IMG/VR virus record: IMGVR_UViG_3300032304_001182
Location: 1-29,466 of that record
DNA: 29,466 bases
Reading direction: 5' to 3' (one strand)
Source: a virus
Below, piece by piece: positions 1-29,466 of the stretch. Numbering within the stretch: the stretch's first letter is position 1; each line of letters begins with the position of its first letter. The notes under the pieces were generated by a model that did not search any database, was not told where the DNA came from, and saw nothing but the letters and a program-made list of their open reading frames with translations. A program made the position numbers and the translations under genes.

Positions 1-466
1 AGTTAACAAGCGGATGCTGAATTGCCGTGCTGTATGTATCTCTTGAAGTCCATGCCCCTGTGCCGCCACCATCAAGCGCCTTGCTGTACAGTGCTCCTGC
101 TGCAGTTGACCATAGCAGTGAATTAAATACCGCAAGATCGCCTGTGGCATCATATGTTGTGACTGCTCCCGACGAAGCGTCTTCTGTGAAAGCACTGTCA
201 GGCTGAGCACTTGCTGCTGTCTTAAAAATGCGTGAGCCACAAATTGCCCAGAAGCAGGTGTCTACGTTAGCGAAAGCCGTAGGTAGGCCAAGGTCAGCAT
301 CGTCTGTGGTGGAAGTGTTTACCCTAAGACGCGGCGCTACGCGCATCGTGCCAAGGTTGCTTTGGAAGTCGAGCCCCATGCTAGACCACAAAGATCCCAA
401 GTCGTCGCTTCGGTTTGTTTGAAAGTAGGTGTACCCTTTACCCTGTGCTGGAAAATAGTTTTTCAT
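1..466 (-). CDS. Tail structural protein, N-terminal part (cut by window edge)
   Basis: The frame is open from an ATG at 466 to the left edge, giving 155 codons without a stop; the C-terminus lies outside. The protein starts MKNYFPAQGKGYTYFQTNRS and is rich in Thr, Ser, Gly and Ala, with short alternating hydrophobic stretches as in beta-rich virion proteins. It begins one base after the stop of the 160-aa gene, so it is the next gene of the same late operon. From its position downstream of the fibre genes it is probably a tail or host-contact protein, perhaps with repeated beta-structure. No catalytic motif is visible in this part. There is no clear Shine-Dalgarno before the ATG. The family is inferred from composition and context only. 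Confidence 0.75.
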   Translation of the reverse strand, partial: MKNYFPAQGKGYTYFQTNRSDDLGSLWSSMGLDFQSNLGTMRVAPRLRVNTSTTDDADLGLPTAFANVDTCFWAICGSRIFKTAASAQPDSAFTEDASSGAVTTYDATGDLAVFNSLLWSTAAGALYSKALDGGGTGAWTSRDTYSTAIQHPLVN

Positions 467-467
467 G

Positions 468-950
468 TTAGATGTCGGCTTCTATAAACTGTGGCCCTGT
501 ACCCGTACTGGTAATGTTGATAGCCGCCCCACCAACGGTTAGTGCAAGCTGGAATGTAGAACCCGTTGTATTCAACACGTAATACGTAGTATTGACTGCA
601 AGCGGCGCCGGGAATGTGCCACCTGCTGTGGTGTTAAGATGAACAGCAGTATCTTCTGCAAAGTTTACTGTTGTAGTTAGTGTATTAGCAGATACGTTTG
701 CTGAGTACGGGAATATAGTCTGTGGTGATAGTTGGAAGTTTTGCCCGTCCTGTGTCCCCAAAAAGCTATATATGGTGTGCGCAGCAGCTCCAACAACCTC
801 GTAATTAATGAGGTTGGTAATGTGCATAAAATACTTACCCAACGTCTCTTGACTCCGGTAATCAAGCGGAAACGTAATTTGCTCAGCAGTACGATCTGCC
901 TGCCATTTTTCTACTGCCTCTAACCGACGTAGTATATCGTTGCTATCCAT
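468..950 (-). CDS. Putative tail/virion structural protein (160 aa)
   Basis: Two parts are visible. Residues 1-65 are polar and probably helical, starting MDSNDILRRLEAVEKWQADR. Residues 70-160 are a Thr/Asn/Gly-rich beta-sandwich-like segment, with phrases such as TTYYVLNTTGSTFQL typical of phage tail or fibre beta domains. A helical N-terminus plus a beta C-terminus suits a small fibre or attachment protein whose N-terminus docks on the tail; that is inference. It sits between a 39-aa ORF (8-nt overlap) and the tail protein starting at 466. No known enzyme motif is seen. Confidence 0.7.
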   Translation of the reverse strand: MDSNDILRRLEAVEKWQADRTAEQITFPLDYRSQETLGKYFMHITNLINYEVVGAAAHTIYSFLGTQDGQNFQLSPQTIFPYSANVSANTLTTTVNFAEDTAVHLNTTAGGTFPAPLAVNTTYYVLNTTGSTFQLALTVGGAAINITSTGTGPQFIEADI

Positions 951-1062
951 AGTCTTTTATGCCGTTATCAGCAAATGCCTTACGTGTGTACTCCATGCGA
1001 GGCGTAAGCTTAAGTTTCTTTTTCTTTAGCACAAGCTCTGGCTTTTTGAGGTCTAGTTCCAT
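943..1062 (-). CDS. Small Lys-rich protein (39 aa)
   Basis: A short frame reading MELDLKKPELVLKKKKLKLT and ending NGIKDYG. It fills the gap between the holin-like gene (stop at 1066) and the 160-aa gene (start at 950, 8-nt overlap). This tight packing is the main support, because no Shine-Dalgarno is present. The run of lysines suggests a nucleic-acid-binding or virion-associated peptide, but function is unknown. It could be a chance frame. Confidence 0.45.
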   Translation of the reverse strand: MELDLKKPELVLKKKKLKLTPRMEYTRKAFADNGIKDYG

Positions 1063-1065
1063 AAG

Positions 1066-1452
1066 CTATTTTGCGTAAGGGAGTAATGCTTCTGCTACTG
1101 AATCACGTACAACACTTGGTATTTGAGCCTGTAACTCGTCGTTTCTTGCTTGTACTTCTTCTATTTTTAATCCGACCCACCCAAGGTATCCAATAAGGAG
1201 TGTGACAGATAGGCTATAGATGGCTAAAAGAACCCTTCCACTTCCACGTTTTTCGGCATTTACCGTCTCAAGTGCTGTGACGCGGCCATTTGTTTTTTTT
1301 ACTTCTGTCTTTACTTCTTCTAAAGTAAGTGATTGAGCAGTTTGCGTTTTGACTATATCATTACACTTCTCAGTAATAAGGTCACATACCCGCTCAAACT
1401 TAGTTTCAAGTTTGGTATCAAGTTCACGTAATGTGTACGGCGTTTCAGACAT
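1066..1452 (-). CDS. Holin-like / XhlA-like membrane protein (128 aa)
   Basis: Residues 5-66 look like an amphipathic coiled coil (LDTKLETKFERVCDLITEKC and onward, containing NGRVTALE). A single strong hydrophobic segment follows at about residues 73-94 (RVLLAIYSLSVTLLIGYLGW), then a second short helical region (IEEVQARNDELQAQ). An N-terminal coiled coil followed by one membrane helix is the layout of XhlA-like holin-associated proteins and of other phage membrane anchors. It lies among late tail genes, where lysis genes are common. No endolysin is visible in the window, so it could also be a membrane-anchored tail accessory protein. Confidence 0.6.
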   Translation of the reverse strand: MSETPYTLRELDTKLETKFERVCDLITEKCNDIVKTQTAQSLTLEEVKTEVKKTNGRVTALETVNAEKRGSGRVLLAIYSLSVTLLIGYLGWVGLKIEEVQARNDELQAQIPSVVRDSVAEALLPYAK

Positions 1453-1453
1453 A

Positions 1454-1759
1454 TTATGATGCGTCGTTTTGTACAGTTTCAGCCTTCTTGTCGTCTACCT
1501 CGTCCTTGGTAATTGCGACTTCTTCTAAAGCAACAACCTCCTTCTCAGGAGTAGCTTCTGGAATAGCCATGAGGGCTGCAGTCTCAATAGCAAGAGCCTT
1601 CAGCACGCCCTCCTTATCCAGCTTGTACGCCTCTAAATCGGCCACAGACACCTCTCTGGTGGCTCCCGTAATGCCGTCATTCACGCACACCGCCATGTTC
1701 ACAGCAGTCAGTATCTCGTTCTCGTATACCTCCTCAATTCGTTTAGTTGTGTAGTTCAT
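1454..1759 (-). CDS. Hypothetical late protein (101 aa)
   Basis: An acidic, mostly helical protein that starts MNYTTKRIEEVYENEILTAV. Its last 35 residues are dominated by Glu, Val, Ala and Lys and are probably disordered. It ends one base before the holin-like gene and follows the 250-aa protein by 3 nt, so it belongs to the late operon. No motif is recognised. A small tail-assembly or chaperone-like role is possible but unsupported. Confidence 0.6.
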   Translation of the reverse strand: MNYTTKRIEEVYENEILTAVNMAVCVNDGITGATREVSVADLEAYKLDKEGVLKALAIETAALMAIPEATPEKEVVALEEVAITKDEVDDKKAETVQNDAS

Positions 1760-1762
1760 AGG

Positions 1763-2515
1763 CTATGCGTTACCACTGATACTTTTAATGTTCGCAATCA
1801 CGTTACCGTTGTAGCTTTTTATGTTTGCCTTCACGTTCCCGTCTAAGGACTTTAGGTTTGCCGGACCGCTTTCTGGTGCAGGTGCAATAGACATTCCCAC
1901 CAGACCCATTTGGTTGGCACCGCCTGTCATAGACATACCCACCGCTGTAGACGCAGGGGTCACAATAGGCCCGTTAGTATCAAGCATGGCAAACCCGTTC
2001 CAGCCAGCAGGGTCAGTAGCTCCACCAGTTCCCCAGAAAAGAACCGACCATGAACCTGTACCAGCAAAGCCAGCCGAGTTGCCACCGTACACACCTCCAA
2101 CTATCCAGGAATTAGCAGCAACCGTTGTTATGTTTACTGACAACGAAGTAGCACTTGCACTTCCTGTGTTGCCAATCGCGTCAGGTTGCCCCGTTTGTTT
2201 TGCACCCGTGTACGATTCTGCTATCCCGTACACCAGACCTGAACCTGACGCGAATGTAGCGACAATGTTATTAGCACCTGTAGCTGGCGCAACAAGGTAA
2301 TAGTTGTAAACCCTGATACCAGCAACAGGTGTGTTGGTATTAGCCTGCGTCATTGAGATGCCGTTGTAGGTCACGCCAGAGATTGTCTTGCTGTTTTCCG
2401 AAAAGAACGTAGCAATAAGAATCCTGTCTGAACCTGAACAGGTATGCGACCAAGTAAGCGTAGTACCGCTCGTGACTCCCGTTGCGTTGCTGTTTGCGTT
2501 TCGTGCTATTGCCAT
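1763..2515 (-). CDS. Virion protein with C-terminal short repeats (250 aa)
   Basis: Residues 1-215 are Gly/Thr/Ser/Ala-rich beta structure without cysteine clusters, like extracellular or tail-tip adhesin modules (segments such as GVTYNGISM and YNYYLVAPATG). The last 31 residues are three copies of an 11-residue unit, N-(L/I)-K-S-x-x-G-N-V-x-A, at about 220-230, 231-241 and 242-250, the last one shortened. The gene follows the 889-aa fibre by 5 nt on the same strand. The likely role is a secondary fibre or receptor-contact protein, with the repeat acting as an oligomerisation or docking tail. That is inference, as no homology search was possible. Confidence 0.65.
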   Translation of the reverse strand: MAIARNANSNATGVTSGTTLTWSHTCSGSDRILIATFFSENSKTISGVTYNGISMTQANTNTPVAGIRVYNYYLVAPATGANNIVATFASGSGLVYGIAESYTGAKQTGQPDAIGNTGSASATSLSVNITTVAANSWIVGGVYGGNSAGFAGTGSWSVLFWGTGGATDPAGWNGFAMLDTNGPIVTPASTAVGMSMTGGANQMGLVGMSIAPAPESGPANLKSLDGNVKANIKSYNGNVIANIKSISGNA

Positions 2516-2520
2516 ATAGG

Positions 2521-5190
2521 TTATGCAACGGTCACCTGCCAGTCGGTACTTGGGTTAAAATACAGCTCGTCCGCAGTAAGTGCGTACCCTACGGTACGGA
2601 TTATGTTGTCTGCACCTGTAGGTATGGTTCCCTGAATAGCACCTGCTGTTTCACCAACGTACTGCGTAGCCCCAACGGTCATGGTAGGGAACTTAGCGTC
2701 AGCACGGATAATGCCCTGCAAGAGCAGCGTACAAGCGTTTCCGTCTGTACCTGCTACCACAACCATAGCTAGCATTACTGGCCCTGCTGTTGAAGCAGCG
2801 TCTGCGTCTGCAAGCTCCCAACGTGAGTCGGCTACTGCAAGGTATACCAGGTCGCCAAACGCCTGCGTGTACCCCGCAACGCCTGTCACGGTTGTGCCTG
2901 TGTACTTGCCGTCTGCCGAACCTGCTGGGTCAAGGGCAATAGAGGTGTTCTCGGAAAGCGTGAGTGTGCCACCAAGAAGGCTTATGCCTGCACCAACCGT
3001 AAGTGCGTCATCAACCCTAACTGTTCCAGAATCAACCCAAACCGCAGTTGCTGCGTTTGTTGGGGTAATACCTGTTGGAGCACCTGCGATGTACAGCGTT
3101 GTAAGGTCGGTAGTGGTAGCTGTTCCATTGGTTATTACAGGAGCAAGAATTGCTACGTTAGCAAGAACTGGGTGGGTTCCTGATGTTGCTTCTGTGGCAG
3201 TCTGAGCACCGACAATTAGACCTGCGTATGAGGTTCCTGCGGTCAAAACAGTTGAGGTTGTACCGTTGAGGTATACGCGGTATTGTGCTGCACTTGACCC
3301 ACCAAATTGCAAAGATGCTGTGCCGCTAGACACACCAATAGTTGCTGCGGTGTTTACACCGAAGTTAGAGAGTGACGAGTTAGGGTTGCTTCTGATAACA
3401 GGTGAAGTCACGCTCGTTGTACCAGTCAGTGTATCAGCGGTAAGTCCACCAACAGATGTCACGGTCACCGCGTCTGTAAGCGTGCCTGCACGTATAAGCT
3501 GTAGAGCCCAAGAAGCGTCCTCGGTGGCGTTTACTGGGTCTGACCAAGTGAAATAGTGTGTACCTGCAATACGGTTCGTTCCAGAGGCGTTTTCAAGTTC
3601 GTACTCCTCACCTATACCAAAGCCTACAGCTGCGGTACCTGACGTAATGTGGCTGTGTCGCTGTCCAAACGCAACGGTAGCTGTGGCAGAACCAACGACC
3701 TCTTCGTGAAGCAGGCGGTCTGGTGTGGCTGTAGCTATACCCACGTTCCCGGTACCGTTTGGTGTAAGAACAATGTTCGCGTTTGCGATGGTACTTATCG
3801 TCACCGTACCAGTGTCACCAGCATACAAAAAGATATCGGTGGTGTTGTCTCGTATGGAGATTTGATTATTCGCTCCACGGTTGCTGGTTATTCCCAAGTC
3901 GTTTGTGGTGTCGTACAGGTTAAAGCCTGTTGATGCCAGCACCTCAAATCCCTTTGTCGGTGTAGCCGTACCGATACCTACGTTGCCAGCGGTTGATTCC
4001 ACTATAAGTCCATAGGCAGTACCTGACGTGACGGTTCCTCCGTTGATACGAAGTCCTGTGGCTGTAAGTGTGCCACCCGACTGCGTAATGTTAGGCATGG
4101 TAATAAGAGCACCGATATAGGTACTTGTACCTGCGGAGTTTGTGATGGCCCCAGGAGTGATGGTGAGTCCACGAAGCGTGTTGGTGTTTGCTGCGGTGAC
4201 AGCTGCACTAGAAATCGTCATTGCAGAGAAGTTCTGTGCAGCGTTTGTGACTCCTGTGCTGTAATCAAAAGCAGCACCAACCGTAGCACCTGCAAGCGTT
4301 GTGGTTAACGCACGGAACGTCTGCCATGTGCCACTAGTTGCACCAGAACGAAACGAACTCGTAGTACCGTCAAATGTAAGGGAAGCATATGCGCCACCAA
4401 CACGGTTGTACGACTGCACAACTATTCCCGAACCTGGTACTACCTCTAAACCTGCATTTCCTGCCTGTACACCACCCACAACAAACTGGTTCGCAGGCGT
4501 TAGCGTGTTTATACCTATGTTCCCACTGTTTAGAATCGTCATTGCTTCTGTTCCGCCAGCATTTCCAACAAGGAAGTGCATGTCAGCACCAGAAGCTCCT
4601 ACGCCAGTAGTTGTTTGAAACGATAGGTCGGCAGTTGTGCTAGTACCTCCTGTTATCTTGAATCCAGCAGTAGGTCCAACGATGTTTCCTGAGTCGTCAA
4701 CAATAAGCACCGAGTTCTGTATCAGCTTGCCTGTAGCAAGGTCAAATCGTGCAAGTGCATTGTCAGTTGAAGAACCAGGTCCAACTACATCACCTCCCCC
4801 CGCAGGAGCGGCAAATGTACCGTCTCCGCGAAGGAAGGTTGTGGTGTTATTTGGTGGGGTTGGTACTGCACCACCAACGGTGCTCGTCATGACCGGAAGC
4901 TGACCGCCTGTTGCTGCTGCTACTGATGTACCATTGCCATATAGAACGCCCGTGACGGTCGTTGAAAGTGTAATGGCTGGCGTTGTGGTGTCTGTTGCAA
5001 CCGTACCAGCGAACCCGTTAGCAGATACTACGGAGACGGAAGTTACTGTGCCAGATCCTCCACCGGAAGCATCAACTAAAAGACGTCCGGTTATCTCGTC
5101 TCCTTTAGCAGACAAAACAGTACCAGAACTTGTTGAAGACTCCAGTACAAGAGCTGGAATGTGGTTTTGATCTCGTGGTGATGCTTCCAT
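2521..5190 (-). CDS. Large tail fibre / host-recognition protein (889 aa)
   Basis: This is the longest protein in the window and almost entirely Gly/Thr/Ser/Ala/Asn-rich beta sequence. The N-terminal 40 residues carry an RDQN motif shared with the next upstream gene. Three copies of the fibre phrase G-N-(I/V)-G-I-x-T-x-T-P lie at about 222-231, 402-411 and 481-490; this unit is common in long phage fibres and spikes. Residues 740-889 are different, with more aromatic residues and a Cys (GNACTLLLQG), and may be the receptor-binding tip. A C-terminal S74 intramolecular chaperone, often found after such repeats, is not recognisable. It is probably a trimeric fibre. Confidence 0.8.
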   Translation of the reverse strand: MEASPRDQNHIPALVLESSTSSGTVLSAKGDEITGRLLVDASGGGSGTVTSVSVVSANGFAGTVATDTTTPAITLSTTVTGVLYGNGTSVAAATGGQLPVMTSTVGGAVPTPPNNTTTFLRGDGTFAAPAGGGDVVGPGSSTDNALARFDLATGKLIQNSVLIVDDSGNIVGPTAGFKITGGTSTTADLSFQTTTGVGASGADMHFLVGNAGGTEAMTILNSGNIGINTLTPANQFVVGGVQAGNAGLEVVPGSGIVVQSYNRVGGAYASLTFDGTTSSFRSGATSGTWQTFRALTTTLAGATVGAAFDYSTGVTNAAQNFSAMTISSAAVTAANTNTLRGLTITPGAITNSAGTSTYIGALITMPNITQSGGTLTATGLRINGGTVTSGTAYGLIVESTAGNVGIGTATPTKGFEVLASTGFNLYDTTNDLGITSNRGANNQISIRDNTTDIFLYAGDTGTVTISTIANANIVLTPNGTGNVGIATATPDRLLHEEVVGSATATVAFGQRHSHITSGTAAVGFGIGEEYELENASGTNRIAGTHYFTWSDPVNATEDASWALQLIRAGTLTDAVTVTSVGGLTADTLTGTTSVTSPVIRSNPNSSLSNFGVNTAATIGVSSGTASLQFGGSSAAQYRVYLNGTTSTVLTAGTSYAGLIVGAQTATEATSGTHPVLANVAILAPVITNGTATTTDLTTLYIAGAPTGITPTNAATAVWVDSGTVRVDDALTVGAGISLLGGTLTLSENTSIALDPAGSADGKYTGTTVTGVAGYTQAFGDLVYLAVADSRWELADADAASTAGPVMLAMVVVAGTDGNACTLLLQGIIRADAKFPTMTVGATQYVGETAGAIQGTIPTGADNIIRTVGYALTADELYFNPSTDWQVTVA

Positions 5191-5199
5191 AATAATTAA

Positions 5200-5475
5200 T
5201 TAAAAGTCTACTAAAACAGCCCCAGCACTATTTGCCACCCAGGGATAAACCAGTCCGTCTGTCCCTTCAAATGTCAAACAATCTACATAGTTGCTATCCT
5301 GCGCGTCTATTGGAACCATGGTGAACGAGATTGTGTCAGATGTGGTCACCTTCATTCCATTCGTCAATTCGACGTACTTTATGCGAACTTTGTTCGTGCC
5401 CTGAACGCTATCCGTGTTTAACACTGCTAGTCCAGAGGGCACATAATTCTGATCTCGGATAGCGTTTTCACTCAT
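5200..5475 (-). CDS. Small virion protein sharing the fibre N-terminal motif (91 aa)
   Basis: It starts MSENAIRDQNYVPSGLAVLN. The RDQN-(Y/H)-(V/I)-P stretch matches the N-terminus of the 889-aa fibre encoded just downstream, after which the two diverge. The remainder is a compact beta-type domain (IRKYVELTNG-like strands, one Cys). Sharing a short N-terminus with a fibre suggests that both attach to the same virion site, or that one arose from the other by partial duplication. It lies 3 nt from the preceding gene. Confidence 0.65.
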   Translation of the reverse strand: MSENAIRDQNYVPSGLAVLNTDSVQGTNKVRIKYVELTNGMKVTTSDTISFTMVPIDAQDSNYVDCLTFEGTDGLVYPWVANSAGAVLVDF

Positions 5476-5477
5476 AG

Positions 5478-5807
5478 TTAACGTTCAATAACTGCTACAA
5501 GACCCGTTGCCGCAGCTTCTAATACTGAGATGGTCGTAACCGCTGGATCTCTGTAAAACACACGGCTTTGGTTTGCTGGAATTACTGCGTCAAATACACT
5601 CGTAGAAACTGAAGCAGCAAACCTCAAAAATATCGGTTGTGTTATTGCAAGCACTTCGAATGAAGTAGTTGCGGCATTTAATGATATAGATGTAGCGCTT
5701 GAGATAGTCGCATCATAAGTGACTGCAATAACTGGCCCCACAAGGTTTCCGTTACTGGCGGGTTTTCCGTTTCCATCTACCGGTAGTTGTGCTGCAAATT
5801 GACTCAT
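5478..5807 (-). CDS. Putative beta-sandwich virion protein (109 aa)
   Basis: An Ala/Ser/Thr/Val-rich protein of predicted beta strands, for example ATSISLNAATTSFEV, FLRFAASVSTSVFDAV and SRVFYRDPAVTTISV. Its ATG overlaps the stop of the upstream coiled-coil gene by 4 nt (ATGA), indicating translational coupling. Size, composition and position suit a head-decoration, neck or small tail protein. No specific family is recognised. Confidence 0.65.
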   Translation of the reverse strand: MSQFAAQLPVDGNGKPASNGNLVGPVIAVTYDATISSATSISLNAATTSFEVLAITQPIFLRFAASVSTSVFDAVIPANQSRVFYRDPAVTTISVLEAAATGLVAVIER

Positions 5808-6325
5808 AGTCGTCCTTCTTTTAATCTTTTAATAGCCCTTTCCAATGTTGCCCTTTCGTCATCAAGCTTGCGCTTATCTTGTGCAATAAGAACTTTTGTC
5901 CGGGCTACTGCTTTAGTCTCATTAGCCAGTTTCACGCGGTCTGCTTCAGCTAGTTTCAGTAATGCCGCAACCTCAGATTCTTTTTCTTTTATGTGAGCCT
6001 CCCATGCTACAGCCCGGTCATCAAATGTCTCTTTTAGGCTTGCAAATTTGCCGTATGCCTCAGTTATGAATCCGGCTAATTCAGTCACCGAAACGCACAG
6101 TGTATGCACATCCTCATAATTGTCCCCGGTTTGCTTTATCAGCATCGCACTTTCGTCATGCACCTTCTGTATTCGTCCAAGCGCCCGCTTTTCACGCGCC
6201 TCCAAATACTCTGTCTCCTCCGCCTGAAGGGTTGAAAGCAGGCTTCGAGCTTCTGATACTTTTATATTGACATCAGCAAGCGCCTTAAGAGAATCCATTG
6301 TTTGTTTGTCGACGGTGTGTTCCAT
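5804..6325 (-). CDS. Coiled-coil protein (173 aa)
   Basis: Nearly all of the sequence is charged and helical, with heptad-like spacing of Leu, Ala and Val, from about residue 10 to 60 and again from 95 to 173 (KLANETKAVARTKVLIAQDK, ERATLERAIKRLKEG). A short less-charged part at 70-92 holds the only Cys. It could be a connector, an internal virion or a tail-assembly protein. At 173 residues it is too short to be a tape-measure protein. It is coupled to the next gene by ATGA. Confidence 0.65.
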   Translation of the reverse strand: MEHTVDKQTMDSLKALADVNIKVSEARSLLSTLQAEETEYLEAREKRALGRIQKVHDESAMLIKQTGDNYEDVHTLCVSVTELAGFITEAYGKFASLKETFDDRAVAWEAHIKEKESEVAALLKLAEADRVKLANETKAVARTKVLIAQDKRKLDDERATLERAIKRLKEGRL

Positions 6326-6387
6326 GTTTGTATTACTGGTCAGAGTGCCTGCCTCTCTCTAGCGTCTATGCGTACCAGCATCGCCGA

Positions 6388-6975
6388 TTACTCAGCTACT
6401 GGGGTTGCAAGAAGTTTCTCTAGGTTCTCCTTGGTCTGCCGTTTGTCGTGTTGAATGTCGCGCTTTTCAAGTTCAGCTATGACGTCTGCCTTGTCCTGAT
6501 ATGTGCCATCAGCTTTTACAGCATTCTCAACAACCGGTGCTGCTCCATTTGCTTCTACAAGCTTGTCTACCATCTGCTTATACTCCTCGACTTTTGCCAT
6601 AAGGCGATCAGTCTCAGACATGCCTAGTGGCTTGTCTTCGGTGTATAGATCAGTTAGAAACGAGTTCTTACGAGCCTGAAGTGCCTCTTCACTCCAAATT
6701 GGAGCGACCATAGGATTGCCCTGAGCATCCTTTGGATCCACCGTAGCGGAATTGCGGGTACCTACGTACTTCGCTAGGTTAAGTGCGATCTGGTTACCAA
6801 TATGATACGGGAGAGTAATGCTCTCGCCGCTCTTGATTCCTACTCCCCCCGAGATACCAGAGATGGGGCGGCTGTCATACATGCAGCCCATTTCAGGGGT
6901 GAAGTCAAAGTCCGTAGAGTTGTGAAACTCAACAACCTTAAAATCGTTAGGATTTGAAACAGTTGGATTGTTCAT
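6388..6975 (-). CDS. Head/neck-region structural protein with C-terminal SAP/HeH-like motif
   Basis: The start is placed at the ATG at 6975 (MNNPTVSNPNDFKVVEFHNS) rather than the upstream ATG at 7038, because AAGGA stands 11 nt before it and the extra 21 residues look like leader sequence. That gives 195 aa. The middle contains GIKSGESITLPYHIGNQIAL, probably a conserved beta/helix core. The C-terminal 35 residues (KADVIAELEKRDIQHDKRQT and on) resemble the small helix-extended-helix SAP/HeH motif common near phage capsid genes. It is probably a capsid-associated or neck protein; the exact job is unknown. Confidence 0.65.
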   Translation of the reverse strand: MNNPTVSNPNDFKVVEFHNSTDFDFTPEMGCMYDSRPISGISGGVGIKSGESITLPYHIGNQIALNLAKYVGTRNSATVDPKDAQGNPMVAPIWSEEALQARKNSFLTDLYTEDKPLGMSETDRLMAKVEEYKQMVDKLVEANGAAPVVENAVKADGTYQDKADVIAELEKRDIQHDKRQTKENLEKLLATPVAE

Positions 6976-7039
6976 TCTGTGTTGTTTCCTTAATAAGTGA
7001 GGCTCTGTCATTCCCCACACGAGGCTAGTGCCCCGCATA

Positions 7040-7063
7040 CTCCCCCCAATGCTTTAGGGGGAG
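7040..7063 (-). other. Intercistronic hairpin
   Basis: CTCCCCC at 7040-7046 pairs perfectly with GGGGGAG at 7057-7063 around a 10-nt loop. It lies between the 232-aa gene (stop at 7074) and the ATG at 6975. No T-tract follows on either strand, so it is more likely an mRNA-processing or stability element than a terminator. Confidence 0.45.
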
Positions 7064-7073
7064 AAGCGATTAG

Positions 7074-7772
7074 CTAGCGAATGCTGTAACGCACGAGGGC
7101 GCCAATGTCAGCCGCAGCGTTTGCAACGATTGCATAGCCGAGGTTCTGAGCAGTCAAAGGAGCTTCCGTGATAACCGATACAATAACTTGTCCTACAGTG
7201 TCGTCTCCCGTAGTGAAGCCAGCACCAACCACAAGTGTGTTACCTGCGACTGCGCGACCGTCTCCATTAGTGAGAATCCAACCGTAGTCAGAAGCTGAAA
7301 ACGATACCTGTGGAGCACCCTGTGCCATCTGAAGCTTTGATGTAACCGCTGCTGTGTCACACTCAGACATGGTCATGAGGGTGAGGTCAGAATCAGCTAC
7401 AGCAAGCGCCGTTGTGAGGGCGGTTTCAGGGTAAAGCGTAAGCGTCGTTCCGTTGTTGGTACGAATCTTAAACGTTTGTGCGCGTCCGGTACCATCGTCA
7501 ACGACACCGATACCATCCTCAAACGCTCCGACCGTCATGGTTGAAGCAGCGCGAGTAAGGTACACAATGCGTCCTTGGCTATCTGTTGAAGAAGACCATA
7601 GGTCAGCAGACGTTACTGCATCAGGAACAGCAATAAGACTGTTCGCAATACCAGTATTTGCCTTGATAAACTGCCATTCGCGTCCATCAGGAGTCATCGC
7701 GCGCTGGCCAAGCTTGAACTCGCCACGAGCGGTGATTGTCTGATAAACGGACTGGAATGAGATTTGGTTCAT
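7074..7772 (-). CDS. Virion structural protein (232 aa), unknown family
   Basis: A beta-rich protein that starts MNQISFQSVYQTITARGEFK and continues with LGQRAMTPDGREWQF, a layout seen in conserved capsid-adjacent proteins of many environmental phages. Residues 75-135 hold Thr/Leu/Asp-rich strands, and the C-terminus (APLTAQNLGYAIVANAAADI) is hydrophobic. It lies two genes downstream of the capsid gene, a usual place for head-completion or decoration proteins. AAGG stands about 13 nt before the ATG. No enzymatic motif is seen. Confidence 0.65.
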   Translation of the reverse strand: MNQISFQSVYQTITARGEFKLGQRAMTPDGREWQFIKANTGIANSLIAVPDAVTSADLWSSSTDSQGRIVYLTRAASTMTVGAFEDGIGVVDDGTGRAQTFKIRTNNGTTLTLYPETALTTALAVADSDLTLMTMSECDTAAVTSKLQMAQGAPQVSFSASDYGWILTNGDGRAVAGNTLVVGAGFTTGDDTVGQVIVSVITEAPLTAQNLGYAIVANAAADIGALVRYSIR

Positions 7773-7831
7773 GTTTTTTTCAGCCTTAGGTTCTTAGCCC
7801 TTGGCACTTTGAGTTAGCAACTCTTTTAATG

Positions 7832-8197
7832 TTACGAAGCGGTTGTAACTGCTACCCAGTTTGTCGTTCCGTTGTTCACGTAGAGACGAGTAGATGAGCT
7901 AGAACCTCCCGTGTTGATACAAAGACTTCCCTTAATGGCTGTGAACGTTGGGGCGTCCGAAGTCACGTAGATAGAAGGCCCTGCTGAGAACAATGTAATT
8001 GGAGCACCTGCTGCAATCGCACCTGCCGTAGCCGGTACTGCTGTGGCGCTTTCAACTACTACCCCGCCGGTAACTGCTACACTTGTACCTGTAGCGGCTC
8101 CAATGTTTGGGGTTGTGAGAACTGCACCTGCTTCAATCTCGTCACCAGCAACTAGGTTGCCGTACTTGATTGCTGGAATGTACTGTTTTACTGCCAT
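7832..8197 (-). CDS. Capsid decoration / head-fibre-like protein (121 aa)
   Basis: It starts MAVKQYIPAIKYGNLVAGDE, followed by a Gly/Ala/Val/Thr-rich region (residues 20-80). The C-terminus, from KGSLCINTGGSSSSTRLYVN to the end, is a widespread phage virion module found in capsid-decorating and fibre-like proteins. An AAAGGA sequence stands close before the ATG, one of the few clear ribosome-binding sites in this arm. The gene directly follows the major capsid gene, which supports a decoration role. Naming it as such rests on motif recall and position. Confidence 0.65.
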   Translation of the reverse strand: MAVKQYIPAIKYGNLVAGDEIEAGAVLTTPNIGAATGTSVAVTGGVVVESATAVPATAGAIAAGAPITLFSAGPSIYVTSDAPTFTAIKGSLCINTGGSSSSTRLYVNNGTTNWVAVTTAS

Positions 8198-8252
8198 AAT
8201 CCTTTTAGTTATTCTCTCCCCTGCGCTTTACACAAGGTCAAGAGCGATTAAT

Positions 8253-8318
8253 CTATGCTGCCTCCTCTTCTGCCGCCTCCTCTTCAGGAACAACTACCTC
8301 AATTTCATCATCAATCAT
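8253..8318 (-). CDS. Acidic micro-ORF (21 aa), doubtful
   Basis: It reads MIDDEIEVVVPEEEAAEEEA plus a final Ala, all in the gap between the capsid gene and the decoration-like gene. The strong acidic bias is unusual for random sequence, but there is no Shine-Dalgarno and the peptide is tiny. It may be a real microprotein, a leftover gene end, or chance. Confidence 0.3.
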   Translation of the reverse strand: MIDDEIEVVVPEEEAAEEEAA

Positions 8319-8336
8319 AGTGAATGCTTAATGCTA

Positions 8337-9407
8337 TTAAGATACGCCTGCGAGCTGGCCCTGTAGGCGAGGCTCGGTAGCGATGAAGTTTCCAGCGTAG
8401 ATCAAGTAACCAACCTGGGTTAGCTGATCAACTGGGCTCATCATCTTGCGGAACTGGAAGCCACGAGTTGACTTCACGTTTCCAGGGACACCAGAAGGAA
8501 CTGCATCAGAAGTTTGCTTGAAGTTTGCAGTCATAATGTTTCCGTCCTGGTAGTTGAATCCTACGAAGCCGAAGCCCTTAGTGTTCACGAGGAAGAACTT
8601 GCCTGAAGGAACCTGCTCGTCCTTAGCGATTGGAGTACCACGGAATGTGAGGTACACAAATCCTTGCTCGCCACCAAGACCTGCAGAAGGGCTACCAACA
8701 CCACCCCATGCGTTCATCTTTGGATAACCGCTGGTAGAGAAGTTAGCACGTACTGTTGGGGTAAGAAGTGACTCGTATGTTGACCAGATAGCCTTAGTCG
8801 TAAGAGCAAGGTTTGGAGAATCAACACCGATAGTTACTGCGTCGTCTGCCGTAGCAAGCTTAGCAAGAGTAAGAGCGCCAGTAGAAGCTAGGTAGTAACC
8901 GCTCCATGCAGTGTAGGTTGAGCGCGAAAGGCCTCCATACGTTGCGAATAGAGTAGGGTCAGCTGCTGCGTTTGCGAGTGAGTCCCAGTCATTACCTGTT
9001 CCGTTTCCGGTGTACAGGTTCTGAGCCATGAGAGTCATAAGAGACTGCGCCTGTGAGTCGAACTCGGTATCGAGAAGGTTCACAATTTGCTCATCCCCCA
9101 TGTTCGCGGTCGTTTCAGCGATGGCTACAACCACTGGCTTGTTAGCCGCCTTGAGGTTGAAGTCAGTACGTACACGCACGTTCTGGCGGTCAGTATCGAG
9201 ACGATCTGCGATACCCATGTTTCCACCATTAGTAGTGTCCTGGTACTTGATAGGGAACTGGTAGCTAGTACCTGAAGTCCATTCCTTGCTGCGTGACTGG
9301 TTCTGAAGGAACGTCATAAGGCCTGGGGTACCGGTGGTAACCTGGTCGTACACCTTCTTCAAGATAAATTCACGAGTTGTCGTTGTGACAGCTTGGTTAA
9401 AAATCAT
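8337..9407 (-). CDS. Major capsid protein (356 aa, HK97-like fold presumed)
   Basis: Length, position after the scaffold gene and composition fit a major capsid protein. The N-terminus (MIFNQAVTTTTREFILKKVY) looks like an N-arm. A charged loop region lies near residues 60-80 (DRLDTDRQNVRVRTDFNLKA), and helices near residues 108-130 (EQIVNLLDTEFDSQAQSLMT) could form the spine helix. The region around residues 225-275 contains Gly-rich turns and the phrase PSGKFFLVNTKGFGF, typical of the A/P domain. No protease gene is seen beside it, so maturation probably does not involve a dedicated prohead protease. The HK97 fold is inferred from gene order, not from a search. Confidence 0.85.
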   Translation of the reverse strand: MIFNQAVTTTTREFILKKVYDQVTTGTPGLMTFLQNQSRSKEWTSGTSYQFPIKYQDTTNGGNMGIADRLDTDRQNVRVRTDFNLKAANKPVVVAIAETTANMGDEQIVNLLDTEFDSQAQSLMTLMAQNLYTGNGTGNDWDSLANAAADPTLFATYGGLSRSTYTAWSGYYLASTGALTLAKLATADDAVTIGVDSPNLALTTKAIWSTYESLLTPTVRANFSTSGYPKMNAWGGVGSPSAGLGGEQGFVYLTFRGTPIAKDEQVPSGKFFLVNTKGFGFVGFNYQDGNIMTANFKQTSDAVPSGVPGNVKSTRGFQFRKMMSPVDQLTQVGYLIYAGNFIATEPRLQGQLAGVS

Positions 9408-9409
9408 TG

Positions 9410-10102
9410 TTAAGTAGTTAGACTACGAAGGTACTCTACAGAAGAACTAAAGTTACTTGGGTCTGGGCGTGCTCCGCTTGCCGCTGGATTACCACTTACT
9501 GGATCGGCGCGCTTGGCAATGTTTGCAACAGTTACTTCCTGTGCTTTCTTTACCACTGCATTCATATCCCGCATGTTTTGGTGAGCCATTTTTAGATCAC
9601 GGAACCCATACTTAGTTGCGTGCTCGAACAGGCTGTTTTCGTTCAGGTTTGGATCTGCTGTCTTGATTTCTGTCAGCTGGGCTGATATGGAATCTTCCAG
9701 AGCTTGCCGTGCCTGTGCCTCCGCGTTCTGTCTTTGCTCAATTTCCCGTAGAGTTTCCTCCTTAATTTGCTGTGCTAGTTCCGCATATGTTGCAGGAACG
9801 TAGTCAGGGTCATTTAGGGGATTCGTAGGTTTGGTTTCGTTAATAGGTGCTTTGTATGTTGCGAGCTCCTGAGACTTCTTCGTGTAATCACTTAGAAGGT
9901 TCCGGTACTCTTGCGCAACACCATCAGCATCAACCTTTCTGCCATCTGGTAGATCGTAAAGAACTACTTCTGGCTCGGTGGTTTCTACCGTCTCCACTGG
10001 TTCAGCAGGAGTCTCTGTCTCAACGACTGGCTCACTTGGTGTATCAGCTACCTCTTCAGGTGTATCATCACTGTGAACAACTTCGATTGATTCTTCTGGC
10101 AT
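9410..10102 (-). CDS. Capsid scaffolding protein (230 aa)
   Basis: A highly acidic N-terminus (about residues 1-45, dominated by Glu, Pro, Thr and Val) is followed by LYDLPDGRKVDADGVAQEYR and a charged helical middle (residues 60-175) with KEETLREIEQRQNAEAQARQ. The C-terminus is a short basic/Ser-rich tail. This acidic-coil arrangement, the lack of cysteine, and the position between portal and major capsid gene are the usual marks of a scaffold that co-assembles with capsid subunits and leaves the procapsid. A strong GGAGG lies about 16 nt before the ATG, somewhat far. Confidence 0.85.
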   Translation of the reverse strand: MPEESIEVVHSDDTPEEVADTPSEPVVETETPAEPVETVETTEPEVVLYDLPDGRKVDADGVAQEYRNLLSDYTKKSQELATYKAPINETKPTNPLNDPDYVPATYAELAQQIKEETLREIEQRQNAEAQARQALEDSISAQLTEIKTADPNLNENSLFEHATKYGFRDLKMAHQNMRDMNAVVKKAQEVTVANIAKRADPVSGNPAASGARPDPSNFSSSVEYLRSLTT

Positions 10103-10304
10103 AGGGATTTAGATTGCACCTCCTTTGGTTGGTCTTTCGACTCCTCCGGCCGCTTGATCAGTTAGCTTATATTTCAGGCTCTCCCTGAGATCGAGGGTCC
10201 ATTGAAGTGAATGTAGTATTGGTAAACAGTACTCTCTTTTGGACTTTCGACCCCCGATTTCAAGGAGCTCCTGTGCCTATCTTTACCCTCCCGCCGGAGG
10301 CACC
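10103..10304. other. Non-coding gap between portal and scaffold genes
   Basis: No open frame longer than a few residues is convincing here. It holds two copies of GGwCTTTCGACyCC at 10131-10144 and 10241-10254, a small hairpin CCTCC/GGAGG at 10287-10300 just after the portal stop, and a weak TCAGG/CCTGA hairpin near 10175. Together they suggest mRNA-level control between portal and scaffold expression; this is inference. Confidence 0.4.
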
Positions 10305-12356
10305 TTACTTGCCTTTTGGTTTCGGCTTAGCAGCTTCTTTCTCAGCCATGGTCTGGCTGCGCTCAGACATCTGCTGGCCATGCGCCTGTGCGTCTGCCTT
10401 CATCTGTGCCTCATCCTTACCCTTCTGTATCTCAGCTTCCTTTTCAGCTACCAAAATAGCCGGATCAGCCTGGATGCCGATAGAAGCTAGAAGTTGTAGC
10501 TGTGCGTCTGGCGGTAGAGAGTCGTAAGAGATGCTCACGCTCGGTGCCTTTGGCTCTGCCTCAGTAGGTGGTGGAGCAAGCTTCTCTGCTTCTTCCGGGC
10601 TCATGTTCACTGCTGCAACAGGATTCATCTTGTACGCTACAGAGTTCTTTGCGAGCTCCTTAGAATTGTCGTACTGCGCAATCTCAAGATAGTCCACAGG
10701 ACTGATAAATCCTTGCTGTACATCGTTTTGCGCCTGCTCGAACTTAAACTCGTCGTCCACCGGAAGCGTCTTGCCGGCAATAATGGTGACCTCTGAACCA
10801 GTCTCAAAGTCGTCCTGGATAAGCTCAATGACCTCACGCGCTCCCTCTTTGCCCATCCACTTGGCGTAGTGGTACTCGGTATATCGAGTCTTTGCGAGCT
10901 GCATTCCCCAGCTAAAGATCTCACCGTAGGTGAAGTCCACCACCTGTACGAGCTCATTAAGACGAAGATATGACTGCTGAATAAGCGCAAGGCGTCCAGC
11001 TTTTGTCTCCTGTCCCTGGCGCTCGCCACGGAACGCGGACGACGCTGCCATAATGTTGTCGATCTCAGAACGTGAGTCCTGCATGTCCTCAAATACCATG
11101 GCCGGTAGCGCTGGTCCTGTTTCACGTGTAACACCAGTAGCCACACCCTTTCCCCAGATAATGCCTCGAGTCTCAAACCGAATACGCTGCGCGTCCGACT
11201 TGCCCATTACCGACGAATCTACTTTTACGATACCGTTAACCAGCTCACAGTTTTCGTCAATGTCCATCTTTCGCTTATCAATACCGCGCTGTAGCTCGCT
11301 TGAAAGCGTTATCATGTCGGTGCGACCGATAGGCTTATTCTCGTTATTGAAGATGGTGGCAAAGATATACGGCTTGCGAGGCACATCAAAGTAGTTGAAA
11401 TAGTACGGCTTGTACTCAATGGCCTCCTGATCTGGGCTTTCAATAAGGCCTTCTCCGCCTGCCATATCAGCTTGTTGTGCTTGTGCAGCCACACGGTCTG
11501 TCTGCTCGAGCTTGATTTGCTGCATCAAATCACGGCGCTGTTGACCTTCTAGCCCGGCATTACCTGGTGTGCCGTTACCCTTAAGCTGCATCTCCTCCTC
11601 CTCTGTAATAAGCATGCCGTCCCAGTCCCAGTACGGATTCTTGATACATGCGAGCACGATACTTTCTAATGTGAAAAGTACGTGGTCCTGTATCCATGAT
11701 TCCTTGTAGACAACATCTGGATTCTTAATATATAGGTCCTGCTTATCAGAAATTCCATACTTCTTTAGTAGTTCTGCTTCTTTGCCAGGGAAGCGCTCAA
11801 TAACTGAACATAGGTTATCGTTTATCTCCTCTATACAAAACTCACTATCCTGCTCCTTTCGAGCATACTTTCCAACACGTACTTTTCTTGGATCAACTGC
11901 ACGGAAATCAAAGTCACCTCCCTCTCCAAGTGACGGGTTCCAAAACGCCTTAATGACCAGAATACGGCCAAAGTACAGGTTGCGCAGTCCCATGCGCATT
12001 GTTTCCTTAACGTTCAGCTCAATAAACTTTTTCCTAAAGTAGCTCTCAAGCTTACGTGCAAAGTCCTGTGCCGATACCCCGTCACGTGCCGGCAAGATAT
12101 TGATACCTGGTGGATTAGCGATAAGGCTGTTGATTACCGCCTCCATGTTTACAAAAATACGGTTCGCCTGTACGCGCCACTTGTTGCGTGCTACCGGAAG
12201 AGCATCTAGCCACCCGGACCGGTTTTCATAAATCGCAGTATTTACCTTGTATACACTGTCAACAACGTCCCATATCTCAGATGACGATGCCCACCGGTTA
12301 TTTACCAGCTTTACTTTCTGATCATCAGAGAGAGATTGTATGTCGATTTTTGCCAT
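10305..12356 (-). CDS. Portal protein (683 aa)
   Basis: The large protein between terminase and scaffold genes is the portal, the dodecameric ring at the DNA entry vertex. The start is put at the ATG at 12356 (MAKIDIQSLSDDQKVKLVNN). An upstream GTG at 12380 is in frame but lies inside a hairpin. Residues 40-100 (ARNKWRVQANRIFVNMEAVI, PPGINILPARDG) and the central part (SELQRGIDKRKMDIDENCEL, FRGERQGQETKAGRLALIQQ) resemble portal stem and clip/crown helices. The C-terminal 120 residues are Pro/Ala/Lys/Glu-rich and helical (EKEAEIQKGKDEAQMKADAQ), a common portal barrel tail. No Shine-Dalgarno lies close to the ATG. Confidence 0.85.
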   Translation of the reverse strand: MAKIDIQSLSDDQKVKLVNNRWASSSEIWDVVDSVYKVNTAIYENRSGWLDALPVARNKWRVQANRIFVNMEAVINSLIANPPGINILPARDGVSAQDFARKLESYFRKKFIELNVKETMRMGLRNLYFGRILVIKAFWNPSLGEGGDFDFRAVDPRKVRVGKYARKEQDSEFCIEEINDNLCSVIERFPGKEAELLKKYGISDKQDLYIKNPDVVYKESWIQDHVLFTLESIVLACIKNPYWDWDGMLITEEEEMQLKGNGTPGNAGLEGQQRRDLMQQIKLEQTDRVAAQAQQADMAGGEGLIESPDQEAIEYKPYYFNYFDVPRKPYIFATIFNNENKPIGRTDMITLSSELQRGIDKRKMDIDENCELVNGIVKVDSSVMGKSDAQRIRFETRGIIWGKGVATGVTRETGPALPAMVFEDMQDSRSEIDNIMAASSAFRGERQGQETKAGRLALIQQSYLRLNELVQVVDFTYGEIFSWGMQLAKTRYTEYHYAKWMGKEGAREVIELIQDDFETGSEVTIIAGKTLPVDDEFKFEQAQNDVQQGFISPVDYLEIAQYDNSKELAKNSVAYKMNPVAAVNMSPEEAEKLAPPPTEAEPKAPSVSISYDSLPPDAQLQLLASIGIQADPAILVAEKEAEIQKGKDEAQMKADAQAHGQQMSERSQTMAEKEAAKPKPKGK

Positions 12357-12374
12357 TAGGTAAAAGAAAATAGA

Positions 12375-12400
12375 GAACACCCCCGCTTTCGGGAATGTCC
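12375..12400 (-). terminator. Leader hairpin before the portal gene (terminator- or attenuator-like)
   Basis: On the minus strand an 11-bp stem (two or three G-U pairs) with loop AAAG is followed by a T-rich run (TCTATTTTCTTTT). It starts about 30 nt after the predicted start point of a promoter at 12438-12466 and ends 18 nt before the portal ATG. A GGAGG at 12399-12403 touches the 5' side of the stem. It could be an intrinsic terminator for the terminase operon, an attenuator, or a stability/translation element. Confidence 0.55.
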
Positions 12401-12437
12401 TCCGTGGTATGGATTGGACTTATCGAACTATAGTTGC

Positions 12438-12466
12438 ATTATACATGAGCACAAAGCAAATTACAA
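12438..12466 (-). promoter_or_regulatory. Sigma70-like promoter for the structural operon
   Basis: On the minus strand a -35 TTGTAA (12461-12466) and a -10 TATAAT (12438-12443, perfect) are separated by exactly 17 nt. Transcription would start near 12431 and read into portal, scaffold and capsid genes. It gives the structural genes their own promoter, separate from the terminase and chaperonin genes. Confidence 0.6.
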
Positions 12467-12490
12467 TGCAAATATAATGGTATATACGTA

Positions 12491-12697
12491 TTACGCATGC
12501 TTCCTAGAGTACAGATAATCAGAGCGCTGTATGGTCTGTAGTGTGCCCGTGTGATCGAAGTGAAGTGTTGCGCTACCATTACGAATAGAAAATACGTCAG
12601 CGTCAAGTAACACTGTTATCGGCTCATAGTGAGCTTGAAACAGCATGAACTGTTGAGCTTCAGCAGGGATCAAGAATAGTTGTGTTGTCTGTTCCAT
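12491..12697 (-). CDS. Conserved small phage protein between terminase and portal (68 aa)
   Basis: The frame is open much further upstream, but the natural start is the ATG at 12697, one base after the terminase stop. The protein starts MEQTTQLFLIPAEAQQFMLF and ends near SDYLYSRKHA. The middle phrase NGSATLHFDHTGTLQTI is typical of a small conserved protein often found between terL and portal genes in phages; its function is not known to me. The hydrophobic alternation suggests a compact alpha/beta fold. Confidence 0.7.
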   Translation of the reverse strand: MEQTTQLFLIPAEAQQFMLFQAHYEPITVLLDADVFSIRNGSATLHFDHTGTLQTIQRSDYLYSRKHA

Positions 12698-12698
12698 A

Positions 12699-14264
12699 TT
12701 ACATATTGTTTTCTGCCCACATTCTTGATACATCGTACACGTTATCAGCGCCAAGGACTGACGGCATATCTTCTCGAGACGGCTCGTTAAAGAATACACC
12801 CGCACCATTGCCGAGCATTGCCAAGTAAGAGTACAAGTCGGCAAATACATAGTGGTCTACCCCCGTAGTAGACGCCCATATATAGCGCTCAATACCCTTA
12901 TTGTTCACCACTTTTTCACGGCGCAGCGTCTCAAAGTGGCGTATATACTCGTTAAAATCCTTATCAGGCTTTGCACCAATAAGCCACTTTGCTTCGATCA
13001 TGGCCGTTAAGAACTGGTCAATAATGCGGTCACGGTGCGAGTACACTATCCCACTTTTGTCTCCCTCACCCCACCAAACAATAGTCTGCGGGTTGTTATT
13101 GTTTTCCTGGAAGAATGACATCTGCATATACGGATACGTTGCCACGTAATGCTTAGCAGACGTATTATCTGGCATTGCGTCAATGACTCCGGCTGTTGGT
13201 TTCCAGTATGCTAGGATGTCGTCAAGCTCCTGCCATGCTGAGAAGCGACCAATCTTCAGAATGCCCCTATCAGAGCGCACAACGTAGTGCTTTATGTTGC
13301 CCACATCAATCCCGATATACCGGTTTCCGGTCGTGTCCAGGTCCTTCGGCGTCCAGATGTCCAGAATCGTGGTCTTCGACACGGAAAGGTCACCAGGCGA
13401 GTAGGGAAGCCCGAGCACAAAGTTGTTAAAGTACGCCGGATCACCCTGCGAGTCCTCAATAATTTCTGCAGCGCTTATCCAACAGCACATAAGGTGCGAG
13501 ATGTGATAGCCAGATATGTCTCTTCCCGGCATTTGCGCCACCCATTTGCCCTGTCTGCGGGTATCGTCTGACAGCGGTGCCTTACACGCACGACACTGGT
13601 AGTACTTTCCTTCTATGTTGATAGAATCTGGCCATAGCAAGTACTGTTCATCACCACAGTGTGTGCACGTTACGGTCCACTCCTTTTGATCGCTCTTACT
13701 CCACGCCAGGTCTAGCTCGTCACGCTCCCCTCCCGGGTTAGAAAACAGCCATCGGCCCTTATATTTGCTTGCTTTTGTACGTGATTTGTACGTTTCAATG
13801 GCCATCTGGTCCGACCGGGATACCTCGTCATGAATGAGTAGGTCTGCGGACGTAGAGATCGGTCCGGTCTTCGATACCGTACCCTTAAAGAAGATAAACC
13901 GGTCGTTTAGCTCCTTTCGCTCGATAGAATCCGTCTCCATGCCACGGAATTCTTCACTATTTGCCTGTAGAATCTTGTTAAACTTCGACCCTACAAACTC
14001 CCGCACGCTGTCGTCCGTTGGGAACGTGTAAATCACGTTAAATCCCATATGTTTCACGGCAAACAAGGTCTTGAGTGAGTAGATAACGGACTTACCCACC
14101 TGCGCACAGGCCATGGTGACCTGGTGCGGAGTGAAGTCAGTCAGAATATCTAGCAGAAACGGTCGATTGTAGTAGTCAAAAGCTTCCGCTTTCTCGGACA
14201 CTATCCCTCTTTCGGTGATCCACTGGAGGATCGAGAAGTATTGTTTACTGGGTGTCTTTGCCAT
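12699..14264 (-). CDS. terL: Terminase large subunit, GpA-like (521 aa)
   Basis: The ATP-driven packaging motor and nuclease. The start is set at 14264 (MAKTPSKQYF), preceded by GGAG 10 nt upstream, rather than the longer frame at 14327 that would run deep into groEL. Motifs, numbered from this start: Walker A AQVGKSV at 54-60; Walker B LLIHDE at 142-147 (D146, E147); coupling motif FSNPGG at 174-179; a zinc-ribbon-like pair C200-x2-C203 and C224-x2-C227, characteristic of the lambda GpA family; nuclease aspartates D320 (YIGIDVG) and D362 (GVIDAMPDN). It overlaps the groEL 3' end by 20 nt, so the two genes are probably translationally coupled. Confidence 0.93.
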   Translation of the reverse strand: MAKTPSKQYFSILQWITERGIVSEKAEAFDYYNRPFLLDILTDFTPHQVTMACAQVGKSVIYSLKTLFAVKHMGFNVIYTFPTDDSVREFVGSKFNKILQANSEEFRGMETDSIERKELNDRFIFFKGTVSKTGPISTSADLLIHDEVSRSDQMAIETYKSRTKASKYKGRWLFSNPGGERDELDLAWSKSDQKEWTVTCTHCGDEQYLLWPDSINIEGKYYQCRACKAPLSDDTRRQGKWVAQMPGRDISGYHISHLMCCWISAAEIIEDSQGDPAYFNNFVLGLPYSPGDLSVSKTTILDIWTPKDLDTTGNRYIGIDVGNIKHYVVRSDRGILKIGRFSAWQELDDILAYWKPTAGVIDAMPDNTSAKHYVATYPYMQMSFFQENNNNPQTIVWWGEGDKSGIVYSHRDRIIDQFLTAMIEAKWLIGAKPDKDFNEYIRHFETLRREKVVNNKGIERYIWASTTGVDHYVFADLYSYLAMLGNGAGVFFNEPSREDMPSVLGADNVYDVSRMWAENNM

Positions 14265-15825
14265 CCTTTTTAGTCTCCACAATAGCCGTCTCGATGCTGA
14301 TAAGGGCTGAAGTAATAGCTGTGGCACTCTCTAGTGCAATTCGGGTGACTTTGAATGGGTCGATGATGCCACAATCAACCATAGAAGCAAGACTTTTTTT
14401 CTTGAAGTCAAACCCAATTACCTCTTTCAAATTCTGTTTTGACACATTGTTCACTAGCCACTCAACACTTGGCTTACTCCACCAGTGCTTTTTTCTAAAC
14501 ATCCCCGCATTTGTCGCCATCTGACGTAGAGGTGCAGACAGAGCTCTTTGAAATATAGGTTCCGATACTTTTAATACAGCAAGCGATGTCCCCCCACCTG
14601 GCAATATGCCCTCCTGTAGTGCTGCCTGCGTTGCGTTGATAGCGTTATCAAACTTGTACTTCTTAGCGTTATATTCCGTGTCTGTGTAGGCTCCGACACG
14701 AATAACACCAATACCTCCCGTCAACTGCGCTAGACGGTCTTCAAGCTGGCCTCGCATGTAGGGAGACGTGGTGCTGTCTATCTCGCCCTGGATACTTGCA
14801 ATACGGGATTCAAGCAGTGGGGAGGCGTTGCCTCCGATAATGGTCGTATTGTGCTGGGTGATAATGGCTTTTTCAGCACGGCCACATAGGGCGCTCGTGG
14901 CCTCGTCTAGGCGCATACCCATCTCCTCCGATATAACGGTTCCTCCAGTGAGCGCCGCCATATCAAACAGGAAGTCTTTGCCTGCGGAAGCGGTGTACGG
15001 GTTGCGTACACACGCAATGTTGGCAACCCTGTTGACGGCATTCTGTGCAAGCGTACCGAGGGCTACGGAGGCCACGTCGTCTGCTATGAAGAGAATATCG
15101 TTGCCGGTGCCGATAGAGTTCAGGAGTGAGAGAATCTGCTCGTTAGTGTTGATTGTGCGGTCTACCAGTACGATATACGGCTCATTAAGTACGGTCTGCT
15201 TGTTCTCTGGGTCGTTGATAAAGTACGGACTGATAAGTCCCTTGTCAAAGCGGGCTCCCTTTACCACTTCGCTGGTGTAGCCTAGCTGTGCGCCTTTCTC
15301 CACCGTAATGACGCCATTGACGCCCACTTCCTTTACCACGTCAGCTATTAGGCGGGCTACCTCTGGGTCTAGTGAGGATATGGTGGCTATGCGCTCTATG
15401 TCGTCCTGTGTGATGTCGCGCTTTAGCTTGGTGAGCTCTGCTAGGGTGTCTACTAGTCCTTGCTGTAGGCGCTCCCGTACCTCGCGGATCTTGCTAGAGT
15501 CGCTGGCTATCTCCTTGAAAGCTTCATGCACCAGTGCCTGGGTAAGTACGGTAGTGGTCGCTGTGCCGTCGCCTCCCTGCTCGGAGGTGCGTAGCCCTCC
15601 TTTACGGAGCATCTGTACACCCATGTTTTCGTACGGGTCTGCTAGGTCTATATTCTTTAGAATCGTGACCCCGTCGTCGCACTCTATAGGATCTAGGCCT
15701 GGGTACTCTATGGCCGCAGTCATGCCTATAGGGCCTAGGGTTGGGCGTACTGCGTCGCATGCCTTGTCTATGCCTGCTTTGATACGTAGACGAGCGGTGT
15801 GTCCTTGAATGATCTCTTTTGCCAT
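14245..15825 (-). CDS. groEL: Phage-encoded GroEL-type chaperonin (526 aa)
   Basis: Clear full-length group I chaperonin, divergent from bacterial GroEL. Equatorial nucleotide motifs are present: TLGPIG at 29-34, D51 (CDDGV), G84-GDGTATTTV with D86, P409-GGG at 410-412, and D489 (CGIIDPFKVTR). At the position of catalytic D398 of E. coli it has N394, preceded by D393 (FDNAINAT). In the apical domain, the GroES/substrate-docking residues L234, L237, L259, V263 and V264 become I231, L234, L256, A260 and Q261. The C-terminal Gly-Gly-Met tail is missing; the protein ends in KKDGKDTQ. Residues 443-480 contain an unusual basic/aromatic stretch (FRKKHWWSKPSVEWL). It would form a folding ring, probably for capsid or other virion proteins. 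It lies between groES-orf67 and terL. Confidence 0.95.
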   Translation of the reverse strand: MAKEIIQGHTARLRIKAGIDKACDAVRPTLGPIGMTAAIEYPGLDPIECDDGVTILKNIDLADPYENMGVQMLRKGGLRTSEQGGDGTATTTVLTQALVHEAFKEIASDSSKIREVRERLQQGLVDTLAELTKLKRDITQDDIERIATISSLDPEVARLIADVVKEVGVNGVITVEKGAQLGYTSEVVKGARFDKGLISPYFINDPENKQTVLNEPYIVLVDRTINTNEQILSLLNSIGTGNDILFIADDVASVALGTLAQNAVNRVANIACVRNPYTASAGKDFLFDMAALTGGTVISEEMGMRLDEATSALCGRAEKAIITQHNTTIIGGNASPLLESRIASIQGEIDSTTSPYMRGQLEDRLAQLTGGIGVIRVGAYTDTEYNAKKYKFDNAINATQAALQEGILPGGGTSLAVLKVSEPIFQRALSAPLRQMATNAGMFRKKHWWSKPSVEWLVNNVSKQNLKEVIGFDFKKKSLASMVDCGIIDPFKVTRIALESATAITSALISIETAIVETKKDGKDTQ

Positions 15826-15827
15826 AC

Positions 15828-16031
15828 TTACTTTTTAGTTGCTAGGGTATAAAGCTTTTTAAGTGTCTTTTTGTCTGGTGAGTGTACGTACTGTACATCT
15901 GCGGGCTGGGGTACGCGTGCCACATAGTCCCCGCCACACTCGCGCTTGGCTATGGTGTAGACCGGGCGCTGGAAAGCCTGGCCGTCTGGTATGCCGTCTA
16001 CGTGTACCGGGGTTAGGTGCTCCGTCTGCAT
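15828..16031 (-). CDS. Unknown protein between groES and groEL (67 aa)
   Basis: Starts MQTEHLTPVHVDGIPDGQAF and ends KTLKKLYTLATKK. It begins 1 nt after the groES stop and ends 2 nt before the groEL start. It has one Cys (AKRECGGDYVARV) and a Pro-rich middle followed by a basic helical C-terminus. No family is recognised. Its position in a chaperonin operon suggests a linked role, but it may simply be a passenger gene. Confidence 0.65.
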   Translation of the reverse strand: MQTEHLTPVHVDGIPDGQAFQRPVYTIAKRECGGDYVARVPQPADVQYVHSPDKKTLKKLYTLATKK

Positions 16032-16032
16032 G

Positions 16033-16299
16033 CTACAAAACGGCTATCACGTCCTCTACTGTGATCACCTTATACTTCTTGCCCTCGTGCTCTATGTCCT
16101 GCGTGTCTGGTGAGTACTTGGCGAATAGGACGGTATCCCCTACCTGTATAGGCTCGTTGGTAGTGGGCACGTAGCCATTGCCTACCTGCTCAACCTTGCC
16201 CTTATTAACAAAGCTGTCCTGCACGTTGACGGTCTGGAAGCCGTCGGCCTTTGGCTCCTCCACTCGTGAGAGTAGCAGGCGGTTGCCTAGTAGTTTCAT
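16033..16299 (-). CDS. groES: GroES-type co-chaperonin (88 aa)
   Basis: Recognised by the beta-barrel pattern MKLLGNRLLLSRVEEPKADG, GKVEQVGNG, IQVGDTVLFAKY and the C-terminal VITVEDVIAVL. At 88 residues it is somewhat shorter than bacterial GroES (about 97). The mobile loop between SR and GKV is about two residues shorter, and the bacterial Ile-Val-Leu tripeptide that docks on GroEL is not evident; GFQTVNV stands in its place. The roof hairpin region is also short (GYVPTTNEPIQ). Together with GroEL it forms a complete phage chaperonin pair, separated by the 67-aa gene. Its start overlaps the upstream Cys-rich gene by 4 nt. Confidence 0.92.
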   Translation of the reverse strand: MKLLGNRLLLSRVEEPKADGFQTVNVQDSFVNKGKVEQVGNGYVPTTNEPIQVGDTVLFAKYSPDTQDIEHEGKKYKVITVEDVIAVL

Positions 16300-16733
16300 A
16301 TCTTTTTGTACATCATGTTAAAGCCCGTCTCATAAGGTTGAAGCGTGTCTGCGTAGTGTTGTCCTTTATCCACGGCCACACGGCGGGAGCGTGTCCAATA
16401 GGCGTCCTTGTGCGTGTCCGTTATAAGGCGCATACACCAATGGCCCTTGAAGCACTTTGTCCTATAGACGGCTATATCCTGTATAGGACACGACCAGTCT
16501 GTACTGATGTCCTTTATAGCTTCTGCTAGAAAGTCCTCCTTGCATGTCCTACACCAGAATGCCTTGGTGTCCTTTATCTTTGTGTCCTTTATAGACTGCG
16601 CTCGCTCCTGGCTGTCCTTTAAGCGTGTCCTATAGTCCGTCCGGTCTGCGTGCCTGCGCTCCTGTGCCTCTATCAGCTCCCGGATATGGTAGTGATCTTC
16701 TATGCGTGGACGCGGTGTGTGCTCGTACTTCAT
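16296..16733 (-). CDS. Cys-rich zinc-finger-like protein (145 aa)
   Basis: The start is taken at the ATG at 16733, which forms an ATGA overlap with the 77-aa gene's stop (16730-16732), rather than the upstream start at 16757. The N-terminal half is highly charged (KYEHTPRPRIEDHYHIRELI, DRTDYRTRLKDSQER). The C-terminal half holds several Cys/His: WCRTCKED, WSCPIQD, TKCFKGHWC, giving a likely zinc-binding site. The gene carries a striking short nucleotide repeat (see findings). It lies upstream of groES; function unknown, perhaps nucleic-acid binding. Confidence 0.6.
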   Translation of the reverse strand: MKYEHTPRPRIEDHYHIRELIEAQERRHADRTDYRTRLKDSQERAQSIKDTKIKDTKAFWCRTCKEDFLAEAIKDISTDWSCPIQDIAVYRTKCFKGHWCMRLITDTHKDAYWTRSRRVAVDKGQHYADTLQPYETGFNMMYKKI

Positions 16734-16963
16734 AGCTTCTTTAGTCGCTCGTACCATGCAAGCATGCCACTGTCTGCGTGCTGTTGTTCCTCGTACTCGG
16801 TCTGCGTGCCTTGGCCTATGAATACGGCCTTGCCGTCTCCCTCGTTGGCGTCGGGAACTGCGTCAAGCTGTGCGGGTGTTAGCTTCTCCAAGGTACTAAG
16901 TGCCGTCTCGTCCTTTTTGGAGAGCTTATAGAGCCGTTTAAGGCGTCGTAGTGTCCGTATCAT
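16730..16963 (-). CDS. Hypothetical protein (77 aa)
   Basis: Basic N-terminus (MIRTLRRLKRLYKLSKKDET), then an acidic middle (LTPAQLDAVPDANEGDGKAV) and an aromatic C-terminus (MLAWYERLKKL). It overlaps the terminase-like gene by 26 nt and the Cys-rich gene by 4 nt, so it belongs to the same operon. No domain is recognised. Confidence 0.55.
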   Translation of the reverse strand: MIRTLRRLKRLYKLSKKDETALSTLEKLTPAQLDAVPDANEGDGKAVFIGQGTQTEYEEQQHADSGMLAWYERLKKL

Positions 16964-17435
16964 GTTGCATCTGGCCCATTAGGCGGGCTTTTATCTTTTC
17001 TTCTATGGTGCGAATGTCCTCCTTGGTTGTCTCGTTAAAGAGAAAATTGTACGTCGCATTGGTGCGGTCTGGCGGTGTATCGTCGTCCCTTTTGAGCATG
17101 CCTAAGAGCTCGGCGCCGGTGCGTAGCTCCTGTATACGCTTCCCGGGCTTCGCGATTATATCGTCCACCAAAGAGCTGGATATAAGTTCCTCCGTCAGTC
17201 CTAGTTCTCGCATGGCTTCACGTGTGCCTGCTCTCACTACGCTTTGATTTGGTGCAACCCCTACGGCATAACCCGCGCTCTGCACGATCTCTGTCATAGG
17301 TACGGGGCGCTCGCTTGCTTTGTTGGCAAGCGCAAGGACAGCCAGGCGCTTCTGCCTTTCCGTTGGAACTACTGCGGGCTTCCTGTGTTGCGCCCGCCCG
17401 TTTGGGTAGTGTTCTCCGACGCTAGCTCTTTCCAT
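16938..17435 (-). CDS. Putative small terminase subunit / DNA-binding protein (165 aa)
   Basis: Basic N-terminus with RQKRLAVLALANKASERPVP and a helical segment TEIVQSAGYAVGVAPNQSVV that could be a helix-turn-helix. The middle (RIQELRTGAELLGMLKRDDD) and C-terminus (TKEDIRTIEEKIKARLMG) are helical and suit oligomerisation. Size, DNA-binding character and its place in the packaging arm upstream of terL fit TerS, which recognises the packaging site. Two other proteins, GroES, the 67-aa gene and GroEL separate it from TerL, an unusual spacing. No search was possible, so the name is tentative. Confidence 0.6.
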   Translation of the reverse strand: MERASVGEHYPNGRAQHRKPAVVPTERQKRLAVLALANKASERPVPMTEIVQSAGYAVGVAPNQSVVRAGTREAMRELGLTEELISSSLVDDIIAKPGKRIQELRTGAELLGMLKRDDDTPPDRTNATYNFLFNETTKEDIRTIEEKIKARLMGQMQHDTDTTTP

Positions 17436-17589
17436 TCTCTGGTGCGTCCGGTGCTACTTCTTCTGCAGTGTCTACGTGGCGAACAAGCTGAAGTGTTGAC
17501 TGCACGCTGATCTCTGCGTTGTGCTTCAGCAGGACAGCTTGGAGGTCTTTTGTCAATGCTTCTGCTTCTGCGGGTGTGAGTGGTGTCAT
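17422..17589 (-). CDS. Hypothetical small protein, first gene of the minus arm (54 aa)
   Basis: Start at the ATG at 17589 (MTPLTPAEAEALTKDLQAVL) rather than the longer open frame to 17664, since the extra 25 residues are low-quality leader and would cover the promoter region. It overlaps the small-terminase start by 14 nt. It is a helical, mildly acidic peptide ending ENGKS. No Shine-Dalgarno is seen. Function unknown. Confidence 0.5.
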   Translation of the reverse strand: MTPLTPAEAEALTKDLQAVLLKHNAEISVQSTLQLVRHVDTAEEVAPDAPENGKS

Positions 17590-17640
17590 GTTGACATTTT
17601 GGTTAGTCCTGTTGTTATAGGTTGCTATTAGGACACGGAA

Positions 17641-17646
17641 ACTATA
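17641..17646 (-). promoter_or_regulatory. Extended -10 promoter candidate for the minus arm
   Basis: On the minus strand the sequence TGCTATAGT contains -10 TATAGT (five of six consensus bases) with the TGn extension; no good -35 is seen. Transcription would start near 17634, about 45 nt before the ATG at 17589. A second, weaker -10-like TATAAC lies just downstream. Confidence 0.4.
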
Positions 17647-17674
17647 GCACGTAAATATGTGCATAAACTACTTT

Positions 17675-17710
17675 TTGATATTTGCGTCCTGTATACGTAT
17701 ATGGTATCTT
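17675..17710 (+). promoter_or_regulatory. Plus-strand early promoter candidates
   Basis: Two overlapping options precede the first early gene. One is TTGATA (17675-17680), 17 nt, TATATG (17698-17703). The other is TTGCGT (17682-17687), 17 nt, TATCTT (17705-17710), with the extended TGn. A palindrome TATACGTATA lies across 17692-17701. An AAGGAG at 17713-17717 is about 18 nt from the ATG at 17736, further than usual. The region is divergent with the minus arm. Confidence 0.45.
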
Positions 17711-17735
17711 TAAGGAGTAGCAATAAATCACCGTT

Positions 17736-17930
17736 ATGGAACACATAAAAACACTACTCACCGCCTCCCTGATCCTCCTGGCGCTCGCCCTGCTCGTCGC
17801 ATGGACTGTCAAGCACGATCAACTCGTCGCGCAAGCCTCGCAGGATTACGAGAAGTGCATGCACGAACGTACCGGCATGAGCCCCGCAAACTTTTACCAG
17901 CTACACGGGTACTACCCGGAATGCTTCTAG
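17736..17930 (+). CDS. Small membrane-anchored protein (64 aa)
   Basis: Residues 5-24 are one strongly hydrophobic helix (KTLLTASLILLALALLVAWT), followed by a polar tail with two Cys (KCMHERTG and PECF) and aromatic residues. It could be membrane-anchored with the tail on one side. As the first gene of the early plus operon it may act at the envelope, such as in superinfection control, but nothing in the sequence shows that. No signal-peptidase site is obvious. Confidence 0.65.
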   Translation: MEHIKTLLTASLILLALALLVAWTVKHDQLVAQASQDYEKCMHERTGMSPANFYQLHGYYPECF

Positions 17931-17934
17931 GCGT

Positions 17935-18081
17935 ATGAACAGATGCACTACATGCGTATCGCTCACGAGCGCACCACTTATCGCAAGCGACTGCACAGAT
18001 TGCTACGAGACTCGCGTACGGGCAATTATGGAAGATCGCGAGACACGTCGCTTTTCTTTGCAGGGCTTTGCTCTAGGCTAG
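17935..18081 (+). CDS. Small zinc-ribbon-like protein (48 aa)
   Basis: Starts MNRCTTCVSLTSAPLIASDC and continues TDCYETRVRA. Two CxxC pairs (C4/C7 and C20/C23) make a four-cysteine zinc-knuckle pattern in a 48-residue protein. A longer frame at 17943 covers the same DNA but is arginine-rich and lacks this pattern, so it was rejected. The gene follows the membrane protein by 4 nt. Confidence 0.7.
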   Translation: MNRCTTCVSLTSAPLIASDCTDCYETRVRAIMEDRETRRFSLQGFALG

Positions 18082-18089
18082 CGCCTCCT

Positions 18090-18118
18090 TATTGCCTACG
18101 ATTTACTCGCGGGCAATA
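18090..18118 (+). other. Intercistronic hairpin
   Basis: TATTGCC (18090-18096) pairs with GGCAATA (18112-18118) around a 15-nt loop, between the zinc-ribbon gene and the 152-aa gene. A smaller AGGGG/CCCCT hairpin follows immediately. No T-tract is present, so a processing or stability role is more likely than termination. Confidence 0.35.
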
Positions 18119-18156
18119 TAGGGGACACAAGACCCCTCAAACTAACTGATATAGAT

Positions 18157-18615
18157 ATGAAAACAGCAACAAAAAAGCCCGTATTGCACTGGACAGGCTA
18201 CGCGGACGACGAAATGATAACCGACTACGCGGAAAACTATAACAGCGAACAGGAGGAGGGCGACAATGTAACGCTGGAGGAAGCAGGCGAAATGCTAGCG
18301 TGCGACAGCGACTACTGGCAAGTGGAGTTGGAATGCTTTTACGACTGGCTCACGGAGCTTATGGACGGGCGCGAATACTGGCGTGATGATGCTACGCGCC
18401 TTGGGTGGATGTCTCGAACAGGCTACAAAGTCTTTAAAGCAACAGACGCCTTGGAGTTTTTGCGGGCAATATCACCAGACACAGACTGTAGTTATACAAT
18501 CACACCGTACTACAAAGGTTTTAAAGTGCGTATTGCACACCATGACGCGCCCACTGGAGAGTCTCACATTATCAGACCTATTAGTGAGGAAGTATACGAC
18601 AAAGAAGAAGCCTAG
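18157..18615 (+). CDS. Hypothetical acidic early protein (152 aa)
   Basis: Acidic and aromatic throughout (YADDEMITDYAENYNSEQEE, ACDSDYWQVELECFYDWLTE). The C-terminal half (SYTITPYYKGFKVRIAHHDA) looks like a small beta domain. Acidic early phage proteins often imitate DNA or inhibit host factors, but this is only a possibility here. No domain is recognised. No Shine-Dalgarno before the ATG. Confidence 0.65.
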   Translation: MKTATKKPVLHWTGYADDEMITDYAENYNSEQEEGDNVTLEEAGEMLACDSDYWQVELECFYDWLTELMDGREYWRDDATRLGWMSRTGYKVFKATDALEFLRAISPDTDCSYTITPYYKGFKVRIAHHDAPTGESHIIRPISEEVYDKEEA

Positions 18616-18621
18616 CACTTC

Positions 18622-18659
18622 CGCCGTGCGCCTTACCCTGTAGGGCGTACACGCGGGCG
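18622..18659 (+). other. Intercistronic GC-rich hairpin, related to the one at 20029
   Basis: CGCC/GGCG and GTG/CAC pairs (with a two-base bulge TA) form a stem, and outer CGCC/GGCG pairs extend it. It starts with TGCGCCTTA, the same nine bases as the hairpin at 20029-20059. It lies between the 152-aa and 158-aa genes. Confidence 0.45.
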
Positions 18660-18691
18660 CGTTTAGACCCGAACATAATATATAACCGCTT

Positions 18692-19168
18692 ATGGAAACA
18701 CTTAGAGACAAGATACAGGCTCTCGGAGACGAGGGAGAATACCAGAAACAAGCTGAAACGTTCCTACAGGAGACAGGAACAACTCTAAAAATGGTGAAAG
18801 CACGGACACAAAAAGCCCCACTATGGGCGCGTGAGATAGGGCAAGCGCTAGGTTTTAAGGGTACGAAACAATACGAACACGGAACCCGATACACTATCAC
18901 GCTTAAAAACGCGCGTGGTGAGTATTGTTTTGACTACTGGGGAAGCATTGCGGATAAGAAAGACGACAAGAAGCCGACTTCCTATGACGTGCTGACTTGT
19001 CTTTTCACCGAAGCGGGTGAGGACTTTGCTGACTTCTGCTCAATCTTTGGCTATAACGAGGACAGCAGGACAGCGGAGCAGACATACCACGCAGTAGTAG
19101 AACAGGAGCGCAATATCCGCAGGTTGTTTTCCCTTAAAGAAAGGGAAGCACTAGCAACAATAAACTAA
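18692..19168 (+). CDS. Conserved phage protein of unknown function (158 aa)
   Basis: Residues 40-90 hold KAPLWAREIGQALGFKGTKQ and NARGEYCFDYWGSIADKKDD; residues 93-148 hold PTSYDVLTCLFTEAGEDFAD followed by DFCSIFGYNEDSRTAEQTYH. The pair of phrases YDVLTCL and FCSxxGYxxDSRxAExTY marks a family widely found in phages and plasmids of metagenomes, of unknown function. It stands 4 nt before the next gene and is probably co-translated. No Shine-Dalgarno. Confidence 0.75.
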   Translation: METLRDKIQALGDEGEYQKQAETFLQETGTTLKMVKARTQKAPLWAREIGQALGFKGTKQYEHGTRYTITLKNARGEYCFDYWGSIADKKDDKKPTSYDVLTCLFTEAGEDFADFCSIFGYNEDSRTAEQTYHAVVEQERNIRRLFSLKEREALATIN

Positions 19169-19172
19169 CCGT

Positions 19173-19556
19173 ATGGAAAAAGACCACGCACGCGAGCAAG
19201 CCCTTGCACAACTCGCAAGCATTAAGGAGCTGACAAAACAACTAACAAGAAACCCGCAAGCTGACGAAATATCCGCGCTGGAGCAGATACGTGATGACGC
19301 GCTAGACATACAGGTGCGTAGAGACTGGGAAGGAGTAGGCAACGAACTACCAGAAGCCCCTACACAGTACAAGATACTGCTATGCACAGGCGGTCCCGCA
19401 GTACGCATTAAAGGAAACTTGGACGGATATGGACAGCCAGAGACCGCGCAACTTGAATACCAGGACTGGGGAACGCCCTGGACACGCCTCCCGATTACGC
19501 GCGAGGATATAGACGCCTTACTAGCGTACGCAGGGTGCTTTTACTTTGGGGAATAA
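19173..19556 (+). CDS. Conserved hypothetical early protein (127 aa)
   Basis: The N-terminal 55 residues are helical and charged (HAREQALAQLASIKELTKQL). The rest includes QYKILLCTGGPAVRIKGNLD, EYQDWGTPWTRLPITREDID and LLAYAGCFYFGE. It follows the 158-aa gene with 4 nt spacing, and I recall such two-gene sets from other phages; function unknown. Confidence 0.7.
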   Translation: MEKDHAREQALAQLASIKELTKQLTRNPQADEISALEQIRDDALDIQVRRDWEGVGNELPEAPTQYKILLCTGGPAVRIKGNLDGYGQPETAQLEYQDWGTPWTRLPITREDIDALLAYAGCFYFGE

Positions 19557-19567
19557 CTATTAAATCT

Positions 19568-19690
19568 ATGTACAAAGATACCGACAACGTAGGCAAGTGC
19601 AGACACGCTAGGTGCGCGGGCGGTACTGGCGAGCACTGCTACGAGAAAGGAAAGCCCATGAGCACTTACAACAAGGATATAAACGCATAA
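19568..19690 (+). CDS. Cys/His-rich microprotein (40 aa)
   Basis: MYKDTDNVGKCRHARCAGGT, then GEHCYEKGKPMSTYNKDINA. C11, H13, C16, H23 and C24 in 40 residues suggest a small metal-binding fold. It fills the gap between the 127-aa and 107-aa genes, ending 4 nt before the latter. Confidence 0.55.
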   Translation: MYKDTDNVGKCRHARCAGGTGEHCYEKGKPMSTYNKDINA

Positions 19691-19694
19691 CACC

Positions 19695-20018
19695 ATGAAC
19701 GAATACCTACTAAACCCCGACGTGTGCCCGAGCTCACTCAACGAGCACAACGAACCGACAGACCCGACCAACACGGCGCACGTGTGGAGCGACGAAGCAG
19801 ACCAAGACAAGCACGGGGAATGGTACTTTACGTGCGAGGAATGCGGAGCCACGAAGCCTCCCGCGTTCCAATGCCCGCTATGCAGTACGCACAACGTAAA
19901 GCACCACGAGCACAACGGCACGCACATATACGGGTGCTACTCGTGCGAATTCGTGGCGCTAGAATTCTCTCACAACCTAGACGCGAGGAACCTATTGGAC
20001 TACTTAAAAGTTAAATAA
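19695..20018 (+). CDS. Zinc-ribbon protein (107 aa)
   Basis: Three CxxC-type pairs are visible: FTCEECGATK, FQCPLCSTHN and YGCYSCEFVA, with a His-rich insert KHHEHNGTH between the last two. This suits a double zinc-ribbon that binds nucleic acid or protein. A tail FSHNLDARNLLDYLKVK is helical. It lies in the early operon; a regulatory role is plausible but not shown. Confidence 0.7.
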   Translation: MNEYLLNPDVCPSSLNEHNEPTDPTNTAHVWSDEADQDKHGEWYFTCEECGATKPPAFQCPLCSTHNVKHHEHNGTHIYGCYSCEFVALEFSHNLDARNLLDYLKVK

Positions 20019-20028
20019 CCTCCCCGCC

Positions 20029-20059
20029 TTGCGCCTTATACCAACCGTATAGGACGCAA
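20029..20059 (+). other. Intercistronic hairpin (13 bp)
   Basis: TTGCGCCTTATAC (20029-20041) pairs with GTATAGGACGCAA (20047-20059), with one mismatch and one G-U, around the loop CAACC. No T-tract follows. It shares TGCGCCTTA with the hairpin at 18622-18659. Confidence 0.5.
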
Positions 20060-20134
20060 GAGCGAGCAGGGTATACCCTTTCCCCCCCGCTATGGATATG
20101 GGGAAAGCACCTTACCAACTAGCACACATATACC

Positions 20135-20719
20135 GTGTCTAACACCATTACTCCCTACCGGGAGCAAGCACAGACGATCCTAGAGCGTGCAGACGCTATA
20201 GCGATCAAAGACCAGGAGACCATGGCCGAGGCTGTTTCTATCCTGGGCAACATGAAAACGCTCCTAGAGCGCGCCACGGACGAAAAGGAAAAGATCACTA
20301 AGCCACTCAACCAAGCGCTGACCGAGGAGAGAAAGCGCTGGAAGCCTATCATAGACCCGTTAGAGGCCCACATAAACGATCTGCGGGCAAAGATAAGCAA
20401 GTACCAGACAGAAGCCAAGCGCATAGCAGACAAGGAAGCCGAAAAAATAGCAGCGAAACTCTCCAAGGGCACGCTGAAGCTATCCACGGCCATGACCAAG
20501 CTCGAGAGTATTGACCAACCGGAAACCACTTATCACACAGACGAGAACCGTGTCAGTTTCCGCACTTCATACAGCGTAGAAATCACGGACCAAGACTTGA
20601 TCCCGCGAGACTATCTTATCCCAAACGAACGTCTTATCCTAGACGACCTCAAACACGGAAAAAATATCCCTGGAACAAAACTCATAGAAACTCAGACACC
20701 AATACATCAAAGATATTAA
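20135..20719 (+). CDS. Coiled-coil phage recombination-module protein (194 aa)
   Basis: A GTG start gives MSNTITPYREQAQTILERAD; residues 10-135 form a long helical coiled coil (KEKITKPLNQALTEERKRWK, ISKYQTEAKRIADKEAEKIA). The C-terminal 60 residues (VEITDQDLIPRDYLIPNERL, then KNIPGTKLIE) match a small domain recurrent in phage proteins encoded beside recombination and replication genes. Its exact role is unknown. The start has no Shine-Dalgarno. It is the last gene before the terminator at 20735. Confidence 0.7.
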   Translation: MSNTITPYREQAQTILERADAIAIKDQETMAEAVSILGNMKTLLERATDEKEKITKPLNQALTEERKRWKPIIDPLEAHINDLRAKISKYQTEAKRIADKEAEKIAAKLSKGTLKLSTAMTKLESIDQPETTYHTDENRVSFRTSYSVEITDQDLIPRDYLIPNERLILDDLKHGKNIPGTKLIETQTPIHQRY

Positions 20720-20734
20720 CAAAGTCAACCACTG

Positions 20735-20760
20735 AAAAACGGCCTACCTGGGCCGTTTTT
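20735..20760. terminator. Perfect bidirectional intrinsic terminator
   Basis: A 10-bp perfect stem, AAAAACGGCC / GGCCGTTTTT, with loop TACCTG ends the early plus operon. Both strands end in a T-run, so it could stop transcription from either side. Confidence 0.85.
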
Positions 20761-20789
20761 CTATTTCCTGAAACTGGGGTAGGGAGGTT

Positions 20790-20833
20790 TAGGCTGACGG
20801 CCACTCCCCCCCGCGGGGGGTGCCTTCAGCCTA
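20790..20833. other. Large GC-rich hairpin, part of the origin candidate
   Basis: TAGGCTGA at 20790-20797 pairs with TCAGCCTA at 20826-20833, and GGC, CAC and a C-run pair with the G-run and GCC of the other arm with a few mismatches, around a GC centre. No T-tract follows. It lies between the terminator and the T-rich DnaA-box region. Confidence 0.6.
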
Positions 20834-20849
20834 GCGCTCCTTTCCAATT

Positions 20850-20923
20850 CTGTCAAGCTTTTTGTCCTTTTTGGTACTGTGGATAACTTTTTGTACCCTT
20901 TTTGCCTATGTTATTATCCGTGT
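20850..20923. promoter_or_regulatory. Putative replication-origin / control region
   Basis: TTATCCACA, the consensus DnaA box, is present on the minus strand (20878-20886). It is flanked by T-rich repeats (TTTTTGTCCTTTTTGG and TTTTTGTACCCTTTTTGC) and an inverted GGTAC/GTACC. A -10-like TATTAT at 20912-20917 ends exactly 6 nt before the primase ATG at 20924, so the mRNA could begin at or next to the start codon. The -35 is weak. Confidence 0.5.
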
Positions 20924-21871
20924 ATGAATACGAATATCGACTGGCTTATACGACGCGGTGTCTCACTAGACACCCAAGAGACTTTCGGTATTCGTACAGA
21001 CACCCACCTAGGGCTCGAAAACTGCCTTGTAATCCCCGTTTACACCCCAGAAGGTACATTCTCCTTCAACAAGTACCGAAGGGACCCCACAGACGAACGT
21101 AAGCCCAAATACCTATACGACAAAGGTGGCAAGGTTACCCTATTTGCAGCAAACCACCTGACCCCACTCCACGACTACGTCGTGATCACCGAAGGAGAGC
21201 TAGACGCTCTCGTCCTATGGTCCTTAAACATCCCTGCCGTATCGTCTACCGGAGGCGCACTCTCCTTCCAAGAAGAGTGGGTCCACCTACTCGAAGGTAA
21301 ACAAGTCTACGTGTGCCTAGACAATGACGACGCCGGAGCCGAAGGCATGGTAAAGATCCATTCCTACCTACCAAACGCCCGCTTCATCTTCATACCAGAA
21401 ACCCCAAACACCAAAGACATCACCGACTTCATCTCCCGCGGCGGAGATTTCGTCGGGCTACTAGATACCGCCCTTTCCTACAAAGACGAAACCGCAGTCC
21501 TTGAAGATATGCGCAAGCGTTCAGCCTCCTGGCTTCCTACCCGCTTCCATACAGCCTGGGTAAAGAAGCACCACGAAGAAGCACAGCGCGTCATTTCCTC
21601 ACCCGTCGCCAAGCGTGCGTTCAACAACGACAAAACTATACAAGCCAAGTCATACCCAATTCCTAACCTACTCAAATTCAACCGCTCTACCGGAAAGGCC
21701 CTGTGCCCGTTCCATAACGAAAAGACACCTTCCCTCCACTACTACAAAGCAACGAACACAACGTACTGTTTTGGAGGCTGTGGGAAGGCCTATGACGCTA
21801 TTGCCATATACCAAAAACTCCACAATACCGACTTTCGCACCACGATCGAGGACCTTAACAAGCTCATATGA
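20924..21871 (+). CDS. TOPRIM primase with C-terminal CHC2-type zinc finger (315 aa)
   Basis: The start at 20924 (MNTNIDWLIRRG) is chosen over a GTG at 20879 that lies in the DnaA box. Residues 30-80 (PVYTPEGTFSFNKYRRDPTD, KPKYLYDKGGKVTLFAANHL) match the region before TOPRIM in DnaG-like primases. TOPRIM spans about 84-170: E90 in VITEGELDAL, and D133, D135 in CLDNDDAG. After a linker of about 70 residues comes a DnaG-type zinc finger: C261-PFH264-NEKTPSLHYY and C282-FGGC286-G, followed by DAIAIYQKLH. In DnaG and T7 gp4 the zinc finger is N-terminal; here it is at the C-terminus. It overlaps the helicase gene by 4 nt (ATGA). Confidence 0.85.
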   Translation: MNTNIDWLIRRGVSLDTQETFGIRTDTHLGLENCLVIPVYTPEGTFSFNKYRRDPTDERKPKYLYDKGGKVTLFAANHLTPLHDYVVITEGELDALVLWSLNIPAVSSTGGALSFQEEWVHLLEGKQVYVCLDNDDAGAEGMVKIHSYLPNARFIFIPETPNTKDITDFISRGGDFVGLLDTALSYKDETAVLEDMRKRSASWLPTRFHTAWVKKHHEEAQRVISSPVAKRAFNNDKTIQAKSYPIPNLLKFNRSTGKALCPFHNEKTPSLHYYKATNTTYCFGGCGKAYDAIAIYQKLHNTDFRTTIEDLNKLI

Positions 21872-23124
21872 AGCTCTCCACCCTTAAAAAGAAGATGCGG
21901 GAGCACCTCTACATGGAGGACGAAGACATCATTGACGTGATCATGGCGGCGACCATAACCAACGTTATGCAGCTAGGACAGCCGGTGTGGCTTGTGATTA
22001 TCGGCGCACCGTCCTCCGGCAAGACACAATACATTGCCCCGCTTGAATTCTCACAACCTGCCGGCAAGAAGATAATCCATGAGATAACGGACATCACCCC
22101 GAACACGTTCCTGTCAGGCTCCCTAACGTCAAAGAAAGGCGACAATGCGTTTGAGCCTTCACTCCTAAAGCGTATCGGCGATCATGGCATCCTCTTGTTC
22201 CCAGACCTAACGGCGCTATTCTCTAAAGAGAGTCAAACGCTGCACGAGATCCTTGGACAGCTTCGCCACATATACGATGGCCACCTTACCAAGCTTACCG
22301 GGAATCAAGAGCCTATTAGCTGGAAAGGGAAGCTTGGGATTATCGGCGCATCAACCGCTTCCCTCTATCGGCACTTCGAGGACATTGCGGATATGGGTGA
22401 GCGCTTTATGTACTACCGCATGAAGCCATACGACGTTGACCGCGCCGTGGATAAGTCCCTATCCCGCACGCTCTATGGCCAAGCGCTGGACGAGCACATT
22501 GGCGAGCTCTACAAGGAATACTTGTCCGACGTCATGGCTGCAAACGACACTGACAACCCACCAACCTTCACCGACGAGGACAATAAGAAGATTAAAGAGA
22601 TGGCAAAGCTGGCGTCCGTGATCCGTACACCAGTCCACACTAACGAGCGCTCAAACGAGGTGGACCGTATCCCGGAGCCGGAGATGCCAATGCGTACCGC
22701 ACTTCAGCTCCGAGGCCTTGCGCTTGGCATGTGCGTCATGAACATGAATGAGAACGGCTCATCAACCCTCACTGAAAAGAACATCCGGGCCCTGGAATGG
22801 TGCGCCTTCTCACTGGCTAATGACGAGCGCCGTAAGACACTACAGGCTCTCGCCGAGTATCCGGCCGGATGCACCGCGTCAGCCATTGCCATGAGCTTGG
22901 GACTACCAACAACACCGACAGCAAACTACTTGCAACAGCTTGCAGCGCTTCGGGTGTGCAGTAGGCTCAAGGTGGACGGCTCAAACGCAGACCTGTGGAT
23001 AATGCAGGATGAGAGCATGCGAGACATTATACTTAGGCTATCAGGCACAGAGAGGCAAGACGGGATACTCACCACTGACGAGGAGGACGAGCTCGACGAC
23101 TTTGGAGATCCGCTAAACAGATAA
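21868..23124 (+). CDS. AAA+ replicative helicase-like ATPase with C-terminal winged helix (418 aa)
   Basis: Walker A GAPSSGKT at 46-53, Walker B-like GILLFPDLT at 107-115 (D113; no Glu directly after it), sensor-1-like GIIGASTA at 157-164, and a likely arginine finger around R179/R184 (GERFMYYRM). The C-terminal part (about 335-390) contains AGCTASAIAMSLGLPTTPTA and reads like a winged-helix DNA-binding domain. AAA+ core plus winged helix recalls MCM-like or other phage replicative ATPases rather than the RecA-like DnaB. Translational coupling to the primase supports a primase-helicase pair acting at the fork. The acidic tail DEEDELDDFGD may bind partners. Confidence 0.75.
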   Translation: MKLSTLKKKMREHLYMEDEDIIDVIMAATITNVMQLGQPVWLVIIGAPSSGKTQYIAPLEFSQPAGKKIIHEITDITPNTFLSGSLTSKKGDNAFEPSLLKRIGDHGILLFPDLTALFSKESQTLHEILGQLRHIYDGHLTKLTGNQEPISWKGKLGIIGASTASLYRHFEDIADMGERFMYYRMKPYDVDRAVDKSLSRTLYGQALDEHIGELYKEYLSDVMAANDTDNPPTFTDEDNKKIKEMAKLASVIRTPVHTNERSNEVDRIPEPEMPMRTALQLRGLALGMCVMNMNENGSSTLTEKNIRALEWCAFSLANDERRKTLQALAEYPAGCTASAIAMSLGLPTTPTANYLQQLAALRVCSRLKVDGSNADLWIMQDESMRDIILRLSGTERQDGILTTDEEDELDDFGDPLNR

Positions 23125-23128
23125 CACA

Positions 23129-23722
23129 ATGCACACCCCCGAACAATATGCCGAGTGGCTCCGTCGCCCGTACTCCTGGAGCCAGCATTCCAGTTGGCAA
23201 TTCGACAAGAACCAGTGGTACGAGCGGTATCTGCTTGGCTCTAAGTTCGTATCCACCCCCGCGCTCGACTTCGGCAAAAGATTCGCCGATTCCATAGAGT
23301 GGGGGCAACCAATGGCACCGGTTATTATCTATCCGGTAGTCGAGTACGGTATCAACACCACACTTGAAAAGCTAGATCTTACCGGCTACATGGACTCGTG
23401 GTGCCCCGACTCACTCCGACTGGCAGAGTACAAAACGGGCGTTAAGGCATGGGACCAAAAGCGTGTTGACACACATGGACAGCTTACGTTCTATGCACTG
23501 CTGCACTACCTTCACTCACAAATTAAACCGGAGGACATCAGCATGGTGTTGCAATGGCTTCCAACAATCACGCGCCCGGACTTCACCTTTGGCTTCCCGG
23601 ACCCAGCAGAAATCCACACGTTTGCCACCAGCCGCACGATGCTCGATATTCTCAAGCTCTCGCAGGAAATACTGAAGACTCGTAAGGATATGGAGGAGTA
23701 CATTACCAAACGTAGCAACTAA
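23129..23722 (+). CDS. RecB/Cas4-like PD-(D/E)XK nuclease (197 aa)
   Basis: The N-terminal segment (WSQHSSWQFDKNQWYERYLL) is the usual opening of this family. The catalytic set is D89 (LTGYMDSW), E100-x-K102 (LAEYKTG), then the HGQLTFYALL helix with Q118 and Y122. The usual four-Cys iron-sulphur cluster of Cas4 is not seen. It probably processes DNA ends for phage recombination or replication. It starts 4 nt after the helicase. Confidence 0.82.
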   Translation: MHTPEQYAEWLRRPYSWSQHSSWQFDKNQWYERYLLGSKFVSTPALDFGKRFADSIEWGQPMAPVIIYPVVEYGINTTLEKLDLTGYMDSWCPDSLRLAEYKTGVKAWDQKRVDTHGQLTFYALLHYLHSQIKPEDISMVLQWLPTITRPDFTFGFPDPAEIHTFATSRTMLDILKLSQEILKTRKDMEEYITKRSN

Positions 23723-23725
23723 CAT

Positions 23726-23824
23726 ATGAATAAAGCACAAACAAAATCAATTAAAGAGTCTCGTGAGCGAGCTACGCTCGCGATGGCTGAAGCAGTTATT
23801 AGGCTATCCCCACTATCCCCATAG
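23726..23824 (+). CDS. Micro-ORF (32 aa), uncertain
   Basis: MNKAQTKSIKESRERATLAM and onward, a basic helical peptide, 3 nt after the nuclease stop. A GCGAGC/GCTCGC hairpin with loop TAC lies inside (23767-23781). No Shine-Dalgarno. It may be real by position or may be a spacer. Confidence 0.4.
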   Translation: MNKAQTKSIKESRERATLAMAEAVIRLSPLSP

Positions 23825-23891
23825 ACACCCACCCCTGCCCCTAGTATCCTATATACGTAGACATTACCTACAACACTAACCACACAACACT

Positions 23892-24419
23892 ATGCTCGAC
23901 GTATCAACATTCCTACCGAAGGATTACGAGATCAAGGAGTCTGGTTCAGACTTCTACAAGTTCGAGGACGGAGACAACAAGTTCCGTGTACTTACCCCAG
24001 CTCACATTGGCCTTGAAGGCTGGAAGGACAGTAAGCCATTCCGTCGCTCTGGTAAGGGCGCAACCATTACCCCGGACGAGGTAGACATGGACTACAAGTT
24101 CGCAGCTGAAGGTAAGCCGAAGATCAGCGAGTTCTGGGCGTTCTACGTGTACTCACACCGTGACGAGAAGGTTATGATCCTTTCTATTACGCAGCAAAGC
24201 ATCAAGAAAGGCATCATGGCATTCGCGCAAGACGAGGAGTGGGGCAACCCAGAGGCATACGACCTCACCGTTACCCGCTCAGACAACAACGGCAAAGTGA
24301 CGTACTCCGTAAAGCCATCCCCTGCAAAGCCACTAGCTAAGGCAGCACAGGCAACCGTTGACGCGGTGTCAGGCAAGTTTGACATCGTGAAGGCACTCAA
24401 CATCGAGGAGGTAGCGTAA
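23892..24419 (+). CDS. Putative ssDNA-binding / replication accessory protein (175 aa)
   Basis: Opening: LPKDYEIKESGSDFYKFEDG, then NKFRVLTPAHIGLEGWKD and FRRSGKGATITPDEVDMDYK. The next part, PKISEFWAFYVYSHRDEKVM with ILSITQQSIKKGIMAF, is an aromatic-rich strand pattern compatible with an OB-like fold. Genes of this type are commonly found in phage replication modules next to nucleases and helicases, and are often annotated as ssDNA-binding. The assignment rests on this context and on aromatic/basic strands. The Ala-rich C-terminus (AKPLAKAAQATVDAVSGKFD) may be a flexible tail. Confidence 0.55.
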   Translation: MLDVSTFLPKDYEIKESGSDFYKFEDGDNKFRVLTPAHIGLEGWKDSKPFRRSGKGATITPDEVDMDYKFAAEGKPKISEFWAFYVYSHRDEKVMILSITQQSIKKGIMAFAQDEEWGNPEAYDLTVTRSDNNGKVTYSVKPSPAKPLAKAAQATVDAVSGKFDIVKALNIEEVA

Positions 24420-24432
24420 GTCACGCCCTGTC

Positions 24433-24484
24433 CCGCCAGTGGAGTTATACAGTGCCCGCTGATAACCCACGTATCCACTGGCGG
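24433..24484 (+). promoter_or_regulatory. Structured RNA element in the helicase 5' leader
   Basis: CCGCCAGTGGA (24433-24443) is perfectly complementary to TCCACTGGCGG (24474-24484). Inside the 30-nt loop a second stem forms: GTTAT(A)CAG (44-52) with CTGATAAC (59-66) around TGCCCG, leaving CCACGTA single-stranded. It ends 11 nt before the SF2 helicase ATG. It probably controls translation or mRNA stability. Confidence 0.55.
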
Positions 24485-24495
24485 ATACAGATACC

Positions 24496-25641
24496 ATGAC
24501 AGCACTCTACACCCACCAGCAAGCAATACTAGACGAAAACCCGCCACGAGCGATCCTAAACTGGGAGATGCGCACTGGCAAAAGTTTGCCTGCCGCTCTA
24601 TGGATAGACCTACCTTCCCAGGCTGGGAATACCTACATCATCACCAAGAAGAGCAATAAGAAGTCCTGGGAGGCGTTTAATACCAAAGCTACGGTATTGA
24701 CTAAGGAAGAGTTCAAAAAACGCGTAGGGAGCATTGTAGGCCCCACAGCCATCGTTGTAGACGAGCTTCACCACTTCGGATCAGGGCTTTTTACTAAATC
24801 CAAAAAGCGTTCAGCACTAGCGGTGGCACTCTACACCTTGCTTCGCAAGTACCCCGAATGCCACTTCCTAGGTCTTACCGGAAGTCCGGTACGCAATAGT
24901 CCGTGGTCTTTCCACACATTACTGTGCTACCTGGGCGTCTTCATTGACCCAAAAGAATGGCGAAAAGAGTTTTTTGACCTGAAATACCCAAGCGACTTGG
25001 CATACCTCGTGCGCCCGTCGTGGATCCCAAAACCTAACTGGAGGGAAGGAGTAGACAAATATGTACGAAAATACACAAATGTTGTGGCTCTAAGCGATGT
25101 GGTCGACGTGCTCCCGCCGGTAACGTCACGAGTCATAAACATTAAACAGAAGCCATACAAGAAGCCAGCAGACGAAATAGTCACGTGGGTGCACGAGCAC
25201 AAACACGAGCAACAGGGCAAGGTGAAAGAAATACTAGAGCTTGGTTATAAGAAAATGATTCTTGTATGTAAGTACACTTCACAGATAGATGAGGTAGCTG
25301 CTGAGCTTCAAGCTATAGGCGACAGACCTGTATATGTGCTAGATGGGCGTACTAAAGACCAGCAGGGCACCATAGAGGCTGCTCAGGAAGCGCAGGAATG
25401 CTATTTAATAACACAGAGCGCCATGTGCGAGGGCTGGGACGGCTGGAATTTTGGAGCTATGGTATTTTGCTCTATGTCTCACACGTATGTAGAAAACATC
25501 CAAATGCACGGACGCCAGCGCCACCCTAAGTACCTACGAGACATAGAAATAATCTATTTAATTGGTGGCCGGTGGGACCAAAAAATCCTAGACGCATACA
25601 ATAAGGCTGAGAATTTTAACCCACACTCCCATGCAACGTAG
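24496..25641 (+). CDS. SF2 DNA helicase / ATPase (381 aa)
   Basis: Motif I WEMRTGKS at 23-30, motif II DELH at 89-92, motif III TGSP at 128-131, motif V-like CEGWDGWNFG at 311-320 and motif VI QMHGRQRHP at 336-344. All are in the order of a superfamily-2 helicase. It is short for the family and has no extra domain. It probably acts in replication, recombination or branch migration with the nuclease genes on either side. The start has no Shine-Dalgarno and lies directly after the leader hairpin. Confidence 0.87.
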   Translation: MTALYTHQQAILDENPPRAILNWEMRTGKSLPAALWIDLPSQAGNTYIITKKSNKKSWEAFNTKATVLTKEEFKKRVGSIVGPTAIVVDELHHFGSGLFTKSKKRSALAVALYTLLRKYPECHFLGLTGSPVRNSPWSFHTLLCYLGVFIDPKEWRKEFFDLKYPSDLAYLVRPSWIPKPNWREGVDKYVRKYTNVVALSDVVDVLPPVTSRVINIKQKPYKKPADEIVTWVHEHKHEQQGKVKEILELGYKKMILVCKYTSQIDEVAAELQAIGDRPVYVLDGRTKDQQGTIEAAQEAQECYLITQSAMCEGWDGWNFGAMVFCSMSHTYVENIQMHGRQRHPKYLRDIEIIYLIGGRWDQKILDAYNKAENFNPHSHAT

Positions 25642-26047
25642 TAATCTTCCTGAACTTCCTCGCCAACATAATGCCAAAGAAGCAGATTTTGGGATCTTGT
25701 TCCGTAGGTGGTGGGAGAAGCATCCGCTTGCAGGGGAGATCGAACTGAAAGATACAAAAGGGAAGGATTCTTTACCTTTTAAGGCGTTTGAGCACGACCA
25801 AGAGGTGATCGCTCGCATAGCAACGGAAGGGAAGGGGGTACTTGTGCGACGTACCGTAGGCACAGCCGGTGGGGCGGATTACTCGGGTCTTACCCGAGAT
25901 ATCCCGTACTGGATCGCTATTAAGTATCCCCACGGATTCGAAGTGATAGCTATCGGTGCTTTCTTATTGGAAAAAAAGCGCAGCACACGGAAATCTCTTA
26001 CTAGTGACAGAGCTCGAGAAATATCTACAATAAGTGTAAAGATATGA
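25631..26047 (+). CDS. Holliday-junction resolvase-like PD-(D/E)XK nuclease (138 aa)
   Basis: E17 in NAKEADFGILFRRWW and the E38-x-K40 pair in IELKDTKGKDSLPFKAFEHD give the core of a small PD-(D/E)XK nuclease. The following HDQEVIARI helix and a hydrophobic strand (IPYWIAIKY) complete the usual layout of phage resolvase-like proteins. It overlaps the helicase end by 11 nt. It likely resolves junctions or branched DNA before packaging; substrate not shown. Confidence 0.72.
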   Translation: MQRSNLPELPRQHNAKEADFGILFRRWWEKHPLAGEIELKDTKGKDSLPFKAFEHDQEVIARIATEGKGVLVRRTVGTAGGADYSGLTRDIPYWIAIKYPHGFEVIAIGAFLLEKKRSTRKSLTSDRAREISTISVKI

Positions 26048-26280
26048 TCTGCCCTACTTGTAAGATTGACTTCACAGAAAACTGGTGGCATGCACACGTG
26101 CTTAAGTGCACAAACAACCCTGATTTCAAAAAGCCAGCACAACAATCACTCCGTATTCGTATCGGCCTTCGGCCTACCAATAAGAAGCTCCTCCCAAAGC
26201 GCGCGAAGCGTCTGGACGTCACCAAGCGCAGTGTGGGGCGCGCCCCCACCTACAACGTTAAGATTGAGCCAATACCGTAG
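26044..26280 (+). CDS. Small zinc-finger protein (78 aa), antisense to the exonuclease end
   Basis: MICPTCKIDFTENWWHAHVL contains a CxxC and HxH, and KCTNNP supplies a further Cys, giving a plausible zinc finger in residues 1-30. The rest is basic (RIRIGLRPTNKKLLPKRAKR). The ATGA overlap with the resolvase stop (26044-26047) supports translation. Its last 135 nt lie antisense to the DnaQ-like gene, so the C-terminal half may be constrained by the other strand. Confidence 0.6.
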   Translation: MICPTCKIDFTENWWHAHVLKCTNNPDFKKPAQQSLRIRIGLRPTNKKLLPKRAKRLDVTKRSVGRAPTYNVKIEPIP

Positions 26281-26661
26281 GTACTGAAGCCTATGCTTTG
26301 GAGCTTCTGGCCATTTGAGTCGTGCCATCTCCTTAGTATCCATGCGCTGGTCTACCTTTATGCCTTCGTTTTTCAGTACTAAAATATCGAAGTCTACGTT
26401 GTGAGCAATTACAATGCTGTTCTCGATCAGCTCCTTGATCTCCTCGTATTCAGGCAGCTCCTGGAATAGGGGCAACCACTCCACGTCTTCGTTTGTAATG
26501 CCATGAATGACCATAGCCTCGATTTCTATAAGCTTTGTTGGCTTGCAGCGGATTACCACCGGCGCCTCGTGCCCTTCTTGCCAGTAGCACAGCTCTACCA
26601 CCCGAGGATCTTTCAACCCGGTCGTCTCGGTATCTAGCCATAGGAATGGTCGGATGATCAT
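26146..26661 (-). CDS. DnaQ-like 3'-5' exonuclease (DEDDh, 171 aa)
   Basis: Motif ExoI LDTETTG with D10 and E12; ExoII AHNVDFD with D92; ExoIII HTALGD with H143 and D148. This is the complete DEDDh set. It may proofread or trim ends, or degrade host nucleic acid. It is encoded on the minus strand, convergent with the replication operon, and its C-terminal 44 codons, including the ExoIII motif, overlap the 78-aa gene. There is a 5-nt spacing to the preceding 125-aa gene. Confidence 0.87.
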   Translation of the reverse strand: MIIRPFLWLDTETTGLKDPRVVELCYWQEGHEAPVVIRCKPTKLIEIEAMVIHGITNEDVEWLPLFQELPEYEEIKELIENSIVIAHNVDFDILVLKNEGIKVDQRMDTKEMARLKWPEAPKHRLQYLRYWLNLNVVGGGAPHTALGDVQTLRALWEELLIGRPKADTNTE

Positions 26662-26666
26662 GTTGT

Positions 26667-27044
26667 TTATTTCTTATTCAGTGCTAGCCACAACCTTGCT
26701 ACAGCTTCTTCTGGGGTTGGGCCTTCCTGAGCGTCATAAAAAGTATCGTCAATACATTTGCCAGAGACATACTCTTCCTCCCCGTACATCGTAGCGTACC
26801 ATCCGTTTTCTTCCCACAAGATTATCTTCTTTCCACCACACGCCTCAATAAGCTCACTGAGACTTGGAGCCAGTATGTGCTCGTTTTTGTCTAGACTAAA
26901 CCATTCCTCGGCACCAAGGCTTTCGTCCCTATAATATATATCCCAACCAGCTCGCCCATGTTCGTCCTTTGACCACCAAAAGTCTCCTTCCTGCGGAAAC
27001 CCCGCCTCCTTCAACTCAACTGCTAACTCGTAAGGTATGTTCAT
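26667..27044 (-). CDS. Conserved phage protein of unknown function (125 aa)
   Basis: Opening: YELAVELKEAGFPQEGDFWW. Middle: HILAPSLSELIEACGGKKII with an aromatic-rich stretch before it. C-terminus: EGPTPEEAVARLWLALNKK. The last phrase and the LSELIEACG segment are marks of a widespread small phage protein that is usually annotated without function. It lies in a minus-strand operon with the exonuclease and a membrane microprotein. Confidence 0.75.
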   Translation of the reverse strand: MNIPYELAVELKEAGFPQEGDFWWSKDEHGRAGWDIYYRDESLGAEEWFSLDKNEHILAPSLSELIEACGGKKIILWEENGWYATMYGEEEYVSGKCIDDTFYDAQEGPTPEEAVARLWLALNKK

Positions 27045-27060
27045 GGCTTATTTGTTGGGG

Positions 27061-27132
27061 TTATTTGCTTAACAATACTCCAACAAGAAACGCGACTATA
27101 CAGATTAAGATGAACGCTTGTGTTTCTGTCAT
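27061..27132 (-). CDS. Single-pass membrane microprotein (23 aa)
   Basis: MTETQAFILICIVAFLVGVL, then LSK: a four-residue polar start, one 17-residue hydrophobic helix and a Lys at the end. It stops 16 nt before the next gene's start. Similar tiny membrane proteins occur in many phages and can be involved in lysis or host membrane effects. No Shine-Dalgarno. Confidence 0.55.
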   Translation of the reverse strand: MTETQAFILICIVAFLVGVLLSK

Positions 27133-27162
27133 AGTATCGGGTCATTGAGGGTTAGTAATCAT

Positions 27163-27351
27163 TGTTTACATGCACGGCTCTACGGGCTTTCAGCTTTTTC
27201 AATAATCCTTAGGTATTTAGCCGTTCGGTTATTGGCCTAGGTCGGCCGAGACAGGGTCGGGACCCTACCCGTAGAGCACTACACACAAACAGTATTCCAG
27301 TGCTCACGGGGAACCGCTGAGGCTCTCCAGCCTCGGGGTGATTTTTATTTT
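27163..27351 (+). ncRNA. Candidate structured RNA, copy A
   Basis: No gene covers this stretch. GCTCTACGGG (27177-27186) pairs perfectly with CCCGTAGAGC (27268-27277), closing an 81-nt domain. Inside it are CAATAATC/GGTTATTG (27200-27207 with 27227-27234), GGCC/GGCC (27234-27247) and GGGT/ACCC (27254-27265) stems. A CCTTAGG (27207-27213) could also pair with CCTAGG (27236-27241). It ends with an intrinsic terminator at 27317-27351. The orientation is judged from that terminator. No clear promoter was found, so it is not proven to be transcribed alone. Confidence 0.55.
27317..27351 (+). terminator. Intrinsic terminator at the end of RNA copy A
   Basis: CTGAGGCT (27317-27324) pairs with AGCCTCGG (27329-27336) around CTCC (one G-U pair), followed by TTTTTATTTT (27342-27351). 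No plus-strand gene lies upstream in this gap, so the terminated transcript is probably a separate RNA or long readthrough. Confidence 0.7.
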
Positions 27352-27379
27352 AATGTCGGGGTCTCTTACCCGATGCTAG

Positions 27380-27495
27380 TGTTTACCGCTCTACACGGCT
27401 TTCCCCCGAAAACACTTGAATACTTCTCTTGGAGAGGGGCGGGGAGGTCTCTGAAGCATTCGGCTAGTGCCCTACGCGCGTGTCTCTTCCAGCCT
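27380..27495 (+). repeat. Diverged second copy (B) of the RNA-like element
   Basis: The words TGTTTAC, GCTCTAC, GGCTTTC, CCCTAC and CTCT(T)CCAGCCT appear in the same order as in copy A. Copy B has its own hairpin: CACT-T-GAATACTTC (27413-27426) with GAAGCATTC-GGCT-AGTG (27453-27469), in the place of the copy A CAATAATC stem. It lacks the GGCC and GGGT stems and the terminator. Confidence 0.5.
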
Positions 27496-27870
27496 ATGTA
27501 CAGCTTCTACTCCCCCGTCCTCCTCCTAAAGAAATGTTTTGTAATGGGGTGCTTTGCGGTGCGAACGCTGTATCTTGGCCTACCTCCATTTTAAGTCTAA
27601 ATCCGCCAGACTTCTGCGCAGTATGGAGTTAACCGTGCGGAAAAGTACGATTGCAAGAATCCAGACACTCACACCACAAAACATCCCATTACTTCTCTTT
27701 CTATGTGTGAAGTGCAGGAGGGGTGAGGCGCGTATAACTTCCTTTCGGAGAGCAGATGTGTCACACCTGGTTCTCACCTTCCCCCTCCTATTCTCCACGT
27801 TTTTACAAAGTTCTGCTTCTTGTAGTAGAGTAGCGTGTTTATTTTCTCTGCAACACGTTATCCCCACCTT
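27496..27870. other. Non-coding stretch with one long inverted repeat
   Basis: No convincing gene is seen. Frames on both strands run through but lack family features, start sites and neighbours. AGGAGGGG-TGAG (27716-27727) can pair with CTCA-ccttc-CCCCTCCT (27773-27789), enclosing a smaller TTCC/GGAG hairpin. The rest is C/T-rich on the plus strand and shows nothing I can name. Confidence 0.4.
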
Positions 27871-27872
27871 CA

Positions 27873-27910
27873 TTGTTCAGGGTCTAAAGATACTATATAC
27901 TGATATAGTA
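27873..27910 (+). promoter_or_regulatory. Promoter with overlapping palindromic operator
   Basis: TTGTTC (27873-27878), 17 nt, TATACT (27896-27901), start point near 27908. A perfect palindrome TACTATAT-ACTG-ATATAGTA (27891-27910) covers the -10 and start site, which is a typical place for repressor binding. It precedes the gene at 27930. Confidence 0.6.
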
Positions 27911-27929
27911 CAAATTACCACACAGCATT

Positions 27930-28097
27930 ATGAAGACACTATCAGTTACGTTCGATACCGTCACCCATACCGTTCCACTCGATCGGCATGTTGCGTGTGA
28001 CTTCTGTCGGGACACCAGGGAAGTAGCACACATCGAAACAGACGACACCGGAAGCTATCACGCCGGGTCAGATGCGTGCCCTAACTGCACACTATGA
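27930..28097 (+). CDS. Small zinc-ribbon protein (55 aa)
   Basis: C23-x2-C26 (ACDFCRD) and C50-x2-C53 (ACPNCTL) make a four-Cys zinc-ribbon pattern, and several His lie between. First gene behind the operator-controlled promoter, with an ATGA overlap into the next gene. Longer frames over the same DNA lack this pattern. It may be a transcription-related or host-modifying small protein. Confidence 0.7.
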   Translation: MKTLSVTFDTVTHTVPLDRHVACDFCRDTREVAHIETDDTGSYHAGSDACPNCTL

Positions 28098-28198
28098 CGT
28101 GCCTTATCATTGCGCTTGCAGCGCTAACGATCTACATGCTCTACCGCGCTCCGCGCCCGGCCACAAGCTTGTTCGATTACCATGATCCACGCATCTAG
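28094..28198 (+). CDS. Small membrane protein (34 aa)
   Basis: MTCLIIALAALTIYMLYRAP is a single hydrophobic helix with basic residues after it, followed by a polar tail ending YHDPRI. ATGA overlap with the previous stop supports it. Function unknown. Confidence 0.55.
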   Translation: MTCLIIALAALTIYMLYRAPRPATSLFDYHDPRI

Positions 28199-28217
28199 CA
28201 CCTAACTAATACTCTGT

Positions 28218-28367
28218 ATGGCAATTGTAATCACATTAGTTCTTTTGGCAGCGTTTGGTCTTTGGGGCTCAAGAGAGACGAGGTTTACTGACCCAGCAAC
28301 GCCAGCAACAACAATGTATATCGTAAGTATGGTTGGTTTATTGGTAGTAGTTGCTAATGGAATATGA
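28218..28367 (+). CDS. Small two-helix membrane protein (49 aa)
   Basis: Hydrophobic helix MAIVITLVLLAAFGLWG, a polar loop GSRETRFTDPATPA, and a second helix MYIVSMVGLLVVVANG. Ends with an ATGA overlap to the next gene. A small holin- or membrane-stress-like role is conceivable, but it lies outside the late arm; unknown. Confidence 0.6.
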   Translation: MAIVITLVLLAAFGLWGSRETRFTDPATPATTMYIVSMVGLLVVVANGI

Positions 28368-28729
28368 CCACCCACACAACCTTAGAGGAACGGTTTGACG
28401 AGAAACGACCATTTGGAATTGCACAGCACGTATGGGACGAAGCAAAAGAACTGGCCCGCCAAGAAATCCTCCTAGACCGAGCAACAAGGGATAGGGAGTT
28501 GAAAGCTAGTCTTATTGCGGATTTGTACGAGGTTAGAGCATCATTCACTCGCCCAGGTAGGTTCGGTGAGCCACAGCCGATAGACGAACTACACAAGTAC
28601 AACTTCTACAATGCGTTGATTGCTAACCTAAGTGATAAGTACGAAGTAGATTACGAAGATGTGAGCGAGGAAATAAAGAAGCGTTCGCGCGAAAAAGACA
28701 TCAAGGCCCTATTAGCAGAATCTAAGTAA
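28364..28729 (+). CDS. Hypothetical charged helical protein (121 aa)
   Basis: MTTHTTLEERFDEKRPFGIA, then QHVWDEAKELARQEILLDRA and RELKASLIADLYEVRAS, all strongly helical with mixed charge. The centre (FTRPGRFGEPQPIDELHKYN) is a turn-rich part. It is coupled (ATGA) to the membrane gene before it and followed 6 nt later by the hexapeptide-repeat gene. No family recognised. Confidence 0.65.
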   Translation: MTTHTTLEERFDEKRPFGIAQHVWDEAKELARQEILLDRATRDRELKASLIADLYEVRASFTRPGRFGEPQPIDELHKYNFYNALIANLSDKYEVDYEDVSEEIKKRSREKDIKALLAESK

Positions 28730-28735
28730 AACACT

Positions 28736-29422
28736 ATGACTAACGACAAATACAAGCTCATTAAAAGTGATAAGAAATCCTGGGACGGTCAAGAACTATT
28801 CCAGGTAGTAGCTCTCAAAGATTTCGGTTCAGTTTCTAAGGGAGACAAGGGAGGATACATTCAAGCAGAAGCAAACCTCAGTGTGTCTGGCAATGCCTGG
28901 GTGTATGGCAATGCCAGGGTGTACGGCAATGCCTGGGTGTACGGCGATGCCAGGGTGTACGGCGATGCCTGGGTGTACGGCGATGCCAGGGTGTACGGCG
29001 ATGCCTGTGTGTCTGGCGATGCCAGGGTGTACGGCAATGCCTGTGTGTATGGCGATGCCTGTGTGTCTGGCGATGCCAGGGTGTACGGCGATGCCTGGGT
29101 GTCTGGCGATGCCTGGGTGTACGGCAATGCCAGGGTGTACGGCAATGCCAGTGTGTCTGGCGATGCCTGGGTGTACGGCAATGCCAGGGTGTACGGCAAT
29201 GCCAGTGTGTATGGCAAACTAAAACTAGAGGCAGGATTCTTCTTTGGAGTTAAGTGGAGTGGAGAAAAGATACAGGAGATTGAGATAGAAAATGGAAACT
29301 ACCTTATCTACAAAGGTGATGCGAAGTTTGGCACAGACGAGCCTGAAATAGATGATGCAACCGCACAAGCAATGAAACTGCTCCAGGAAAATGGGTACAA
29401 AATTGTAAAAGACTCTAAGTAA
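28736..29422 (+). CDS. Hexapeptide-repeat beta-helix protein (228 aa)
   Basis: The N-terminal 47 residues (YKLIKSDKKSWDGQELFQVV, then ALKDFGSVSKGDKGGYIQAE) match a module found in phage and bacterial repeat proteins. Residues 54-161 are 18 copies of A-(W/R/C/S)-V-(Y/S)-G-(N/D), preceded by a related LSVSGN. Val at i and Ala at i+4 fit a left-handed parallel beta-helix. The C-terminal part (KLEAGFFFGVKWSGEKIQEI and EIDDATAQAMKLLQENGYKI) is alpha/beta. It could be a structural stalk or a catalytically dead LpxA-like fold; no active-site residues are recognised. Confidence 0.8.
   Translation: MTNDKYKLIKSDKKSWDGQELFQVVALKDFGSVSKGDKGGYIQAEANLSVSGNAWVYGNARVYGNAWVYGDARVYGDAWVYGDARVYGDACVSGDARVYGNACVYGDACVSGDARVYGDAWVSGDAWVYGNARVYGNASVSGDAWVYGNARVYGNASVYGKLKLEAGFFFGVKWSGEKIQEIEIENGNYLIYKGDAKFGTDEPEIDDATAQAMKLLQENGYKIVKDSK
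28895..29218 (+). repeat. Array of 18 tandem 18-bp repeats
   Basis: Each unit is GCC-(TGG/AGG/TGT/AGT)-GTG-(TAC/TAT/TCT)-GGC-(AAT/GAT), the final unit ending AAA. Nearly all variation is at three positions; the rest is invariant at the DNA level, including third codon positions. This is typical of recent expansion by slippage or unequal recombination. Confidence 0.92.
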
Positions 29423-29428
29423 GTAGGT

Positions 29429-29466
29429 ATGGAACTCACGAAGCCACGACAGGACTACGGGAAAGG
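29429..29466 (+). CDS. Start of a further gene (cut by window edge)
   Basis: An ATG 6 nt after the hexapeptide gene opens a frame MELTKPRQDYGK that runs to the edge. The first residues are polar and basic. Too little is present for any functional statement; spacing suggests the same operon. Confidence 0.5.
   Translation, partial: MELTKPRQDYGK

Follow-up and report, generated by a model that had tools for sequence, protein, structure and literature searches.

Asp398 is the residue classically used to freeze GroEL in its ATP state; helix M, on closing, carries it over the ATP and thereby ties hydrolysis to the shape of the ring. Asp52 and Asp398 flank the attacking water in GroEL-ADP.BeF3, and K+ is required (PMC10723157). 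The E. coli D398A variant has about 2–3% of the wild-type ATPase activity and still encapsulates and folds its substrates (PMC3813556, PMC3326522). Simulations show Lys51 in weak contact with ATP (PMC3053311); together with Pro33, it contacts Asn153 and Ser154 at the mouth of the pocket upon closure (PMC4828840). Among accessory GroELs of bacteria, the MmoG-type chaperonins of methanotrophs are thought to serve methane monooxygenase. Here we describe a GroEL from a tailed phage in which the position of Asp398 is occupied by Asn, together with a clade of related phages that share this replacement and a bacterial lineage that parallels it.

A phage GroEL with asparagine in place of Asp398

The window, that is, the whole stretch of 29,466 nucleotides that was analysed (positions 1 to 29,466 of IMG/VR virus record IMGVR_UViG_3300032304_001182), encodes both a GroEL and a GroES. 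Residues cited as 51, 90 and 398 follow E. coli GroEL numbering, their window equivalents being D50, A89 and N394. The genes and pocket codons discussed below are the following:

12699..14327, minus strand: terminase large subunit, 3' of groEL; PF05876, phrog_675
14245..15825, minus strand: groEL (Cpn60), 526 residues, tailed phage; Pfam PF00118 at 135 bits, phrog_5725 at E 1e-110
16033..16299, minus strand: groES (Cpn10), 88 residues; PF00166 at 41 bits
15676..15678, minus strand: codon GAC for D50, at E. coli K51; a gained Asp, covarying with N394
15673..15675, minus strand: codon GAC for D51, at E. coli D52; kept
15568..15570, minus strand: D86, at E. coli D87 (Mg ligand); kept
15559..15561, minus strand: codon GCG for A89, at E. 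coli T90; Ala throughout the clade
14647..14649, minus strand: codon GAT for D393, at E. coli E397; varies (D, E, Q or V)
14644..14646, minus strand: codon AAC for N394, at E. coli D398, in helix M
14359..14361, minus strand: D489, at E. coli D495 (ribose contact); kept

Consistent with the preliminary description, which had placed N394 on E. coli Asp398 without gaps, a multiple alignment with the GroEL of E. coli MG1655 brings these two residues together. In phmmer alignments with three solved group I chaperonins, including that of Thermus, FDNAINATQAALQEG falls gap-free on FEDALNATRAAVEEG, and no gaps occur from helix M into the GGG motif. Direct reading of the coding strand confirms the codons GAT (D393) and AAC (N394), and the other nucleotide-binding residues that had been listed as kept are indeed present (D51, D86, GGG and D489 in the window, corresponding to E. 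coli D52, D87, G414–416 and D495). Two departures in the pocket had been overlooked, however: E. coli K51 is D50 in the window, and T90 is A89. An AF2 model of the window GroEL (pLDDT 81.6) shows a helix spanning residues 382–405 that contains N394, as expected for helix M; residues 46–49, directly before D50, have pLDDT values below 50. The matches returned by a Foldseek search with this model are all GroEL or Hsp60 (TM 0.56–0.72).

The groES gene, a 67-residue ORF, groEL and the terminase large subunit gene are consecutive, with groES two ORFs upstream of groEL, and are followed by the genes for the portal and the major head protein. This groES–groEL–terminase–portal order is kept in almost all clade loci, and the terminase adjoining groEL in relatives (55–75% identity) identifies the phage lineage at the loci of the clade and of its sisters alike. 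The location of groES and groEL within a head and packaging cluster suggests a service in head assembly, the probable role of the phage chaperonin, judged by gene position, being the folding or assembly of head proteins. Retention of groES across the clade argues against a decaying gene. The mobile-loop region of the clade GroES (approximately GFQTVxVQDxFxYKGK, versus GGIVLTGS in E. coli) is altered, which suggests a lid that may have co-evolved with GroEL. The 67-residue ORF between groES and groEL (15828..16031, minus strand) has no family match. The terminase ORF is taken here from its first GTG, and its true start may be an ATG near 14262; the terminase would then appear to start, in a different frame, within the 3' end of groEL (14245..14327, minus strand), an overlap that suggests possible translational coupling. 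Elsewhere in the window, positions 28736..29422 (plus strand) encode a 228-residue protein with hexapeptide-like repeats (VYGDARVYGNAWVSG) that belongs to a PHROG family of unknown function (E 2e-66).

Conservation of Asn398 within the phage clade

Asn398 is present in all 29 distinct GroELs of the window clade, where it is encoded by AAC in 16 and by AAT in 13, and the same 29 sequences without exception have Asp51 and Ala90. Relatives in IMG/VR that are 58–72% identical to the window GroEL likewise all have Asn. Within the clade, 129 of the 548 alignment columns (about one-quarter) are invariant, so that invariance by itself is moderate evidence; an invariant Asn combined with synonymous codon change points to selection on the amino acid.

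Among about 109 readable GroELs of a viral sample, which was picked by a motif containing neither position 51 nor position 398, Asn398 occurs in three, and all three belong to the window clade. A scan of viral contigs for Asn398 retrieved 25 contigs, in which every readable pocket is that of the window clade and has Asp51 and Ala90. Because the Asn398 scans accepted only acidic residues at 397 and only Ala at 399, some Asn398 genes are missed: four clade phages with Gln397 or Gly399, outside this pattern, were recovered by the scan for Asp51. An alignment of phage GroELs at this position, proposed in the preliminary description as a check, sets a uniform Asn in the clade against Asp398 in all named phages inspected (EL, phi38:1, immuto, DAC22, a crAss-like phage, Vibrio phages and others). 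The isolated phages of INPHARED include no member of the clade, their best match being 36.7% identical, which marks the clade as uncultured. No prophage of the window clade was found among the 104 Asn398 stretches from cellular genomes that are described below.

Asp51 precedes the loss of Asp398 in the phage lineage

An independent scan of viral contigs for Asp51 recovers the window clade together with GroELs that combine Asp51 with Asp398. Three of the latter (L313, L316 and L311) are sisters of the clade, with 51, 49 and 40% identity to the window GroEL, respectively. The terminase adjoining their groEL is 55–62% identical to that of the window, a matching portal occurs at two of the three loci and a groES likewise at two; the common terminase and portal indicate that these sisters belong to the phage lineage of the window. 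In a tree built with the trait (pocket) columns removed, the Asn398 phage clade has support values of 100/100, its grouping with L313 and L316 of 100/98 and the further grouping with L311 of 100/100. The nesting of the Asn398 clade within sisters that have both aspartates places Asp51 first and D398N second. The simplest history is a change from Lys or Asn to Asp at position 51, followed by D398N along with T90A; A85G, A96T and G159A fall on the same branch. The reverse order is less simple because it needs repeated reversions. A separate phage lineage outside that of the window (L106, L305, L310 and L317) also has both Asp51 and Asp398, and the retention of Asp398 in these phages despite Asp51 counts against the relocation of the catalytic carboxylate that we propose below.

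The same pair in Paceibacteria

When 84,980 species genomes were scanned for Asn398, 104 stretches matched. In one lineage of Paceibacteria (Nealsonbacteria-type), all 12 Asn398 GroELs have Asp51, while sampled relatives in the class have Asn51 with Asp398 or, less often, Lys51 with Asp398. On the tree the 12 lie nested among Asn51/Asp398 relatives. Judged from these sequences, Asn and Asp have traded places between positions 51 and 398 in Paceibacteria. The Asp51/Asn398 GroEL is the sole PF00118 gene in each of the 12 genomes, which have one PF00166 gene (groES) nearby on the same contig. Across 286 genomes of the class, the Asp51 pattern and the Asn398 pattern have one match each, in the same gene, that of the centre genome. 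A small genome (L222) within the Paceibacteria part of the tree has Asn at both positions and three chaperonin matches.

Derivation of the window clade from the Paceibacteria GroEL is rejected, as both trees keep the two apart. The Asp51/Asn398 state needs two origins, a single origin being found in 0% of bootstrap trees, and these gene phylogenies show that the pair arose independently in the phage clade and in the Paceibacteria lineage. A claim of coevolution would here have just two independent occurrences of the pair behind it, which is few.

Asn398 chaperonins with other residues at position 51

The remaining cellular Asn398 genes have Lys, Arg, Asn or His at position 51 and are carried by methanotrophs (MmoG-like genes), Planctomycetota, Desulfobacterales and others. 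At least two chaperonins are present in 30 of 30 and 21 of 25 such genomes (51 of 55 together), and the best other chaperonin copy sampled beside the Asn398 paralogues is usually Lys51/Asp398. Of the four single-copy cases, two are partial genes, one is a Methylobacter MAG, apparently incomplete, and one is a WWE3 genome (G328). This last is an intact counterexample, whose sole GroEL (L249), encoded beside groES, has His51 and Asn398 and apparently represents a real, further independent loss of Asp398 in a sequence lacking Asp51. A rule that Asn398 always needs Asp51 is thus rejected, both by the many accessory copies and by the sole-copy WWE3 genome. The contrast in copy number between Asp51/Asn398 and other Asn398 genes (Fisher p 3e-10) is descriptive only, since the genomes are phylogenetically non-independent and the value depends on phylogeny and genome size; the copy counts themselves rest partly on MAGs, which may be incomplete.

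Four Planctomycetota loci (L172, L204, L210 and L234) have adjacent GroEL genes on one contig, one with Asp398 and one with Asn398, pairs that look as though one copy had specialised. The accessory GroELs of methanotrophs (L184, L188, L211 and L232 among them), to which we tentatively give the label MmoG, judging by their hosts and by published work, combine Arg51 with Asn398. Chaperonins of the MmoG type probably differ in ATP hydrolysis, a property of which we found no mention in the literature consulted.

Proposed relocation of the catalytic carboxylate

With the attacking water located between Asp52 and Asp398, and with Lys51 either in contact with ATP or closing the pocket, position 51 lies in a suitable region for a part in hydrolysis. 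We propose, with a probability of roughly 0.5, that the window GroEL is a working group I chaperonin in which the carboxylate of the catalytic site, formerly on helix M, now lies in the stem loop. D50, adjoining D51 (E. coli D52), would supply the second carboxylate, the two aspartates together holding or activating the water for its attack on the gamma phosphate, and N394 would keep helix M hydrogen-bonded to the closed pocket. Once an Asp is present at 51, Asp398 would become dispensable; ATP would still be hydrolysed, perhaps at an altered rate and perhaps with a changed dependence on K+, Thr90 also being lost. In a pocket so rewired, closure of helix M would no longer deliver the catalytic acid. 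Such a relocation accounts for the order of events, for the parallel case in Paceibacteria and for service as sole chaperonin. However, Lys51 has been described at Asn153 and not at the attacking water, so that the side chain of residue 51 may face away from the gamma phosphate. The WWE3 GroEL with His51 and the repeated appearance of Asn398 in paralogues lacking Asp51 also count against the relocation. More tentatively, the relocation might be a second way of building the hydrolytic site, in which the carboxylate of Asp398 can be moved to position 51, independently in phages and Paceibacteria and, in phages, via an intermediate with both aspartates, to give full ATPase activity.

Alternatively, a ring with N394, and with Thr90 lost, may act as a slow timer that binds ATP and GroES and hydrolyses slowly, long encapsulation being suited to one round of head-protein folding and D50 contributing only to the electrostatics or charge balance of the pocket. 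The preliminary description had raised the possibility of slower hydrolysis, a fair concern given the residual ATPase of E. coli D398A, which nonetheless encapsulates and folds (PMC3326522, PMC3813556). The cluster of changes on the D398N branch (T90A, A85G, A96T and G159A) is in line with such a machine, as is the frequency of Asn398 among accessory GroEL copies, where a slow, specialised chaperonin is plausible. Yet a crippled enzyme is less likely, because all 12 Paceibacteria genomes with the Asp51/Asn398 GroEL have it as their sole chaperonin, and a new Asp that predates the loss of Asp398 looks like compensation rather than decay. A slow timer is, on this evidence, possible but somewhat unlikely.

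We consider it improbable that Asn simply suffices, with D51 (E. coli D52) alone acting as the base, the amide of N394 positioning the water and D50 being incidental. The many lineages in which Asn398 is accompanied by Lys, Arg, Asn or His at 51, one of them with such a protein as its sole copy (the WWE3 genome), would fit this explanation, but these GroELs are nearly all second copies, and position 51 is an invariant Asp in both lineages that have the Asp51/Asn398 pair.

Takeover of catalysis by the adjacent D393, which had also been suggested, is very improbable and is not borne out by the alignment. Although D393 is acidic and adjoins N394, its column is Glu397 in E. coli, so that an acid there is ordinary, and within the clade it varies (Asp in 17, Glu in 9, Gln in 2 and Val in 1) while Asn398 is fixed; the members with Gln or Val contradict the takeover unless they are inactive. 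One residue along a helix moreover corresponds to a turn of about 100 degrees, which also counts against D393. Finally, although GAC and AAC differ by a single base, an error of sequencing or assembly, or a misalignment, is refuted by the agreement of 29 distinct sequences that use both Asn codons and align gap-free on both sides.

A natural lineage devoid of Asp398, with an intermediate in sister phages and a parallel in single-chaperonin bacteria, provides proteins that allow one to ask what Asp398 serves, chemistry or coupling.

Comparison with known chaperonins

The group I chaperonin family is defined by homology and fold, not by residue 398. The window GroEL shows this homology in its match to PF00118, and its best PDB matches and the fold search are all group I; at the gene level it has a GroES partner, encoded nearby and kept across the clade, and its nucleotide pocket contains the equivalents of D52, D87, GGG and D495. 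The usual signature of the catalytic Asp398 is absent, N394 and its clade counterparts being Asn throughout. The window clade appears to be a variant not previously described within group I chaperonins: in a search of the open literature, which takes in few subscription journals, no account of a chaperonin with D398N or K51D/D398N was found.

E. coli GroEL and the window protein (about 36% identity) share the fold, a GroES partner gene and D52, D87, T89, T91, GGG and D495, whereas K51, T90 and D398 of E. coli are Asp, Ala and Asn in the window, and the segment before the C-terminal helix is changed. The GroEL homologue gp146 of phage EL is likewise phage-encoded but is only about 25% identical to the window GroEL, does not interact with E. 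coli GroES and keeps both K51 and the catalytic Asp (Asp412; PMC7185714). Paralogues of the MmoG type in methanotrophs also have Asn398; unlike the window GroEL, which has Asp51 and is encoded in a phage head cluster, they have Arg (sometimes Lys) at 51 and are accessory copies beside a normal Asp398 GroEL. The Paceibacteria GroEL shares the complete Asp51/Asn398 pair, separately evolved and there part of the sole groESL of the cell, but it keeps Thr90, its relatives are mostly Asn51/Asp398, and it lies distant from the phage clade on the tree.
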